A model generated the notes under the pieces. It was not told the origin of the DNA and made no database searches. It saw nothing but the letters and a program-made list of their open reading frames with translations. Both the position numbers and the translations under genes were made by a program. From Oceanithermus profundus DSM 14977 (GTDB lineage: Bacteria > Deinococcota > Deinococci > Deinococcales > Marinithermaceae), in NCBI RefSeq assembly GCF_000183745.1, contig NC_014761.1:496001-560000 (forward strand): DNA of 64,000 nt, written 5' to 3'. Shown in pieces: positions 1-64,000 of this stretch (positions within the stretch are counted from its first letter, which is position 1; every line of letters starts with the position of its first letter).

Positions 1-286
1 CCATCACGATGAGCAGCGGGATGGCCGTCCAGATGATCTCCATGCGGTCGTTGCCGTGCACCTGGGGCGGGAGCTCGTCGTCGCCCGGCTTGGCGCGGAA
101 CTTCCAGATCGTGTAGGCCAGCGCTCCGGCGACGACGCCGAAGATGATGACGGCGAAGATCAGCACCCACCAGAGCAGGCCGGTGATCTCCTGGTTTACC
201 GGGGCGTCCGAGAGAATCGTGACGTTGTGCGCCAAGGCGGCACCCGCCAGCGACAGGTAGCCCACGCTTAATAGCATTCGCGGCAT
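1..286 (-). CDS. coxB: Cytochrome c oxidase subunit II, N-terminal part (runs off the window)
   Basis: Only the first 95 residues are visible; the gene continues past the left edge. ATG at 286 follows a GGAGGAGA ribosome site. The translation shows a short hydrophobic leader, then one membrane helix (about residues 36-62, rich in W, V and I) and the start of a second after the motif EIIWTAIPLLIV. That motif is typical of the loop leading into helix 2 of oxidase subunit II. This subunit normally carries the CuA centre, which takes electrons from cytochrome c to subunit I; the CuA part lies outside the window. It is the second subunit-II-type gene in a row, directly downstream of the gene at 422-1411. 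Confidence 0.8.
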   Translation of the reverse strand, partial: MPRMLLSVGYLSLAGAALAHNVTILSDAPVNQEITGLLWWVLIFAVIIFGVVAGALAYTIWKFRAKPGDDELPPQVHGNDRMEIIWTAIPLLIVM

Positions 287-372
287 GGTCGTTCTCCTCC
301 GTGGCTAACTCGCCATATAGGGACAAAAGCCCTCATAAAACTGCGTACCAGCCTACCGCATTTCTCATGGCG

Positions 373-399
373 ATGCCATACCCCAAATGGGTATGGCAT
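373..399 (-). terminator. Hairpin between the two oxidase subunit II genes
   Basis: An exact 11-bp inverted repeat, ATGCCATACCC and GGGTATGGCAT around a 5-nt loop, lies just after the stop of the 422-1411 gene. No strong T-run follows on either strand, so it may be a weak terminator or an RNA processing/stability element separating two subunit genes of one transcript. Confidence 0.4.
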
Positions 400-421
400 T
401 ACCTTTGCCCGGGTCCAGGTT

Positions 422-1411
422 TCAGGGTTGGGGCAGTGCCGTAAAGTCGAAGCCTTCGACGCGCAGGCTTTCCAGGTAGGCGACGAGGGCGTTCAGGTCG
501 TCGTCCGAGAGCTGGGCGAAGGCGGGCATGCGCACGTCCGGCTTCAGGTCGGGTGCGGCGCGGATCCAGGTGCGCAGGTTGACGGGGGTGTTGGGCAGCG
601 AGGCCGCGCCCAGGGTGGTGCGGTTGCCGAACAGGGTCAGGTCCGGTCCCGCGGTGCCCGCCGCCTCGGTGCCGCGCACGGTGTGGCAGGAAGCGCAGAG
701 CGATCCGAAAAGTTCGGCGCCGCGCCGCAGCTCCGGGGTTGCCGGGGGCGGCGGGGTGAAGTTCGAAGCCGCGGTCAGGAAGCGGTCGAAGGTTTCGGGC
801 TCGAGCACGAGCACCCGCATCCGGTGCTGTCTGGCGCCGAGGCCGCACTGCTCGGTGCACAGGCCGGGGTAGTTCCCCGGCTTCTTGAAGCGGACCGTGG
901 CGCGGGTGTTCTGGCCGGGTATGGCCGAGGCCTTCAGCCCCACCTCGGGCACGCTGAGGGCGTGAAAGGCGTCGGTCGAGGTGAAGCGCAGCTCGACGGT
1001 CGCCCCCGCGGGGAGCACCAGCTCGTTGCTGAGCCGTACCGGGGTGCCGGCGTAGTCGAAGTCCCACCAGTAGCGGTGCGCCGTCACCTTGACGCCGAAG
1101 GCGGGCTTGCCGCCGGTCGAGAAGAGCTGGATCGCACTCTGGACGCCCAGGATGCCCACCACCGCGACGAGGATGATGGGGACCGCGAACCACACCGCGT
1201 CCAGGGCGTCGCCGCCCCGGCTGGCGCGCTTGCGGCCGTAGAGGAGCGCGCCAAGGATGATGGCCACCGACACCACGGCGAAGACGGCCACCCACAGCAA
1301 CAGGCGGCCGCTCTCGGTACCGGTGGGGTCGTCCGAGAAGGTGGTGGCCTGGTGGGCCCAGGCCAGGTTCAGCGCGAGCGGCGGTAAACCGTGGACGAGC
1401 GTTCGCTTCAC
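422..1411 (-). CDS. Cytochrome-c-fused oxidase subunit II with altered CuA ligands
   Basis: 329 residues with a GTG start one base after the ctaA/ctaB stop codon, so very likely co-transcribed. Two membrane helices (about 36-60 and 72-98) precede a cupredoxin domain, and a class I cytochrome c domain follows with CASCH at 239-243 and a likely axial Met at 295 in VRMPAF. This is the architecture of caa3-type subunit IIc. The CuA loop is unusual: His150, Cys185, Glu187 and Cys189 are present, but the position of the second His (Cys+4) is Ala193 and that of the Met (Cys+7) is His196. CuA may therefore be absent or rebuilt. The oxidase-subunit call is firm; CuA function is doubtful. Confidence 0.85.
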   Translation of the reverse strand: MKRTLVHGLPPLALNLAWAHQATTFSDDPTGTESGRLLLWVAVFAVVSVAIILGALLYGRKRASRGGDALDAVWFAVPIILVAVVGILGVQSAIQLFSTGGKPAFGVKVTAHRYWWDFDYAGTPVRLSNELVLPAGATVELRFTSTDAFHALSVPEVGLKASAIPGQNTRATVRFKKPGNYPGLCTEQCGLGARQHRMRVLVLEPETFDRFLTAASNFTPPPPATPELRRGAELFGSLCASCHTVRGTEAAGTAGPDLTLFGNRTTLGAASLPNTPVNLRTWIRAAPDLKPDVRMPAFAQLSDDDLNALVAYLESLRVEGFDFTALPQP

Positions 1412-1412
1412 G

Positions 1413-3257
1413 CTAGAAGTGTACGCTGCGGTCCACGGCCATGGCCAGGAACAGCAGCGCCAGGTAGGACATCGAGTAGAAGAACAGGCGGCGCGCCTGG
1501 GGGCGCTGGGGGTGCAGGTAGAGCATCAGGCTCTGGGCGAGCAGCACCAGGTTCAGGAAGCCCGCGGAGGCGGCGTAGATCCAGCCCATCTGCCCCAGCG
1601 TCAGCGGCATGATCGAGATCACCGCCGTCAGCACCGCGTAGAGCGCGATCTGGATCACCGTGACCCGGTCGCCGAGGACGACAGGCAGCATGGGGACGCC
1701 CACCCGGGCGTAGTCGTCCTTGATCAGCAGGGCCAGGGCCCAGAAGTGCACCGGGGTCCAGAAGAAGACGATCGCGAACAGGTACCAGGCGAGCAGGTTG
1801 AGGTCGCCGGTGACCGCGGCCCAGCCCACCAGCGGCGGGAAGGCGCCGGCCGCGCCGCCGATGACGATGTTGCTCCAGCTGCGGCGCTTGAGGTAGAGGG
1901 TGTAGATCAGGACGTAGTGCATCAGCCCCGCGAGCGAGAGCGTCGCCGCCAGCAGGTTGGCCCCCCACCAGAGCACCACGAAGGCGAAGGCGGCAAGCAG
2001 GAAGGCGAACTTGAGGGCGTCGGCCGACGAGATCCGGTTCTGCACCGTGGGCCGGCCCCGGGTGCGCTCCATCTTGGCGTCGATGTCGCGGTCGATGACC
2101 ATGTTGATGGCGTTGGCGGCGCCCGCCGAGGCGTACCCGCCCAGCAGCACGACCAGCAGCAGCTTCCAGCCGGGCCAGCCGCCGGCGGCGATGAAGAGGC
2201 CCGCCAGCGCGGTGAAGAGCAGCAGGCTGATGATGCGCGGCTTGGTCAGCGCGATGTAGTGGCGCACCGAGGCGCGCGCCCCGCCCTCGTGGGGCGAAGG
2301 CTGGTGCACCTCGGTTTGTTCGGCGGCCTGGATGCCGCTCGCCAGCGCGGCCGCGGCGAAGAGCACGAAGGCGATCCAGACGGCGTCGGCGCTGAGCAGG
2401 TGGAGCATCTGCAGCGCGACGGGGGTGTTCGAGAACATGTTCCAGAGCCCGATCAGGATCTGGACGCCGAAGAGGGTGACCAGCACGACCCCGAGCTGCC
2501 GCACCCGCGGCGAGGGGCGCAGGCGGCTGACCACGCCGGTCATCAGCAGGATGTAGATGCCCACCGAGACCGCGATCAGCGGGTGCAGCACCCGCAGTTG
2601 CACGAGGAAGTGGGCCGTGGGGGAGAGGTCCTGCTTCACGCCCTCCCAAAAGCTGGGCGCGCGGAAGAGGGTGTCGGCCAGCGCGGTCACCGCGCCGCTC
2701 GCGGCGAGGGTGAAGAAAGCGAGCACGGCGATCCCCAGGGCCCAGCCCACGGCCCCCTGGTTGCGGATGCGCAGCGGCGGCCCCCCCGACGCCCAGTAGG
2801 CGGTCAGCGCCATCGCCCCCAGCAGGGTGAGGGTGATCAGCAGGTGCACGGCCATGATGACGACGCGCGCCACCGAATCGTTGTAGGCCACCAGCTGGAA
2901 GAGGACGAGGCCGCCCCCCGCCAGGGTTTCGACGATCATGGCCCACAGCGTGAAGGTGACCCCGAAGTAGGCGGGGTGGTCCTTGGCGAAGATGCGCCGC
3001 CCCCAGAAGAAGAGCAGGATCACGCCCAGGAGCGCCAGGCCGCTGCTGATGCGATGGGAAAACTCGATGATCGTCTTGACGTGTTCGATCTCGGGCAGGA
3101 TCGCACCTTGGCAGGTGGGCCAGTGCTGGCCGCAGCCGTCGCCCGAGCCGGTGGCGCGGACGTAGGCGCCCCAGACGATGACGCCCAGGGTATAGACGAG
3201 CAAGCCCCACGCATAACGGGCAAACGCGAGCGGTTTCATATTCTTTCGGGCCTCCAT
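1413..3257 (-). CDS. ctaA/ctaB: Heme A synthase / protoheme IX farnesyltransferase fusion (CtaA-CtaB)
   Basis: 614 residues joining two membrane enzymes that make heme A for aa3/caa3 oxidases. Residues 1 to about 310 are CtaA/COX15-like: a CGQHWPTC pair (Cys42/Cys49) and helix histidines near 68, 138, 225 and 286. Residues from about 330 are CtaB (UbiA-type prenyltransferase), with [19 protein letters not shown] at 385-403 as the Asp-rich prenyl-diphosphate site. An acidic linker near 311-328 joins them. The fusion would make heme O and then oxidise it. The next gene is an oxidase subunit, which fits. Translation may start instead at Met7 (3239), which has GGAGG 11 nt upstream. Confidence 0.93.
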
Positions 3258-3314
3258 GGAGTCTCCACGCCCATTTTGAGCACTGGGCCTAGGGCAAACG
3301 TCCCTATTGGCGCC

Positions 3315-3344
3315 ATCTTACCCCGCCCGGCCCTTATCTGAAAA
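3315..3344 (-). promoter_or_regulatory. Candidate promoter for ctaA/ctaB
   Basis: On the minus strand TTTTCA (3344-3339) and TAAGAT (3320-3315) are 18 nt apart, 58 nt upstream of the first start codon. A 6-bp stem with arms GCCCTT and AAGGGC (3330-3348) overlaps it and could also end the pckA transcript. Confidence 0.35.
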
Positions 3345-3351
3345 GGGCGCC

Positions 3352-4938
3352 TCAGACCCGCGGTCCGGCGTTTCGCACCTCTTCGCCGGCGCCGTCGGCG
3401 TACTTGGCGAAGTTTTCCTGGAACATCCGGGCCAGCTTGCGGGCGGCCTCGTCGTAGGCTCCAGGATCGGGCCAGGTTTGTTTGGGGACGAGCAGTTCGT
3501 GGGGCACCCCAGGGGCCTCGGTGGGGACCTGGAAGCCGAAGATCGGGTCTTCGACGTAGGGAACGTCGTCGAGCTTGCCCTCGAGCGCCGCGCTGAGGAG
3601 CGCCCGGGTGTGCGCGAGCGCCATCCGCTTGCCCACGCCGTAGGGCCCGCCGGTCCAGCCGGTGTTTACCATCCAGACGCGGGGGCCGAACTTCTGGATC
3701 CGGTCGCGCAGCATCTCGGCGTAGCGCGCCGGGTGCAGCGGCAGGAAGGGCGCGCCGAAGCAGGCCGAGAAGGTGGCCACGGGCTCGGTGACGCCGCGTT
3801 CGGTGCCGGCTACCTTGGCGGTGTAGCCGCTGATGAAGTAGTACATCGCCTGCTCCGGGGTGAGCCGCGCGATCGGCGGCAGCACGCCGAAGGCGTCGGC
3901 CGAGAGGAAGAAGATGTTCTCGGGGTGGGGCCCCATGCTGCTGGTGACGACGTTGTCCAGGTGGGCGAGCGGGTAGGAGGAGCGGGTGTTCTCGGTCTTG
4001 GAACCGTCGTCGAACTCGGGCCTGCGGCTGCTCGGGTTCACCACGACGTTCTCGAGGATGCTTTCGAACATCATCGTGGCCCGGTAGACGAGCGGCTCGG
4101 ATTCGGGGGTGAGGTTAATCACCTTCGCGTAGCAGCCGCCTTCGAAGTTGAAGACGCCTTCTTCCGACCAGCCGTGTTCGTCGTCGCCGATCAAAGGGCG
4201 GTCGGGATCGGTGGAGAGGGTGGTCTTGCCCGTGCCCGAGAGGCCGAAGAAGATCGCGGCGTCGCCGCGGCGGCCCAGGTTGGCTGAGCAGTGCATCGAG
4301 AGCACGCCCTGCTTGGGCATCAGGTAGTTGAGCACCGAGAAGATCGACTTCTTGATCTCCCCGCCGTAGTGGGTGCCGCCGATGAGCACGATGCGCTTGG
4401 CGAAATGCACGAGCACGAAGACCTCGCTGCGGGTGCCGTCGCGCTCGGGCACCGCCTTGAAGCTGGGCGCGTGCACCACCGTGAACTCGGGCATGAAGGG
4501 TTCGATCTCGTCGTCGCGCTGGAAGCGCCGCGGCAGGATGAACATGTTGCGGGCGAAGTGAGCGTGCCAGGGGCTCTCGGTGATCACCCGCACGGCCAGG
4601 CGGTGCTTGGGGTTGGCGCCGGCGTAGAGGTCCTGTACGTAGAGGTCGCGCTCCGAAAGGTGCGCCGCCACGCGTTCGTACAGGTCGTCGAAGGCCTCGG
4701 GCGCGAAGGGCTGGTTGACCTCGCCCCACCAGATGTCCGCGTCGCTGCTGGGTTCGCGGACGATGAACTTGTCCCGCGGACTGCGTCCGGTGTAGGGGGT
4801 GGTGTCGACCACGAGCGGGCCCTTGTGGGCGAGCTGGCCCTGCTGTCTGGCCAGCGCGTGCTCGACCAGCACGGGGGTGGGGGTGTCCCAGAAAACCTGA
4901 CCCTTGGGGTGAATGCCGTGAACCCGTAAATCGCGCAT
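3352..4938 (-). CDS. pckA: Phosphoenolpyruvate carboxykinase (ATP)
   Basis: 528 residues, the usual length of ATP-dependent PEPCK. It converts oxaloacetate plus ATP to phosphoenolpyruvate, CO2 and ADP, the entry step of gluconeogenesis, in the cytosol. Visible are the kinase P-loop GLSGTGKTT (232-240), the metal-binding segment GDDEHGW (251-257), the substrate-loop segment [12 protein letters not shown] (47-58), and [12 protein letters not shown] containing the metal-site lysine. A GGGAGG ribosome site precedes the ATG. It stands alone between ctaA/ctaB and dedA on the same strand, with its own AT-richer leader containing TATAAA. Confidence 0.96.
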
Positions 4939-5011
4939 CGTCGCCTCCCGGCCCGCGTGGGCCTACCCTTTTATACCGCGATTTTCAAGGGACAAAACCC
5001 CGTTTTGCGCC

Positions 5012-5506
5012 TCAGCCGGCGAGAAAGCGCAACACCCAGGCGGCGGCCAGGTAGCCGACGGCCGTCAGGCTTCCGGTCCAGATCCAGGCGGCGAGGGCCG
5101 AGACCAGGAGGTAGGCGGGCGCCGGCAGGCGGGCCGCGCCCATCAGGAACGGGGTGAGGGTGCGCACCACCGGCAACCAGGGGGCGAGAAGCACCGCCCA
5201 AGCGCCGAAGCGGCCCAGGAAGCGCCGGGCGCGGCGAAGCCGGTCGGGGTCGACGCGCCGTTCCAGCCCCGGCCCCAGCTTGCGCCCCCAGAAGTACCCC
5301 GCCCACTGCCCCAGCGTGGTCGCCGCCGCCAGCGCCAGCCACAGCGGGAGCGGGTCCACCGCACCGGTGCTGGCCAGCGCCCCCAGCGCCAGCACCAGGC
5401 TGTCGCCCCCGGGCACGAAGAGGCCGAAGAGGGCGGCGGTCTCGAGGAAGAGGAGCAGCGCCCCGCCCGCGAGCGAGGCCTGCCGGGCCAGCTCGACGAC
5501 GTTCAT
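5012..5506 (-). CDS. DedA-family (VTT domain) membrane protein
   Basis: 164 residues, shorter than the roughly 200 usual for DedA. Hydrophobic throughout, with the family features FVPGGDSLVLALGAL near the N-terminus, WGRKLGPGL in the middle, and a RFGAWAVLLAPWLPVVRTLTP-like stretch with an Arg needed in DedA proteins. DedA proteins are implicated in lipid scrambling and membrane homeostasis; the substrate here is unknown. Its ATG overlaps the stop codon of the upstream antiporter gene by 4 nt, so the two are translationally coupled. Confidence 0.8.
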   Translation of the reverse strand: MNVVELARQASLAGGALLLFLETAALFGLFVPGGDSLVLALGALASTGAVDPLPLWLALAAATTLGQWAGYFWGRKLGPGLERRVDPDRLRRARRFLGRFGAWAVLLAPWLPVVRTLTPFLMGAARLPAPAYLLVSALAAWIWTGSLTAVGYLAAAWVLRFLAG

Positions 5507-6441
5507 GCCGCAAAGAGGTAGCGAACGTAGACGAGGTAGACGAGCAGCAGCACCGCGCCTTCGCGGCGCCCCAGCCGCAGACCGGTGTAGAGGAAGGGCC
5601 AGGCGAGCAGCACCAGGCCGAGCATCACCGAGAGGTCCACCACGATGCCGGGGCCGTCGGGCTGGATGGGCCGCACCATGGCGGTAATGCCGAGGATGGC
5701 GAAGACGTTGAAGATGTTGGATCCCACGAGGTTCCCGAGCACGAGTTCCGACTCCCCCTTGCGCGCGGCCACGAGCGCGCTGGCCAGCTCGGGCAGGCTC
5801 GTACCCAGGGCCACGACGGTCAGGCCCACCACCCGGTCGGAAACGCCCCAGGCGCGCGCCAGCGTGGCCGCGCCCTCCACCAGCGCCGAGGCCCCCACGG
5901 TGAGGAGCGCCACCCCTGCGGCGATGCCGAGCAGCGAGATCCAGGCCGCGGGACCGGTGCGGGCGTACTCGGCGGCGAATTCGGCCTCGACGTCGGGAAC
6001 CTCTTCCTTTTCCCGCAGTAGGTAGGTCAGGTAGGCGAGCAGCCCCGCGAAGAGCAGGACGCCTTCGACGCGGCCGATCCAGCCGTCGGCGATCACGAAG
6101 TAGAGCACCAGGCTGACGATCAGCAGGAACGGCATTTCCCGGCGGATGAAGCGGGCTTTGGTGCGCAGGGGGTGCACCAAGGCCGCCAGCCCCAGCACCA
6201 GCGAGAGGTTGGCGATGTTCGAGCCCACCACGTTGCCGTAGGCCACCTGGGGGTTCCCGCCTAGGGCGGCGGCCAGCGTGGCCGCCAGCTCGGGGGCGCT
6301 GGTGCCGAAGGCCACGACGGTGAGGCCGACCACGAGCGGACTCATGCCGATCCGTCGCGCCAGCGCCACCGCGTGGCGCACCAGCAGCTCGCCCCCGAAG
6401 TAGAGCAGGGCCACACCGAGGATTACCCAGAGCCAGGCCAC
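5503..6441 (-). CDS. Calcium/sodium antiporter, CaCA family
   Basis: About 312 residues from a GTG at 6441. The reading frame is open further upstream, but those residues are Arg/Ser-rich, lack hydrophobic character and run into the tRNA-Lys promoter region. Two inverted sodium/calcium exchanger domains are visible. The first has GTSAPELAATLAAALGGNP and NVVGSNIANLSLVLG; the second GTSLPELASALVAARKGE and NLVGSNIFNVFAILG. These are the alpha-1 and alpha-2 ion-binding repeats of the YrbG-like branch. It would exchange Ca2+ for Na+ or H+ across the inner membrane. An operon with dedA is likely from the 4-nt overlap. Confidence 0.9.
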   Translation of the reverse strand: MAWLWVILGVALLYFGGELLVRHAVALARRIGMSPLVVGLTVVAFGTSAPELAATLAAALGGNPQVAYGNVVGSNIANLSLVLGLAALVHPLRTKARFIRREMPFLLIVSLVLYFVIADGWIGRVEGVLLFAGLLAYLTYLLREKEEVPDVEAEFAAEYARTGPAAWISLLGIAAGVALLTVGASALVEGAATLARAWGVSDRVVGLTVVALGTSLPELASALVAARKGESELVLGNLVGSNIFNVFAILGITAMVRPIQPDGPGIVVDLSVMLGLVLLAWPFLYTGLRLGRREGAVLLLVYLVYVRYLFAA

Positions 6442-6509
6442 GACATCAAGGCTAACACCCCCGCGGCCCGACCGGCGGGTGCGGCTGCGGGAAGCGGCGG
6501 AGAACGCGT

Positions 6510-6538
6510 TTGACACGCAGCGGACGCGCTCTTATAAT
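6510..6538 (+). promoter_or_regulatory. Perfect sigma-A consensus promoter for tRNA-Lys
   Basis: TTGACA (6510-6515) and TATAAT (6533-6538) are separated by exactly 17 nt, and the tRNA begins 13 nt after the -10 box. Confidence 0.95.
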
Positions 6539-6551
6539 TTTGGAGCCAAAC

Positions 6552-6628
6552 GGGCCGTTAGCTCAGTTTGGTAGAGCAACCGACTTTTAATCGGTTGGTC
6601 GTAGGTTCGAGTCCTACACGGCCCACCA
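6552..6628 (+). tRNA. tRNA-Lys (anticodon TTT)
   Basis: 77 nt with a full cloverleaf. The acceptor strands GGGCCGT and ACGGCCC pair perfectly; the anticodon loop CTTTTAA gives TTT; the T-loop is TTCGAGT. The 3' CCA is encoded (6626-6628). Confidence 0.97.
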
Positions 6629-6633
6629 GGTAG

Positions 6634-6664
6634 GGACGGGGCAACCCCCCGTCCGCTTTCTTTT
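6634..6664 (+). terminator. Rho-independent terminator of tRNA-Lys
   Basis: Arms GGACGGGG and CCCCGTCC around a 5-nt loop, followed by GCTTTCTTTT. A second short hairpin (GACCCC/GGGGTC, 6677-6692) may serve the gene converging from the right. Confidence 0.85.
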
Positions 6665-6720
6665 GCTGACCCCGGTGACCCCGATTGGGGTCGGGGCGGG
6701 CCTTCGCGGGCGCGCAACCG

Positions 6721-6954
6721 TCAAAGGGTCGGGGCGGTGCGCTGCGCGATCTTCCGGAGGTCGTTGCGGATCTCCAGCAGGATCACCAGTGTGCCAAAGA
6801 CGACGACGTCGAAGAGCAGGGCGAGCAGGAGCCCGAACACCAGCCCAAGGAAGCTCGGCCCGACGGCGTAACCCTGCAGCGCCCCCAGGATCAGGACGAC
6901 CCACATCATGATTTCGATCAGGATCTCGTACGCGTTCGCTACCAGCCGTATCAT
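6721..6954 (-). CDS. Small two-helix membrane protein, function unknown
   Basis: 77 residues from the ATG at 6954, which has a strong GGAGGTG ribosome site 7 nt upstream; the upstream part of the open frame is low-complexity and has no such site. Two hydrophobic segments (about residues 12-32 and 38-62) are followed by a charged tail, LLEIRNDLRKIAQRTAP. The layout recalls small DUF4282-like membrane proteins, but I cannot confirm that. Transcribed divergently from the Nudix gene across about 210 nt. Confidence 0.6.
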   Translation of the reverse strand: MIRLVANAYEILIEIMMWVVLILGALQGYAVGPSFLGLVFGLLLALLFDVVVFGTLVILLEIRNDLRKIAQRTAPTL

Positions 6955-7167
6955 CCGGTTCACCTCCGTCGAAGGCGGCTCGGGCAGGCGGCTCCGGGCG
7001 GGTGGGGATGGGGATGGGGTTCGCGGTCGACGTTTGTTCGTCGTGCCTTCAGGATTAGTATACGGTATGGTTCCAACCAACGTGGTTATTCCGACCCGTG
7101 CCCCGGATCCGCCGGCGCCGGTTCGCGGACGTTTGTGATAGGAGCGGCTTCATGGTGTGATAGGGGC

Positions 7168-7680
7168 ATGGCCGAGGGGCGTACACCGAAGACGAGCAAG
7201 CGAACCGCGCACCGGGGACCCAAGGCCAAGCTGAAGCGCAAGGTCACCTCGGCCGGTGGCGTCGTCTTTCGGGGCTGCCGCAAGCCCCGGGTGCTGCTGA
7301 TCATGCCCGCCAAGGGCAAGCGCCGGCGCTGGAGCCTGCCCAAGGGGCGGGTCGAGCCGGGCGAGCGCTACTGGCAGACCGCGCGCCGCGAGGTGAAGGA
7401 GGAGACGGGCGTCAACGTCAAGGTGCTCGACCCCATCGAGCGGGTGCGCTACTACTTCATGGCCCACGACGACGAGGGCGTGGAGGTCAACAAGCGGGTG
7501 CACTACTTCCTGATGCGCTACGAGGGGGGTGAGCTGCGCCCGCAGGTGGAGGAGGTGCGCCAGGTGCGTTGGTTCCCCGTCGAGGAGGCGGAGCGGCTGC
7601 TCGCCTTCGAAAACGAGCGGCGCGTTTTCCGCGCCGCGCTCGAGCGCTGGAGGAAGCGATGCAAACAAGCCACCCGCTGA
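7168..7680 (+). CDS. Nudix hydrolase
   Basis: 170 residues from the ATG at 7168. A basic N-terminal tail of about 25 residues leads into a standard Nudix fold with a complete Nudix box: Gly60, Glu66, and REVKEETG at 74-81, the Mg2+-binding helix that cleaves nucleoside diphosphates linked to another moiety. The first 22 codons of the next gene (nicotinate phosphoribosyltransferase) overlap its end. This suggests a role in NAD-related metabolism, such as ADP-ribose hydrolysis, though the Thermus diadenosine polyphosphate hydrolases are also similar. The ribosome site (GGGG) is weak. Confidence 0.88.
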   Translation: MAEGRTPKTSKRTAHRGPKAKLKRKVTSAGGVVFRGCRKPRVLLIMPAKGKRRRWSLPKGRVEPGERYWQTARREVKEETGVNVKVLDPIERVRYYFMAHDDEGVEVNKRVHYFLMRYEGGELRPQVEEVRQVRWFPVEEAERLLAFENERRVFRAALERWRKRCKQATR

Positions 7681-8993
7681 CCGTCGACCTCTACGAGCTC
7701 ACCATGGCCGACTCCTACCTGCGCCGCGGGAGGAACGAGCCGGCCGTCTTCGACCTCTTCGTGCGCCCGCCGGTGCCGGGCCGCCGCTTCTTGGTGGCCG
7801 CCGGCGTGGAGGCCGCGCTCGACTACCTGGAGCGGCTTCGTTTCGGTGAGGAGGACCGCGCCTACCTGCGCTCGCTGGGCGTCTTCTCCGAGGCCTTCCT
7901 GGACTACCTGGCGACCTTCCGATTTTCCGGGGAGGTCTGGGCGGTGCGCGAGGGCGAGCTGGTCTTCCCGGGGGAACCGATCCTCTACGTGCGGGCCCCC
8001 CGCATCGAGGCACAGATCGTCGAGACCTACCTGCTCAACGTGGTCAACTTCCACACCCTGATCGCCTCCAAAGCGGCGCGGGTGCGGCTCGCCGCGGGGT
8101 TCGAGGCCAGCGTGGTCGACTTCAGCCCCCGCCGGGATCACGGCCCCGAGGCGGCGCTGGGGGTGGCCTACGCCAGCTACCTGGCGGGCCTCGACGGCAC
8201 CTCGAACGTCGAGGCGGGCCGGCGGCTGGGCCTGCCGGTGGTGGGCACGATGGCCCACGCCTACGTGATGAGCTTTCCCAGCGAGCTCGAGGCCTTTCGC
8301 GCCTTCGCCGCCGACCACCCGGCCCCGGTGCTGCTCATCGACACCTACGACACCCTCGAAGGGGCACGCCGGGCGCTGGAGGTGGCGCGCGAGCTGCGGG
8401 CCGAGGGGCGGGCCCTCGCCGGGGTGCGCATCGACTCGGGCGACCTGCCCACGCTCACCCGCAGGGTGCGCCGGCTCTTCGACGAGGCCGGTTTCCCCGA
8501 GGTGAAGATCCTGATCTCGGGCGACCTCGACGAATACCGCATCCAGGCCTTCCTGGCCGCGGGGGGCGTGGCCGACGGCTACGGGGTGGGCACGCGCCTG
8601 GGCACCAGCTACGACCTGCCGGCGCTGGGCGGCGTCTACAAGCTGGTGGAGGACGCGGCCGGACCCCAGCTGAAGAAGAGCCCCGGCAAGCGCACTTGGC
8701 CGGGGCGCAAGCAGGTCTGGCGGCGTTGGGGCGAAGACGCGGTGCGGGACGTGCTGGGGCTCGAAGGCGAGGAGCCGGCGGGCGCGCCCCTGCTCGCGCC
8801 GCGCATGAAGGACGGCCGGCGCCTGGCCGCGCCCGAGCCGCTGGTCGAGGTGCGCGCGCGTGTGCGCGGCTGGCTGGCGCGGCTGCCCGAGGACCTGCGG
8901 GTCATCGCCGAAGACCCCAAGCCCGAATACCCCGTCGAGGTCAGCTCAGGACTCGCCACCCTGGTCCGGCGCCTCGAGCGCGTGCGCCACTAG
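7659..8993 (+). CDS. pncB: Nicotinate phosphoribosyltransferase
   Basis: 444 residues. It makes nicotinate mononucleotide from nicotinate and PRPP, the first committed step of NAD salvage. The ATG at 7659 follows GGAGGAAGC and lies inside the end of the Nudix gene (22-nt overlap). Family signatures are the N-terminal DLYELTMADSYLRRG, the substrate segment DFSPRRDHGPEAALGVAY, then GTMAHAYVMSF and the phosphate-binding region near VRIDSGDLPTL. The 3' end runs 48 nt into the convergent meaB gene on the other strand. Confidence 0.93.
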   Translation: MQTSHPLTVDLYELTMADSYLRRGRNEPAVFDLFVRPPVPGRRFLVAAGVEAALDYLERLRFGEEDRAYLRSLGVFSEAFLDYLATFRFSGEVWAVREGELVFPGEPILYVRAPRIEAQIVETYLLNVVNFHTLIASKAARVRLAAGFEASVVDFSPRRDHGPEAALGVAYASYLAGLDGTSNVEAGRRLGLPVVGTMAHAYVMSFPSELEAFRAFAADHPAPVLLIDTYDTLEGARRALEVARELRAEGRALAGVRIDSGDLPTLTRRVRRLFDEAGFPEVKILISGDLDEYRIQAFLAAGGVADGYGVGTRLGTSYDLPALGGVYKLVEDAAGPQLKKSPGKRTWPGRKQVWRRWGEDAVRDVLGLEGEEPAGAPLLAPRMKDGRRLAAPEPLVEVRARVRGWLARLPEDLRVIAEDPKPEYPVEVSSGLATLVRRLERVRH

Positions 8994-9887
8994 CCGGCCC
9001 GCGGCCTCGCGGGGGCTGAGCCGGCCCGCGGCCACCTCGCGCACCAGCGCGTCGCTCTTGCGGGCGCTCTCCTGGCCCAGGGCCTGGATGACGCTGGCGA
9101 TCTCGAAGCGGGCGCGCTCGATGCGGTGGGGTTCGAGCAGGCCGTGCCGCTCGAGGTGTTCGTGGTGGGCCTCGATGGCCTCGAGCAGCTCCTCGGTTCC
9201 CTGGCCCGACTGGGCCACGGTGGTGAGCACCGGCACCTGCCAGCCCGCGGGGCGGGGCGGGGCGAACTCGAGGGTAGCCTTGAGCTCCTGGACCACCCGC
9301 TCGCCGCCGGGCAGGTCGAACTTGTTGACCACGATCAAGTCGGCGATCTCCATCACCCCGGCCTTGAAGGCCTGCACCGCGTCGCCGGCGGCGGGGGTGA
9401 GCACCAGCACCGTGGTGTCGGCCACCCGGGCGATGTCCACCTCGCTCTGGCCCACGCCCACGGTCTCGAGGAAGACCCAGTCGAAGCCGAAGGCCTCGAG
9501 CAGCGCGAGCGCCGCGACGGTGGCCCCCGCCAACCCGCCCAGCGAGCCGCGGCTCGCCATCGAACGGATGAAGACGCCTTCGTCCTTGTGGTGGCGCATC
9601 ATGCGGATGCGGTCGCCCAGGATGGCGCCGCCGGTGAAGGGCGAACTGGGGTCCACGGCGAGCACGGCCACGGTTTCGCCGCGGCCGCGCACGGCCTCGA
9701 TGAGGCGGTCGGCCAGCGTGCTCTTGCCGGCGCCGGGGCTGCCGGTGAGGCCCACCACCTTGGCGTGCCCCTGGCCGCGCGCCGCCTTGAGCAGCGCCTC
9801 GCCTTCGGGCAGGCCCGACTCGACCCAGGTCAGCGCGCGCGCCAGGGCGCGCCGGTCCCTTTCGTGAAAGGCGCGTACGACGTCCAT
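8946..9887 (-). CDS. meaB: MeaB/ArgK-family GTPase (methylmalonyl-CoA mutase chaperone)
   Basis: 313 residues. P-loop GSPGAGKST at 49-57, a switch segment AVDPSSPFTGGAILGDRIRM, and the guanine-specificity motif NKFD. MeaB proteins load and protect the cobalamin cofactor of methylmalonyl-CoA mutase by GTP hydrolysis; no mutase gene is in the window. Head of a minus-strand string in which its ATG directly abuts the stop codon of the upstream universal-stress gene. Its last 48 nt are antisense to the end of pncB. Confidence 0.9.
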   Translation of the reverse strand: MDVVRAFHERDRRALARALTWVESGLPEGEALLKAARGQGHAKVVGLTGSPGAGKSTLADRLIEAVRGRGETVAVLAVDPSSPFTGGAILGDRIRMMRHHKDEGVFIRSMASRGSLGGLAGATVAALALLEAFGFDWVFLETVGVGQSEVDIARVADTTVLVLTPAAGDAVQAFKAGVMEIADLIVVNKFDLPGGERVVQELKATLEFAPPRPAGWQVPVLTTVAQSGQGTEELLEAIEAHHEHLERHGLLEPHRIERARFEIASVIQALGQESARKSDALVREVAAGRLSPREAAGRLVAHALEAPDQGGES

Positions 9888-10730
9888 CTACGGATGCACG
9901 AAGACGGGCACCTGCGCGCGCTCGAGGACCTCGCGGGTGACCGAGCCCATGAAGCGGCTCTGCCGGCTCTTACCGATGAAGACGGCGTCGATGTCCTCCT
10001 CGGCCACAACCTGGCAGATGGCGTCGACCGGTTTGGCCTCTTTAAGCAGGGGGCGCGCCCCGTAGGGGGCGGCGAACTCGTGCAGCTGCTTGGCGAGCTG
10101 TTCGATCAGGGCCTGCCGCTCCTCGATGTAGCGCGGGTCGGGCATGTGGATGGGGATCGGCGGCTCGGCGATGGGCTCGACGGAGTGCATCAGGGTGATG
10201 CGCGCGCCCACGGCGTCGGCGATCTTCTTGGCGAACTCGAGCGCCCGCCTCGAGGGATCGGCCAGCGCGGTGCTGACCAGGAAGTGCTTGAAGGGCCGGA
10301 CCTCGATGCCCGCGCGCGTGGCCATCACCGGCTTGCCCGACACCTCGATGACGCGCTCGGTGATCGATCCCAGGATGCGCTCGAGCAGGGTGTCGGCGCC
10401 GTGGGTGCCCATGGCGATGAGGTCCACGTCCTTTTCCTTGGCGTACTTGAGGATCACCCGCAGCGGATGCCCCACCTCGAGGTGGTGCTCGGCGTCGGGG
10501 TCGAGGGTCTGCAGGTGCTTGCGCGCCTCTTCGAGCGCCTCGTGCTGCGCCTGCTGCATCACTTCGCCCAGGCGTTCGGTCCAGTAGTCGCCGTAGATGG
10601 GCATCTGCGGCGTGGGTTCGAGGGTGTGGAGCAGGATCAGCTGCGCGCCGAGCGGCTTCTTGAGCTGGCGCACCACCTCGAGGGCCTTCATGGACGCTTC
10701 GGAAAAATCGGTGGGGTGCAGGATCTTCAC
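9888..10730 (-). CDS. Tandem-domain universal stress protein
   Basis: 280 residues holding two UspA domains (about 1-140 and 148-280). The first keeps the ATP-binding pattern [20 protein letters not shown] (G-x2-G-x9-G-S). The second reads [17 protein letters not shown] and has lost the leading glycine spacing, so it may bind nucleotide poorly. It begins inside the ridA stop codon (4-nt overlap) and ends right at meaB, so the three form an operon. Such proteins bind ATP and act in stress survival; no specific partner can be read from sequence. Confidence 0.88.
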
Positions 10731-11107
10731 TGTTCTCCTCCTTCGGCGATGCAGGCCACTTCAACCCGTACGTCTCGTGGCAGGCGGGCCACCTCGACGA
10801 CGGCGCGCGCCGGATAGGGTTCGCGGAAGTGCCGGGCGTAGACCTCGTTGAAACGGGCGAAGTCGTTCATGTCGGCCAGAAAGGCGCTCACCTGGACGAC
10901 GCGGTCCAGGCTGCTTCCGGCGGCCTCGAGCACCGCCGCCAGGTTGCGGAGCACCTGCTCGGTCTGGGCCTCGATGCCTCCGTCCACCAGCTCGCCGGCG
11001 GGGGTCAGGGGGATCTGCCCGGAAACGAAGACCATGCCGCCCGACCTGACGGCCTGGCTGTACGGCCCGATGGCCGCGGGGGCCCGTTCGGTTTGCACGC
11101 GCTGCAT
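10727..11107 (-). CDS. ridA: RidA (YjgF/UK114) family enamine/imine deaminase
   Basis: 126 residues from the ATG at 11107, which has GGAGG 5 nt upstream; a GTG two codons earlier overlaps that ribosome site and is unlikely. Signatures include [17 protein letters not shown], and the C-terminal [19 protein letters not shown], whose Arg binds the carboxylate of reactive enamine intermediates made by PLP enzymes. Length matches the family. It precedes the universal stress gene with a 4-nt overlap. Confidence 0.92.
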
Positions 11108-11116
11108 AGGCACCTC

Positions 11117-12061
11117 CTACCTGTTATTAAACAGCAGAACGAAGAGCAACAGCGCCACATAGACGATCAGGAAGATGAGGTCGCGCCAGCGGTGCCAGAA
11201 GCTGCGCGGCCGCCCGGGCTCGATCACCTGGGTGTGCACGCTTTCGTCTTCCTGCCCCATGGCGAGCACGACGGGTTCGCCGCCCTCGAGCGGGAGGGCC
11301 CAGGGCGGGGGCGCGCGGTCCTCGGGGATGCGGTGCACGACCACGGCGACGACGGAGATGTTGTCGGGTCCGCCCCACTCGTTGGCGAGCTTCACCAGCC
11401 GTTCGGCGGCGGCGTCGGGGGGCATGGACTCGAGCACCTCCTGGAGCACCGCGTCCTCGAGGACCCCCGAGAGCCCGTCGCTGCAGATCAGGAAACGGTC
11501 GCCGGGCTGCACCTTGAGGCCGATCAGGTCCACCCGCGCCTCGGGAAACGACCCCAGGGCGTTGGTGATGACGTTGCGCCAGCGGTGGTTGCGGGCTTCG
11601 GTGGGGGTGAGCAGGCCCTGGCGCAGCCGCTCGGCCACCCAGGAGTGGTCCTGGGTCAGCTGGGTGAGCACCCCGTCGCGCAGCAGGTAGGCCCGCGAGT
11701 CCCCCACGTGGGCGATGAGCGCGTAGGGCAGGTCCAGCGCCAGCGCGGTGGCCGTGGTGCCCATGCCGCGCGACTCGGGGCGCTGCCCCGCCATGTAGAT
11801 CGCGTCGTTGGCCTCTTCGAAGGCTTCGAGCAGCAGGGTGGGGGAGGGGGTGTCCTCCTCGGTGACTTCGAGGATGTTCTTGACGGCCAGCTTGGAGGCC
11901 AACTCGCCCGTCCGGTGCCCGCCCATGCCGTCGGCCACGACGAAGACCCCTCCGCGATCGGTCAGCTTCTGGCCCACCGCATCCTGGTTGGTGGTGCGTT
12001 TTCGCCCCGGATGGGTCAGCGCGGAAGCCTCGACCGCGGGCGCTTCGGAGGGGCCGGACAT
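11117..12061 (-). CDS. PP2C-family serine/threonine phosphatase with a C-terminal membrane anchor
   Basis: 314 residues. Metal-binding PP2C motifs are all present: TNQDAV, VVADGMGGH, HVGDSRAYLL, ICSDGLSG and GGPDNISVV. A proline-rich linker leads to one membrane helix at the extreme C-terminus (FLIVYVALLLFVLLF), placing the catalytic domain on the cytosolic face. Bacterial homologues reverse Hanks-type kinase signalling; no partner kinase lies in the window. I chose the ATG at 12061 because a TATAAT sits 6 nt before it, typical of a leaderless transcript; a TTG six codons earlier would place the -10 box inside the gene. Confidence 0.9.
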   Translation of the reverse strand: MSGPSEAPAVEASALTHPGRKRTTNQDAVGQKLTDRGGVFVVADGMGGHRTGELASKLAVKNILEVTEEDTPSPTLLLEAFEEANDAIYMAGQRPESRGMGTTATALALDLPYALIAHVGDSRAYLLRDGVLTQLTQDHSWVAERLRQGLLTPTEARNHRWRNVITNALGSFPEARVDLIGLKVQPGDRFLICSDGLSGVLEDAVLQEVLESMPPDAAAERLVKLANEWGGPDNISVVAVVVHRIPEDRAPPPWALPLEGGEPVVLAMGQEDESVHTQVIEPGRPRSFWHRWRDLIFLIVYVALLLFVLLFNNR

Positions 12062-12067
12062 AGCGAA

Positions 12068-12073
12068 ATTATA
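12068..12073 (-). promoter_or_regulatory. Leaderless-type -10 promoter element of the PP2C gene
   Basis: TATAAT on the minus strand ends 6 nt before the ATG, so transcription would begin at or next to the start codon. No recognisable -35 box is present. Leaderless promoters of this layout are common in Deinococcus and Thermus. Confidence 0.7.
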
Positions 12074-12146
12074 CGCCAACGAGGAGCGGCTACGTATTCG
12101 ATTTCAACCACGGTGCTTGGTCGGAGTACAAAATGTTGGAACGTTA

Positions 12147-12175
12147 CCTTATCAACGCCTTCGAATTTGTATAAT
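12147..12175 (+). promoter_or_regulatory. Candidate promoter of the sugar operon
   Basis: TATAAT at 12170-12175, 32 nt before the binding-protein ATG; the -35 region (CCTTAT at 17 nt) is poor, suggesting help from an activator. Just upstream, near 12138-12148, lies an AACGTT core with partly matching flanks, which could be a LacI-type operator. Confidence 0.5.
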
Positions 12176-12207
12176 TGGGGCCGCAGTAACAATCACGGAG
12201 GTGGCGA

Positions 12208-13482
12208 ATGAAAGCTATCAGGTTGCTCGCTTACGTGTTGCTGTTGGTGCTGTTTGGAAGCGTTACCAGCGCGCAGGGGGTGACGATCACCGTCTCCTGC
12301 GGCGCGGTAGGCAAGGGGTACGACTTCTGCAAGAGCGGCGCCGAAGCCTGGGCCGCGAAGACCGGCAATTCGGTCAAGGTGCTGCCCTCGCCGAAGTCGA
12401 CGACCGACCGGCTGGCCCTGTACCAACAACAGCTCGCTGCGGGGTCGTCCGATGTCGACGTGTACATGATCGACGTCATCTGGCCGGGGATCCTCGCGGA
12501 CTTCTTCATCGACCTGCGCGAATACGTCTCCCCGGACCTCGTGAAAGAGTTCTTCCCGCGCATCGTCGCGGCCAACACCGTGGACGGCCGCCTGGTGGGG
12601 CTGCCCTGGTTCACCGACGCGGGGCTGCTCTACTACCGCACCGACCTGCTCGCCAAGTACGGCTACTCCGCGCCGCCCACCACCTGGGAGGAGCTGGAAC
12701 AGATGGCCGCCAAGATCCAGGCCGGCGAGCGCAAGGCCGGCAACGGCAGCTTCTGGGGCTTCGTTTTCCAGGGCAAGGCCTACGAGGGGCTGACCTGCGA
12801 CGCGCTCGAGTGGATCTTCTCCTACCGCGGCGGCACGATCGTCGACAAGGACGGAAACATCACCGTCAACAACCCGAACGCGGCCAAGGCCATCGACACC
12901 GCGGCCCGCTGGGTGGGCACGATCGCGCCCCCGGGCGTGACCAGCTACCAGGAGGAGGAGGCCCGCGGCGTCTGGCAGGCCGGCAACGCCGCCTTCATGC
13001 GCAACTGGCCCTACGCCTACTCGCTGGGCAACAGCGCCGACAGCCCCATCAAAGGCAAGTTCGACGTCACCGTGCTGCCCAAGGGCGGGCCCAACGGCCA
13101 GCACGCGGCCACGCTGGGCGGTTGGCAGCTGGCGGTCTCGCGCTTCAGCAAGCACCCCAAGGAAGCCGTGGACCTGATCGTCTACCTGACCGGATACGAC
13201 GAGCAGAAGCGCCGCGCCATCGAGGGCAGCTACCTGCCCACGCGCCCCGCGCTCTACAAGGACAATGACGTCTTGACCGCGATGCCGTTCATGGGGCGGC
13301 TCTACGACGTCTTCGTGAACGCGGTGCCGCGCCCCAGCGCCCAGACCAAGCAGAAGTACAACCAGGTCTCGAGCGCCTTCTGGACCGCGGTGCACAACGT
13401 GCTCGTCGGGCAGATCGACGCGGCCACCTCGCTGCGGATGCTCGAACAGCAGCTCAAGCGCATCAAAGGCAAGGGTTGGTAG
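12208..13482 (+). CDS. Sugar ABC transporter substrate-binding protein
   Basis: 424 residues of the family 1 solute-binding type. A cleavable signal peptide (about 1-23, ending SAQ) has no lipobox cysteine, so the protein is free or held by another means. The ATG follows GGAGGTG. The mature part shows the usual [12 protein letters not shown] and [19 protein letters not shown] segments that line the ligand cleft in maltose/trehalose-type binding proteins. Two permeases, a PfkB kinase and an alpha-glucosidase follow, so the ligand is probably an alpha-glucoside. No transport ATPase is encoded nearby. Confidence 0.9.
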
Positions 13483-13534
13483 ACCCCTCGGCCCCGCCGG
13501 CCGCGGCCGGCGGGGCTCCTTCTTGGAGACCGTC

Positions 13535-14425
13535 GTGGCCCAGCGCAGCCGACTCGCCGCCCGCCGCACCCGCACCGCCTGGCTCTTCCTGCTGCCCAGC
13601 CTGCTGGTGCTGCTCGTGGTGGCCGCCTACCCCCTGTGGCGGACGTTTCAACTGAGTTTCTATCAAGTCAGCATCCTGCAGTTTCCGCTGCAGCCCGAAT
13701 GGGTGGGGCTCGAAAACTACCGCTACCTGCTCGCCGACCCCTACTGGTGGATCAGCCTGAAGAACACCGCGGTCTTCACGGTGGTCTCCGTCGCCCTCGA
13801 GACCGTCCTGGGCCTGGGCATCGCCCTGGTCGTGAACGCCAACTTCACCGGGCGCGGCCTGATGCGCACGGCGATGCTGGTCCCCTGGGCGATCCCCACC
13901 GTGGTTAGCGCCCAGATGTGGCGCTGGATGTACAACGACGTCTACGGCGTGGTCAACGACCTTCTGATGCGCGCCCACCTGATCAGCGAACCGCTGGCCT
14001 GGCTGGCCGACCCCCACCTGGCGCTCTCCGGCATCATCGCCGTGGACGTCTGGAAGACGACGCCCTTCATGGCGCTCTTGCTGCTTGCCGGGTTGCAGTC
14101 GATCCCGCGCGAGCTCTACGAAGCCTCGACCGTGGACGGGGCCAGCCCCTGGCAGCAGTTCTGGCGCATCACCCTGCCGCTGCTCAAGCCGGCGCTGCTG
14201 GTGGCGCTCATCTTCCGCACCCTCGACGCCCTGCGCGTCTTCGACGTGATCTACGTGATGACCGGCACCAACCCCACCACCATGAGCATGTCGGTCTACG
14301 CCCGGCAGCAGCTCGTCGACTTCGGCGCCCTCGGTTACGGCTCGGCCGTGTCCATGGGCATCTTCCTCATCATCGCCCTCTTCGCCGCGGCCTACCTGGT
14401 GAGCCTGCGGGTGGAGCTGGACTGA
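13535..14425 (+). CDS. Sugar ABC transporter permease (MalF/UgpA type)
   Basis: 296 residues from a GTG at 13535 with GGAG 6 nt upstream. Six hydrophobic segments, and the EAA loop [18 protein letters not shown] followed by ITLPLLKP, the cytoplasmic loop that docks the ATPase. The N-terminus [20 protein letters not shown] is typical of the larger permease of the pair. It is followed after 8 nt by the second permease. Confidence 0.92.
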
Positions 14426-14433
14426 GGTGCCGC

Positions 14434-15273
14434 ATGGGAAGGAAATCGCCGATCGTAACGTTCCTTTTCTACGCCCTGCTCCTCGTCATCTTCGTCTACA
14501 TGATGTTCCCCTTCTACTGGGCCGTGGTCAGCTCGCTCAAGAGCCCTTCCGAGCTCTTCGCGACCCCGGTGCTGTACTGGCCCGAACACCCCCGCTGGCG
14601 CAACTACGTCGACGTCTTCACCCAGCAGCCCTTCGGCCGCAACCTGTTCAATTCCACGGTCGTGGCCGGCGTGACCACGCTGCTCTCGCTCTTCATCGGC
14701 TCCACCGCCGCCTACGCCCTGGGCCGTTTCCGGTTCTTGGGAAAGAGAACGGTCTTCTACGCGATCCTCTCGGTCTCGATGTTTCCGCAGATAAGCGTCC
14801 TCGGGGGAATGTACATCCTCGTCCGGTCGATGGGGTTGTACAACACCTGGTGGGCGCTGATCTTCTCCTACACGATCTTTACCCTGCCGTTCACCATCTG
14901 GGTGCTGACGAGCTTCGTGCGGGACATCCCGCGCGAGCTGGAGGAGTCGGCCTTCGTTGATGGGGCCACTCCCTGGCAGGTGCTGTGGAAGGTGTTGCTT
15001 CCGTTGATGGCCCCCGGCTTGGTCACGGCGGGCCTGCTGGCGTTCATCGGGGCGTGGAACGAGTTCCTCTTCGCGCTGACCTTCACGGTCGACGACAGCG
15101 CCCGTACTGTTCCCGTGGCCATCGCTTTTTTCAGCGGCGCCAGCCAGTACGAGCTGCCCTGGGCGCAGATCATGGCGGCTTCGGTGATCGTCACCGTGCC
15201 GTTGATCGTGCTGGTGCTCGTCTTCCAGCAAAGGCTGGTCTCGGGTCTGACGGCGGGGGCGGTCAAGGGATGA
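14434..15273 (+). CDS. Sugar ABC transporter permease (MalG/UgpE type)
   Basis: 279 residues, ATG at 14434 with GAGGTG just upstream. Multi-spanning, with the EAA loop [19 protein letters not shown] then [12 protein letters not shown]. It pairs with the permease before it. Its stop codon overlaps the ATG of the PfkB kinase by 4 nt, coupling transport to sugar phosphorylation. Confidence 0.92.
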
Positions 15274-16181
15274 TCGCGGTTCTGGGCGAGGCGCTGGTCG
15301 ACCTGCTGCCGGCCGAGCGGCCGGGGCTGTGGCGGGCGCGTGCCGGCGGCTCGCCGGCCAACGTGGCCCTGGGGCTGGGGCGGCTGGGCGTTCCCGCCCG
15401 TTTCTACGGCGGGCTTTCCCGCGACGGCTGGGGCCGCTGGATCCGAGACCGATTGCGTGCGGCCGGGGTGGAGGCGGCCGGGCCCTTCAGCGAAGACCCC
15501 ACGCCGCTCGCGCGGGTGGAGGCGGGGGCGGCGGAAGAGGCGCGCTACCGCTTCTACCTGCGGGGCACGGCGTTCGAGGCCGCGGGCTGGCCGCAGGCCG
15601 GAGAGGGCGTACGCGCGGTGCACGCCGGTTCGCTGGCGGCGGCCTTGCCGCCGGCGGCGGACGAGGTGTGGGGGTGGCTCGAGCGCCTGGAAGGCGCCTT
15701 CGTGAGCTTCGATCCCAACGTTCGTCCCGGCCTGACGCCCGCGGCGTTCCGCGGGGTCTTCTGGGAACGGCTGGACCGCTTCGACCTGGTCAAGCTGAGT
15801 GCCGCGGACCTGGATTGGCTGGCCGCGGGCGAGGACCGGGACGCCGCCCTGGCGCGGCTGCGCGCGGCGGTGCCCTGGGTGGTGCTCACCCTGGGGGCGG
15901 GCGGCGCGGTGGGGTTTTGCGGAGCGCACGAGGTGCACGTACCGCCCCCGCGGGTGCGGGTGGTGGACACGGTGGGCGCCGGCGACGCCTTCACCGCGGG
16001 CCTCCTCGCCTGGGCGGAGGCCGCCGGGGTCTTCGGCGGCGCGCCGCTGGACCGGGCGGGGCTCACTGCGGCCTTGGTCTTCGCCTGCCGGGTGGCGGGG
16101 CTGACGCTCGAGCGCGTCGGGGCCGACCCGCCGACACGTAAGGAGCTGGAAGCGAGAGGGGGCGAGGTATGCGGAGCGTGA
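15270..16181 (+). CDS. PfkB-family sugar kinase (fructokinase-like)
   Basis: 303 residues. The N-terminal sugar-binding motif [17 protein letters not shown] and the C-terminal [14 protein letters not shown], containing the catalytic Asp and anion hole, are intact. The family phosphorylates fructose, ribose, 2-keto-3-deoxygluconate and others; fructose is my best guess because the neighbours are an alpha-glucoside transporter and an alpha-glucosidase. A sugar such as sucrose would give glucose plus fructose. The end overlaps the glucosidase start by 13 nt. Confidence 0.88.
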
Positions 16182-18514
16182 ACTTCGACGGCTACCGGTT
16201 GGAAGACGGCGTGCTCTGGCTGGAGGGGGCGCAGTCGCAGGCGCGGCTCGAGGCCTACGCGGGGGGTTACTGGCGGCTGTTGGTCTGGCACCGGTCCCGC
16301 GACGCCGGGAAGGGTAGCTGGGTCGTCCGGCGGCCCGAGGCCGTGCCCATCGAGGCGGAGCCCGAGGCCGCGGGCCTGCGCCTGCGCGCGGGCGCGGCCG
16401 AGCTGCACCTGCGCCTCGCGCCCTTCGGGTTGGACTGGGCGGGGCTCGCCCTGGCGGACCTCCAGGTCGACGAGCTGCCCACCTGGACCACCGACGCCGC
16501 CGCCGTGGCCGAGGCGGTGGCGGGCGTGGGGGCGGTGCGCGAGACCGAAGACGGCCACGCTTTGGGCGGGGGTTACGCGCTGCACCTGCAGGAGCGCGAC
16601 GGCCGGCGCTACTTCGGCCTGGGCGAGCGCACCGGTTTCCTCGACAAGAAGGGGCGGCGCTGGCTCAACTGGACCGCCGACGCCTTCGAGCAGCAGCCGA
16701 AGGACGACCCCCTCTACCAGGCCCACCCCTTCCTGATCGCCTTCGACGAGGGGCAGGCCCGGGGGCTCTTCCTCGACGAGAGCTGGAAGAGCGCCTTCGA
16801 CCTGGCCTTTCGCGAGCCCGGCCGCAGCCGCATCGCGGTGGAGGGGCCCACCTTCGACCTCTGGCTGGTGCCGGGTCCCGAGCCGGCGGCGGTGCTCGAG
16901 CGCTTCACCGCGCTGGTGGGCCGGCCCGGCCTGCCGCCCTTGTGGGCGCTCGGCTACCACCAGTGCCGCTGGAGCTATCCCGACGAAGATTCGGTGCGCG
17001 AGGTCGTCCGGAAGTTCGAGCGCCACGAGATTCCCCTGAGCGCGCTCTGGCTCGACATCGACTACATGGACGGCTACAAGGTCTTCACCTTCTCGCCCCA
17101 CCGCTTCCCGGACCCGCCGCGGCTGGTGCGCGAGCTGGCCGAAAAGGGCGTGCGGGTCGTGACCATCGTCGACCCGGGCGTCAAGAAGGAAGCGGGCTAT
17201 TCCGTCTACGAGAGCGGAAGAAAGCTCGACGCCTTCGTGAAGAACCGCCGCGAGGAGGAGCTGGTGGGCGAGGTTTGGCCCAAGCCGGCGGTCTGGCCCG
17301 ACTTTTCCCGGCCCGAGGTGCGCCGCTGGTGGGGCGAGCAGCACCGGCCGCTCGTCGAGGCCGGCGTCGCCGGCATCTGGAACGACATGAACGAGCCCGC
17401 CGCCTTCGCGGTCGAGGGCGACGAGGTCTTCGGCATCGGCAAGACGCTGCCCTCCGACGCCCGGCATGGCGAGCGGCTGCACGCCGAGGTGCACAACCTC
17501 TACGGCCTGCTGATGAGCCGGGCCACCCATGAGGGGCTTGCGCACCTGCGCGAGGGGCGGCGCCCCTTCGTCCTCACCCGTTCGGGTTTTTCGGGCATCC
17601 AGCACTACGCCTGGGTATGGACCGGCGACAACGGCAGCTACTGGGAGCACATGGCCATGAGCGTGCCCATGCTGCTCAACCTGGGGCTTTCGGGCGTCGC
17701 CTTCTGCGGGGCCGACATCGGCGGCTTCCGCGGCGACGCCGACGGCGAGCTGCTGGCCCGCTGGACCTGGCTCGGGGCCTTCTACCCCTTCATGCGCAAC
17801 CACTCGGCCAAGACGAGCCGCCGCCAGGAGCCCTGGGCCTTCGGCGAGCCCTGGCTGGGCCACGTGCGCGAGGCCATCCGTTTCCGCTACCGCCTCCTGC
17901 CCTACCTCTACACCCTGGCCGAGGAGGCCGTGCGCACGGGGCAGCCGCTGATGCGCCCGCTCTTCTACCACTTTCCGAACGACCCCGAGGCCGCGGCCGT
18001 CCACGACCAGTTCCTGCTGGGGCCCGACCTGCTGGCGGCGCCCGTCCTGCAGCCCGGGGCGCGCCGCCGCCTCGTCTACCTTCCCGAGGGCGGTTGGCGC
18101 GACTTCTGGACCGGAGCCGAGCAGGCGGGACCGGCGTGGGTGGTGGCCGAGGCGCCGCTGGACCGCATCCCCCTGTGGCAGCGGGTGGGCAGCGCGCTGC
18201 CGCTCAGTGTTCCCGAGCCGCCCGCGCAGGCGCACTGGGACCCGCTCATCTGGCGGGTGGCGCCAGCGGCGCACGTGCTCGGCGCGGCCTACCTGGACGA
18301 AGGCGAGGGCGACGGCGCGGGGCTGCGGGTGCGCCTGACCGGGCGCTACGACGGCTCGCGGCTGCTCGTGACCCAGGAGCCCGTGACCGACGGGCGCGCC
18401 TGGCTCGAGCTGGTGGGGGCGGACGAACCCCGGCGCGCCAGCGCCCCGTTCGAGTACGAGGACGGCCGCTTCCGCGTGGAGCTGCAGGCCGGGGAGGCCT
18501 GGGTGGAGTGGTAG
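16169..18514 (+). CDS. Alpha-glucosidase, glycoside hydrolase family 31
   Basis: 781 residues with no signal peptide, so cytosolic. GH31 signatures are GLGERTGFLDKKGRRWLNW in the N-terminal domain, LWLDIDYMDGYKVFT, and the nucleophile region WNDMNEPAAF near 404-413 (Asp is the nucleophile). Further on, TGDNGSYWEHM and FCGADIGGF complete the active site. It would release glucose from non-reducing ends of imported alpha-glucosides. Length and domain order fit bacterial GH31 enzymes. It is the last gene of the 12.2-18.5 kb operon. Confidence 0.95.
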   Translation: MRSVNFDGYRLEDGVLWLEGAQSQARLEAYAGGYWRLLVWHRSRDAGKGSWVVRRPEAVPIEAEPEAAGLRLRAGAAELHLRLAPFGLDWAGLALADLQVDELPTWTTDAAAVAEAVAGVGAVRETEDGHALGGGYALHLQERDGRRYFGLGERTGFLDKKGRRWLNWTADAFEQQPKDDPLYQAHPFLIAFDEGQARGLFLDESWKSAFDLAFREPGRSRIAVEGPTFDLWLVPGPEPAAVLERFTALVGRPGLPPLWALGYHQCRWSYPDEDSVREVVRKFERHEIPLSALWLDIDYMDGYKVFTFSPHRFPDPPRLVRELAEKGVRVVTIVDPGVKKEAGYSVYESGRKLDAFVKNRREEELVGEVWPKPAVWPDFSRPEVRRWWGEQHRPLVEAGVAGIWNDMNEPAAFAVEGDEVFGIGKTLPSDARHGERLHAEVHNLYGLLMSRATHEGLAHLREGRRPFVLTRSGFSGIQHYAWVWTGDNGSYWEHMAMSVPMLLNLGLSGVAFCGADIGGFRGDADGELLARWTWLGAFYPFMRNHSAKTSRRQEPWAFGEPWLGHVREAIRFRYRLLPYLYTLAEEAVRTGQPLMRPLFYHFPNDPEAAAVHDQFLLGPDLLAAPVLQPGARRRLVYLPEGGWRDFWTGAEQAGPAWVVAEAPLDRIPLWQRVGSALPLSVPEPPAQAHWDPLIWRVAPAAHVLGAAYLDEGEGDGAGLRVRLTGRYDGSRLLVTQEPVTDGRAWLELVGADEPRRASAPFEYEDGRFRVELQAGEAWVEW

Positions 18515-18571
18515 CCCGCCCGCGTCGTAGTCTTTAGGTACGGGCCGAGCCCGCACGAAGGCGAGGGCGAG

Positions 18572-19351
18572 ATGCTGCTGGTGTTTGGTGAACTCTACGC
18601 AGAGCTGACGAACTCCGGAGAGGCCTGCCTGGAGGTGGCGCTGGGCGGGCCGCTGCTGCGCCAGGCCCTGGCCGCGCGCGCCGCCGGCGCGCGCACGCGT
18701 TTCTTGGGGCGCGTGGGGCGCGACGGATACGGACGCAGCATCCGGCGCATCGGACAGAACCACGAACTGGAATGGGCGCTGCAGGAAGACGGCGAGCGCC
18801 CCACCAGCCTTTGGATCGGGGGCGACCCGCCCGTGGCTTACCGGGCCGCGGACGCGCACCTGGAGCCGCCTTCCGAGAGCTTCTTCGAAGGCGGGCGGGT
18901 GCTCCACGCCGGCGCCTGGGCCTTCGGCATGGACCCGGCGCGCACCACCGCCGCCGAAGTCTTCCGCGAAGGGCTGCACCAGGGGCTGGCCCTCAGCCTG
19001 GACCTACGGAGCGCCCGCTGGGCGTTGCGCGCCGACCTCGAGGAGGTGCTCAGGCCTTTCCTGCCGCTGGCGTACATGAAGGTCGACGCCGAGGCGCTGG
19101 AGGCCTTGCAGCTGCGCCCCGGCGAGCTCTTCCAGTGGGCGAACACCGTGTTGCTCTTCGCGCCCGGCAAGGTGCGGCGGATGACCCTCTTCGACGAGCA
19201 GGACCGGGCCCTGCCCGCCGGGCTCCACCCGGACGAGGCCTACGGCCGCTTCCTTGCGGGGGTCAGCCGCGGACGGGAGCCGGAGGCGGCCCTCGCGGCG
19301 GCGCTCGAAGGCGGCGACGAAGCCCTCCGGCCCAAGGAAAAGGACGCGTGA
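18572..19351 (+). CDS. PfkB-like protein lacking the catalytic motif (probable pseudokinase)
   Basis: 259 residues, shorter than active PfkB kinases (about 300). The N-terminal half resembles the family: [32 protein letters not shown] matches the usual sugar-binding Gly-Gly and substrate loop. At the place where active enzymes have D-T-x-G-A-G-D, this protein reads [14 protein letters not shown], with no glycine anion hole and no aligned catalytic Asp. It therefore probably binds a sugar or nucleotide without phosphorylating it. A GGCGAGGGCGAG ribosome site precedes the ATG. It lies 57 nt after the glucosidase and may be part of the same transcript. Confidence 0.65.
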
Positions 19352-19355
19352 TACC

Positions 19356-20864
19356 GTGAAACCCGAACAAGCCTACGAAGCCCTGCGAACCTTCCAGATC
19401 GACACCGCCTACTACCAGAGTCTGGGGGCGCTGGCCGGTTGGGACCAGCGCACCTACATTCCCCAAAAGGGGCACGCCCACCGCGCCCGACAGTTCGCGG
19501 CGCTGGCGCGCCTGCTGCACAAGCGGCGAACCGATCCCCGCATCGGCGAGTGGCTGGACGCCATCGAGGGCAGCGACCTGGTCGCCGACCCCGAGAGCCC
19601 CGAGGCTGCGAACGTGCGCGAGTGGCGGCGCGACTACGAACGCGCCGTGCGCGTGCCCGACGACCTGGCCGTCGCCCTGGCCCAGGCCCAGAGCGAGGGC
19701 GAGAGCGCCTGGGAGTCGCTGCGCGAGGCCGACGACTGGGCCGGGTTCCAGCCCTACCTCAAGCGGGTCCTCGACCTGCAACGCGAATACGCCGAGGCCG
19801 TGGGGTACGAGACCGAGCCCTACGACGCGCTGCTCGAGGATTACGAGCCGGGCGAGCGCGCCGCGCGGCTGCAGACCATGTTCGCGGAGCTGGGGCGGGC
19901 GACGCGTGCCTTGCTCGAGCGCATCCGCGGCTCGGAGGTCCGGCCTCCGGTCGAGGTGCTCCACCGCAACTTCCCCGTGGAAGTCCAGCGGGCGGTCGCC
20001 TACGAGGTCACCGGCCTCCTGGGTTACGACCTCGAGGGGGGGCGCATCGACCCCACGGCCCACCCCTTCGAGCTTTCCGTCGGGCCCGGCGACGTGCGCA
20101 TCACCACCCGCTACTACCCCGACTACTTCAATGCCGCCTTCTTCGGCAGCGTGCACGAGGCGGGGCACGCCATGTACGAGCAGGGGCTTCCCGCGGAGCA
20201 CTGGGGCACCCCCATGGGCCAGGCGGTCAGCATGGGCGTACACGAGTCCCAGTCGCGGATGTGGGAGAACCTGGTGGGTCGCAGCCTGGGCTTCTGGCGC
20301 TTCTACTACCCGAAGCTGCAACCCCGCTTCGCGGCGCTGGCGGACGTGGGCCTCGAGGACTTCCACCGCGTGGTCAACGCCGTGCGGCCCAGCCTGATCC
20401 GGGTCGAGGCCGACGAGGTGACCTACAACCTGCACATCCTGATCCGTTTCGAGCTCGAGCTGGCGCTCTTCCGGGGGGAGCTCGAGGTGGACGACCTGCC
20501 CGAGGCCTGGAACGCCAAGTACCGTGACTACCTCGGCGTCACCCCGCCGAACTTCAAGGACGGGGTGATGCAGGACGTGCACTGGTCGGGCGGCATGTTC
20601 GGCTACTTCCCCAGTTACACCCTGGGCAACGTCTACGCCGCCCAGCTCTTCGAAGCGGCGCGGCGCGACCTGGGCGATCTGGAGGAAGCCTTCGCCCGCG
20701 GGGCGTTCGCCCCGCTGCTCGAGTGGCTGCGGGACCGCGTCCACCGGCACGGCCGGCGCTTCCCGCCGCGGCAGCTCGTCGAGCGGGCGACGGGTGCGGC
20801 GCCGTCCACCGACGCGCTGGTTCGTTACCTGAACGATCGTTTCGGAGCGCTCTACGAGCTCTAA
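19356..20864 (+). CDS. M32-family metallocarboxypeptidase (Thermus carboxypeptidase type)
   Basis: 502 residues from a GTG 4 nt after the preceding stop. HEAGH at 267-271 with the third zinc ligand Glu in [10 protein letters not shown] some 25 residues later, as in carboxypeptidase Taq. The C-terminal catalytic segments ([32 protein letters not shown]) are complete. It removes C-terminal amino acids other than proline, in the cytosol. The next operon imports peptides and ends with an M20 peptidase, so a peptide-degrading role fits. Confidence 0.95.
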
Positions 20865-20980
20865 GGAGCGGGCCAGCTCGAAACGAGTCCACCCGGACGC
20901 GCCGGCGGTACGTTAAGCTGTAAGGCGAAGCCCTAACCACGCCGCCGGTGGCGGCGGAAACGAGAACGGGAGGTCGGTGT

Positions 20981-22561
20981 ATGAAACGTATTGGGATCGC
21001 ACTAGCATTCGTGTTCGCGCTCGCATTTGCGGGCGGAGACCAGCTCGTGGTGGCCTACCAGGGCGGGGCCGTGACCCTCGACCCGCACCTGCGCAACGAG
21101 ACCACCACCCTCGCCTGGCAGCACCACATCTTCGAAACCCCCTTCTTCTACGACCGTGAGGGCAAGGTGGTGCCGGTGCTCGCCACCTCGATCGAGAACA
21201 CGGACCCCAACACCTGGATCCTCAAGGTGCGCAGCGGCGTCAAGTTCCACGACGGCACCCCGATGACCGCCGAGGACGTGGCCTACTCGATCATGCGGGC
21301 GGCCACCCACCCCAAGTCGCAGATGAAGGCCTACGTGGGCAAGGTCGTCTCGGCCCGGGCGCTGGACGAGCTCACCGTGGAGATCAAGACCAAGGTGCCC
21401 GATCCGCTCCTTCCCGCGCACCTGGACCACGCCGCGGTGATTCCCAAGGCCTACATGGAGAAGGTCGGGGAGGAGGGGTTCCAGAAGCACCCCATCGGCA
21501 CCGGCCCCTACAAGTTCGTGGACTGGCTCAACGCCGACCACCTGACCCTCGAGCGTTTCGAGGACTACTGGGGCCCGAAGCCCGACTTCGCCAAGGTGGT
21601 GCTCAAGAACATCCCTCAGGGGGCGACCCGCGTGGCCGGCCTGCTCTCGGGTGAGATCGACATCGCCGAGAAGGTGCTGCCGCAGGACTTCGCCCGCGTA
21701 GAAAAATCGGGCCGCGCCACCGTCAAGCAGACCCCGGGCGTGCGCATCATCTACGTGGCCATGGACTACTGGCGCGAGTACGGCTCCGAGGGGCTGCCCG
21801 AAGGCGCTAAGAACCCCTTCCTCGATCCCGCTGCGCGCAAGGCCGTCTACATGGCGATCGACGAGGAAGCCATCGTCAAGAAGATCATGGGCGGGGCGGC
21901 GACCGTGGCCCAGCAGTTCCTGGCCCCGGTGCACGAGGGCTACTCGCCCAAGATCAAGCGCTTCCCCTACGATCCCGAGGGCGCGCGCAAGATCCTCGAG
22001 GATCTGGGCTACGGCGACAAGGACGGCGACGGCTGGCTCGAGCTGCCCACCAAGGACGGCAAACGCGTCCCCTTCGAGCTGCGCATCGACGCCCCCAACG
22101 ACCGCTACCTCAACGACGCCCAGATCGCCCAGGCCATGGCCAGCATGCTGCGCAAGATCGGTATCAAGGCCGAAGTGAACGCGGTGCCCAAGAAGGTCTT
22201 CTTCCCCAACATGACCAAGGGGCACTTCACCCTCTACATCGCCGGTTGGGGCTCGATGGACTCGATCAACACCATGCTCTCGATGTTCCACTCCAAGGAC
22301 GCCGAGGGCCTTTACGGCCGCTTCAACCGCCAGCGCTACCACAACCCCGAGGTCGACGCGCTGATCGAGAAGGCGGCCAGCACCTTCGACCCCACCGAGC
22401 GTGACGCGCTCCTGCAGCAGGCCATGGAGATCGCTATGGTGCAGGACGTGGCCTACATTCCGCTGCACTACGAAAACGTGATCGCCGGCGTGGCGAAGGG
22501 CATCGAGTTCTCGCCGCGGCCCGATGAGTACCTGCACGCTTTCGAGGCCAAGAAGCAATAG
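20981..22561 (+). CDS. Peptide ABC transporter substrate-binding protein
   Basis: 526 residues of the family 5 (DppA/OppA) type, with an N-terminal signal peptide (about 1-17) that lacks a lipobox Cys. GGGAGGTCGGTGT precedes the ATG at 20981. The conserved segment VKFHDGTPMTAEDVAYSI and the LARGE C-terminal lobe are clear. A 6-bp hairpin (GCCGCC/GGCGGC) at about 20940-20955 sits in the leader. Followed by the DppB and DppC permeases; no ATPase gene follows. Confidence 0.92.
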   Translation: MKRIGIALAFVFALAFAGGDQLVVAYQGGAVTLDPHLRNETTTLAWQHHIFETPFFYDREGKVVPVLATSIENTDPNTWILKVRSGVKFHDGTPMTAEDVAYSIMRAATHPKSQMKAYVGKVVSARALDELTVEIKTKVPDPLLPAHLDHAAVIPKAYMEKVGEEGFQKHPIGTGPYKFVDWLNADHLTLERFEDYWGPKPDFAKVVLKNIPQGATRVAGLLSGEIDIAEKVLPQDFARVEKSGRATVKQTPGVRIIYVAMDYWREYGSEGLPEGAKNPFLDPAARKAVYMAIDEEAIVKKIMGGAATVAQQFLAPVHEGYSPKIKRFPYDPEGARKILEDLGYGDKDGDGWLELPTKDGKRVPFELRIDAPNDRYLNDAQIAQAMASMLRKIGIKAEVNAVPKKVFFPNMTKGHFTLYIAGWGSMDSINTMLSMFHSKDAEGLYGRFNRQRYHNPEVDALIEKAASTFDPTERDALLQQAMEIAMVQDVAYIPLHYENVIAGVAKGIEFSPRPDEYLHAFEAKKQ

Positions 22562-22621
22562 CCCCCTCGCGGCCGGGCCCCGGTGGGGCCCGGCCGCCGG
22601 GTTCATGGGCGGCCCCCTTCC

Positions 22622-23539
22622 ATGCTGCGTTATCTGTTCGTTCGCACCGCACAAACCGTCTTCGCCGTCTTCGTCGTCGCCACCCTCATCTTCCTGGGGT
22701 TGCAGCTCACCGGCGACCCGATGGAGAACCTCGCGCCGCCGGACATGAGCGCGGCCCAGGTCGAGGAGCTGCGCAAGGCCTACGGCCTGGACCGGCCCGT
22801 CTACGTTCAGTACCTGCGCTTCATGGGGCACCTCGCCCAGGGGGACCTGGGCATCTCCTTCCTCTCGGGCGAGCCGGCGCTGCGGCTGATCCTGCAGCGA
22901 TTCCCCACCACGCTCAAACTGGTCCTCGCGGCGCTCTTGATCGCGGTCTTCCTCGGTCTGCCCATGGGGGTGGGCGCGGCCATTCGCGCCGACACCCTCA
23001 CCGACCGCACGCTCCGCTTTCTCTCGGTGCTGGGCATCTCGGCGCCCACCTTCTGGATCGGCATCATGCTGATCCTCATCTTCTCGGTCAACCTGGGCTG
23101 GCTGCCCTCGTCGGGGCTTTCCAGCTGGAAGCACTACCTGATGCCCGCCTTCACCCTCTCGCTCTACCGCATCGCCCTCTTCTTGCGCATGGTGCGCTCG
23201 ACGATGCTTGACGTGCTGAACCAGGACTTCATCCGCACCGCCCGGGCCAAGGGGCTGGCCGAGCGCGTGGTGGTCTACAAGCACGCCCTGCGCAACGCCC
23301 TTATTCCCTTCATCACCGTCGCCGGGCTGCAGTTCGGCCACCTGATGGCGGGCGCGGTCGTGACCGAGAAGATCTTCGCCATCCCCGGCATGAACCGCCT
23401 GGCGCTCGACGCCCTCTACTCCGACGACCGGCCGGTGATCATCGCCTTCATCATCGTCGTCGCGGTGCTCTTCGCGGTCGTCAACCTGATCGTCGACCTC
23501 TTCTACGCGATCATCGATCCGAGGGTTCGCTATGCCTAA
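22622..23539 (+). CDS. Peptide ABC transporter permease (DppB type)
   Basis: 305 residues from the ATG at 22622. N-terminal MLRYLFVRTAQTVFAVFVV is the classic start of DppB/OppB. The C-terminal half has the ATPase-docking loop RTARAKGLAERVVVYKHALR then NALIPFITV and six membrane spans. The ribosome site is weak. The last 8 nt overlap the start of the next permease. Confidence 0.93.
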   Translation: MLRYLFVRTAQTVFAVFVVATLIFLGLQLTGDPMENLAPPDMSAAQVEELRKAYGLDRPVYVQYLRFMGHLAQGDLGISFLSGEPALRLILQRFPTTLKLVLAALLIAVFLGLPMGVGAAIRADTLTDRTLRFLSVLGISAPTFWIGIMLILIFSVNLGWLPSSGLSSWKHYLMPAFTLSLYRIALFLRMVRSTMLDVLNQDFIRTARAKGLAERVVVYKHALRNALIPFITVAGLQFGHLMAGAVVTEKIFAIPGMNRLALDALYSDDRPVIIAFIIVVAVLFAVVNLIVDLFYAIIDPRVRYA

Positions 23540-24365
23540 GAAGCTGCCCTGGTTCCCCATCTTCGTGCTGCTGGCCTTCGTGCTGGCCGCCGTCTTCGCC
23601 CCCTACCTGGCGCCCCACGACCCCATGCAGGGCGACCTGATGATCTCGCAGATGCCCCCGGCCTGGGTGCCGGGCGGCGAGCCGGCCTACCCGCTGGGCA
23701 CCGACGAGCAGGGGCGCGACGTGCTCTCGATCCTGCTCTTCGGGCTGCGGGTCAGCCTGGCCGTGGGGTTCGCGGCGGTGCTCCTCAGCGTGGCCATCGG
23801 CACCCCGCTGGGGCTGCTCGCCGGCTACGCCGGAGGCCGCCTGGGCGAGCTGATCATGCGGCTGGCGGACATCCAGCTGGCTGTGCCCACCTTCCTGGTG
23901 GCGCTCGTGGTGCTGGCGCTCACCGGCGGCGGCAGCGTGCTCAAGCTGATCCTCGTTATCGGAGTGGTGGGCTGGGCCAACTACGCCCGGCTGGTGCGGG
24001 GGGCGGTCCTCAGCGAAAAGGAGCGCGAGTACGTGCTCGCGGCCGAGGCGCTGGGGATGAGCCGCGGCCGCATCATGTTCCGCCACATCCTGCCCAACGT
24101 GCTCTCGGTCATCCTGGTGCAGATGTCGGTGGACGTGCCGCGGGTGATCCTGCTCGAAGCCACCCTCTCGTTCCTGGGCGTGGGTGTCTCCATCGAGACC
24201 CCGGCGATCGGGCTGATGATCCAGCGCGGCCTCGACTACATCTACTCGGGCGTCTGGTGGACCACCGTGCTGCCCGGGTTGGTGCTCGCCACGCTGGTGC
24301 TGGCCACCAACCTGATCGGCGACTGGATGCGCGACGCCTTCGACCCGCGCAGAAGGGCGACCTGA
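23532..24365 (+). CDS. Peptide ABC transporter permease (DppC type)
   Basis: 277 residues. HPLGTDEQGRD-like segment (here YPLGTDEQGRDVLSILLFG) in the first periplasmic loop, and docking loop AAEALGMSRGRIMFRHILPN. Start overlaps dppB by 8 nt; it ends one base before the M20 peptidase GTG, so the four genes form an operon. Confidence 0.93.
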   Translation: MPKKLPWFPIFVLLAFVLAAVFAPYLAPHDPMQGDLMISQMPPAWVPGGEPAYPLGTDEQGRDVLSILLFGLRVSLAVGFAAVLLSVAIGTPLGLLAGYAGGRLGELIMRLADIQLAVPTFLVALVVLALTGGGSVLKLILVIGVVGWANYARLVRGAVLSEKEREYVLAAEALGMSRGRIMFRHILPNVLSVILVQMSVDVPRVILLEATLSFLGVGVSIETPAIGLMIQRGLDYIYSGVWWTTVLPGLVLATLVLATNLIGDWMRDAFDPRRRAT

Positions 24366-24366
24366 C

Positions 24367-25491
24367 GTGTACGAACCCGTCGTGGACTTCACCCGCCGTC
24401 TGGTGCAAACACCCAGCCCTTCGAAGGGCGAGGCCGAGCTGGCCGCGCTGGTCGTGGCCGAGATGCAGGCCCTTGGCTACGACGAGGCCTACGTGGACGC
24501 CGCCGGCAACGCCGTCGGCCGCATCCGCGGCCGGGAGGAGGGCCCCGGCTGGCTGCTGCTCACCCACCTCGACCACGTGGACGTCGGCGACGAGGCCAAC
24601 TGGCCCCATCCGCCCTTTTCGGGTCACGTCGACGAAGCGGGGCGGCTCTGGGGCCGCGGTGCGGTGGACATCAAGGGTCCGCTCGCCGCCACCGTCTACG
24701 GCGCGGCCGCGGCGCGCGCGGCCGGCCCGCCGCCGCGCGACGTCTGGGTGGCCAGCACGGTTCAGGAAGAGCTGGGCGGGGCCGGCGCAGCGGGGCTGGT
24801 GCCCGAGCTGAAGGACCGGGTGGCCGCGGCGGTGATCGCTGAGCCCTCGACCCTGCAGGTGATCTACGGCCACCGCGGGGTGGCCCGGGTGCGCCTCGTG
24901 TTCGAAGGGAGCCCCCACCACGCCGCCCTTTCGCGCAGCGCCGACAACCCCAGTTTTGCCCTGGCCCGCTTCCTCGAGCGCCTGGCCGTGGCGCAGCGGC
25001 ACCGCGACCCCGTGCTGGGGGCCTCGTCGATCACCCCCACGATCCTGCGCGCCGACACCACTAGCGCCAACCGGACGCCCGGGAAGGTGACGCTGATCCT
25101 CGACTGGCGCACGACGGGGGAGACTCCGGAGGAGATGCGCGCGTTGCTCGCGCAGCTGACCCGGGGCATGAAGGTCGAAATCGAGGTGCCGCCGCTGTGG
25201 GAGCACGGCGAACTGGAGAACACCCCCGGTGTGCGCACCGACCCCGACCATCCGCTGGTGCGGCAGATGGAAGCGGTGCGCCGGCGCGTCCTCGGTCCCG
25301 GCCCCCGCCCCGGCCTCTGGGCTTTCGCCACCGACGGCCGCTACACCCACGCCGCCGGCCTGCCCACGGTCGGTTTCGGCCCCGGCGACCCCACCCTGGC
25401 CCACACCGAGCACGAGTACATCGAAGTCGAGCAGCTCCTGGCCGGTACCCGTTACTACAAGGTGCTGGTCCAGCAGTCGCCACACCTCTGA
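24367..25491 (+). CDS. M20-family metallopeptidase (DapE/ArgE/CPG2-like)
   Basis: 374 residues, GTG start right after the dppC stop. Two-zinc M20 site: THLDHVDVG (His67, Asp69), the bridging Asp101 in GRGAVDIKG, catalytic Glu134-Glu135 in QEELGG, and a C-terminal His in AHTEHEY (346-349). A dimerisation domain interrupts the catalytic domain. It probably trims peptides or deacylates amino acids brought in by the preceding transporter. Fragments similar to its last 40-60 residues recur at 26821-26993 and 28203-28335. Confidence 0.92.
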   Translation: MYEPVVDFTRRLVQTPSPSKGEAELAALVVAEMQALGYDEAYVDAAGNAVGRIRGREEGPGWLLLTHLDHVDVGDEANWPHPPFSGHVDEAGRLWGRGAVDIKGPLAATVYGAAAARAAGPPPRDVWVASTVQEELGGAGAAGLVPELKDRVAAAVIAEPSTLQVIYGHRGVARVRLVFEGSPHHAALSRSADNPSFALARFLERLAVAQRHRDPVLGASSITPTILRADTTSANRTPGKVTLILDWRTTGETPEEMRALLAQLTRGMKVEIEVPPLWEHGELENTPGVRTDPDHPLVRQMEAVRRRVLGPGPRPGLWAFATDGRYTHAAGLPTVGFGPGDPTLAHTEHEYIEVEQLLAGTRYYKVLVQQSPHL

Positions 25492-25548
25492 CAGTCAGAG
25501 CCGCGAACTAAAACCCTAACATTTGAACAGAATACAAAGGACATAATC

Positions 25549-25577
25549 TTTCACGCATGGTTGTATTAAGATATACC
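25549..25577 (+). promoter_or_regulatory. Candidate promoter at the left edge of the accessory island
   Basis: TTTCAC (25549-25554) and TATACC (25572-25577), 17 nt apart, in AT-richer DNA upstream of the small membrane gene at 25651. No operator is evident. Confidence 0.4.
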
Positions 25578-25650
25578 CTGTAAGTGCTTCGTGAGCAATA
25601 ACGGCTGCTAAAAGCGACTACAGACGTGTTCCGGTAGGATAGGGGTAGCT

Positions 25651-25815
25651 ATGAATGTAGACCTAACAGGAAGCCCATTGGAGGTTTTGGTAGGGCTTGT
25701 AGCGGCGTTCTTCTGGTTGATAATGGCCGCCTTGCCGATTGGTGTGGTGGTATACGTTGCCGTGCGGCTTGCACTGGGGGCAGAGCGCAATCGCAGTGGG
25801 CGCTCTGATGATTAA
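25651..25815 (+). CDS. 54-residue single-helix membrane protein, family A (intact copy)
   Basis: ATG at 25651 with GGATAGGGG upstream. The protein has a short polar start (MNVDLTGSPLEVLVG), one or two tightly packed hydrophobic stretches (about 13-43) and a charged tail AERNRSGRSDD. A clear but frameshifted relative lies at 31257-31443 (MSVRLGGDPLDASLL..., and AVYLAIRLALP matching VVYVAVRLALG). Recurrence within one island supports a real gene family. Function unknown; a holin-like, immunity or toxin peptide are all possible and none is shown. Confidence 0.55.
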   Translation: MNVDLTGSPLEVLVGLVAAFFWLIMAALPIGVVVYVAVRLALGAERNRSGRSDD

Positions 25816-25872
25816 ACGCGTGAATGCGTCTTTTTGTTCGTAATCGGATAGAGTAGAACAGATCCCTACCAT

Positions 25873-25894
25873 GGGCCGACTGGACAGTCGGCCC
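25873..25894. repeat. 9-bp perfect hairpin
   Basis: Arms GGGCCGACT and AGTCGGCCC around GGAC, flanked by AT-rich DNA. It lies between two unknown genes and could end the transcript of the first, but has no T-run on the plus strand. Confidence 0.4.
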
Positions 25895-25966
25895 AAATAT
25901 ATGATCATACTTAGAAAGAATATCATGCATAACACGTCGTGCGTATTCTAGGTTGCACAAAGCATT

Positions 25967-26293
25967 GTGCTAAGTCGTGTCTGGGGACGCTCTTACGTAT
26001 ATTGGTGGGAAGTCGGTGCTCTTGTAGATGGAATCGTAGAATCAACTGTAATTAACAATTCGGTTAAGGCAGCGATCACCAAGTTGAAGGAGGCAATCAG
26101 GGTCGGCTTAGTTGGCGGAGGGTCCTATCTCAGTTGTGGCGAAATTGTAACACATCCATACGGCGTGCGAGATTACGATGGGCAAATTGGCTACAAGCCT
26201 CATTACTACCACGAATGGGACGAGTGGAACACCTTTTACCAACGGTGCGAAACCCGTAGGGAAGGTTACTTCGGCCCCGCGGTGTATTATTAA
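25967..26293 (+). CDS. Hypothetical protein of 108 residues
   Basis: GTG start with an in-frame stop 18 nt upstream, so it cannot extend far. The N-terminal half is mixed helix (STVINNSVKAAITKLKEAI), followed by a Gly-rich turn and an aromatic, His- and Tyr-rich C-terminal half with two cysteines (SCGEI and YQRCE). No family recognised. Codon use and base composition are much poorer in G+C than the flanking core genes, suggesting acquired DNA. It may be the C-terminal part of a decayed larger gene. Confidence 0.45.
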   Translation: MLSRVWGRSYVYWWEVGALVDGIVESTVINNSVKAAITKLKEAIRVGLVGGGSYLSCGEIVTHPYGVRDYDGQIGYKPHYYHEWDEWNTFYQRCETRREGYFGPAVYY

Positions 26294-26313
26294 TTTTAGA
26301 CAGAATACCGTAG

Positions 26314-26673
26314 GTGATATACGTGGACGAAGAAAGAACTCAATCACACGATACAGGCTCGGATCTGTACGATGCACTGGAGTTGAGCTTCTTGGTGTTG
26401 ATGGTGTATTGGTTCAAGATCCTTATGCGGATTCCTCCCGACATACCCATAGAGTTGTACGCTGTGGTCGTTGGAATGACGCTGGTAGGCTCATCAAGCT
26501 GCAAGTATAACCGAGGCTTGGCTAAGGGGGGATTTTATCTATCCATCCTGTGGTTGGTTGTCAATTACATTTTCTTTTATAATGTTTCTTTCTTTTTTGC
26601 TACCGTGATCTACATCATTGAATTGGCGGGGATATGGGGGGCGCTCTATGCGTACAAAGCGCTCCGGCGTTAA
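26314..26673 (+). CDS. Hypothetical membrane protein of 119 residues
   Basis: GTG start 20 nt after the preceding gene. After a charged N-terminal 20 residues come four likely membrane helices (about 22-40, 46-64, 73-92, 93-112), the last two packed with Phe, Tyr and Trp, and a basic C-terminus (YKALRR). AT-rich like its neighbour. No family recognised; adjacency to the 25967 gene hints at a two-gene unit such as effector plus membrane partner, but nothing proves it. Confidence 0.5.
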   Translation: MIYVDEERTQSHDTGSDLYDALELSFLVLMVYWFKILMRIPPDIPIELYAVVVGMTLVGSSSCKYNRGLAKGGFYLSILWLVVNYIFFYNVSFFFATVIYIIELAGIWGALYAYKALRR

Positions 26674-26820
26674 TTCCCGCTGCGCTACCAAGCCTGCATG
26701 TTCGGCTAGCGAGCGGCTCGGTTCCGCTTATGGTGGCTCTATGGACTGCGCACCCGCCACCCGGTCCAAATCGACGTCATAGGTACTTCTGGCAGCGGGG
26801 TTCTATCTGAGCAGAGGTTA

Positions 26821-26993
26821 CGGCTGCATCTTCACCGCCAACGACTGCAACACCCACGCCGCCGGCCAGCTCACCGTTGGCACCGGCCCCGGCGACCCCA
26901 CCTTAGCCCAAACCGAACGCTAGTAGATCGAGGTTGAGCAGCTGCGGGCCGGGGCGAGTTTCTACGCCGCACTGGCGCGACAGGCCCCCTATA
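26821..26993 (+). pseudogene. Decayed C-terminal fragment of an M20 peptidase
   Basis: Translating from 26822 gives [19 protein letters not shown] and IEVEQLRAGASFYAALARQ, closely matching the last ~60 residues of the peptidase at 24367-25491. Two adjacent TAG codons (26921-26926) interrupt it, at the place of the HEY residues. No upstream part of such a gene is nearby. DNA around it to 27286 (about 290 nt on the right, 145 nt on the left) shows no convincing gene; a TTGACA at 27081 could be part of a promoter for the gene at 27287. Confidence 0.85.
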
Positions 26994-27286
26994 CTCGAGG
27001 TCGTTGGTCAAGCCAGGGAGCGCGGGTAGTCCAGTAGCTGCAACCAAAGAAAGCCACGCAACCCTTACTCGTATTGAAACTTGACATACTTGGATTCGCG
27101 CCCAAGAATAGAACCACCAAGGGGCGTTCGGGGCGATGATGCCTGCACCAAGGCCGCCGACTGTTTGGGGGCCTAATGTTGCCAATGGCCTGCCCTTTGC
27201 TTTGCCAATTCGCGCCTTCACATCGCGCGTCGTGAACCGGCCCCGTCTGTCTCGCACGGCTCTTGGTTAGCAAAGGGGGTGGAGCG

Positions 27287-27946
27287 ATGTCGGTGGTCAG
27301 CGTAGCGTGGAAGCACCACTACAAGATTCTGTTTGAAGCGTTTGCACAAGTACGCTCCAAGCGGCTCTTGCTTGAATCAGGTCTGGAGGGGGCGGGGCGG
27401 ATCATTTCCCTTAGGGGGTCCATCCGGCCGGAGGATGGTGGGGAAGGCGGCCTTTTGGCAATGGGCTATACAGAGCAACTCGTGCCGAATAATGGCTGGT
27501 GGAGGGTTACGGAAAGCCTGCGCCGGACGGCGTCAACCGCCGTTCCCGAGAAGGCGCGCGTGCAAGCGGCCCCTACGCGAGTGGTGTACGAGCCCCCGCT
27601 TCCTCGATGGCCCCTGCGGGTCGAAGCAGGGCAGGAGGTCGAAGCGTCAGGAGAGGTGCTCAGCTACGGCGAGCAGGGTTTACTCAGGCGTGAGGCGTAC
27701 GAAGTAGCGGCCAGGGTGCTTGCGCCGCAGCAGGTGGCCGGCTACCGGGTTCACCCTGTCGTGATCCACCAAACCGTTGCTGGACAGCGCCTCGAAAAAA
27801 TCTGTTGGCTCGACGAAGCCGGGCTGGAGGTGGCCGTCTACACCCACACGGACCAACCTCCGGCGACGTCGTGGCAGTGGATATTGGACGGGCCTAGGCC
27901 CTTGACCTTGGCGGATTTGCGGGAGTTGTTGCGCGAGCTTTTGTGA
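27287..27946 (+). CDS. Hypothetical soluble protein of 219 residues
   Basis: ATG at 27287 after GGGGGTGGAG. No signal peptide or membrane helix. The N-terminal 50 residues are basic (WKHHYKILFEAFAQVRSKR); the rest is a beta-rich, moderately charged domain (EVEASGEVLSYGEQGLLRREAYEVAARVL and similar stretches), ending in LADLRELLRELL. G+C is closer to the core genome than its left neighbours. I do not recognise the family. It sits between two decayed M20 peptidase fragments. Confidence 0.55.
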   Translation: MSVVSVAWKHHYKILFEAFAQVRSKRLLLESGLEGAGRIISLRGSIRPEDGGEGGLLAMGYTEQLVPNNGWWRVTESLRRTASTAVPEKARVQAAPTRVVYEPPLPRWPLRVEAGQEVEASGEVLSYGEQGLLRREAYEVAARVLAPQQVAGYRVHPVVIHQTVAGQRLEKICWLDEAGLEVAVYTHTDQPPATSWQWILDGPRPLTLADLRELLRELL

Positions 27947-28024
27947 AACCCCTTAATTTTCATGCGCCGAACTGTGGCTCTGGTCGAATGGTTGTAACAA
28001 AGGGAGCTGGTTGGGCGCGCTCAT

Positions 28025-28061
28025 GACCGCCGCGTTCCTGGATGTCCGGGGCGCGGCGGTC
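28025..28061. repeat. 10-bp inverted repeat
   Basis: Arms GACCGCCGCG and CGCGGCGGTC are separated by 17 nt, about 80 nt after the 27287 gene. Could be a terminator stem or a remnant of a mobile element end. The rest of 27947-28202 shows no gene. Confidence 0.3.
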
Positions 28062-28202
28062 CCGCTGGGTACCGACTTAAATGCAGTTGGCAAGCAGGCG
28101 TATCGCCTTTGGGCCTATCAGCGAAGCAGCATTCATCAAGGTCGTGTCTCCGCAGGCCGCGACGTACTTCTAGGCAAGCCGATTCTAGAGGTGTTGCGAC
28201 AT

Positions 28203-28335
28203 TCCCACGGTCGGCTTCGGCCCCGGCGACCCCACACTGGCCCACACCGAGCACGAGTACATCGAGGTCGAGCAGCTCCTGGCCGGAACCCGCTACTTCG
28301 CGGCGCTGGTGCGGGAGGCGCCGCCCCGGCTTTGA
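28203..28335 (+). pseudogene. C-terminal fragment of a second M20 peptidase
   Basis: In frame from 28204: [19 protein letters not shown] then [19 protein letters not shown] and a natural TGA at 28333. It matches the last 43 residues of the intact peptidase almost exactly at both protein and DNA level, but everything upstream of it is unrelated sequence. The junction is sharp, at about 28203. Confidence 0.9.
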
Positions 28336-28650
28336 CGGCCTCTTCTTCGGCACAAGGGCTGCTCTGGGTAGGGTGAAGCACTGCCCAGCCTGGGTTGTGG
28401 GGGTTCGTCAACATCGATTTTTCGAGCGGCGTGATGGACGCGTTGATTGGGCTGCCGGTGCTGCCGGTCGTCCTGTCCGTCGACCTCGTGGTCTGCCTTG
28501 CGGTTCGCCCGGCGCTCGCGAAAGGGCTGGAGGGCACCCGGCGGTTCGGTGCTGAGCAGAAGACCGGCGCGCCGCGCGAAGACGACGGCGTGCGCAAGCC
28601 GCTTCGCGGATACCGCGCGGGTTCTTTGATCCGCCGGCGAACCCGCCTGC
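28336..28650 (+). other. Stretch without a convincing gene
   Basis: An open frame from 28434 would give 77 residues starting MDALIGLPVLPVVLSVDLVV and ending in an Arg-rich tail, but it has no good ribosome site and its composition looks like non-coding high-GC DNA. Probably the leftover between the peptidase fragment and the SPW operon. Confidence 0.4.
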
Positions 28651-28682
28651 TTGACATATGTAAGTAAGTAGTTATATACTTA
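28651..28682 (+). promoter_or_regulatory. Promoter with overlapping palindromic operator, SPW-TetR operon
   Basis: TTGACA (28651-28656) and TATACT (28675-28680) are 18 nt apart. Overlapping spacer and -10 is a dyad with arms TAAGTA (28661-28666) and TACTTA (28677-28682) and further inner symmetry. The operon encodes a TetR-type regulator, so this is its most likely autoregulatory operator. Confidence 0.8.
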
Positions 28683-28705
28683 AGACGAACGAGGAGGTGA
28701 AGGTC

Positions 28706-29041
28706 ATGAAGAACACGCTGGAGTGGGTGAACGTGGTACTCGGCGGCTGGCTCTTCCTCTCGCCCTGGATCTTCGGGTTTACGGGTAACGCGGGCGCGGC
28801 CTGGAGCGCTTGGATCATCGGTGGCGTGGTGCTCATCCTGGCCGTGTGGGCGCTTTCCGACCGCGGCGTCTGGGAAGACTGGGTCAACGCCCTGGCGGCC
28901 TTGATCGGGTTCTTCACGCCCTGGTTCGTCAAGTACACTTCCCTGGGCTCGGCCGCGTGGAACATGTGGATCCTGGCCGTGGCCATCTTTGTGGTCGCGC
29001 TCTGGGCCGCCTACAGCCCCACCATGAAGACGTCGACCTAG
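28706..29041 (+). CDS. SPW-repeat membrane protein
   Basis: 111 residues from the ATG at 28706, preceded by GAGGAGGTG. Four membrane helices arranged as two SPW-type repeats: first WVNVVLGGWLFLSPWIFGF with AAWSAWIIGGVV, then WVNALAALIGFFTPWFVKY with AAWNMWILAVAI. Proteins of this family are small inner-membrane proteins of unknown function. First gene of a two-gene operon with a TetR regulator, which suggests that it answers to a small-molecule or membrane signal. Confidence 0.85.
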   Translation: MKNTLEWVNVVLGGWLFLSPWIFGFTGNAGAAWSAWIIGGVVLILAVWALSDRGVWEDWVNALAALIGFFTPWFVKYTSLGSAAWNMWILAVAIFVVALWAAYSPTMKTST

Positions 29042-29114
29042 GGGCGAGGGAAGGCGAGGGGAGGGGCTGGGCCCCTCCCCTCGTACGGTTGGTAGGATGG
29101 CGAGGAGGACGACG

Positions 29115-29717
29115 ATGCGCAAGGCGATGCGGCTCCCCACCTCCGAACGCCGGAAGCAGATCGTGCAGGCGGGGCTCGAGCTCTGCCGCAGGTACGGTAT
29201 TTCTTCCCTGCGCACGGAAAAGATCGCGCGCAAGATCGGCGTGACGCCGGGTGCGCTCTTCCGCCACTTCCCCTCGAAGGCCGCGATCCTGCGGGCGATG
29301 GCCGACGAGCTGCTGGACCGGCTCGAGCGGGCCACGCCCCCGGACGACCTGCCGCCCTGGGCGTGGATCGAAGCCTTTGTCATGGGCCGGGTGCGCATCC
29401 TCAAGGAAGACCCCGAGGTGCGCCTGCTGTTCTCGGACGGCTTTCTCGTCGCCCTGCCCGAGGAAGCTCAGGACGACGTGCACCGCGCCTTTCTTCGCGC
29501 CTGGGAAAGGCTGAACGAGCGCATCCGCGCCGCGCAGGCCCAGGGCCGCGTCCGGGCGGACTTGGAGGCGCACGAACTGGCCGCTGCGGTCGTGGGCCTG
29601 GTTCAGGCGGTGCTGCACCCCCCGCTGGCCGACCTGCCCGAGTGGAACACCCCCGAGGCAGTCTGGGCGACGACGCAGGACCTGCTCACCGTGCGCGAAC
29701 CGGCCGCGCGTTCCTAG
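29115..29717 (+). CDS. TetR/AcrR-family transcriptional regulator
   Basis: 200 residues from the ATG at 29115 (GAGGAGG 6 nt upstream). N-terminal helix-turn-helix domain: RRKQIVQAGLELCRRYGISS, LRTEKIARKIGVTPGALFRHF, matching the TetR recognition-helix layout. The C-terminal two thirds is an all-helical ligand domain with a typical C-terminal dimerisation pair (LAAAVVGLVQAVL). Likely represses its own operon through the 28661-28682 palindrome. Confidence 0.88.
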   Translation: MRKAMRLPTSERRKQIVQAGLELCRRYGISSLRTEKIARKIGVTPGALFRHFPSKAAILRAMADELLDRLERATPPDDLPPWAWIEAFVMGRVRILKEDPEVRLLFSDGFLVALPEEAQDDVHRAFLRAWERLNERIRAAQAQGRVRADLEAHELAAAVVGLVQAVLHPPLADLPEWNTPEAVWATTQDLLTVREPAARS

Positions 29718-29733
29718 AGACGCACGGCACGGG

Positions 29734-29769
29734 GAACCGGCCGCGGCGGGTGCCGCGGCCGGTTCTTGG
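29734..29769 (+). terminator. Strong hairpin after the TetR gene
   Basis: Perfect 14-bp stem (29734-29747 with 29752-29765; GAACCGGCCGCGGC and its complement) and a GGGT loop, 17 nt after the stop codon. Only TT follows, so termination may depend on stem strength. Confidence 0.75.
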
Positions 29770-29794
29770 CTGAAAGCGCCGGGGTAGGATCCAC

Positions 29795-29826
29795 TCACTA
29801 TCCCCCAGCAGCCCCCGCTCCCTGGC
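29795..29826 (-). pseudogene. Fragment matching the 3' end of the ABC-2 permease gene
   Basis: 32 nt resemble the last 33 nt of the permease at 31597-31629, with four substitutions and a 1-nt deletion. Read in that gene's frame it encodes ARERGLLG against AKERGLLGGY-stop. With the real end 1.8 kb away, the two sites flank the right-hand part of the island like an old direct duplication. Confidence 0.65.
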
Positions 29827-29946
29827 TAAACGGATTCGGCGCCGTTCTCGATGGAAAAATCCATCCTGTCCCTCAGCGACACGCCCAGCGCTACGCGGAC
29901 GGGCTTGGGTAGGATGGCCGCCACTTGCTGGCGACCTTGGCTAGGG
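29826..29946 (-). pseudogene. Frameshifted remnant of an AbrB/PrlF-type antitoxin
   Basis: On the minus strand one frame gives LAKVASKW and the next frame continues AAILPKPVRVALGV, SLRDRMDFSIENGAESV and a TAG. Together these follow the antitoxin pattern KVTSKGQVTIPKPVREALG-KPGDRVDF-IEDG of SpoVT-AbrB domain proteins. A single-base shift near 29925 breaks the frame and no ribosome site remains. No toxin gene (for example PIN) adjoins it. Confidence 0.7.
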
Positions 29947-30358
29947 CCGGTTCGATCAAACGGGCCGGGTTGGTCGTTGGCGTGGTTTCCTTACCGCAAA
30001 GTACGGAATCCCGCCAAGCCTCAACCGAGTCGGGCGCGGGCCTCGGCAGCCAGGATCGAGTTCCCAATCCCTTTCTTCATCCAGGCATCAGACCGTTCTC
30101 ATGAAGACGCGAAGGATGAATCCTGCGCTGCGCGTTCCGGCCCACAGGGTGTACCCCCTTTCATTGCCGCCTTCTCGACGAGGGGGTCCTTCTTGCGCTC
30201 GGTCGGCCAGACTTTTTGCCACGTTTGGACCAGGTACAATAAGTTCCGGAAATCCCCAAGCCTACTAATTTAGCAGGGTCCAGCAGCTGAAGAAGTCCAC
30301 GAAAGATACACAGTGGATACAATACAAGCAAAGCTACTATGCTAAAATCTGTAACACC
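29947..30358. other. Stretch without a recognisable gene
   Basis: Mixed-composition DNA. Short minus-strand runs such as KKGIGNSILAAEARARLG (near 30022-30080) and VWPTERKKDPLVEKAAMKGG (near 30140-30215) look protein-like but carry stops and shifts; they may be remains of genes I cannot name. Confidence 0.4.
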
Positions 30359-30387
30359 TTGACAACTGGCTAGAGGGGGAGTAGCCT
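30359..30387 (+). promoter_or_regulatory. Candidate promoter of the 30408-31069 gene pair
   Basis: TTGACA (30359-30364) and TAGCCT (30382-30387), 17 nt apart; transcription would start about 14 nt before the GTG at 30408. Confidence 0.5.
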
Positions 30388-30407
30388 TTGTGTAAGAACC
30401 CGGATTT

Positions 30408-30623
30408 GTGTTGTTGGGAGAGTGTGACGTTTATTCCGAACCTGGGCATATTTACGTAAAGACAGCCACGCAGTATGAGGAAAGAGGGGCCGTGGTTGGA
30501 TGTTGCGGTATATGCACGATGAGCTTTTCTTCAAGAAGTCAAGTGTTCGGAAAAGATCAGGTAGCGCTAGGGCATTGTTTGAATACGACCACACCCGCTC
30601 AGAATGTGAGGCTGATGAGATGA
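30408..30623 (+). CDS. Hypothetical 71-residue protein
   Basis: GTG start shortly after a plausible promoter; weak ribosome site. No signal peptide; contains CCGIC and two other cysteines. Its TGA overlaps the ATG of the next gene (ATGA), an arrangement that supports translation. No family recognised, low G+C. Could also be a chance frame. Confidence 0.35.
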   Translation: MLLGECDVYSEPGHIYVKTATQYEERGAVVGCCGICTMSFSSRSQVFGKDQVALGHCLNTTTPAQNVRLMR

Positions 30624-31069
30624 GGCTTCGTCGCGTACAAATAATCGCAGTACTTGCTATCGTCGCCGGCATCTTTCTGGCAGAAGCAACGACTGGGGAA
30701 AGCAAAACTCTTTCAGGTGCGTATTGTGTCGGTAGCAATGCCTATTACTTAGACTTTAATTTATTTCTCCGGGATGATAATATGCCTACCGCACAATCAA
30801 ATAGCCAATGCGATGTTGTGATCCATCGCGAGTGCACAACTAGCTCATGGCATGAAACGGGACTTGACGCGTGCATGTGGGCACTGCCGTGTATATGGGC
30901 ATACATGGTTGAGGAAGAAAGGGAGGTTACCTGCAGGTATACGTGTGAAAATGGGTATTCCTACACGGAGACACGAACCGAAAACGAGTGGCATGCAAAA
31001 GGCTGTTGCTGGCTTGGAGTTCCGAATTCGGTTCGAGAAAAGCAGAAGGAACCAGAGGTTGCGCCGTGA
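30620..31069 (+). CDS. Secreted cysteine-rich hypothetical protein
   Basis: 149 residues. A signal peptide (MRLRRVQIIAVLAIVAGIFL, cleavage near residue 22-29) leads to a mature part with nine cysteines (among them YCVG, QCDV, ECTT, DACMWALPC, TCRYTC and GCC), which suggests disulfides outside the cytosol. Low G+C and codon use unlike the core genes point to horizontal transfer. No family recognised. Coupled to the preceding small gene by a 4-nt overlap. A bacteriocin, adhesin or inhibitor would be possible roles, but none is demonstrable. Confidence 0.55.
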   Translation: MRLRRVQIIAVLAIVAGIFLAEATTGESKTLSGAYCVGSNAYYLDFNLFLRDDNMPTAQSNSQCDVVIHRECTTSSWHETGLDACMWALPCIWAYMVEEEREVTCRYTCENGYSYTETRTENEWHAKGCCWLGVPNSVREKQKEPEVAP

Positions 31070-31256
31070 ATAAAGGGATAGGGGCCAGGTCTTTGGCCGC
31101 GGGGTGAGCGTCCTGCAATGCGTGACGTGCAGGCGTACAATTCCGCCGCAATTGTTTGTGCCGAAGCCAAAAGTTGTTTTGGATAAGCAGTAATGCTTGA
31201 GTCATCAACGCCCTGGGCTACGCGTTCCACTACGGTTGCCGGCAGGTGATGCGGCT

Positions 31257-31443
31257 ATGAGCGTTCGTTTGGGAGGTGATCCCCTGGATGCCTCGCTCTT
31301 GACGTTGGTGACGCTCCTTTTGGGCTTGCTGGAAGCCGACCTTTGGCATCGCCGTCTACCTTGCTATCCGCTTGGCGTTGCCCCGCGAGGTGTTCACCAA
31401 AGGATCCGAGAAGTCAGCCTGCGAGAACGATACCGAGATGTAG
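31257..31443 (+). pseudogene. Frameshifted relative of the 25651 small membrane protein (family A)
   Basis: The frame from ATG 31257 gives MSVRLGGDPLDASLLTLV and a hydrophobic run, matching MNVDLTGSPLEVLVGLV of the 25651 gene. The second half is in another frame: FGIAVYLAIRLALPREV, matching IGVVVYVAVRLALGAER, and ends at TAG 31441. At least one indel near 31320-31345 breaks it. The 187 nt before it and about 150 nt after it hold no gene that I can support. Confidence 0.65.
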
Positions 31444-31596
31444 ACCTCGCCGTCGCAACTTCCCTCTTGGATTTGCAGGTGGTCTAAACTCTGGCAGCGC
31501 AAGGGTTTGAGGCATAGCGGTTCTCCGTGCGTCTGGTTGGGTGAAGCGTCGAACCCAAGCATGCGGTTGCGGTAGCGCCGCCAGGATCGGCCGGTT

Positions 31597-32370
31597 TCAG
31601 TATCCCCCCAGCAACCCACGCTCCTTGGCCGCGCGCACGGCGCGTCCGAAGACCCAGAGCCCCACGATCAGGTAGACGAAACCGTTCAGCAGGCCCAGGC
31701 CGAAGACGACCGGGTCGAAGGCCTCGCCGCGCGCCATCAGCGCCCGCAGCTGCCCCGCCCCGGTGGTCATGGGCAGCAGGTAGCCGGCGAAGCGGAAGAG
31801 GCCGTGCAGCTGCTCGAACGGGGTCATGATCAGGAACATCAACACGAACTGGAACAGGTTGAGGAAGGCCTGGATGCGCTTGAAGAGGAGCGCGAGCGCG
31901 CCGAGCAGGAAGCCCAGCCCGTAGGCGCCGAGGAGCACCGCGGCCAGCGGCGCCAGCGCCGACCAGGAGAAGTCGAGCCGCACGCCGGTGAGGAGCATGA
32001 TCAACCCCAGGATGCTCAGGTTGAGGCCGAGGGTGAGGAGCAGCCCGGCGACGTTGCGGGCCATGTAGACGCGCCCGGGGCCGAAGGGGCTGAGGAAGAC
32101 CTGCTCGAGGGTGCCCTCGCGCGCCTCGTTCATCAGCCCCCAGCTGAGGTCGCCGATGGCGAAGAGGGCCAGCGTCCAGAGGACGTAACCCACGACCAGC
32201 GCGTCCAGGCGGTCCCCGAACTGCGCCGTGGGGCCGGCGATGTACTGCGCCCCCAGGAAGAGGCCGTAGAAGATCATCGTGATCACGATCAGCTGCCCCA
32301 CCATCTCCATGGGGTAGCGCCGCAGCATCAGCAGGCTGCGTTTGAACTCGACGGCGATCACCCTAAGCAT
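31597..32370 (-). CDS. ABC-2 type transporter permease
   Basis: 257 residues, six membrane helices, with the ABC-2 pattern of long cytoplasmic N-terminus, EAREGTLEQVFLSPFGPGR after helix 2, and a conserved Pro/Gly-rich region near the end. ATG at 32370 has GGAGGAAAC upstream and overlaps the ATPase end by 8 nt. Exports an unknown substrate (drug, lipid or polysaccharide families all use this fold). A short copy of its 3' end lies at 29795-29826. Confidence 0.88.
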   Translation of the reverse strand: MLRVIAVEFKRSLLMLRRYPMEMVGQLIVITMIFYGLFLGAQYIAGPTAQFGDRLDALVVGYVLWTLALFAIGDLSWGLMNEAREGTLEQVFLSPFGPGRVYMARNVAGLLLTLGLNLSILGLIMLLTGVRLDFSWSALAPLAAVLLGAYGLGFLLGALALLFKRIQAFLNLFQFVLMFLIMTPFEQLHGLFRFAGYLLPMTTGAGQLRALMARGEAFDPVVFGLGLLNGFVYLIVGLWVFGRAVRAAKERGLLGGY

Positions 32371-33286
32371 GCGTTTCCTCCCGAATGAGTTTCAGGAAGA
32401 CCTCGGTAAGGTCGGCGCGGTCCTTCTCCACCCGCAGGATGGGCAGCGGGCGCAGCGCTTCGAGAACCGCCCAGAGCCCCTCGGGCGATCCGACGAAGAC
32501 GATGCGGCCGTTCAGGGGTTGGGCGCCCAGCTCGGCGAGGCGGCCGCGACGCGCTTCGTCCAGCTCGCCCTCCACCTCGATCTCGTACTGATCGCCGGAA
32601 AAGCGGGCGAGCAGGGTGGCCGTGCGGTCTTCGGCGACGATGCGCCCCTCGCGGATGATGGCCACCCGGTGCGAGAGCTGCTGAGCCACGTCGAGCTGGT
32701 GGGTGGTGAGCACGATCGCCTGACCGTCGTCGGCGAGCTCGCGAATGAGCTGTTTGACGGTCTCGGCGGCCTCCACGTCGAGGCCCAGCGTAGGTTCGTC
32801 GAGGAGCAGCAGCGCCGGCTCGTGAATGAGGCTGACCGCGATGGCCAGCTTCTGCTGCATGCCGCGGGAGAGCTGCTGGGTCAGGGCGTTCTGTTTGTGG
32901 GTCAGCTCGAAGCGCTCGAGCAGCGCCTTCCCCCGGCGGCGCGCGACCGCCGCCGGAAGCCCCTTGAGCACGCCGAAGTACTCGAGGTTCTCGAGGGGCG
33001 TGAGCCGCCAGTAGACGTTGCGGTTGCCCTCGAGTACGGCCCCCAGCTGCCGCAGCGCCCAGGGGTCGCGGTGCGGGTCGCGCCCCGCCACCCGCACCGA
33101 ACCGGCATCGGGCCGGATCAGGCCGGCGATCATCTTGATCGTGGTCGTCTTCCCGGCGCCGTTGGGGCCCAGAAACGCCAGCACCTCCCCGCGGTCCACG
33201 CGCAGGTGCACCCCGTCGACGGCCCGGGTGGTCTTGCCCCGGCTGCGAAAGGTTTTGTCGAGGCCTTCTGCAACGAGTACAGCCAC
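32363..33286 (-). CDS. ABC transporter ATP-binding protein
   Basis: 307 residues from the GTG at 33286; a GTG two codons earlier overlaps the GGAGGTG ribosome site and is less likely. Walker A GPNGAGKTT, signature LSRGMQQKLAI (a variant of LSGGQ typical of the DrrA/NatA group), Walker B LLLLDEPTLGLD, and H-loop TTHQLD. The last 90 residues form the usual C-terminal extension of this subfamily. Pairs with the permease after it. Confidence 0.93.
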   Translation of the reverse strand: MAVLVAEGLDKTFRSRGKTTRAVDGVHLRVDRGEVLAFLGPNGAGKTTTIKMIAGLIRPDAGSVRVAGRDPHRDPWALRQLGAVLEGNRNVYWRLTPLENLEYFGVLKGLPAAVARRRGKALLERFELTHKQNALTQQLSRGMQQKLAIAVSLIHEPALLLLDEPTLGLDVEAAETVKQLIRELADDGQAIVLTTHQLDVAQQLSHRVAIIREGRIVAEDRTATLLARFSGDQYEIEVEGELDEARRGRLAELGAQPLNGRIVFVGSPEGLWAVLEALRPLPILRVEKDRADLTEVFLKLIREETHA

Positions 33287-33307
33287 GTTCACCTCCGGTT
33301 CTTAGCT

Positions 33308-33337
33308 AGTGTAAACCGAAGGTTTAGAGAATGTCAA
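33308..33337 (-). promoter_or_regulatory. Promoter of the ABC-2 operon with an operator dyad
   Basis: On the minus strand TTGACA (33337-33332) and TACACT (33313-33308) are 18 nt apart. A perfect dyad TAAACC-TTC-GGTTTA (33312-33326) overlaps the spacer and the -10 box, suggesting repression by an unlinked regulator. Confidence 0.75.
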
Positions 33338-33345
33338 GTAACAGT

Positions 33346-33855
33346 TTACGAATATTGTTTCACGGCCTCGACGAACGCCTTCGCCCAGGCGGGCAGGTCG
33401 CCGGGCCCGCGGCTGGTGATCAGGTTGCCGCTGATCACCACGGGTTCGTCCACGTACTGTGCGCCGGCGTTCGTCAGGTCGTCCTTGATCGAGCGGTAGC
33501 CGGTTAGGCGCCGGCCCTTGATCACGCCGGCGCTGATCAGCACCCAGCCGGCGTGGCAGATGGCGGCCAGGGGTTTCCCGGCGTCGTCGACGGCGCGCAC
33601 CAGCTCGAGCACCGCCTCGCTGCGCCGCAGCCGGTCGGGGGCGTAGCCGCCGGGGATGACGAGGCCGGCCAGGTCGGACGCCTTCACCTCGGAGGCCGCG
33701 GCCGTGGCGCGGGCCATCCAGCCGCTCTTGGCCTTGTACCCCCGCGACTCGGGGCCGATGACCACGGGATCGAGCCCGCTTTCCTGCACGCGGTAGAAGG
33801 GGTAGATGAACTCGCGTTCGTCGAAGAGCTCTTCGATCAGAATACCGACCTTCAT
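33346..33855 (-). CDS. PfpI/DJ-1 family protein
   Basis: 169 residues, the usual length. Nucleophile elbow AICHAGWVLISA with the catalytic Cys followed by His, and the acidic partner near the N-terminus (EELFDEREF). Members act as peptidase-like, deglycase or stress proteins. Own ATG with a GGGAGGTGCCCC leader; ends just before the ABC-2 promoter. Confidence 0.92.
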   Translation of the reverse strand: MKVGILIEELFDEREFIYPFYRVQESGLDPVVIGPESRGYKAKSGWMARATAAASEVKASDLAGLVIPGGYAPDRLRRSEAVLELVRAVDDAGKPLAAICHAGWVLISAGVIKGRRLTGYRSIKDDLTNAGAQYVDEPVVISGNLITSRGPGDLPAWAKAFVEAVKQYS

Positions 33856-33876
33856 GGGGCACCTCCCGTACGTAGT

Positions 33877-34509
33877 CTAGCCGCGCGCGGGGGTTCGGTC
33901 CCCGCCCCCGCACACCTTTGCGAACAGGTCGTGCAGCACGTTGGCGGTCAGCCCCCAGACGTCGCGGCCGCGCCAGGGGTAGTGCCAGACCCGGCGCCGC
34001 AGCCCTCCGCGTTCGCGCCACTCGCTCCAGGCGGGCGCGCGCGCCAGCTCGTCCAGCGGGACCCAGAGCACCTCGGCCACCTCCGCGGGGTTGGGGGTGA
34101 GCTGCGGGCGTTCCCGCAGCCAGGCCAGGACCGGGCGCACGTGGAAGCCGTGGGGGCTCGTCACCGCCGGCAGCTGCCCCAGGAGCTCGGCCAGGGCGGG
34201 CTCGAGCGCCACCTCCTCCCAGGCTTCGCGCAGCGCCGCCTCCTCGGGCGTCTCCCCGGGCTCGAGGCTGCCCCCGGGGAAGGCGATCTGGCCGGCGTGG
34301 CTGGGGAGGTTCGGGGTGCGGACGGTGAGCAGCAGCTGGCCGTCGGGCGTGAAGGCGACCAGCACCGCCGCGGGCCGGAACCCCGGGGGGGCGGCCAGAT
34401 CGGGCGGGGGCGCGGCTACGGCGCGTTCGAGCAGAGTTCGGAGAGCTTCGCCCTGAGGGCAACCTCCGGGTTTTCCTTCGCGGCCGCGAATAGCTTGACC
34501 ACCTCCCAC
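33877..34509 (-). CDS. Nudix hydrolase, CoA-pyrophosphatase type
   Basis: The conserved domain starts at about 34434 (LRTLLERAVAAPPPD) and ends at 33877. It contains LLLTVRTPNLPSHAGQIAFP then GGSLEPGETPEEAALREAWEEV, joining the UPF0035 motif of CoA/acyl-CoA diphosphatases to a complete Nudix box. The true start is uncertain: no ATG or GTG lies at the homology border, and the GTG at 34509 used here would overlap mazG by 94 nt. A CTG near 34434 would also fit. It follows mazG, another house-cleaning pyrophosphatase. Confidence 0.82.
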   Translation of the reverse strand: MGGGQAIRGREGKPGGCPQGEALRTLLERAVAAPPPDLAAPPGFRPAAVLVAFTPDGQLLLTVRTPNLPSHAGQIAFPGGSLEPGETPEEAALREAWEEVALEPALAELLGQLPAVTSPHGFHVRPVLAWLRERPQLTPNPAEVAEVLWVPLDELARAPAWSEWRERGGLRRRVWHYPWRGRDVWGLTANVLHDLFAKVCGGGDRTPARG

Positions 34510-35009
34510 AGCGCTTCCGTCAGGTCGCCGCGCTCGAGCGCCCGCCGGGCCGCGGCGCGGCTCGCGGGCAGCTCCAGCTTGCGCGCCAGCTCGTAGCCGC
34601 GCGCCAGCGCGGGCAGGCTCCTGGGCACCTTCTCGCAAGGGGCCTGGGGGCCCCGCTTCTCTTCCTTTTGCTTTTCCCAGTTGGCCAGCACCTCTTCGGG
34701 GGTGTGGAGCTCGCGGTCCCCGAAGACGTGGGGGTGGCGCTCGATCAGCTTGTCCACGATGGCGCGCTCCACGTCGTCGTAGCCGAAGGTGCCCTCCTCC
34801 TCGCCGATGACGCTGTGGAAGGCCACCTGCAGCAGCACGTCGCCCAGCTCCTCGGCCATCTTCGCGGGGTCGCCCTCCGCGATCGCGTCCACCGCCTCGG
34901 CCGCCTCCTCGAGCAGGTAGGGGCGCAGGCTCTCGTGCGTCTGCTGGCGGTCCCAGGGGCAGCCGTCCGGCGCCCGCAGCCGTCGCATCACCTCGAGCAG
35001 CTTCTCCAC
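34416..35009 (-). CDS. mazG: Nucleoside triphosphate pyrophosphohydrolase MazG
   Basis: 197 residues. N-terminal catalytic domain is complete: LRAPDGCPWDRQQTHESLRPY then LLEEAAEAVDAI and EELGDVLLQVAFH, the EExxE-12/28-ExxD metal site. The usual second MazG domain is shortened (about residues 120-197) and lacks a recognisable second EExxE, so this is a reduced form compared with the 260-residue enzyme of E. coli. It hydrolyses nucleoside triphosphates to monophosphates and pyrophosphate. The start lies 4 nt after the pilD stop. Confidence 0.9.
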   Translation of the reverse strand: MEKLLEVMRRLRAPDGCPWDRQQTHESLRPYLLEEAAEAVDAIAEGDPAKMAEELGDVLLQVAFHSVIGEEEGTFGYDDVERAIVDKLIERHPHVFGDRELHTPEEVLANWEKQKEEKRGPQAPCEKVPRSLPALARGYELARKLELPASRAAARRALERGDLTEALWEVVKLFAAAKENPEVALRAKLSELCSNAP

Positions 35010-35013
35010 GGGC

Positions 35014-36102
35014 TTAGCTTAACCCCAGGTAGGCGAGGTAGGCCCGCACCCAGCCCGCCCCCCACCACAGCGCGATCCAGCCGCCCAGGGCCAGGTAGGG
35101 CCCGAAGGGCAGCTTGCGCCGGCGGAAGAGCAGCCCCAGCACCGCCCCCGCGAAGACGGCCGCCCCCAGCGCCACCAGGAAGGGCCCGAAGCCCAGCCAG
35201 GCCCCCAGCATCCCCGCCAGCTTGACGTCGCCAAAGCCCATGGCCACGGGCTCTTCGTCTTCCTCGTCCTCTTCTTCCTCGGGCACGAGGGCCCAGTAGA
35301 GCCCGCCGGCGAGCGCCACCACCCCGGCGGCGAGGAGCAGGTTCCACACGCTTTCCAGCACGCTCAAGGGAAGCGCGCCGTAGCTGGCCACGACCGCGCC
35401 CAGAAGCGCCGCCGTCAGGGTAAGCGCGTCGTGCAGGGGCAGCGGGCGGCGCAGTGCCAAGTTGAGGGCCACCACCGCCGCCGCGGCGGCCACCCCCCAG
35501 CCCCAGCCGGCCCAGGCGCCCACGGCCGCGGCCAGGTAGACGTGCTCGAGCCCCACCGGGAAGCCCGGCCGTCCGCTGGCCCCGCGCCGCAGCACCAGGT
35601 TGGCGTAACCGCCGATCAGCGCCAGCAGCCCCGCCGCGGCGAGCGCCCCCGACCAAGCGGCGCCCCAGCCCACCGGAAAACCCCACACCGCCGCGCCGAC
35701 GAGGCCGAGCGCCAGCCCGCCGTAGGTGAGGCCGTCGGGGAGGATGTAGTGGTCGATGTCGATGAACGAAAGTGCGATCAGGAGCGCCGTGAAGGCCCAG
35801 ACCAGCGCCAGTCCGGCGTCGGGGGCGGGGTGCAGCCAGGCGGCCAGGGCGAACAGCCCCCCGGTCAGCCCCTCCACCAGCGGGTAGCGCGCGCTCACGG
35901 GCGCGCCGCAGTAGCGGCAGCGGCCCCGGAACACGAGCCAGCTGAGGATCGGCACCATGTCCAGCGCCCCCAGCCGGTGGCCGCAGACGGGGCAGCGGCT
36001 GGGCGGATGAACGACGGATTCCCCTTTGGGCAGGCGGTAGATGACGACGTTGAGAAAGGACCCGATGACCGCGCCCAGGACGAAGCCAAAGAAGACGAGC
36101 AT
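35014..36102 (-). CDS. pilD: Prepilin peptidase (type IV leader peptidase/methylase)
   Basis: 362 residues. N-terminal methylase loop with two CxxC pairs (Cys37/40, Cys62/65), catalytic aspartates in SFIDIDHYILPD (near 115-123) and GFGDVKL (Asp292). It is about 100 residues longer than typical PilD because of an extra helix-rich middle region and a very acidic loop (EEEEDEED) just before the second catalytic Asp. It cleaves and N-methylates prepilins on the cytosolic side. Divergent from the pilin operon that supplies its substrates. Confidence 0.94.
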   Translation of the reverse strand: MLVFFGFVLGAVIGSFLNVVIYRLPKGESVVHPPSRCPVCGHRLGALDMVPILSWLVFRGRCRYCGAPVSARYPLVEGLTGGLFALAAWLHPAPDAGLALVWAFTALLIALSFIDIDHYILPDGLTYGGLALGLVGAAVWGFPVGWGAAWSGALAAAGLLALIGGYANLVLRRGASGRPGFPVGLEHVYLAAAVGAWAGWGWGVAAAAAVVALNLALRRPLPLHDALTLTAALLGAVVASYGALPLSVLESVWNLLLAAGVVALAGGLYWALVPEEEEDEEDEEPVAMGFGDVKLAGMLGAWLGFGPFLVALGAAVFAGAVLGLLFRRRKLPFGPYLALGGWIALWWGAGWVRAYLAYLGLS

Positions 36103-36145
36103 GCCCCATTCTACGGGGCCCCCGGCGGGCCCCCGGCGTTATCGC

Positions 36146-36173
36146 TTGGGTGTAGCCGTCCCAAAACTACACT
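36146..36173 (+). promoter_or_regulatory. Candidate promoter of the pilus operon
   Basis: TTGGGT (36146-36151) and TACACT (36168-36173), 16 nt apart, about 110 nt before the pilin ATG. A CCCCC/GGGGG hairpin follows in the leader (near 36182-36196). Confidence 0.4.
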
Positions 36174-36286
36174 TTTCTATCCCCCCAAACGGGGGCCCTC
36201 AGTTAGGGGTACCCAGGCGGTTTCCCGCTGTCTACCATCAAGGTGTAAGACCAAACCGCGCAAGCGGAACCAAGGGGGAATGAGAG

Positions 36287-36679
36287 ATGAAGGGAAGCAA
36301 GAAGAACAAAGGTTTCACTCTGGTCGAGCTGGCTGTCGTGATCGTGATCATCGGCGTCCTCGCCGCGATCGCCGTGCCCCGTTTCCTGAGCACCACCGAG
36401 ACCGCGGTGGACGCCCAGGTGCAGGCCACCGCCGACGCGGTGCGCTCGGCCTACTCGATCTACCTCGCCCAGAACCGCGGCACCAAGCCGACCTGCACCC
36501 AGCTGCTGAGCTCCATTGAGGAGATCCGCAGGACCGGCTCCAACACCGCGGTGGGCGTGCGCGACCCCAACCTGCAGATCCGCTGCTCGGGCAACCCCGC
36601 CTCCAGCGTGCGGGTGTACAACTCGAACGCGCGAACCTACACGAACAACAGCAGGGCCTACGTCATCAACTTCCGCTAG
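36287..36679 (+). CDS. Type IV pilin / major pseudopilin
   Basis: 130 residues. Short basic leader, cleavage at KG-FTLVELAVVIVIIGVLAA (Gly9/Phe10, Glu14 of the mature +5 position), then a long helix and a small globular domain with two cysteines (TCTQ, RCSG) that can form the usual C-terminal disulfide. This resembles PilA4-type pilins of Thermus. First gene of an eight-gene string of assembly proteins. Confidence 0.92.
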   Translation: MKGSKKNKGFTLVELAVVIVIIGVLAAIAVPRFLSTTETAVDAQVQATADAVRSAYSIYLAQNRGTKPTCTQLLSSIEEIRRTGSNTAVGVRDPNLQIRCSGNPASSVRVYNSNARTYTNNSRAYVINFR

Positions 36680-36734
36680 CCACGACGCACCGGGGGGCCC
36701 TGCGCCCCCCGGTTCCGTTTCGCCGGGAGGCGCT

Positions 36735-37166
36735 TTGCGAAACCGCGGATCGATCCTGCCCCTCGCACTCTTGGTACTGGCCCTGCTCTTCGTAGCCGGG
36801 CCCTTGACCCTTATGGGTCGGGGGCAGCTGCGCGCGCTCCGGGTGGCCGTGGCCGAGCGCCAGGCCAACGACCTGGCGGCGCTGGCCCTCGCCGAAGCCG
36901 TCCGGCGCCCGCCGGGGCGGTCGGTGCGGCTGCGCTGCCCCTCGCCGACGAGCCGCGACTGGCGCTTTCGCGAGGTGCGGGCGGGCGGCGAGGTGCTCGG
37001 CGAGTACGCGCTGCTCCCACTGCGCTCGCGCCGCGGCCTCGGCCGCTGGTGCGTCGCCGCACGCACCGCGGGCGGCCCGCTGAACGAAGGCGAGCGGGTC
37101 GCGGTCTACTACCGGGTCGTTACCGATTCCCGCGGCAACGTCCTGCAGCAGGAGGCGTTGCGATGA
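36735..37166 (+). CDS. PilX-like minor pilus assembly protein
   Basis: 143 residues from a TTG at 36735 that has GGGAGG 4 nt upstream. N-terminus LRNRGSILPLALLVLALLF is a PilX/GspK-like hydrophobic start (G-S-I-L-P-L-A-L) rather than a classical FTLVE site. The rest is a small domain with two Cys. It has the position of ComZ/PilX in Thermus pilin clusters. Its stop overlaps the next ATG (ATGA). Confidence 0.65.
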   Translation: MRNRGSILPLALLVLALLFVAGPLTLMGRGQLRALRVAVAERQANDLAALALAEAVRRPPGRSVRLRCPSPTSRDWRFREVRAGGEVLGEYALLPLRSRRGLGRWCVAARTAGGPLNEGERVAVYYRVVTDSRGNVLQQEALR

Positions 37167-37519
37167 GGCGGCGTCGCGGTTTCACCCTGGTCGAGGTCAC
37201 CGTCGCCCTCGTGGTGCTGGCCCTGGGGGGGGCCGCGGTGACCGCGGCCCTGCTGGGCGTCGAGCGCAGCGCCCGTGAGGCGCAGCGCCTGGGGGCGCAG
37301 CTCGCCGCGCTCGAGAACGCCGCCGAAGCCGTTCGGCGGCTGCCCGCGCCGCCGTCGCAGGAGCGCCCCTGCCCCGGCCTTCGCGCCGCCGACTACCCGG
37401 AGCTGGGCGCGTTTCGTTGCGTCGTGCGCCCGCTTCCGGGCGGGGGGCGCGCCGTCGAGGTCGTCCTCCTCGACGGCGCGGGCCGGGTCCTCGCCGCCAC
37501 CGTGGGGGTGACGCGGTGA
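37163..37519 (+). CDS. Minor (pseudo)pilin, PilV/GspI-like
   Basis: 118 residues. Leader MRRRRG-FTLVEVTVALVVLALGGA with a perfect prepilin site, then a short globular region with two cysteines. Overlaps its neighbours by 4 nt on both sides. Confidence 0.85.
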   Translation: MRRRRGFTLVEVTVALVVLALGGAAVTAALLGVERSAREAQRLGAQLAALENAAEAVRRLPAPPSQERPCPGLRAADYPELGAFRCVVRPLPGGGRAVEVVLLDGAGRVLAATVGVTR

Positions 37520-37980
37520 GGCGGGCGGGCGGGTTCACCCTGGTGGAGCTGGCCGTCGCGGGCCTGCTCGCCGCGATCGTGGCGCTGATGGCGGCGATGC
37601 TCTTCGTGCCCTCGGTGCGGATGTGGCAGCAGGCGCAGCAGGCCTTCGCCGTTCAGGGCGACCACCTGGCGGTGCGCAGGGCCTTCCTCGACGACGTGCA
37701 CCGCGCGGTGGACGGTCGGGTGGTGCGCGGGGAGCTCGTCCTGCGCCGCAACGACGGCCGCCGGGTGTGCTACCGCTTCCGGGCGGGCCGGCTCGAGCGG
37801 GCCGAGGCGAGCCGCAGCTGCCGCTCAGACGCCTTCGCGGCCCTGACGACCCTGAACGGGTACGCGGGGCGCTTCGAGGTCACGGGTCCGGCGGTCCGGC
37901 TCCGCTTCACCCGCCTGCCCGGGGACGCCTCCCTGCCCGAGGTCTACGCGGTCACCCGCGCGGCCGCCGCACTCCGGTAA
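37516..37980 (+). CDS. Minor (pseudo)pilin, PilW/GspJ-like
   Basis: 154 residues, GTG start within the previous stop codon. Leader VRRAGG-FTLVELAVAGLLAA, prepilin site, long N-terminal helix, then a beta-rich domain with two Cys (VCYRF, SCRSD). Minor pilins of this kind prime pilus assembly together with the PilV-like protein. Confidence 0.85.
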   Translation: MRRAGGFTLVELAVAGLLAAIVALMAAMLFVPSVRMWQQAQQAFAVQGDHLAVRRAFLDDVHRAVDGRVVRGELVLRRNDGRRVCYRFRAGRLERAEASRSCRSDAFAALTTLNGYAGRFEVTGPAVRLRFTRLPGDASLPEVYAVTRAAAALR

Positions 37981-37994
37981 AATGGGTCCATCGC

Positions 37995-39197
37995 ATGGCT
38001 GAGCTCTATTGCACCGCGCGTACGCTGTTCCTCTACACGACCGAGCTGATCGAGCACCCCCTCGAGGGCGTGATCAGCGGCGGCGAACCCGACTACGAAC
38101 ACCTGGTCGCGGAGGTGCGGGGGTTCTTGCGGGCGCAGCGCGTGCGGGGCCCCCTCTACCTGGGCCTTTCCAGCGAGTTCCTGCTGCTACGGACCGCGCT
38201 CTTTCCCGTTCTCGAGGGCTTTCCGCTGGCCGAGGCGGTGCTGGCCGAGGCCGAACGCAGCCCGTTCTGGGGTCAGCACGACCTCACGATCGACTACGAA
38301 CTGCTGGACACCGTCGACGAACACCGCCGCCGCGTCCTCTTCGCGGCGATGCCGGCGCAGGCCGTGGCCGCGCTGACCCGGCGCCTGCGCCCCCGCCGGC
38401 TCGAGCCCCTGCCGCTTGCGATCTGGCGGGCCTCGCGGTCGCAGTTCGAAGGCCGCGAGAGCTGGATCGTGTTGGAGACGTTGACCAACAGCATGGCGCT
38501 CTTCGAGCAGGGCCGGCTCACCGACTTTCGCCAGCTCGCCCACCCCCTGGCCGAGGGCGGGCAGGCGCTGGTCGACGAGGTCGTGCGCTCGCTCCAGCTC
38601 TTCGGCCGCTACGAGCCGGTGGAGGCGGCCTGGCTGTTCGGGCTTCCCGAGCCGCCCCCCGCCCCCGAGGGGCTTCCCGCGCAAGAGGTCGTGCAGTCGG
38701 CCCAGCCGGGGGTGCTGAAGGCCGCCGCCTGGCGCCGGGAGCCGCCCGGCCTCGACCTGCGTCCGCGGCGGCGCCGGCTGGGGGAGGGGCTGCCGCGCGA
38801 GGCCCAGCGGGCGCTGCTGTGGTCTTCGTTCTGGCTTGCGCTGGGCGTCTCTGGCTACGCGGTGCTGAACGCTCAGCTGCAGGGGCAGCGGTCGATCAAC
38901 GAGGGCCTGCGGCGGGACATCGCCCGGCTCGAGGCAGTTCGCCCCGAAGAGCAGGAGCCCCTGCCCGAGGGCGTGACCACCGGGCTGCTGGAGCGGGTGA
39001 GCGGCGCGCTGCCCGAGGGGACCTGGCTCGACGGCATCCAGGTCGACGAGTTCAAGCTGGTGCTTCGCGGGCACGCGCTCGACCCGCGCGCCCCCCAGGT
39101 GCTGGCGCGCCGGCTCGAGGCCCCGCCCGCCTGGACCCAGTGGGACGAAGAGGGCGAGGACTTCGCCTGGGAGGTGAGCCTTGAGCTACCGCAGTAA
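37995..39197 (+). CDS. GspL-like assembly platform protein (PilM-like plus PilN-like domains in one chain)
   Basis: 400 residues. The cytosolic part (about 1-265) has an actin-like PilM/GspL look, with LYLGLSSEFLLLRTALFPV, though the nucleotide-binding motifs of PilM are not evident. One membrane helix follows near 273-293 (LWSSFWLALGVSGYAVLNA), then a periplasmic PilN-like ferredoxin fold preceded by a coiled segment. In type IV pili these are usually two genes; the single chain matches GspL of type II secretion. Overlaps the ATPase gene by 17 nt. Confidence 0.7.
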   Translation: MAELYCTARTLFLYTTELIEHPLEGVISGGEPDYEHLVAEVRGFLRAQRVRGPLYLGLSSEFLLLRTALFPVLEGFPLAEAVLAEAERSPFWGQHDLTIDYELLDTVDEHRRRVLFAAMPAQAVAALTRRLRPRRLEPLPLAIWRASRSQFEGRESWIVLETLTNSMALFEQGRLTDFRQLAHPLAEGGQALVDEVVRSLQLFGRYEPVEAAWLFGLPEPPPAPEGLPAQEVVQSAQPGVLKAAAWRREPPGLDLRPRRRRLGEGLPREAQRALLWSSFWLALGVSGYAVLNAQLQGQRSINEGLRRDIARLEAVRPEEQEPLPEGVTTGLLERVSGALPEGTWLDGIQVDEFKLVLRGHALDPRAPQVLARRLEAPPAWTQWDEEGEDFAWEVSLELPQ

Positions 39198-40833
39198 GCT
39201 GGGCGAACTGCTCCTGCGCCGCGGCTACATCACCGAGGAACAGCTCCAAGACGCGCTCCGGGAACAGGCGCGCACCGGGGAACGCCTCGGTCAGGTCCTG
39301 CTGCGCCGCGGCTACCTCAAGGAGGAGGACCTGGTGCGGGCGCTGGCCACGCAGCAGCAGGCCGAGGTCGTCCACCTCGGCCAGGTCGAGGCCGACCCCG
39401 AGGCGGTGGCGCTCGTCGACGACCGCTTCGCCCGCAAGCACCTGGTCTTCCCCTACCGCCTCGACGGGCACCGGCTCTACGTGGCCATGGCCAACCCCGG
39501 CGACCTCAAGCTGATCGACGAGCTGCGCTACATGACCGGGCGCGAGATCGTTCCCCAGCTCGCCTCGGACTCCGAGATCCTGCACGCCCTGAACCGGGCG
39601 CTCGGCCGCGCCACGATCGAGGAGGCGCGGCCCGCCAACCCCGCGCCCCTGGAGGAGGCCCTGCCCGAACCGGAGGCTTCCCCCGCGGTGCGCACCGCCG
39701 ACGCCCTGCTGCGCGACGCGATCGCCGCGGGGGCGTCGGACCTGCACCTGGACCCGGCGGAACACCAGCTCGTCGTGCGCATGCGCGTCGACGGGGTGTT
39801 GCAGGAGCTCCGGCGCCTTTCCAAGGACGAGGCTCCGGCGGTGGTGGCGCGGTTCAAGATCCTGGCCGGGCTCGACATCGCCGAGCGCCGCCGCCCCCAG
39901 GACGGGCACTTCTCCTTCGTCTACGAAGGCAAGCGCCACGAGGTGCGGATCGCCAGCGTGGGCACGCTCTGGGGCGAGCAGGTCGTCTTGCGCATCATCT
40001 ACCCCACGGCCGTCCGCCTCGGGCTCGAGCAGCTGGGGATGTTCCGTCCGGAGCTGGAGAAGTTCAGCAAGCTGGTGCGCAGCCCCCACGGCATCCTCTT
40101 CGTCACCGGCCCCACGGGCTCGGGGAAGACGACGACGCTCTACGCCGCGCTCGAGCACATCTACACCCCCCAGCGCAACTTCATCACCATCGAGGACCCC
40201 GTCGAGTTCCCGCTCGAGGGCGTCAACCAGATCCCGGTGCAGCCACGCATCGGGCTCGGCTTCGCCCAGGTGCTGCGGGCGGCGCTGCGCCTCGACCCCG
40301 ACGTCATCCTGGTGGGCGAGGTGCGCGACACCGAGACCCTGGACACCGCGTTGCGCGCGGCCCTGACCGGGCATTTCGTCCTCGCCACCCTCCACGCCAA
40401 CGACGCCCTTTCGGCGGTCAGCCGCCTGATCGAGATGGGCGCCGAGCGCTACCTGCTGGCGTCGACCCTGCGCGGCATCGTCGCCCAGCGTCTGGTGCGC
40501 CGGGTCTGCCCCCAGTGCGGCGAGTGGCGGCCGCTCACCGAGGAGGAGCGCTGGTTCCTGAGCGGCGAGGCGCCCCCCAAGGAGCGGCGCGGCCAGGGCT
40601 GCAGCTACTGCCGCAACACCGGGTACACCGGGCGGCTGGGCCTCTACGAGGTCTTCGCCTTCGACCGCGAGAGCCTGCGCATCGTGGGCGAGGGCGAGGG
40701 GGAGCCGGCGCTGCGGGCGTACGCCGAGAAGATCGAGCACCGCACCCTGCGGGAGATCGGCCTGCTGCAGGTGCGCGAGGGGCAGACCACCGTCGAGGAG
40801 CTGATGCGGGTGTTGGGGATGCTGGAGGCCTAG
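39181..40833 (+). CDS. Assembly ATPase of the GspE/PilB family
   Basis: 550 residues, TTG start with GAGGTGAGC upstream. N-terminal GspE/MshEN domain (LLRRGYITEEQLQDALREQ and similar), then the secretion ATPase core: P-loop GPTGSGKTTT near 310, Asp box, Walker B LRLDPDVILVGEVRD, His box TLHAND, and a tetra-cysteine zinc site (CPQC near 443, CSYC near 474). It powers (pseudo)pilus extension. Stops directly before the next ATG. Confidence 0.95.
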   Translation: MSYRSKLGELLLRRGYITEEQLQDALREQARTGERLGQVLLRRGYLKEEDLVRALATQQQAEVVHLGQVEADPEAVALVDDRFARKHLVFPYRLDGHRLYVAMANPGDLKLIDELRYMTGREIVPQLASDSEILHALNRALGRATIEEARPANPAPLEEALPEPEASPAVRTADALLRDAIAAGASDLHLDPAEHQLVVRMRVDGVLQELRRLSKDEAPAVVARFKILAGLDIAERRRPQDGHFSFVYEGKRHEVRIASVGTLWGEQVVLRIIYPTAVRLGLEQLGMFRPELEKFSKLVRSPHGILFVTGPTGSGKTTTLYAALEHIYTPQRNFITIEDPVEFPLEGVNQIPVQPRIGLGFAQVLRAALRLDPDVILVGEVRDTETLDTALRAALTGHFVLATLHANDALSAVSRLIEMGAERYLLASTLRGIVAQRLVRRVCPQCGEWRPLTEEERWFLSGEAPPKERRGQGCSYCRNTGYTGRLGLYEVFAFDRESLRIVGEGEGEPALRAYAEKIEHRTLREIGLLQVREGQTTVEELMRVLGMLEA

Positions 40834-42033
40834 ATGCGCTACCTCTACCTGGCCAGCGACGAGAGCGGAACCCGCACCGCCGAGGGCGTGATCGAGGCCG
40901 AGAACCTGCAGGAGGCCCGCCGCCGCCTGCGCGAGATGGGCCTCTTCCCGCTGCGCCTGGCGCCCGCCGGACGCCGCCGCCGCCACCGGAGGCCGGGCAG
41001 CGGCGATCTGGTGCTCTTCATGGAACAGTTCGCCACCCTGATCGGGGCGGGGGTGAGCCTGGTGCAGGCGCTGCACACCCTCAGCCTGCAAAGCCCCCAC
41101 CCCACGTTGCGCCACGCCGCCCAGCAGGTGCGCAGCCGGGTCGAGGGGGGCGCGGGGCTGGCCGAGGCCATGGGGGAGTTCCCCGAGGCCTTCCCCCCGA
41201 TCGTGGTGCGCATGGTCGCCGCGGCCGAGCTGAGCGGCTCCCTCGAGGAGACGCTGCGCCGCGTCGCGCGCTACCTGGACGACGCCTTCGAGCTGCAGCA
41301 GAAGATCCGTTCGGCGCTCACCTATCCGTTCTTCGCGATCACGATTGTGCTCCTCGCGGTGGTGGCGCTGCTCGTGGTGGTCGTGCCCGTCTTTCAGAAG
41401 CTCTACGCCGGCGCCGGCGCCGAGCTCCCGGGGATCACCCTGGCGCTGCTCGCCGTTTCCGACGCCGTCCGCCGCTACGCGCCGCTCATTCTCCTCGGCG
41501 CCGTCCTTCTGGTCTGGGCCTTCCGGCGGTGGCGCGCCACCCCCACCGGCGGCTACCTCATCGACCGCGCGCTCCTGGGGCTGCCCGTCTTCGGGCCGAT
41601 CGCACACAAGAGCGGGCTCGCCCGTTTTGCCCGCACCCTGGCCACCCTCTACGCCAGCGGCATCAACATCCTGGCGGCCCTCGACGCCGCGCGCGACCTG
41701 GCCGGCAACCGCTACGTCGCCGCGCTGATCGACGAGGTGCAGGACCGCATCGCCAAGGGCGAGTCGCTCTCGCAGGCGCTCTCGCACGAGCCCGAGGTCT
41801 TCGTCCCCATGTTCACCCGCATGGTGAGCATCGGCGAGGAGTCGGGCGAGCTCGACCGCATGCTCGACCAGGTGGGGCACCACCTCGAACGCGAGGTGGA
41901 CCACACCACGAAGCGGCTCTCCGGCATGATCGAGCCGGTCATGACGGTGGTCCTGGGCGTGATCGTCCTCTTCGTGGCACTCGCCCTCTACCTGCCGCTC
42001 TTCGAGCTCCCGGGTAAGGTGATGGGCCGATGA
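40834..42033 (+). CDS. Inner-membrane platform protein of the GspF/PilC family
   Basis: 399 residues with two GspF domains (VLFMEQFATLIGAGVSLVQAL near 60 and GLARFARTLATLYASGINIL near 270), each with its membrane helices. It transmits ATPase motion to the pseudopilus. Its start abuts the ATPase stop and its end overlaps the following gene by 4 nt. Confidence 0.94.
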   Translation: MRYLYLASDESGTRTAEGVIEAENLQEARRRLREMGLFPLRLAPAGRRRRHRRPGSGDLVLFMEQFATLIGAGVSLVQALHTLSLQSPHPTLRHAAQQVRSRVEGGAGLAEAMGEFPEAFPPIVVRMVAAAELSGSLEETLRRVARYLDDAFELQQKIRSALTYPFFAITIVLLAVVALLVVVVPVFQKLYAGAGAELPGITLALLAVSDAVRRYAPLILLGAVLLVWAFRRWRATPTGGYLIDRALLGLPVFGPIAHKSGLARFARTLATLYASGINILAALDAARDLAGNRYVAALIDEVQDRIAKGESLSQALSHEPEVFVPMFTRMVSIGEESGELDRMLDQVGHHLEREVDHTTKRLSGMIEPVMTVVLGVIVLFVALALYLPLFELPGKVMGR

Positions 42034-42506
42034 ACGGAAGCCGCTGGTACGCCTGGCTGCCCGCGCTCGTCTTCTTCGCCGCCGTGGCGCTTTTGGGGCT
42101 GACCGCCTGGGAGTTGCGTCAGGCGCAGCTCGAGGAGGGGCGGCTGCGCGCGCGCTTCGAAGAGCTGCTCCGGGTGCCCGAGACGCTGCCCAAGCGCGCC
42201 GCGCCCCTCGACCCCGCGCAGCTGCCCGAGGTCTACCGCGAGCTGATCGACCGCGCCCTGGAGCTGGGGCTCGAGGTGCGGGAGGTCAACCCCGGCATCG
42301 AAGACGGCCTGCTCATCGTCGAAGGCGGCTTCCAGGAGGCCTACGCGATGCTCGAGGTGGTGCGGGCGATGGACCGCCCCCTCTGGGTCAAGGGCATCGA
42401 GATCAACCGCCTGGACGACGAGGGCCGCCGCCTCTCGGTCACCTACACCCTGGGCGTGAGGATCGCGCCCCCCGAAGACGGCTTCGGGTCGGACGCCGCC
42501 CCCTAG
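42030..42506 (+). CDS. PilO/GspM-like assembly protein
   Basis: 158 residues: short cytosolic start, one membrane helix (about 8-28), a coiled segment, and a small ferredoxin-like domain with VREVNPGIEDGLLIVEGGFQ. Position after the GspL and GspF genes supports a PilO/GspM role. Last gene of the operon; no secretin (GspD/PilQ) or retraction ATPase (PilT) follows. Confidence 0.7.
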   Translation: MNGSRWYAWLPALVFFAAVALLGLTAWELRQAQLEEGRLRARFEELLRVPETLPKRAAPLDPAQLPEVYRELIDRALELGLEVREVNPGIEDGLLIVEGGFQEAYAMLEVVRAMDRPLWVKGIEINRLDDEGRRLSVTYTLGVRIAPPEDGFGSDAAP

Positions 42507-42647
42507 CGGTCCTTCGCTTAATAAAAACAGTAACTGGAACAAAAATGTTGGATTCGACCCTTTATAAGAAGACTTCGTAAGCGGTATTCGTGCTAATTAG
42601 ACCCGGTCGAGACGATTGGTAGCGCAACCGTGCGTCGGCTACAAGGT

Positions 42648-42680
42648 GTTAACCTTACGTTTATTTCGCCAAAATAAAGT
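42648..42680 (+). promoter_or_regulatory. PhoB-type direct-repeat promoter (weaker fifth copy)
   Basis: GTTAAC (42648-42653), 5 nt, GTTTAT (42659-42664), 10 nt, then TAAAGT (42675-42680) as -10. Same layout as the four sites at 53.1-63.1 kb. An AT-rich dyad TTTATTT/AAATAAA (42660-42678) overlaps it. Confidence 0.55.
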
Positions 42681-42693
42681 AGGATCGATAGCA

Positions 42694-43629
42694 ATGCGCG
42701 GCTTTCTCCTCCTCTACGCCCACCAGGACCTCTCGGGCCTGCCGGCCCTTACCGCGCACGCCAGCGCCGCCTCGCTGGGCTCGGTGGTCGCCCTCGACGC
42801 GCCGCTGCCGCGGATGTCGGCGCGGGCGCTGGCCCCGAACGTCGACCTCTTGACCTCGCCGCGGCCGCGCGGCCCGGTGGTGGCCCTGCGCCTGCTGCTG
42901 CGCTACGCGCTGACGCGGTCCCAGCCCGACGACGTCTACGTCTTCGCCCCCGCTTCGGCGCGCCTCTCGGCCGCCGAACTGGCCGAGATCGTGGCGTTGC
43001 TGCGCGCCTCCGCCGATACGGTGGTGCTGGGCGTCGGCAAGGGCAACGCCATGGCGCCGTGGTTCTGGCCGGTGCGGATCGGGATGGGCGGGCGGGCGCG
43101 CCCGGCCCCCGAGCGCGCCGCCTGGGTCTACCCCGAGACCCTGATCGCCCACCTGCTCGCCGTGCGGGCCGGCCACCTCAAGCGCCTCGCGCTCTTCGAT
43201 CCCGTGCTTGTGCGGCAGCACCCCTCGGCCCCGGTCGTCGACCTGGCCCTGAACCTGCGCCGTTTGGGGCTGGCGCGGCTCGAGTACCGCCTCCACGACG
43301 CGGTGCGAAGCTGGGAGGGGCCGGTCGGCTACGTGGAGATGATGCGGCAGGGCGTGCGTTCGCTGATGTTCCACCGGGGATCGGCGGACCTGCCGCTCTA
43401 CGAGGGCGCGCTGCTGCGGGCGCTCGAGCACGCCTCGCGCCGCCTGCCGCGCGTCCGCCTCTTCGACGAGGCCGGAAAGTTCCTGCACGCCGCCCCGCGG
43501 ATGACCCGCGCCGCACCGGAGGAGCTCTTCCCCCTGGCGCTTCGGCGCCTGCTCGCCCAGGGGTTCGTGGAGGGGGACCGTTTCGGTTACACCCTGGCCA
43601 TGCAGGCGTGGAGCGACCTGCTCTTCTGA
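42694..43629 (+). CDS. Hypothetical cytosolic protein of 311 residues
   Basis: ATG at 42694 after AGGATCG. The N-terminal half alternates hydrophobic strands and helices in a Rossmann-like way (GFLLLYAHQDLSGLPALTAH, DDVYVFAPASARLSAAELAE, TVVLGVGKGNAMAPWFWPV), recalling glycosyltransferase or nucleotidyltransferase folds, but no catalytic motif such as DxD is clear. The C-terminal half is Arg-rich and helical. I do not recognise the family. Its promoter carries the same direct repeat as the copper/PspA regulon, a possible functional link. Confidence 0.65.
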   Translation: MRGFLLLYAHQDLSGLPALTAHASAASLGSVVALDAPLPRMSARALAPNVDLLTSPRPRGPVVALRLLLRYALTRSQPDDVYVFAPASARLSAAELAEIVALLRASADTVVLGVGKGNAMAPWFWPVRIGMGGRARPAPERAAWVYPETLIAHLLAVRAGHLKRLALFDPVLVRQHPSAPVVDLALNLRRLGLARLEYRLHDAVRSWEGPVGYVEMMRQGVRSLMFHRGSADLPLYEGALLRALEHASRRLPRVRLFDEAGKFLHAAPRMTRAAPEELFPLALRRLLAQGFVEGDRFGYTLAMQAWSDLLF

Positions 43630-43730
43630 GCGACCGGCCGCGCGCCGCGGCCCCTCCGGAAGGGGTTGCGTGCGCGATGCTGAGTTGTGTTAGTATCACC
43701 GAAATACGGTAATTGCAAAAAGGTTACTTG

Positions 43731-43844
43731 ATGGAAGAGGCTCCAGAAACGACACCCAACCCCCCGTACAACCGGGTCCCAGGTACGTGCAGCGTGCGTC
43801 CGAGGGTACCTTCGTCCGCGTGCCGGATCCAGGGTGGCGGTTGA
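43731..43844 (+). CDS. Possible 37-residue leader peptide of the GGDEF-EAL gene
   Basis: ATG with AAAGG 8 nt upstream; a Pro- and Arg-rich peptide (MEEAPETTPNPPYNRVPG...) whose TGA overlaps the ATG of the next gene as TGATG. Such an overlap allows translational coupling. It could equally be chance. Confidence 0.35.
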   Translation: MEEAPETTPNPPYNRVPGTCSVRPRVPSSACRIQGGG

Positions 43845-46117
43845 TGCCTCGCCCGGTAACCCCGCAAGCGTGGAGGCACCTTCTGGACATGTCGGTGAAG
43901 CTGAATCGAGCCAAGACGTTGGAGGAGATCGCGGACCTGGGCCTGGAGTTCCTGCTGCGCCTGGCCCATCTGGAAACCGGCTGGATGGTGATCGAGGAGG
44001 CCGAGGGCTTCCGCCTGGTCGCCGCGCGCAACCTGCCGCCGGGCCTGGAAGCGGACGATCGGTCGGTGCTGACCTCGGGCGGCTGCACCTGCCAGCAGCT
44101 CTTCGTGAGCGGCCGCCTCAAGACCACCGGGCAGTTCGTGGAGTGCGAGCGGTTGCAGCGGGTCGCCGAGGCCGGCGAGCGCCTTTCCGAGGCGGAACGC
44201 CGCACGCTCTCGGGCGGCTTGGGCCGCCACCTGAGCATCCCGCTGCTCGCCGGGGGCGAGCGTCTGGGAATCGCCAACCTCGCCTTCCCCCACGGGTTCG
44301 AACCCCCGCAGGAGCTCTATCAGGTGCTCACGCTCGCCGGCGCGGCCCTGGGTTCGGCCATTCACCGGGGCCTGCTGCTCGAGCGCCAGCAGCACCAACG
44401 TTCGGACCTCGAGGAGCGCCTGCTCCACCTTTCCAAGGAGCTGCTGAAGAGCGACGCCCTGGACGACCTCAAGCGGGTGCTGGCGAGCGAGATGCAGGCG
44501 CTGGGCCCGCTGGCGCCGCTCGAACTGGCGGTGCTCTGGCGTCCCCAGGGCCGGGGTTTTCCCAAGGAGCTGGAAGGGGTGCACCGCATCCTCGTGGGCG
44601 GGGTGTCGCCCGACCCGGCCGGGCGCCTCGCCCGCGCCCTGGAGGCGGGCGAGGCGCCCACCGAGGCCACCTGGGACGGCGCCGTCGGGCTCTTCCCGCT
44701 GCGCGTCCAGGCCACGCCCGCGCTCCCCTTCGAGGGCGCCCTGCTCGTGCGCCTCGAGCGCGCCCCCGAAGACCGGCGCCTGGCCAACTGGGCCTACGGG
44801 ATGGCGGCGGAGCTGATCGCTGCGGCGATCGCGCGGCTGCTCTCGCAGGAGCGGCTGCGCTACCTCTCGTTCCACGACCCGTTGACGGGCCTGCTCAACC
44901 GGCGCGGCTTCATGGAACACCTGCGCACCGCGCTGCCGCTCGCGGCCCGGGAGCGCTGGAACCTGGCGGTGGCCATGGTCGACATGGACGACTTCAAGCT
45001 CTACAACGACCGCTTCGGCCACCTCGCCGGCGACCGCCTGCTGCGGGAGGCGGCGCGGGTCATGAAGGAGCACCTGCGGGCCAGCGACGTGGTGGCCCGC
45101 ATCGGGGGCGACGAGTTCGCCCTGCTGCTGCAGAACACCACCATCGAGGGGGCCGGTTTCGCGCTCGAGCGCATCCGCGAGGCGATGGCGAAGATGCCCT
45201 ACGCGGGGGTCTCGATCGGGGTCGCCTTCTTTCCCGACGACGCCCAGGAGCCCGAAGAGCTGCTGCGTTCGGCCGACCTTGCGCTGTACGACTCGAAGAC
45301 CCAGAAGCGGGTGGTCTTCGTCGCGCCCGGCTTGCGCGAACGCTTCAAGCGGCGGCTGCGCCTCGAAAGCGCCATCGAGGCGGCGCTGCGCAGTCCGGAC
45401 CTGCCGGGTTTCTCTTTGCACTTCCAGCCGCGCTACGACGTGGATCGGCGGCGCGTTTCCGCCTTCGAGGCGCTGCTGCGCTTCCACGGGCCCGCGGGTC
45501 CGGTTTCGCCACTCGAGGTTTTCGCGATCGCCGCCGAACGCGGCTGGATGATGGACCTCACCCGCTTCGTCCTCACGGAGGCGCTCGGGTTCTACGCCGC
45601 GCACCGCGACTGCATCCCCGCCGGAGTGCGGGTCGGGGTGAACGTACCGCCGGCGCTGCTGGTGCCCGAGCTGCTGGACCTCGTGCAGGCGACGCTGGAG
45701 GAGCACGGCCTCGGCCCCGAGGTGCTCGAGCTGGAGGTCACCGAGGAGGTGATCGCGCACGACGACACCCCCTGGGCCGTGCTCGAGGAGCTGGGCCGGT
45801 TGGGGGTGCGGCTCGCGCTCGACGACTTTGGCTCGGGCTTTTCCAACCTGGGCCGCCTGGTCACCCTGCCGATCCAGGTGCTCAAGCTCGACCGCAGTTT
45901 CGTGGAGCTGCTGACCACGCACAACGAACGCGGCGTGCCCGCGGTGCGCGGCATCGTCGCGATGGGGCTGGACATGGGGCTGGTGGTGGTGGCCGAGGGG
46001 GTGGAGTCGGACGAGGCGCTCGAGCGGGTGCGCGCCGCCGGCGTTCGCGAGGTGCAGGGCTACGTGCTCTCGCGGCCCGTGCCCCCGCGGGAGCTGCTCG
46101 AGCGCAACTTCGCCTGA
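43844..46117 (+). CDS. GAF-GGDEF-EAL cyclic-di-GMP signalling protein
   Basis: 757 residues from the ATG at 43844 (a GTG at 43787 would add 19). GAF-type sensor domain (about 1-150) containing GGCTCQQLF, a second less clear helical linker domain (about 190-330), GGDEF domain with an intact RIGGDEFALL near 420, and an EAL domain with FEALLRF near 541, LDDFGSGFSNL and EGVES. Both synthase and phosphodiesterase motifs look complete, so it could make or break c-di-GMP depending on the GAF signal. No membrane segment. Located after a pilus operon, a common c-di-GMP target. Confidence 0.93.
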   Translation: MPRPVTPQAWRHLLDMSVKLNRAKTLEEIADLGLEFLLRLAHLETGWMVIEEAEGFRLVAARNLPPGLEADDRSVLTSGGCTCQQLFVSGRLKTTGQFVECERLQRVAEAGERLSEAERRTLSGGLGRHLSIPLLAGGERLGIANLAFPHGFEPPQELYQVLTLAGAALGSAIHRGLLLERQQHQRSDLEERLLHLSKELLKSDALDDLKRVLASEMQALGPLAPLELAVLWRPQGRGFPKELEGVHRILVGGVSPDPAGRLARALEAGEAPTEATWDGAVGLFPLRVQATPALPFEGALLVRLERAPEDRRLANWAYGMAAELIAAAIARLLSQERLRYLSFHDPLTGLLNRRGFMEHLRTALPLAARERWNLAVAMVDMDDFKLYNDRFGHLAGDRLLREAARVMKEHLRASDVVARIGGDEFALLLQNTTIEGAGFALERIREAMAKMPYAGVSIGVAFFPDDAQEPEELLRSADLALYDSKTQKRVVFVAPGLRERFKRRLRLESAIEAALRSPDLPGFSLHFQPRYDVDRRRVSAFEALLRFHGPAGPVSPLEVFAIAAERGWMMDLTRFVLTEALGFYAAHRDCIPAGVRVGVNVPPALLVPELLDLVQATLEEHGLGPEVLELEVTEEVIAHDDTPWAVLEELGRLGVRLALDDFGSGFSNLGRLVTLPIQVLKLDRSFVELLTTHNERGVPAVRGIVAMGLDMGLVVVAEGVESDEALERVRAAGVREVQGYVLSRPVPPRELLERNFA

Positions 46118-46131
46118 GCCCGCAACGCGAA

Positions 46132-46157
46132 GGAGCGCTCCCGGCCGGGAGCGCTCC
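46132..46157 (+). terminator. Hairpin terminator of the GGDEF-EAL gene
   Basis: Perfect 11-bp stem GGAGCGCTCCC/GGGAGCGCTCC with a GGCC loop, 14 nt after the stop codon and just before the tRNA-Arg gene on the other strand, so it may work in both directions. Confidence 0.75.
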
Positions 46158-46164
46158 GAAGCTT

Positions 46165-46241
46165 TGGCGGGCCCGAGAGGATTCGAACCCCTGACCTGCT
46201 GATCCGTAGTCAGCCGCTCTATCCAACTGAGCTACGGGCCC
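46165..46241 (-). tRNA. tRNA-Arg (anticodon ACG)
   Basis: 77 nt. Acceptor GGGCCCG/CGGGCCC, anticodon loop CTACGGA giving ACG, T-loop TTCGAAT, encoded CCA at 46165-46167. Confidence 0.96.
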
Positions 46242-46252
46242 AAGCAAAGGTT

Positions 46253-46281
46253 AATCTACCCAGCCACCGGGGGTTTGTCAA
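46253..46281 (-). promoter_or_regulatory. Promoter of tRNA-Arg
   Basis: On the minus strand TTGACA (46281-46276) and TAGATT (46258-46253), 17 nt apart, 11 nt before the tRNA. Confidence 0.9.
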
Positions 46282-46293
46282 GGCGGGCACGCC

Positions 46294-47013
46294 TCAGAGC
46301 GCCAGGTAGGCGAACTCCAGCAGGTTCAACGTCAGGTGCGCGAAGAACGGCGCCAGCACGCTCCCCCTCCAGAGGAAGAACGCACCGAAGAGCGTGCCCA
46401 GCACGCCACCGGTGAGCACCATGTACCAGAACCCGCCGGCCCAGTGCAGCAACCCGAAGAAGACCGCGCTCAGGCCCACCGCCGTGCCGGGCGCCAGCCG
46501 CATCTGCAGCCGCTCGAGGGCGAAGCCGCGGTAGAGGCTTTCCTCGGCGAAGGGCGCGAGCAGCACGTTGGCCGCGAAGAAGACCGCCGCTCCAGGCCCG
46601 AACGCGGCCTGCACCCCGCCCGGGGGAACGTAGTCGCCGAAGGTGCGTTGCAGGAAGAGGTGCAGGGGCTCGAGCCCCACCGGGTAGAGCAGGCCGAGGG
46701 CCGCGCCCGCGGCGACGCCGACGGCGATCTCTACGGTCGCACGACCGGGACGGAGCGGCTTCCAGCCGAGCGCCCGCCAGCCGCCGCGACGGAGCACGAG
46801 CAGCACCAGGCCCAGCATCCCCAGCTGCACCACGAGCAGCACCTGCGGCAGCGAGCCCTCCACCGCGGCGGTCACGGCCTCCGGATCCCGGGCGCCGGAC
46901 AAGCCCGCGAGGACCGAAGCGCCGGCGAGCGCGAGCAGGAAGAAGAAAGGCGGCGCCAGCAGCCAAGGCAGCACCTCCCGTATGGCCGTGAAGCCCGCGG
47001 CGCGCCGGCTCAC
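46294..47013 (-). CDS. CPBP-family intramembrane metalloprotease
   Basis: 239 residues from a GTG that overlaps the stop of the epimerase gene (GTGA). Six or more hydrophobic helices; CPBP (Abi) motifs [10 protein letters not shown] (Glu-Glu plus Arg), FFGLLHW and HLTLNLLEF supply the expected Glu and His metal ligands. The family includes prenyl-protein proteases and proteins of unknown role. The 3' end runs close to the tRNA-Arg promoter. Confidence 0.88.
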
Positions 47014-47945
47014 CTCCCGACCCCGTAGTCGCGGCGGGCCACCTCGGCCAGCGCGGCGTCCGCCGGGGTGGGCTCGAGCCCGAAACGGGCGGCGATCTTG
47101 GCGCTGTCGAACACGTAAGGACGGTCGTACTGGTAGAGCATCTCCACCGTCTCGCGCACCAGGGGCTGGAACAGCCCGGCGAGCCGCGCCATCGCCGGCG
47201 TGATCACCTGCAGCCCCGGTCGGATGCCGAGCGCCGCGGCCACGCCCTCCACCCAGGCGCGGCCGGTGCGGGCCTCGCCGCTCGGCAGGTGCCAGACCTC
47301 GCCGTACGCCGCGTCGCTCGCGCCCAGTAGCGCGAGTGCGCGGGCCGCGTCGGGCAGGTAGGTGAAGTTGTGGGGCCGGTCGGCCGAGGCGAACCAGATC
47401 GCCTTCCGGCCGCGGCTCAAGGGTTCGAAGGCCAGGAAGTTGAGCACCCCGCTCCAGGGCTTTCCGTAGCCGAAGAAGTCGGCGCTGCGGGCGATAAGGG
47501 CTTCGATCTCGCCCCGCTGCATCGCCTCCTGCACCATCCGGGCGACGCGGGCACGCACCCGCCCCTTGCGGCTCACCGGCCGCACCGGCGTGGCCTCGGT
47601 CATGCGGCTCAGGTGGTCCGGGTCGTACATGTAGACGTTGTCGAAGAAGACGAGGCGGGCTTCGTGGCGGCCGCAGGCGCGGATCACGTTTTCCATTACG
47701 CGTGGCCAGTCGCGCGCCCAGACCGCGGCGCGGTAGGGGAGGCCCACGGTCAGGTAGCAGACCGTACTGCCCGCGACGGCGCGCTCGGTGGCCTCGGGGT
47801 CGGTCAGGTCGGCCGTCCGCGCCTCCACGCCCGGCCTTTCCGCCCCCGGGTTTCGGCGAACGAGGCGCAGCGGCCGGCCCTGCTTCTCGAGTTCGGCTGC
47901 GAGGGCGCGCCCGACGGGCCCGCCCGCGCCAAGAATGGTTTCCAC
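47010..47945 (-). CDS. NAD(P)-dependent epimerase/dehydratase (atypical SDR)
   Basis: 311 residues from a GTG at 47945 with GGAGG 6 nt upstream. N-terminal dinucleotide site ILGAGGPVGRALAAEL (GxGGxxG), then the SDR core and a substrate-binding C-terminal domain; in place of the classical YxxxK there is NVYMYDPDHLSRM, so it is an extended, atypical SDR. Substrate unknown. Preceded by a strong regulated promoter; couples to the CPBP protease. Confidence 0.82.
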   Translation of the reverse strand: METILGAGGPVGRALAAELEKQGRPLRLVRRNPGAERPGVEARTADLTDPEATERAVAGSTVCYLTVGLPYRAAVWARDWPRVMENVIRACGRHEARLVFFDNVYMYDPDHLSRMTEATPVRPVSRKGRVRARVARMVQEAMQRGEIEALIARSADFFGYGKPWSGVLNFLAFEPLSRGRKAIWFASADRPHNFTYLPDAARALALLGASDAAYGEVWHLPSGEARTGRAWVEGVAAALGIRPGLQVITPAMARLAGLFQPLVRETVEMLYQYDRPYVFDSAKIAARFGLEPTPADAALAEVARRDYGVGR

Positions 47946-47962
47946 GATCGACCTCCGACGCG

Positions 47963-48012
47963 AGTCTAGCCCAAAGTGATGACAATGTAAAGTACTTTGC
48001 ATTGCAAAGTAC
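47963..48012 (-). promoter_or_regulatory. Promoter and large palindromic operator of the epimerase operon
   Basis: TTTACA (47991-47986) and TAGACT (47968-47963), 17 nt apart. Directly upstream of the -35 box is a perfect inverted repeat with 9-bp arms GTACTTTGC and GCAAAGTAC and a 3-nt centre (47992-48012). The dyad resembles MarR/HxlR-type operators; no regulator gene adjoins it. Confidence 0.85.
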
Positions 48013-48124
48013 ATGGCAGGACCTTCACGATCGTCTGCGGTCGTGGGCAAGGGCATCCAGCGAGAAGCGAGCTGCTCGCGGCACGAACGGTCAGGCCCGC
48101 GGGTCTGCCGAACCCCGCCCGTCC

Positions 48125-48153
48125 TTGACAAACCGCGCCCCCGCGGGTAGATT
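48125..48153 (+). promoter_or_regulatory. Promoter of tRNA-Ala
   Basis: TTGACA (48125-48130) and TAGATT (48148-48153), 17 nt apart, 11 nt before the tRNA; the same -35/-10 pair as tRNA-Arg. Confidence 0.9.
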
Positions 48154-48164
48154 ATCCCTTGCTT

Positions 48165-48240
48165 GGGGCCGTGGCGCAGTTGGGAGCGCGCCTCAATGGC
48201 ATTGAGGAGGTCAGGGGTTCGAATCCCCTCGGCTCCACCA
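48165..48240 (+). tRNA. tRNA-Ala (anticodon GGC)
   Basis: 76 nt. Acceptor GGGGCCG pairs with CGGCTCC (one G-T pair), anticodon stem CCTCA/TGAGG with loop ATGGCAT giving GGC, T-loop TTCGAAT, encoded CCA. Confidence 0.96.
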
Positions 48241-48244
48241 GAAC

Positions 48245-48267
48245 CCGGGGCTCAGGCCCCGGTTTTT
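48245..48267 (+). terminator. Rho-independent terminator of tRNA-Ala
   Basis: Stem CCGGGGC/GCCCCGG with TCAG loop, followed by TTTTT. Confidence 0.9.
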
Positions 48268-48286
48268 ACTCGGGCGGCCGGGCTCC

Positions 48287-48343
48287 TTGATTAAAGGGGG
48301 TCCGCCCGCTACAATGGAAAGTCGGCAGGCCTTCTGGCCTTTT
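48287..48343 (+). promoter_or_regulatory. Promoter and leader of the rplU operon
   Basis: TTGATT (48287-48292) and TACAAT (48310-48315), 17 nt apart. The 5' leader contains a small hairpin AGGCC-TTCT-GGCCT followed by TTTT (48327-48343), just before the ribosome site; this may be an attenuator or ribosomal-protein leader. Confidence 0.75.
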
Positions 48344-48356
48344 GGAGGACGCATTC

Positions 48357-48707
48357 ATGTACGCGATCATCAAGACCGGTGGCAAACAGTACCGCGCCGA
48401 AGAGGGTGCGATCCTGCGCGTCGAAAAGCTGGACGCCCAGCCGGGCGAGAAGGTGGAGTTCGACGTGCTGATGGTCGGCGGCGACAAGGTCAAGGTGGGC
48501 AACCCCACCGTCAAGGGCGCGAAGGTCGTGGCCGAGGTGCTGCGCACCGAGCGCGGCAAGAAGATCACCGTCGCCAAGTTCAAGGCCAAGACCAACTACC
48601 GCCGCAAGAAGGGCCACCGTCAGTGGTTCACCGAGCTGCGGGTCGAGAAGATCCGCCTGCGGGCGGCGCGCAAGAAGAAGGACGACGAAGCGCAGGCCGA
48701 GGAGTAG
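48357..48707 (+). CDS. rplU: 50S ribosomal protein L21
   Basis: 116 residues from the ATG at 48357 (GGAGGACGC upstream), starting [17 protein letters not shown] as in all L21 proteins and carrying [16 protein letters not shown] near the end. It binds 23S rRNA domain I/II. The C-terminus is extended by a charged tail ([11 protein letters not shown]). First gene of the conserved L21-L27-Obg operon. Confidence 0.98.
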
Positions 48708-48710
48708 ACC

Positions 48711-48971
48711 ATGGCACACAAAAAAGGACTCGGTTCCACCAAGAACGGTCGCGACTCGCAGTCGAAGCGCCTGGGCGTGAAGCGCTTCGGCGGCCAGGTC
48801 GTGAAGGCGGGGAACATCATCGTGCGTCAGCGCGGCACCAAGTTCAAGCCCGGCAAGAACGTGGGCCTGGGCCGCGACTTCACCCTCTTCGCCCTCGTGG
48901 ACGGGGTGGTGGAGTTCCAGGACAAGGGCCGCCTGGGGCGCTACGTCTCGGTTCGTCCGCTCGAGGGTTAG
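48711..48971 (+). CDS. rpmA: 50S ribosomal protein L27
   Basis: 86 residues, [20 protein letters not shown] with the N-terminal tail that reaches the peptidyl-transferase centre; no cleavable N-terminal extension of the Firmicutes type. 3 nt after rplU. Confidence 0.98.
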
Positions 48972-49001
48972 GCCCCGCCCGGGAAGCCCCGGGCCTATAA
49001 A

Positions 49002-50249
<1,248 letters not shown>

Positions 50250-50831
50250 ATGCGCATAGGACTTTTCGGCGGCAGCTTCGATCCGGTGCACATGGGGCAC
50301 CTGCTCGCCGCCAGCGAGTCGGCCGATCGCCTCGAGCTGGACGAGGTCCACTTCGTCACCGCCGCCCGTCCCCCGCACAAACGGCCGGTGGCCCCGGCCG
50401 AGGCGCGCCACGAGATGGTGGTGCTGGCGACGATCCTGGACCCGCGGTTCCGCACGAGCCGGCTCGAGCTCGACCACCCCGGCCCCACCTTCACCGTGGA
50501 GACGCTGCGCCGTGCGGCGCGGCGCTGGCCGGGGGCCGAGCTCTTCTTCATCACCGGGGCCGACGCCTACCGCGACCTGGCGACCTGGCGCGAGCCCGAG
50601 GCGCTCGTCGAACTCGCGCAGATGGTGGCCGTGAGCCGGCCCGGCTACGACCTGAGCCGGATCGACCCCTTCTTCCGCGAGCGGGTGCGGCCGATCGAGA
50701 TTCCCGGCTACGACATCTCCAGCACCGAGATCCGCCGCCGCATCGCCGAGGGGCGGTCGGTGCGCTACCTGGTCCCCTACGAGGTGGAGGTCTACATTGC
50801 CAAGCACCGACTTTACCGAGAAGCTCGCTGA
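50250..50831 (+). CDS. nadD: Nicotinate-nucleotide adenylyltransferase
   Basis: 193 residues, ATG right after the obg stop. GLFGGSFDPVHMGHL with the HxGH nucleotidyltransferase motif, RPPHKR, and the C-terminal ISSTEIRRRIAEGRSVRYLVP. It adenylates nicotinate mononucleotide, the product of pncB at 7659-8993, in NAD synthesis. Confidence 0.97.
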   Translation: MRIGLFGGSFDPVHMGHLLAASESADRLELDEVHFVTAARPPHKRPVAPAEARHEMVVLATILDPRFRTSRLELDHPGPTFTVETLRRAARRWPGAELFFITGADAYRDLATWREPEALVELAQMVAVSRPGYDLSRIDPFFRERVRPIEIPGYDISSTEIRRRIAEGRSVRYLVPYEVEVYIAKHRLYREAR

Positions 50832-51348
50832 ACGCGTTCGCCGGCGGGTTTCCCCGGAGCGCTGGGCGCACATCGTCCGCGTCGCCGACCTGGCCCGGCA
50901 GCTCGCCGAGGCCGCCGGCGCCGACGGGGAGCGCGCCTGGCTGGCCGGCATCCTGCACGACGTCGCCCGTGAGTTGCCCGAGGAGGAGCTGCTCGCCCTC
51001 TGCCCGCCCGAGAACGAGGTCGAGGCCGCCCACCCCCGCGCCCTGCACGGCTGCGCCGGCCGCAAGATCGCGGCGGAGTGGGGGGTGAGCGATCCGGAGG
51101 TGCTCGAGGCCATCGAGGGCCACGTATGGGGCGTCTCGCCCGCGAACCCCATCGGCATGGCCGTCTACGTGGCCGACGTCAGCGAGCCGGGCCGTGGGGT
51201 CAACGAGGACCTGCGCCGGCGCGCCCTCGCGGGCGACCTGGAGGGGGCCTACGCCGAGGCGGTGGCGCGCAAGGTGGCCTACCTGAAGGCTAAGGGGATT
51301 CCCATCCACCCCCGTACACTGAAGGCGTATGCCGAAGCGCACGCGTAG
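50797..51348 (+). CDS. yqeK: YqeK-type HD phosphohydrolase
   Basis: 183 residues from a TTG, overlapping nadD by 35 nt; no better start lies nearby. HD motif GILHDVAREL with the preceding conserved His in RWAHIVRVADLA and a later H in HALHGCAG. YqeK proteins split diadenosine tetraphosphate symmetrically to ADP. Its position behind nadD is conserved in many Gram-positive bacteria. Confidence 0.9.
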   Translation: MPSTDFTEKLAERVRRRVSPERWAHIVRVADLARQLAEAAGADGERAWLAGILHDVARELPEEELLALCPPENEVEAAHPRALHGCAGRKIAAEWGVSDPEVLEAIEGHVWGVSPANPIGMAVYVADVSEPGRGVNEDLRRRALAGDLEGAYAEAVARKVAYLKAKGIPIHPRTLKAYAEAHA

Positions 51349-52459
51349 ACGCCTGATCCTGCTGGGCCTCACCCTCGTCGCGCTGGCCGTCCTAATCGTC
51401 GTCTGGCCGCACGCGAGCCGCAGCCTGACCCGCCAGGGGGCGGGGGGCGCGCCCGAGCTGAGCCTGGTGCTGGCGGCGCGCGACATCGAGTACTGCGGCC
51501 CCGCCACCCCCTGCGGTCCTGGCAGCCGCACCGACACCATCTTCTACGTGCGCCTCCTGGGGAACCGCGCCTGGGTGGTGGCCATCCCCCGCGACACCTA
51601 CGTGGAGTTCAATGGGTACAAGGGCAAGATCAACGCGGTCTACGGCTTCGAGGGGGCCCGGGGGCTGGCGCAGGCGGTGGAGCAGGTGCTCGGGCTTCCC
51701 GTGGACCACTACGCGGTGATTACCCTCGACCTGGCCGCCCGCGCCGTGGACGCGGTGGGGGGCGTGACCGTCTACCTGCCCGACGAAATGAACTACGACG
51801 ACAACGCCGCGAACCTGCACATCCACATTCCCGCGGGGCGGCAGCACCTGGACGGCCAGGAGGCCGTGGGCTACATGCGCTTCCGCGGCTGGGTGGGCGA
51901 TGACCTGAGCCGCCTCGACCGCATCAAGGAGGTGGTGCTGCAGGTGCTGAAGCGCGCCCTCAGCCCCGCCAACTGGCCGCGGGTGCCGGGCATGGTGCGC
52001 GACTTCTGGGCCGACATGGAGACCGACGTCGACGTGGGCCAGGTGCTGGCGCTGCTTCCGGGCCTGCGGGGGCTGGAGCTGAAGACGGCCACCCTGCCCA
52101 CCCGCGAGGAGGGGGTCTACCTGGTCTTCGACGACGCGATGCGGCGCTCCTTCCTGGCGGCCTTCCTGGGCATCGACGCCCGGCCCTCGGTGCCGCCGCC
52201 CGACGCGCGGGTCCTCGTTCTCGACGGCAGCGGCGCGGGGCTGGGCGCGGCCTACGCGCGGGGGCTCGAGCGGCTGGCGCTGCCCGCGCCCGAGGTGCGC
52301 CGGATCCGCCTGCAGGAGGCCAGCAAGGTGCTGGTGGACACCGCGCTCGAGGCCGGCGGTTACTACGCCGAGGCCGTGCACCTGCCGCTCGTCTCGCGCT
52401 TCCGCCTCTACTACGACGCCGACGTGGTCATCGTGCTGGGCCGCGATCTGGTACCCTAA
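51329..52459 (+). CDS. LytR-CpsA-Psr family wall-polymer ligase
   Basis: 376 residues; short basic cytosolic end, one membrane helix (about 8-26), LCP domain with SRTDTIFYVRL, VVAIPRDTYVEF and YMRFRGWVGDDLSRLDRIKE that bind the polyprenyl phosphate (Asp and Arg residues), and a C-terminal LytR_C domain (about 290-376). It would transfer polymers to peptidoglycan outside the membrane. Overlaps yqeK by 20 nt. Confidence 0.93.
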   Translation: MPKRTRRRLILLGLTLVALAVLIVVWPHASRSLTRQGAGGAPELSLVLAARDIEYCGPATPCGPGSRTDTIFYVRLLGNRAWVVAIPRDTYVEFNGYKGKINAVYGFEGARGLAQAVEQVLGLPVDHYAVITLDLAARAVDAVGGVTVYLPDEMNYDDNAANLHIHIPAGRQHLDGQEAVGYMRFRGWVGDDLSRLDRIKEVVLQVLKRALSPANWPRVPGMVRDFWADMETDVDVGQVLALLPGLRGLELKTATLPTREEGVYLVFDDAMRRSFLAAFLGIDARPSVPPPDARVLVLDGSGAGLGAAYARGLERLALPAPEVRRIRLQEASKVLVDTALEAGGYYAEAVHLPLVSRFRLYYDADVVIVLGRDLVP

Positions 52460-52465
52460 GGACGA

Positions 52466-52813
52466 ATGGTGAAGACGATCGATGCGGTAGAACTGATCAC
52501 CAAGATCACCCAAGCCCTGGAAGACAAGAAGGCCGAGAACGTGGTGGCGCTGGACCTGCGCAAGGTCTCGGACTCGCTCGACTACTTCGTGATCGCCACC
52601 GGCACCAGCCAGCCGCACCTGCAGGCGCTGCAGGACCACGTCCAGGAGAAGCTGCGCGAAGGGGGCATCCGCCCCGACGCGGTCGAGGGGCCCTCGAGCC
52701 GCTGGTGGCTGCTCAGCTACGGGCCGGTGCTGGTGCACATCATGAGCCCCGAGGCGCGCGACTACTACGACCTCGAAGGCTTCTGGGCCGACGCCGAACG
52801 CCTGGAAATCTGA
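52466..52813 (+). CDS. rsfS: Ribosomal silencing factor RsfS
   Basis: 115 residues: KAENVVALDLRKVSDSLDYF and SRWWLLSYGPVLVHIMSPEA, DYYDLEGFW are the RsfS/DUF143 signatures. It binds L14 and blocks subunit joining under starvation. Continues the nadD-yqeK order. Confidence 0.96.
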   Translation: MVKTIDAVELITKITQALEDKKAENVVALDLRKVSDSLDYFVIATGTSQPHLQALQDHVQEKLREGGIRPDAVEGPSSRWWLLSYGPVLVHIMSPEARDYYDLEGFWADAERLEI

Positions 52814-52817
52814 TCCC

Positions 52818-53144
52818 GTGAAAGGCCGCTGGGCCGAGGACGCCGCGCTCGAACACCTGCTCGCGCGCGGGTACGCCCTGGTGGCGCGCAACCGCCGCAC
52901 CCCCTACGGCGAGATCGACCTCTGGATGGAGCACGAGGGCGTGCCGGTCTTCGCTGAGGTCAAGCAGCGGGCCTCGGGCCGCTACGGCACGCCGCTCGAG
53001 AGCATCCGCCCCTGGAAGCTCGAGCGCATGAGGAAGAGCGCCCTCTACCTGCTGGGCCGCGAGGACGTGCGCGTGCGCTTCCTGGCCGTGCTGGTCTCGG
53101 GCACCCGCGAGGCCTGGCGCATCGAGCTGGTGCCCCTCGAGTGA
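52818..53144 (+). CDS. YraN/UPF0102 family nuclease-like protein
   Basis: 108 residues, GTG start 4 nt after rsfS. Restriction-endonuclease-like core: RTPYGEIDLWMEHEGVPVFA with EVKQR following (E-D-ExK pattern). Function in vivo is unsettled, possibly recombination/repair. Last gene of the L21 block. Confidence 0.93.
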   Translation: MKGRWAEDAALEHLLARGYALVARNRRTPYGEIDLWMEHEGVPVFAEVKQRASGRYGTPLESIRPWKLERMRKSALYLLGREDVRVRFLAVLVSGTREAWRIELVPLE

Positions 53145-53146
53145 GG

Positions 53147-53179
53147 CTTTACAGAAGCTTTACCTTATGGGTCCACCCT
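53147..53179 (+). promoter_or_regulatory. PhoB-type direct-repeat promoter of the SHOCT/two-component operon
   Basis: CTTTAC (53147-53152), AGAAG, CTTTAC (53158-53163), then 10 nt and CACCCT (53174-53179) in the -10 place. The 11-nt period suits an OmpR/PhoB-family dimer. Located before an operon that encodes such a regulator, so likely autoregulatory. Confidence 0.7.
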
Positions 53180-53200
53180 TGATCCAGGAGGTGATGAGGC

Positions 53201-53443
53201 ATGATGGGATGGTGGGGACCTGGATACGGCATGGGCGGTTGGGGCTTCCTCTGGGGTCTGCTCTGGTTCGCGCTGATCGCCTGGGGGATCTACACCCTGG
53301 TGAAGATCGCCGGCCAGGGGGGTTTCCAGGGCGGAAGCTCCAGCAAGCAGGACGCGGCCCTCGAGCTCTTGCGCAAGCGCTACGCGCGGGGTGAGATCGA
53401 CAAGGAGACCTACGAACGCATGAAGCGCGACCTGGAGGAGTAA
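53201..53443 (+). CDS. SHOCT-domain small membrane protein
   Basis: 80 residues, strong AGGAGGTGATG before the ATG. Met/Gly/Trp-rich start (MMGWWGPGYGMGGWGF) and one membrane helix (about 17-36), then a C-terminal SHOCT motif: DAALELLRKRYARGEIDKE and YERMKRDLEE. SHOCT domains are short helical tails that mediate oligomerisation. The Met-rich N-terminus could bind copper(I). First gene of the two-component operon; a similar gene lies at 60569. Confidence 0.85.
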   Translation: MMGWWGPGYGMGGWGFLWGLLWFALIAWGIYTLVKIAGQGGFQGGSSSKQDAALELLRKRYARGEIDKETYERMKRDLEE

Positions 53444-53446
53444 GGT

Positions 53447-54111
<665 letters not shown>

Positions 54112-54115
<4 letters not shown>

Positions 54116-55221
54116 AGCTCTTCCCCAAGCTGTTCCTCAGCCACCTGCTCGTCGTGATCATCGCCGAGGCGGCGGTCTTCGTGCTGGTCGAGTTCTTTGC
54201 GCCGCGTTTCTTCGCCGAGCACGTGGCCCGCATGGTGCACATGGTGCAGATGATGGGGATGGGGCCGATGGCCGAGAGCCTGCGGATCGACCTGGAAAAC
54301 GGGCTTTCGGCCACGCTCACCTCGGCGCTGCTGGTTTCGCTGCCGCTCTCGGCGCTGCTGGCGGCGGTGACCGCCTACTGGGTCAGCCGCCGGCTGGCCC
54401 GCACCGCCAACCTGCTGGCCTCGGGCAGCCGCCGCATGGCGAGCGGCGACTACCGGCTCCGCCTCCCCGTCGAGGGCCGCGACGAGCTCGCCGAGCTGGC
54501 CGTGCACTTCAACAACCTGGCCGAGGCGCTCGACCGGGTGGAGCAGAGCCGGGTCGAGCTGATCGGAAACGTGGCCCACGAGCTGCGCACCCCGCTGGCG
54601 GCGCTGCAGGGCTACGCCGAGGCGGCGGCCGACGGGGTGATGCCGCCGGAGGCGGTGGCGCGCGCGATCAACCGCGAGGTGGCGGCGATGCGCCGCCTCG
54701 TCGAGGACCTTTCCCTGGTTTCCCGGGTCGAGGCGGGCTCGGTCGAGCTGGAGCTGGCGCCCCACGACCCCGCAGTGCTGGTCCGCGCCGCGCACGACCG
54801 CTTCGCCAGCGTCTTCGCCTCTGCGGGGGTGGAGCTGCGGCTCGAGCTGCCCGCGGAGGGGTTGCCGCCGGTGCGGGCCGACGCCGGCCGCACCGACCAG
54901 GTGCTCGCCAACCTGCTCTCGAACGCCCTGCGCCACACCCCCGAGGGGGGCACGGTCATCCTCCGGCTCGAGCCCCAGGGCGGCTTCGCCCGCTTCTGCG
55001 TGCGGGACACCGGTCCGGGAATCCCCGAGGCCTACCAGCAGCGCATCTTCGAGCGCTTCTTCCGGCTCGACGCCGCCCGCAGCCGCGGTTCCGGCGGCAG
55101 CGGGGTGGGGCTCACGGTCTCGAAGGGGCTGGTCGAGGCCATGGGTGGGCAGATCGAGCTGCGCTCCCGCCCCGGCGAGGGCGCCGAGTTCTGCTTCACC
55201 CTGCCCTTTGCAAAAGCTTAA
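54112..55221 (+). CDS. Sensor histidine kinase
   Basis: 369 residues. Two membrane helices (about 7-28 and 65-88) enclose a small periplasmic loop of only 35 residues that is Met- and His-rich (HVARMVHMVQMMGMGPM), a good copper(I)-binding candidate. Then HAMP, HisKA with NVAHELRTPL (His156), and HATPase with NLLSNALRHT, DTGPGIPE and GGSGVGLTVSKGL. The sequence thus suggests metal sensing at the outer face. Confidence 0.93.
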
Positions 55222-55238
55222 CAATCCTTCCCTAACCT
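55206..55238 (+). promoter_or_regulatory. PhoB-type direct-repeat promoter of the CueP/oxidase operon
   Basis: CTTTGC (55206-55211), AAAAG, CTTAAC (55217-55222), 10 nt, then TAACCT (55233-55238) as -10. It overlaps the end of the kinase gene; the next ATG is 8 nt after the -10 box, so the transcript is nearly leaderless. Confidence 0.75.
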
Positions 55239-55245
55239 GTCCGAC

Positions 55246-55809
55246 ATGAAACGATATACCGCAATCGCGTTGCTGGTGGCCGGCCTGGTGCTGGTCTGGT
55301 GGACGTTCGGCCCCAAGGATCAGGACCCCTTCGCAAGTGCGCTCGCCGGCGCGGACGCCGAGGAGGCGATGGCGCTCGCCAACGCCTGGAAGCAGGAAGG
55401 CAAGGGGGTGCAGAGCTACGTGACCCCCGAGGCGGTCGTCTTCCGCCTCAGCGAGAGCCGTGAGGTGAAGGTGCCCCTGCCGGACGACCGCATGGTCGTG
55501 GCCGTGGCGCCCTACGTCAGCTTCACCCACCGCTGCGAGGTGCACTTCATGTCGAGCTGCCAGGGGGAGCTGGCGGGCGAGAAGGTGTGGATCCGGGTAG
55601 AGGACGAGGGCGGCCGGGTCGTGCAGGAGGGCGAGGTCACGCTGCTGCCCAACGGTTTCGTCGAGCTCTGGCTGCCGCGCGGGCAGCGCTACGCCTTCAC
55701 CGCGCGCTATGGCGGCCTGGAGGCCCGGAAGACCCTCACGACCTTCGCCAACAGCCCCACCTGCGTGACCGACGTACCGTTAAAGGAGACGCCTAGTGAC
55801 GAAAGCTAA
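55246..55809 (+). CDS. cueP: CueP-like copper-binding envelope protein
   Basis: 187 residues. One N-terminal membrane anchor or signal (about 5-20), then a CueP-type domain: HRCEVHFMSSCQGELAG with Cys97, His100 and Cys105, later LPNGFVELWLPRGQRY and PTCVT with Cys173. CueP of Salmonella is a periplasmic copper protein with the same three-Cys pattern. Directly followed (14-nt overlap) by a multicopper oxidase, which supports copper handling outside the membrane. A full domain search would settle the family; the motif match is good. Confidence 0.85.
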   Translation: MKRYTAIALLVAGLVLVWWTFGPKDQDPFASALAGADAEEAMALANAWKQEGKGVQSYVTPEAVVFRLSESREVKVPLPDDRMVVAVAPYVSFTHRCEVHFMSSCQGELAGEKVWIRVEDEGGRVVQEGEVTLLPNGFVELWLPRGQRYAFTARYGGLEARKTLTTFANSPTCVTDVPLKETPSDES

Positions 55810-57238
55810 ACACAGCCGCAGAACCTTCCTGGCCATGAGTGCCGGCCTCGCCGGCCTGGGCCTGGGCCTCCCGGCCCGGGCCCAGACCCGGGCCCCCGAC
55901 CCCGACGTCTTGGTGAGCCGGGGGGGTGCGATCGAGGTGGACCTCGAGGCCCGGTTCGGGCCCACCCGCCTTGCGGGGCGGAGCGCCCGCCTCTTCAGCT
56001 ACGGCGGCCGGGTGCCGGGGCCCCGCATCGAGGTGCGGCCCGGAGACGAGGTCACGCTCCGGTTCAGCAACGCCCTGCCGGAGCCCACGAACCTGCACTT
56101 TCACGGCCTGCACGTGCCGCCGACCGGGAACGCCGACAACATCTTCCTGGAGATCCCCGCGGGCGAGCGGCTGACCTACCGTTTCAAGATTCCCGAGAAC
56201 CATCCGGCGGGCACGTTCTGGTACCACCCGCACCTGCACGGGCTGGTGGCCAAGCAGGTCTTTTTGGGGATGGCCGGCCTCTTCGTGGTGCGGGGCGAAC
56301 TCGACCGCATCCCGGAGGTGGCGGCGGCGCGCGAGCAGTTCGCCGTCCTCAAGGACTTCGAGGTCGCCGGCGGGCGGGTGCCGCCGCCCAGCCCCATGGA
56401 GTTCGTGCGCGGCCGCGAGGGCTCGCTGGTGACGGTGAACGGCGAGGTGGAGCCCGAATGGACGGTCGAGCGGGACGGCCTGCTGCGCCTGCGCCTGCTC
56501 AACGCTTCGACGGCGCGCTTCTACCGTTTGAAGCTCGAAGACCACCCGCTCTACCTGATCGCCACCGACGGCGGCGCGCTCGAGGAACCCTACGAGCTGG
56601 ACGAGCTGTTGCTCGCCCCGGGCGAACGCGCCGAGGTGCTGGTGCGCGGCGAACGCGAGCCCGGGCGCTACACCCTCTGGGCCCTGCCCTACAACCGCGG
56701 GAACGGTGGCATGGGCATGGGCGGGGGCATGATGGGCGGCGCGGGGGGCGACACCCGCCCGCGGCCGCTCGCCCACCTGGTCTATGCGGGGCGGCGGAAG
56801 ACCCCGCTTCCCCTGCCCGAACGCACCGGCCGGGTACCCGAGCTGGGCGCGCCGGTGCGCCGCCGACGTTTCGTCCTGGGGCACAGCATGCAGCCGGGCC
56901 GGGGGATGGTCTTCACCATCAACGGCCAGGTCTTCAACCCGGGCCGGATCGACACCCCGGTGCGGCTGGGGACCGTCGAGGAGTGGGAGATCGCCAACAT
57001 GGGCGTCCTCGACCACCCCTTCCACCTGCACACCAACCCCTTCCAGATCGTCTCCCGCGGCGGGCGCCGCGAGCGGCTGCGCGCCTGGAAGGACACCGTG
57101 CTGGTGCCGGTGCGGCAGTCGGTGCGGTTCCGGGTCGCCTTCGAGGACTTTCCCGGCAACGCCGTCTACCACTGCCACATCCTCGAGCACGAGGACCTGG
57201 GCATGATGGGCATCGTTCGTTTCGAGGAGGGGGCGTGA
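55796..57238 (+). CDS. Multicopper oxidase (laccase/CueO-like), Tat-exported
   Basis: 480 residues, GTG start. Tat signal SRRTFLAMSAGLAGLGLGLP with twin arginines, cleaved near ARAQT. Copper motifs: HFHGLHVPP near 101, FWYHPHLHG near 143, HPFHLHTNPF near 406, and YHCHILEHEDLGMMG near 458, together supplying T1, T2 and T3 sites. A Met/Gly-rich insertion (GGMGMGGGMMGGAGG, near 304) resembles the cuprous-oxidase loop of CueO. Probably oxidises Cu(I) to the less toxic Cu(II). Overlaps neighbours at both ends. Confidence 0.94.
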   Translation: MTKAKHSRRTFLAMSAGLAGLGLGLPARAQTRAPDPDVLVSRGGAIEVDLEARFGPTRLAGRSARLFSYGGRVPGPRIEVRPGDEVTLRFSNALPEPTNLHFHGLHVPPTGNADNIFLEIPAGERLTYRFKIPENHPAGTFWYHPHLHGLVAKQVFLGMAGLFVVRGELDRIPEVAAAREQFAVLKDFEVAGGRVPPPSPMEFVRGREGSLVTVNGEVEPEWTVERDGLLRLRLLNASTARFYRLKLEDHPLYLIATDGGALEEPYELDELLLAPGERAEVLVRGEREPGRYTLWALPYNRGNGGMGMGGGMMGGAGGDTRPRPLAHLVYAGRRKTPLPLPERTGRVPELGAPVRRRRFVLGHSMQPGRGMVFTINGQVFNPGRIDTPVRLGTVEEWEIANMGVLDHPFHLHTNPFQIVSRGGRRERLRAWKDTVLVPVRQSVRFRVAFEDFPGNAVYHCHILEHEDLGMMGIVRFEEGA

Positions 57239-57849
57239 TGGGCAAGAAATCCAAGAAAGACCGCAGCCGCAAGGCGCGCCGGGCCGGCGCGGCGGTCCTG
57301 CCGCGCCGGCGCGGCCTGCCCTGGTTTCCGATCGCGCTGGCGGCCCTGGCGGCGTGGGGCGGTTACACCCTGTGGCAGGGGCGCGCCACGGCCGCCGGCT
57401 TCGACCGCTACCTGGCCGAGGGGCAGGGGCGCGAGCTGGCGGTGGAGGAGCAACCCTCGCTGGGCTCGGCGCACCTGCAGCCCGGGGCCCGTTTCCGCTA
57501 CGGCGAGCCCACCCCCACCTCGGGGCCCCACAGCCCCTACGACCTGCCGCCGGGCTTCTACACCAAGCCCCAGTCCGTGGAGCGGCTGGTGCACAACCTC
57601 GAGCACGGGAACGTCGTCGTCTACTACGACGCCGCCGACCCCGGCACCCTCAGGCTGCTGAAGGCGTGGGCGCGCACCTTCGACGGGCCGATGGACGGGA
57701 TCGTCGTCGCGCCCATGGAGGGCCTGGGCCGCAAGGTGGTGCTGACCGCCTGGCAGAAGAAGCTGGTCCTCGAACCCTTCGATCCCGCAGCGGCGGCCGT
57801 CTTCATCGACGCCTACCGCGGCCGCGGCCCCGAAGCCAAGGTACGTTAG
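57238..57849 (+). CDS. DUF3105 membrane-anchored protein
   Basis: 203 residues. Basic start (about 1-27), one membrane helix (about 28-46), and an extracytoplasmic DUF3105 domain with TSGPHSPYDLPPGFY and VHNLEHGNVVVYY, in which His residues and a Glu are highly conserved. Function unknown; genome neighbours are often redox or copper genes. Coupled to the oxidase by a 1-nt overlap. Confidence 0.85.
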   Translation: MGKKSKKDRSRKARRAGAAVLPRRRGLPWFPIALAALAAWGGYTLWQGRATAAGFDRYLAEGQGRELAVEEQPSLGSAHLQPGARFRYGEPTPTSGPHSPYDLPPGFYTKPQSVERLVHNLEHGNVVVYYDAADPGTLRLLKAWARTFDGPMDGIVVAPMEGLGRKVVLTAWQKKLVLEPFDPAAAAVFIDAYRGRGPEAKVR

Positions 57850-57892
57850 AGGTTTCTCAGGGGCCTGGAGTAGGCTAAAGACGATCCCCGCA

Positions 57893-57914
57893 ACCCACCC
57901 CCCCAGGGGTGGGT
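57893..57914 (+). terminator. Hairpin between the DUF3105 and CopB genes
   Basis: Perfect 9-bp stem ACCCACCCC/GGGGTGGGT with CCCA loop, no T-run. It may partly end the upstream transcript or control read-through into copB; no direct-repeat box is present here. Confidence 0.45.
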
Positions 57915-57933
57915 GCAGCGCAAAGGAGGCACG

Positions 57934-60093
57934 ATGAAGGACCACAAACACGACGACGCGGCGCATGCGGCGCACGAGAAGCACGCGCACGCGCAGCACA
58001 AAGACGAACCCGCCGGCCACGAAGGTCACGAAGGCCATGGCGAGGCGGGCCACGACGGGCACGCCGGGCACGAAGGCCACGGCGCTCGGTCCGGCCACGA
58101 GGGCCACGGCGAGCACGACGGCCACGGCGGGCACGACAAGCACGCGGGGCACGACCCCGAGATGTTCCGCCGCCGGTTCTGGCTGAGCCTGGCGCTCACC
58201 GTCCCCATCCTCTACTTCTCCCCGCAGCTGCAGGCCTGGCTGGGTTACACCGCCTGGGACGTGGCCTGGGGGCGCTGGGTCGGCCCGGTGCTGGGTTCGA
58301 TCCTCTACTTCTACGGCGGGGGCCCCTTCCTCGAGGGGGCGGTGCGCGAGTTCCGCCACCGCGTCCCGGGGATGATGAGCCTGATCGCCCTGGCCATCAG
58401 CGTGGCCTACGCCTACAGCCTGGCGGTCTCCTTTGGCTTCCCCGGCAAACCCTTCTACTGGGAGCTCGCGACGCTGATCGACGTGATGCTGCTCGGCCAC
58501 TGGATCGAGATGAAGAGCGTGCAGCAGGCCCAGGGGGCGCTCGAGGCGCTGGCCAAGCTGATGCCCACCACCGCGCACCGGGTGGTGGGGGAGAAGGTCG
58601 AGGACGTCCCGGTGAGCGAGCTGCGCGAGGGCGACGTCATCATGGTGCTGCCCGGGGAGCAGGTGCCCGCCGACGGCGTCATCGTCTCGGGGCGCACGAC
58701 GCTGAACGAGGCCTTCCTCACCGGCGAGTCGAAGCCGGTGGAGAAGCAGGCGGGCGACGAGGTGGTCGCCGCCGCCATCAACAACGACGGTGTGATCCAG
58801 GTGAAGGTGACCCGCACCGGCGAGGCCACCACCCTCTCCCAGATCATGCGCTTGGTCAAGGAGGCGCAGCAGGCGCGCAGCCGTTTCCAGGCCCTCGCCG
58901 ACCGCGCCGCTTCGTGGCTCTTCTACGTCGCCGTCGTGGTGGGCGGCGGGGCCTTCGGGGTCTGGCTCGCCCTGGGGCAGCCGTTCGACTTCGCCCTGGG
59001 CGTTGCCGTGACCACGCTGGTCATCGCCTGCCCCCACGCGCTGGGTCTGGCCATCCCGCTGGTCAACGTCAACGCCACCGCGCTGGCTGCCAAGAACGGC
59101 GTGCTGGTGCGCAACCGCGAGGCCTTCGAGCGCGCCCGCGACATCCGCGTCGTGGCCTTCGACAAGACCGGCACCCTCACCGAAGGCCGCTTCGCGGTGA
59201 GCCGGGTGGCCGCGGCCGCGATCACGGAGGACGAGCTGCTGGCCCTGGCGGCCGCGATCGAGCGGCAGAGCTCCCACCCGCTCGCCGACGCGATCGTCGA
59301 GGCCGCCGAGGAGCGCGGCGTCCAACTGCCCGCGGCCGTTGAGGTCCAGGCCGTCCCCGGACAGGGCGTCGTGGGCACGATCGACGGCCGCAAGGTCTAC
59401 GTGGGCCGGCCCGAGTGGACCGACGAGTTCGGGCTCGCGCTCGATCCGGTGCGCGCGGCCGTGACCACCGCCGAGGAGCGCGGCGAGAGCCTGATCGTCG
59501 TCTTCGAGGAGGGGCGCGTCCTCGGGGCGCTGGCGCTCGCGGACCGGGTGCGCGACAGCGCCCGCACCGCGGTGGCCCGTCTGCTCGAGATGGGCGTGGA
59601 GCCGGTGATGATCACCGGCGACGCCGAGGCCGTGGCCCGCACCGTCGCGGGGGACCTGGGCATCCGCCGCTACTACGCCCGCGTCATGCCCCAGGACAAG
59701 GCGCGCATCGTCCGCGAGCTCAAGCAGCTCGGCCACGTCGCCTTCGTGGGGGACGGCATCAACGACGCCCCCGCGCTGGTGGAGGCCGATCTGGGCGTCG
59801 CCATCGGCGCCGGAACCAACGTGGCCATCGAGTCGGCGGACCTGGTCCTGGTGGAGAACGACCCCCTCGACGTGGTGCTGGCGCTCAAGCTGGCCCGCGC
59901 CACCTACCGCAAGATGGTCGAGAACCTCGTCTGGGCCACGGGGTACAACGTGGTGGCCATCCCGCTGGCGGCCGGCGTGGCCTACGGCTGGGGCATCCTA
60001 CTCAACCCGGCCGTGGGGGCGATCTTCATGAGCCTCTCGACCGTGGTCGTTTCGCTCAACGCCATCGCCCTGCGCCGGGCCAAGCTGGCCTGA
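57934..60093 (+). CDS. copB: CopB-type copper-transporting P-type ATPase with a His-rich N-terminus
   Basis: 719 residues from the ATG at 57934 (AAAGGAGG 5 nt upstream). The first 73 residues contain 21 histidines, mostly as HEGH or HDGH repeats, replacing the usual HMA domain. Core motifs: TGES, the CPH signature of the P1B-3 (CopB) class at 366-368 in IACPHALGLA, DKTGTLTEG with phosphorylated Asp410, HP locus SSHPLADAI, and GDGINDAPAL. CopB pumps export copper (Cu2+ in characterised cases) or silver. Follows the oxidase that would supply Cu(II). Confidence 0.95.
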   Translation: MKDHKHDDAAHAAHEKHAHAQHKDEPAGHEGHEGHGEAGHDGHAGHEGHGARSGHEGHGEHDGHGGHDKHAGHDPEMFRRRFWLSLALTVPILYFSPQLQAWLGYTAWDVAWGRWVGPVLGSILYFYGGGPFLEGAVREFRHRVPGMMSLIALAISVAYAYSLAVSFGFPGKPFYWELATLIDVMLLGHWIEMKSVQQAQGALEALAKLMPTTAHRVVGEKVEDVPVSELREGDVIMVLPGEQVPADGVIVSGRTTLNEAFLTGESKPVEKQAGDEVVAAAINNDGVIQVKVTRTGEATTLSQIMRLVKEAQQARSRFQALADRAASWLFYVAVVVGGGAFGVWLALGQPFDFALGVAVTTLVIACPHALGLAIPLVNVNATALAAKNGVLVRNREAFERARDIRVVAFDKTGTLTEGRFAVSRVAAAAITEDELLALAAAIERQSSHPLADAIVEAAEERGVQLPAAVEVQAVPGQGVVGTIDGRKVYVGRPEWTDEFGLALDPVRAAVTTAEERGESLIVVFEEGRVLGALALADRVRDSARTAVARLLEMGVEPVMITGDAEAVARTVAGDLGIRRYYARVMPQDKARIVRELKQLGHVAFVGDGINDAPALVEADLGVAIGAGTNVAIESADLVLVENDPLDVVLALKLARATYRKMVENLVWATGYNVVAIPLAAGVAYGWGILLNPAVGAIFMSLSTVVVSLNAIALRRAKLA

Positions 60094-60115
60094 CCCCTCT
60101 ACGGGGGCGGGGTAC

Positions 60116-60148
60116 CTTTACCGAAGCTTTACACGCGGCGCGTTCAAT
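60116..60148 (+). promoter_or_regulatory. PhoB-type direct-repeat promoter of the DUF302-PspA operon
   Basis: CTTTAC (60116-60121), CGAAG, CTTTAC (60127-60132), 10 nt, then TTCAAT (60143-60148) as -10. Almost identical to the 53147 site. Confidence 0.8.
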
Positions 60149-60167
60149 GCACTTGGAGGTAGACGAC

Positions 60168-60569
60168 ATGGCAGCGTTTAGAAAAAACATTCAAGGCCGC
60201 TTCGAGGACGTCGAGACCGAGCTGGTACGCCGGTTGGCGCAGCGCGGCTTCGGCGTGCTCAGCCGCATCGCGTTCCACGAGGTGCTCCAGCAGAAGATCG
60301 GCAAGAAGATCGAACCCTACGTTCGCCTGGGGGTTTGCAACCCCGGGCTGGCCTACGAGGCCCTCGAGGCCGAGCGCGGGGTAGGGGCGGTGCTTCCCTG
60401 CGCCGTCGCCCTGCGCGAACTTCCGGAGGGCGCCGTCGAGGTGGCCTTCCTGCGCCCCGAGGAGGCCTTCGTCCTCGCCACCGGCGAGCGGAACCCGACG
60501 CTCGAACGGCTGGCGCAGACGGTGGAGGCCGCGCTCCGTGAGGTCGTGGACGAGCTGGAGGTGGCGTGA
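60168..60569 (+). CDS. DUF302-family protein
   Basis: 133 residues from the ATG at 60168 with GGAGGTAGACGAC upstream. Family signatures RGFGVLSRIAFHEVLQQKIG, YVRLGVCNPGLAYEALEAE, and VGAVLPCAVAL, with the two conserved cysteines (CNP, LPC). The structure of DUF302 proteins is known but their role is not; they often accompany sulfur, metal or envelope genes. First of a six-gene coupled run ending at 63042. Confidence 0.88.
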   Translation: MAAFRKNIQGRFEDVETELVRRLAQRGFGVLSRIAFHEVLQQKIGKKIEPYVRLGVCNPGLAYEALEAERGVGAVLPCAVALRELPEGAVEVAFLRPEEAFVLATGERNPTLERLAQTVEAALREVVDELEVA

Positions 60570-60760
60570 TGATGATCTTCTTCTTTCTCCTGATGCTGGT
60601 GGCGCTGTGGGCGCTCTGGCGAATCAGCTCCGGCGGGCCGATGCTGGAGGGCCGCAAGGCCCCCAGCGAAGACGCCCTGGAAGTCCTGCGCCGCCGCTAC
60701 GCGGCCGGCGAGATCGACAGCTCGACCTACCGTCAGCAGGCGCGCGACCTGGAGGTCTGA
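60569..60760 (+). CDS. SHOCT-domain small membrane protein (second copy)
   Basis: 63 residues. ATG overlaps the DUF302 stop by 1 nt. One membrane helix (about 2-19), a short linker, then DALEVLRRRYAAGEIDSS and YRQQARDLEV. Paralogous in layout to the 53201 protein but without the Met-rich start. Confidence 0.85.
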   Translation: MMIFFFLLMLVALWALWRISSGGPMLEGRKAPSEDALEVLRRRYAAGEIDSSTYRQQARDLEV

Positions 60761-60762
60761 CC

Positions 60763-61344
60763 ATGGGATGCGGATCCAGCAAACGCCGGCACCACGGGAT
60801 CGCCCTCCCCGCGGAACCCGCTCCGCGGCCGCAGGCCGCCGACCCGGCGGCCCGGCTCGCGGCGCTCTACGCCGCGGGGCAGATCGACCGCGACACCTAC
60901 CTCGACTACAAGGACGGACTCGAGCGCGGCGTCCTGGACGCCGCCGCGATCGAGCGGCTGGCCCGGGGCGAGCGGGTGGAGACGCGCTCCGAGCCGGGTC
61001 TAGCCGCGGAGCTGCGGGCGCTCGCGGACGAGGTGGTGGCGCTGCGCAACCGCATCTCCGGCCTCGCCGGAGAGGGGGCGCGGCTCCAGGCGCGCCTCGA
61101 CAAGTTGGAAAGCCGCGCCGAGGAGGCGCTCGACGAGCAGGGCATGGACGCCCACGAGCTCTTTACCGAGAAGCAAGAGATCCAGGAGCGTCTGGAGGCG
61201 ATCCGGCGCGAACGGGAGCGGCTCGAGGAGCTGCTGGAGCGGCTGGAGGCGGCCCGCAGCGAGCTCGAGGCCCGCAAGGCGGAGGCGCGCATCGCGCAGA
61301 CGCTGGAGCGTTTGGAGAAGGGAAAGCAAGGAGGGGCGTCGTGA
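60763..61344 (+). CDS. Coiled-coil protein with an N-terminal SHOCT-like helix pair
   Basis: 193 residues. Starts MGCGSSKRRHHG, a Cys/His cluster, then AALYAAGQIDRDTYLDYKDG, which resembles a SHOCT motif. From about residue 85 to 190 it is a continuous coiled coil rich in E, R and L (ERLEELLERLEAARSELEARK). No membrane segment. Probably a cytosolic partner of the SHOCT or PspA protein. No named family. Confidence 0.75.
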   Translation: MGCGSSKRRHHGIALPAEPAPRPQAADPAARLAALYAAGQIDRDTYLDYKDGLERGVLDAAAIERLARGERVETRSEPGLAAELRALADEVVALRNRISGLAGEGARLQARLDKLESRAEEALDEQGMDAHELFTEKQEIQERLEAIRRERERLEELLERLEAARSELEARKAEARIAQTLERLEKGKQGGAS

Positions 61345-61940
61345 AGCGAATCTTACCGTTCCTGCTCATTGCGGGGCTGGCCTGGGCGGCCTCCACCCCC
61401 AAGGTCGACGGCATCGTGGCCGAAGGGGAGTACGCCCAGTTCCTGCAGACCGACACCGGCATGCGGCTCTACTGGTCGGTGGTGGACGGCGTCTTCTACG
61501 CCGCGCTGAGCGCGCCCAGCACCGGCTGGCTGGGGCTCGGTTTCGAGAGCATCGAGGGTCCCGGGGCCGGCGAGCCGGGGCACGCCCACCCCGCCATGCT
61601 CGAGTCCGACCTCTGGATGCTGGCCGTGGTGGACGGCAAGGTCGTGGTCGAGGACGGCTACGTCCCCGAGCCCGGCAAACCCGCCGCCGATACCGCCCTG
61701 GGGGGGACGAGCGACTTCCTGAGCGCCGCCGGCCGCGAGGTGGGCGGGGTGACCTACGTCGAGTGGAGCCGCAAGCTGACGACGGGCGACCGCTTCGACG
61801 TCGACCTGGCCAAAGGGCTGGGTCACGAGATCGGGATCATGCTCGCCTTCAACCCCATGAGCGACGACTTTACGGAGTACCACGGCATGAAGAGCCGCGA
61901 CGAGCTGGAGATCGAGCTGAACGAAGGAGGTATGCGATGA
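61341..61940 (+). CDS. Exported DOMON-domain protein
   Basis: 199 residues, GTG start overlapping the previous stop (GTGA). Signal peptide MKRILPFLLIAGLAWA, then a DOMON fold: GMRLYWSVVDGVFYAALSAP, GWLGLGFE, DLWMLAVVDGKVVVEDGY. DOMON domains bind heme or sugars and act in extracytoplasmic electron transfer; possible ligands are the His and Met residues in GHAHPAML. Overlaps pspA by 4 nt. Confidence 0.82.
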   Translation: MKRILPFLLIAGLAWAASTPKVDGIVAEGEYAQFLQTDTGMRLYWSVVDGVFYAALSAPSTGWLGLGFESIEGPGAGEPGHAHPAMLESDLWMLAVVDGKVVVEDGYVPEPGKPAADTALGGTSDFLSAAGREVGGVTYVEWSRKLTTGDRFDVDLAKGLGHEIGIMLAFNPMSDDFTEYHGMKSRDELEIELNEGGMR

Positions 61941-62602
61941 GCCTGTTGGACCGCATGAGCCGGTTGATCCGCGCCAACCTGAACGACCTGCTGCGCCGGG
62001 CCGAAGATCCGGAGAAGGTGCTGCGCCAGGCGCTGGAAGACATGAAGTCGGCCTACCGATCCGCCAAGAGCGAGGTCGCCGGGGTGATGGCCGAGGTGCG
62101 CGGGATGCAGCGCGAGGCCGCCGGCTACCTGGAGATGGAGACGGTGTGGCGCGACAAGGCCAAGCGCGCCCTGGCCGAGGGGCAGGAGGAGCTGGCGCGC
62201 GAGGCGCTCAAGCGGGCGCGGCAGGCGCGCGCCCTCGCCGACGACCTGAACGCCCAGGCGCAGGAGCAGGAGCAGATTGTGGCGCGCCTGCGGCAGCGGC
62301 TGGCGGCGCTGGAAGCGAAGATCACCGAGGCGCGCGCCCAGCTGAAGCAGCTCAGCGCCCGCCAGAAGAGCGTGCAGGCGGCCGAGTCGGTGCGACGGGT
62401 GAGCGCCCGCCTGGAGGCGCACCCCGCGGCCGAGGCCTTCGCCGAGATGGCCGAGCGGGTGGCCCAGATGGAAGACCGCCATCAGGCCCTCCTCGAGCTG
62501 GACGGCGAAGACGAGCTGGCCGCGCAGCTGGAGGAGCTGGCCGACCCCGCGGTCGAGGCCGAACTCGAAGAGCTGAAGCGTGAGCTGGAGGCGTCGTCGT
62601 GA
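61937..62602 (+). CDS. pspA: PspA/IM30-family membrane-stress protein
   Basis: 221 residues, ATG at 61937 with GGAGG upstream. SLLDRMSRLIRANLNDLLRR is the amphipathic PspA start, followed by DPEKVLRQALEDMKSAY and a long helical hairpin. PspA oligomers bind and stabilise damaged membranes. The Psp regulators pspF, pspB and pspC are absent; the neighbours here are quite different from proteobacterial psp operons. Confidence 0.93.
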   Translation: MSLLDRMSRLIRANLNDLLRRAEDPEKVLRQALEDMKSAYRSAKSEVAGVMAEVRGMQREAAGYLEMETVWRDKAKRALAEGQEELAREALKRARQARALADDLNAQAQEQEQIVARLRQRLAALEAKITEARAQLKQLSARQKSVQAAESVRRVSARLEAHPAAEAFAEMAERVAQMEDRHQALLELDGEDELAAQLEELADPAVEAELEELKRELEASS

Positions 62603-63042
62603 GCCGCTGGGTGGTGGCCGCGCTGGTCCTCGGCGTGCTCGGCCTCGCCGTGTGGGTGGTGGCGGGCCGGAACACCGGGGCGGCGGCCCTTCCTGAGGTG
62701 CCGGCGGGCGGCTACGCCGAGATCACCGTGGGCACCCTCGGCAAGCTGCTGGAGACGCCCGAGGAGGAGCGCGGCTTCGTCCTTCTCAACGTGCACGTTC
62801 CCTATGCGGGGGAGATCCCGGGCACCGACCTGGTCCTCCCCTACAACCGGCTGCCCGAGTTCGCGGACCGGCTCCCCCAGGACAAAGCGACGCCCATCGT
62901 GCTCTACTGCCGCAGCGGGGCGATGAGCCGGATGGCCGCGAGGACCCTGGTGGAGATGGGGTACACGCGCGTCTACGACGTGCCCGGGGGCATGAACGCC
63001 TGGCGCGCCAGCGGCGGCGCCCTCGTCTTCGTGAAGCGCTGA
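62599..63042 (+). CDS. Membrane-anchored rhodanese-domain protein
   Basis: 147 residues, GTG start in the pspA stop codon. N-terminal membrane helix (about 5-24), then a rhodanese domain with LLNVHVPYAGEIPGT and active-site loop YCRSGAMSRMAA (Cys nucleophile). The domain faces outside if the anchor is uncleaved. Rhodanese PspE also belongs to the E. coli psp operon, an interesting parallel. Confidence 0.9.
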   Translation: MSRWVVAALVLGVLGLAVWVVAGRNTGAAALPEVPAGGYAEITVGTLGKLLETPEEERGFVLLNVHVPYAGEIPGTDLVLPYNRLPEFADRLPQDKATPIVLYCRSGAMSRMAARTLVEMGYTRVYDVPGGMNAWRASGGALVFVKR

Positions 63043-63064
63043 ACCCCGCACCCTCCCGTGCGCA

Positions 63065-63090
63065 CCCGACCCGGCGGCCGCCGGGTCGGG
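63065..63090 (+). terminator. Strong hairpin after the PspA-rhodanese operon
   Basis: 10-bp arms CCCGACCCGG/CCGGGTCGGG around a self-complementary CGGCCG, 22 nt after the stop; followed by CCTCGTTT. Confidence 0.75.
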
Positions 63091-63094
63091 CCTC

Positions 63095-63127
63095 GTTTAC
63101 CTCCTGTTAACCTCGCCGCCCCAGGCT
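63095..63127 (+). promoter_or_regulatory. PhoB-type direct-repeat promoter of the lipoprotein gene
   Basis: GTTTAC (63095-63100), CTCCT, GTTAAC (63106-63111), 10 nt, then CAGGCT (63122-63127) in the -10 place. Immediately after, a hairpin CCAGGCT-GT-AGCCTGG (63121-63136) covers part of the GGAGG ribosome site (63135-63139). Confidence 0.6.
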
Positions 63128-63145
63128 GTAGCCTGGAGGTTCAAG

Positions 63146-64000
63146 ATGAGGATCAAAGGAGTACAAGGTTTACTCGCACTCACCACGTTGTTGGTGCTCG
63201 CCGCCTGCGGCACCCAGCCCGGCGCGAACACCGCCACGTCGGTCACCCTCGCGGGTGTGGTGGGTGGCACGGACGCCAACCCCACGCTTTCGGGTCAGGC
63301 GCTCGACCTTTCGTCGGCCAGCGTCACCGTCAACGGCGACGCCGTGCAGACGAGCGTGCGGCCCGGCATGTTCATCTACGCCCAGGGTGTGAGCCAGGGC
63401 GGCACCACCCGGGTGCAGTCGGTGGACGTGCAGATCGAGGTCAAGGGTCCGATCGAGAGCGTCGACGTCGCCGCCTCCCTGCTCACCCTGGTCGGGCAGA
63501 CCGTGAGCGTGGACGCGCTCACCCGCATCTACGAGGAGAACCCCGACGACACCTACACCACGCTGGCCCTCGCCGATCTGCAGCCGGGCGACTACGTCGA
63601 GGTCTCGGGCACCCGCCAGGCCGACGGCTCGGTGCTGGCCACCCGGATCGAGCGCAAGCTGGTGAGCTCCAGCGACCCCGAATACGGGCAGGTGGAGGTC
63701 AAGGGCACCGCGACCAACCTCGACACGACCGCGATGACCTTCGATCTGGGGGCCTATGCGGTGGATTACAGCGGAGCCACCGTCGAGGGCACCCCGGCCG
63801 AGGGCGCGTTCGTCGAGGTCAAGGGCCAGATCGACACCGCGGCGATGACGATCACCGCCACCAAGGTGGAGTTCAAGTCCGGGGACGCGGGGATGGACCA
63901 CGACGGCGACAAGGCGGAGCTCTACGGTCCGGTGGTCAACCTGGACGAGGCGGCCATGACCTTCGAGCTCGGCGGCTTCCTGGTCGACTACGGCAGCGCC
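63146..64000 (+). CDS. DUF5666-like repeat lipoprotein (runs off the window)
   Basis: 285 codons visible, no stop before the window end. Lipoprotein signal MRIKGVQGLLALTTLLVLAA followed by the lipobox Cys (LAAC). The mature part consists of repeated OB-like beta units, each with an EVKG or similar turn: VQIEVKGPIESVDVAASLLT, QVEVKGTATNLDTTAMTFDL, FVEVKGQIDTAAMTITATKV, AELYGPVVNLDEAAMTFEL. This layout fits DUF5666 proteins. Outer-face anchored; function unknown. Confidence 0.85.
   Translation, partial: MRIKGVQGLLALTTLLVLAACGTQPGANTATSVTLAGVVGGTDANPTLSGQALDLSSASVTVNGDAVQTSVRPGMFIYAQGVSQGGTTRVQSVDVQIEVKGPIESVDVAASLLTLVGQTVSVDALTRIYEENPDDTYTTLALADLQPGDYVEVSGTRQADGSVLATRIERKLVSSSDPEYGQVEVKGTATNLDTTAMTFDLGAYAVDYSGATVEGTPAEGAFVEVKGQIDTAAMTITATKVEFKSGDAGMDHDGDKAELYGPVVNLDEAAMTFELGGFLVDYGSA

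Follow-up and report, generated by a model that had tools for sequence, protein, structure and literature searches.

The oxidase locus and its second subunit II gene

The window, a stretch of 64,000 nucleotides, corresponds to positions 496001-560000 of the 2,439,291-base genome of Oceanithermus profundus DSM 14977 (G000). At its beginning, the minus strand carries a fused ctaA-ctaB gene, a gene for an atypical oxidase subunit II (here CoxII'), 137 bp of intergenic DNA, a canonical subunit II gene and a fused subunit I/III gene encoding CaaA. The features are as follows.

1413..3257, minus strand: CtaA-CtaB fusion (heme A synthase plus heme O synthase), directly upstream of CoxII' and ending one base before its start
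1411..422 including the stop codon, minus strand: CoxII', 329 aa, GTG start, a paralogue of caa3 oxidase subunit II with a degenerate CuA site and a heme c
1247..1303, minus strand: predicted transmembrane helix 1 of CoxII', residues 37-55 (hydropathy and model)
1142..1198, minus strand: predicted transmembrane helix 2 of CoxII', residues 72-90 (hydropathy and model), with Asp at the canonical K-path Glu position
962..964, minus strand: His150, the retained first CuA histidine of CoxII' (alignment)
818..859, minus strand: former CuA loop, C185-M198, CTEQCGLGARQHRM, with His changed to Ala193 and Met to His196 (alignments to canonical subunit II)
683..697, minus strand: heme c attachment motif C239-A-S-C242-H243 of CoxII' (domain match and alignment)
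527..529, minus strand: Met295, at the position of the heme c axial ligand, conserved without exception in the CoxII' and canonical rows
374..398, minus strand: perfect hairpin/dyad TGCCATACCC...GGGTATGGCA between CoxII' and canonical CoxII
316..325, minus strand: TGTCCCTATA element upstream of canonical CoxII (sequence)
1..286, minus strand: N-terminal part of the canonical CuA subunit II (340 aa in full, the rest lying beyond the window), followed by CaaA outside

The CuA signature of subunit II reads H-X34-C-X-E-X-C-X3-H-X2-M (PMC9145763). CoxII' keeps His150, 34 residues ahead of Cys185, together with Cys185, Glu187 and Cys189, and carries Ala193 and His196 in place of the signature His and Met. 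Its loop runs C185-T-E187-Q-C189-G-L-G-A193-R-Q-H196-R-M198-R-V, with Ala at Cys189+4, His at +7 and Met at +9, exactly as a preliminary description of this DNA had reported, without giving the strand or the canonical gene beside it. The canonical subunit II beside it has the loop CAELCGASHANM, in which every CuA ligand is present. Alignments of CoxII' to this neighbour (BLASTP) and to the Thermus thermophilus caa3 subunit 2yev_B (phmmer) are both gap-free across the loop; Ala193 and His196 are therefore substitutions, as had been proposed, and a loop insertion or realignment is ruled out. The same loop recurs in two further genomes of the genus, which excludes the sequencing error that had been named as a caveat; a frameshift is likewise ruled out by the orthologues and by purifying selection on the gene.

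Domain content and classification of CoxII'

Domain analysis confirmed the earlier observation that the heme c domain is retained. The Cytochrom_C match (PF00034) scores 49 bits, and CoxII' has the features both of a c-type cytochrome and of the C-terminal heme of a caa3-type subunit II. The heme c ligands C239, C242, H243 and Met295 are invariant across the CoxII' and canonical proteins compared. The Pfam COX2 periplasmic domain (PF00116) was found at 45.9 bits against a cut-off of 22, and the orthologues tested also lie above this cut-off. The COX2_TM domain (PF02790) gave no match in CoxII' and was found in canonical P0001 and L101; two hydrophobic helices nevertheless persist in the hydropathy profile of CoxII'.

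CoxII' stays below the cut-offs of the CoxB, CyoA and QoxA models. For NCBIfam TIGR02866, the CoxB equivalog with a cut-off of 147.7 bits, CoxII' scores 130.9 bits and its orthologues 124.0, 120.7 and 97.8, whereas canonical copies reach 225.9 and 252.2. Because it falls below this cut-off and its CuA signature is incomplete, CoxII', which is a homologue of CuA subunit II, should not be filed as a functional one. Nor is it a quinol oxidase subunit II: against the CyoA/QoxA cut-offs of 266.2/240.95 bits, P0002 scores 47.5/35.6 and the best CoxII' 60.0/48.3, and CoxII' contains the heme c domain that such subunits are defined as lacking.

The best match of CoxII' in both sequence and fold is 2yev chain B, with which it is collinear over residues 33-328 (E 2.4e-70) and whose fold its predicted structure reproduces (TM 0.75/0.77). 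Subunits of the bo3 and aa3-600 oxidases are also among the fold matches of the model. The loop is modelled with low confidence, equally so in a normal Thermus control, and structure prediction thus does not decide whether the site could hold copper.

CoxII' is built in the same order as caa3 subunit II (CtaC/CaaB; PDB 2yev chain B, T. thermophilus): signal/membrane helices come first, then the cupredoxin domain, and heme c is C-terminal. It differs in the replacement of the CuA His and Met (window genus) or the loss of His, Cys, Cys and His (a sister genus, see below), in its diverged membrane domain, in its score under the TIGR02866 cut-off and in being a second copy beside a normal one. The quinol oxidase subunits CyoA and QoxA are, like CoxII', subunit II paralogues that have lost CuA; unlike them, CoxII' bears heme c, scores far under their cut-offs and lacks its own subunit I gene.

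Distribution and gene order in relatives

Relatives were sought in the family and the order, where several genomes are incomplete MAGs. Within the window genus, CoxII' occurs in G000, G002 (92% identity), G006 (80%) and G003 (95%, a fragment ending ahead of the loop). The orthologue loops in G002 and G006 are CTEQCGLGAKQHRMRV, so that the genus consensus is CTEQCGLGA[R/K]QHRMRV wherever covered. In a sister genus (g3, Thermaceae MAGs), the gene after ctaAB has lost four of the five side-chain CuA ligands with heme c intact: His became Tyr/Phe, Cys became Gln/Glu, Cys became Val and His became Thr, leaving only the Met and the backbone Glu. At the canonical positions H161, C196, E198, C200, H204 and M207, the window genus accordingly has H, C, E, C, A, H, and the sister genus has Y/F, Q/E, E, V, T, M. 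Among named-genome relatives outside these two genera, the CuA loop is complete wherever readable, as judged by two short peptide patterns that are not exhaustive.

In single-copy genera (Thermus- and Meiothermus-like, and G001 of the same family), the order is ctaAB, normal CoxII, CaaA. The sister genus and G006 share the order PEP carboxykinase, ctaAB, CoxII', methyltransferase-like gene, aldo/keto reductase; three of these genomes show the methyltransferase-like gene. G000 has the CoxII-CaaA pair between CoxII' and the methyltransferase-like gene. In the sister genus, the normal CoxII-CaaA pair lies on contigs other than that of CoxII'. CoxII' starts 1-7 bases after ctaAB and adjoins it in all ten ctaAB-bearing genomes of the two genera, and the two remain together even in the sister genus and G006, where the locus is without the CoxII-CaaA pair. 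By the gene order in the sister genus, G006 and G000, CoxII' thus sits in the ancestral ctaAB-CoxII slot, where it was retained when its subunit I partner moved away. The caaA gene is absent from G003, G006 and G013, which may reflect an assembly gap.

The gene just 3' of the oxidase locus in both genera encodes a small membrane methyltransferase-like (ICMT-like) protein (L004:6265-6828; L081:6406-6918; L083:540-1058; L090, about 2900-3600). One member of the window genus, G004 (98% complete), is without ctaAB, CoxII, CoxII' and CaaA, the heme A oxidase set having apparently been lost as a block.

Phylogeny and selective constraint

In a tree built without the CuA columns, the CoxII' proteins of both genera form one clade (support 98/98 with the long f2 row, 99/97 without it), and a second clade unites the canonical copies of both genera (99/94 and 98/90). 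The AU test rejected an origin of the window-genus CoxII' from its own canonical CoxII (p 0.021); with the tree, this rules out a recent duplication inside the window genus. The two-genus clade and the AU result indicate that the duplication predates the split of the two genera, though not beyond doubt, as long branches meet in the CoxII' clade.

CoxII' is under purifying selection but evolves faster than the canonical copy (dN/dS 0.18-0.42 versus 0.07-0.13). Its divergence is uneven along the protein. Identity between CoxII' and canonical proteins is 17-36/35-45/39-54% in the membrane, cupredoxin and cytochrome domains, whereas canonical pairs are evenly conserved (62/68/65% and 59/57/54%). 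Among canonical-invariant residues, both CoxII' groups keep 2/20 in the membrane domain, 11/26 in the cupredoxin domain and 14/21 in the cytochrome domain; 12/20 of the membrane-domain residues are gone from both groups, and the window-genus cytochrome domain alone retains 20/21.

Within each genus, by comparison, the three CoxII' domains are constrained about equally. This similar constraint implies that the scaffold still matters and is not a mere tether, so that the cupredoxin and membrane parts have a function or a partner specific to them. Glu187, which in subunit II serves as the Mg-site/CuA-carbonyl Glu, never varies in CoxII', and the K-path carboxylate is Asp or Glu; both hint at continued contact with a subunit I.

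Intergenic elements

The perfect dyad at 374-398 is kept in G002, where one stem pair is compensated on both sides from T-A to C-G, and it looks like a repressor operator or an attenuator. Its core occurs only once in the genome, the near matches fall within or beside non-copper genes, and no dyad of this type was found at the csoR/copZ locus. On these three grounds a CsoR copper operator was rejected, and a copper switch is unsupported.

An element resembling TGTCCCTATA precedes the canonical CoxII start by 34-39 bp in both genera; in the sister genus the distance is 34 bp, and three genomes have the exact 10-mer. This conservation suggests that CoxII-CaaA forms its own transcription unit, with the element as a probable separate promoter. 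A sigma-70 promoter scan of positions 200-3400 returned no match.

Other oxidases and cytochromes in the genome

The genome contains three heme-copper subunit I genes: caaA, which adjoins canonical CoxII; a ba3 gene, which adjoins its own subunit II; and a third, NorB-like gene. The last adjoins a 221-aa gene that encodes a cytochrome c domain and lies near a 558-aa protein whose N-terminal part has a cytochrome c motif; this locus is probably a NOR cluster. All three thus stand beside their own partner gene, and no orphan subunit I that could partner CoxII' was found in the genome. The genome also encodes about a dozen other cytochrome c domains.

Proposed role of CoxII' and alternative explanations

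Taken together, CoxII' is very probably an old caa3 subunit II paralogue residing in the ctaAB slot, in which CuA is disabled but the cupredoxin fold, both membrane helices and heme c are kept, its neighbour being the catalytic subunit II. It has probably become either an electron carrier tethered to the membrane or a helper of the heme A oxidases, no longer a working oxidase subunit. The preliminary description had also suggested that CoxII' might pass electrons through heme alone or use a rearranged copper site. The loss of CuA ligation with retention of heme c stands and is conserved among relatives; the implied role as electron-entry subunit is unsupported, because a normal CuA subunit II lies next door and CoxII' is diverged, fails the curated cut-off and is without most of the invariant membrane-domain residues.

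As to function, we tentatively favor, with somewhat less than even confidence, the reading that CoxII' works as a membrane-anchored cytochrome c alongside the heme A oxidases. Electrons would reach its heme c from the cytochrome c pool of the periplasm or from the bc1 complex and move on to another cytochrome c, for example the one in the true caa3 subunit II. Its cupredoxin domain would serve only as a rigid stalk, and CoxII' would not be the entry subunit of a pathway leading from heme c via CuA to heme a. We infer this relay with only moderate support, from the tandem subunit II genes of which one is canonical, from the lack of an orphan subunit I and from the invariant heme c ligands, together with the lost CuA ligands, the uneven divergence of the domains, the purifying selection, the two-genus clade and the lasting association with ctaAB. 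Against it, an extra carrier is not obviously needed given the dozen or so other cytochrome c domains, and the equal within-genus constraint of the domains and the retained Glu187 and K-path carboxylate hint at more than a stalk.

Those retained residues, which sit at the subunit I interface in a real subunit II, bear also on the rather unlikely possibility that CoxII' is an assembly partner, holding its place on nascent subunit I (or on CtaAB) during insertion of heme A and CuB until swapped for the true subunit II. The placement of CoxII' 1-7 bases after ctaAB even where CoxII-CaaA is gone fits such a role, as does its absence from the most complete genome that lacks ctaAB (98%). However, the ctaAB linkage is inherited, with a normal CoxII in the same slot in Thermus and G001; more than half of the invariant membrane-domain residues (12/20) have disappeared from both CoxII' groups; and an intact heme c would be superfluous for a placeholder. 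A CuA-free subunit II serving the same subunit I, or acting in a quinol-oxidase-like form, for instance under copper shortage, is quite unlikely in our estimation. The fold and domain order match caa3 subunit II, bo3/aa3-600 subunits appear among the fold matches, and the sister-genus loop GVQTEYVGPATDKM resembles, in general terms, those of CuA-less quinol oxidase subunits. Yet established distance limits on electron transfer suggest that, in the absence of CuA, the two hemes c and a would be too far apart for a fast step, which makes direct transfer unlikely. The membrane docking residues have diverged, the CyoA/QoxA scores are 60 and 48 bits against 266 and 241, heme c is foreign to quinol oxidase subunit II, and no copper-responsive operator emerged, the dyad before CoxII having no counterpart at the csoR/copZ locus.

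We regard as similarly doubtful a rearranged copper site in the window genus, where Cys185, Cys189, His150 and the new His196 would coordinate one or two coppers in an arrangement other than CuA and so still relay electrons or carry copper. His150, both Cys, Glu187 and His196 are kept in 3/3 orthologues covering them, and, when the three domains are set side by side in the wider comparison, dN is lowest in the cupredoxin part (0.09-0.095). But the loop is conserved across three close genomes only, which is weak evidence, and its model is of low confidence in CoxII' and control alike; moreover, the sister-genus orthologues are without these ligands, only the Met remaining, which argues that the function shared by the CoxII' proteins does not need copper. 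A combined version, in which CoxII' is an alternative entry subunit of the same fused subunit I/III and its heme c feeds heme a either directly or, in the window genus, through a new Cys2-His2 copper site, we consider improbable; if true, subunit I/III could run without CuA, and the caa3 oxidase would have an electron entry that can be switched to save copper. Decay into a pseudogene, or an annotation or sequencing artefact, would account for the lost ligands and the faster evolution, but it is very improbable: the frame is open and the loop kept across separate genomes, dN/dS is 0.18-0.42, the heme c motif is invariant, and CoxII' was kept after the oxidase pair had left the locus.

The favored role as a membrane-anchored cytochrome c has parallels. 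Paracoccus CycM/c552 and Bacillus CccA share with CoxII' the proposed membrane-tethered heme c mode. Their architecture is unrelated, however, the tether of CoxII' being a whole subunit II scaffold with a dead cupredoxin domain. Bacillus CccA is a membrane-anchored cytochrome c (PMC9145763). In the open-access literature, we found no earlier report of a CuA-less subunit II with heme c. The stepwise loss of CuA, two ligands in one genus and four in its sister, with heme c kept in a lineage-specific copy, shows an oxidase subunit becoming something different beside its intact original, and the CoxII' series offers a natural test of what subunit II needs for binding subunit I and of whether heme c can function without CuA. 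Automatic annotation would probably name both copies cytochrome c oxidase subunit II and mask the difference.

Further subunit II variants in relatives

A very diverged CuA-less subunit II homologue with heme c and a deleted CuA loop was found in another family of the order (G014, L060:3641-4615). It adjoins neither ctaAB nor caaA, and the same genome also has a normal caa3 operon; given its long branch, it may or may not belong to the same family as CoxII'. In G001, a second oxidase operon follows directly after the caa3 operon in opposite orientation (L088:11116-15011); it encodes a normal CuA subunit II of its own that lacks heme c. In two other genomes, the Glu of CxExC is replaced by Ala (CLALC; L061, G016) or Ile (CNILC; L062, G017) in CuA loops that are otherwise normal.
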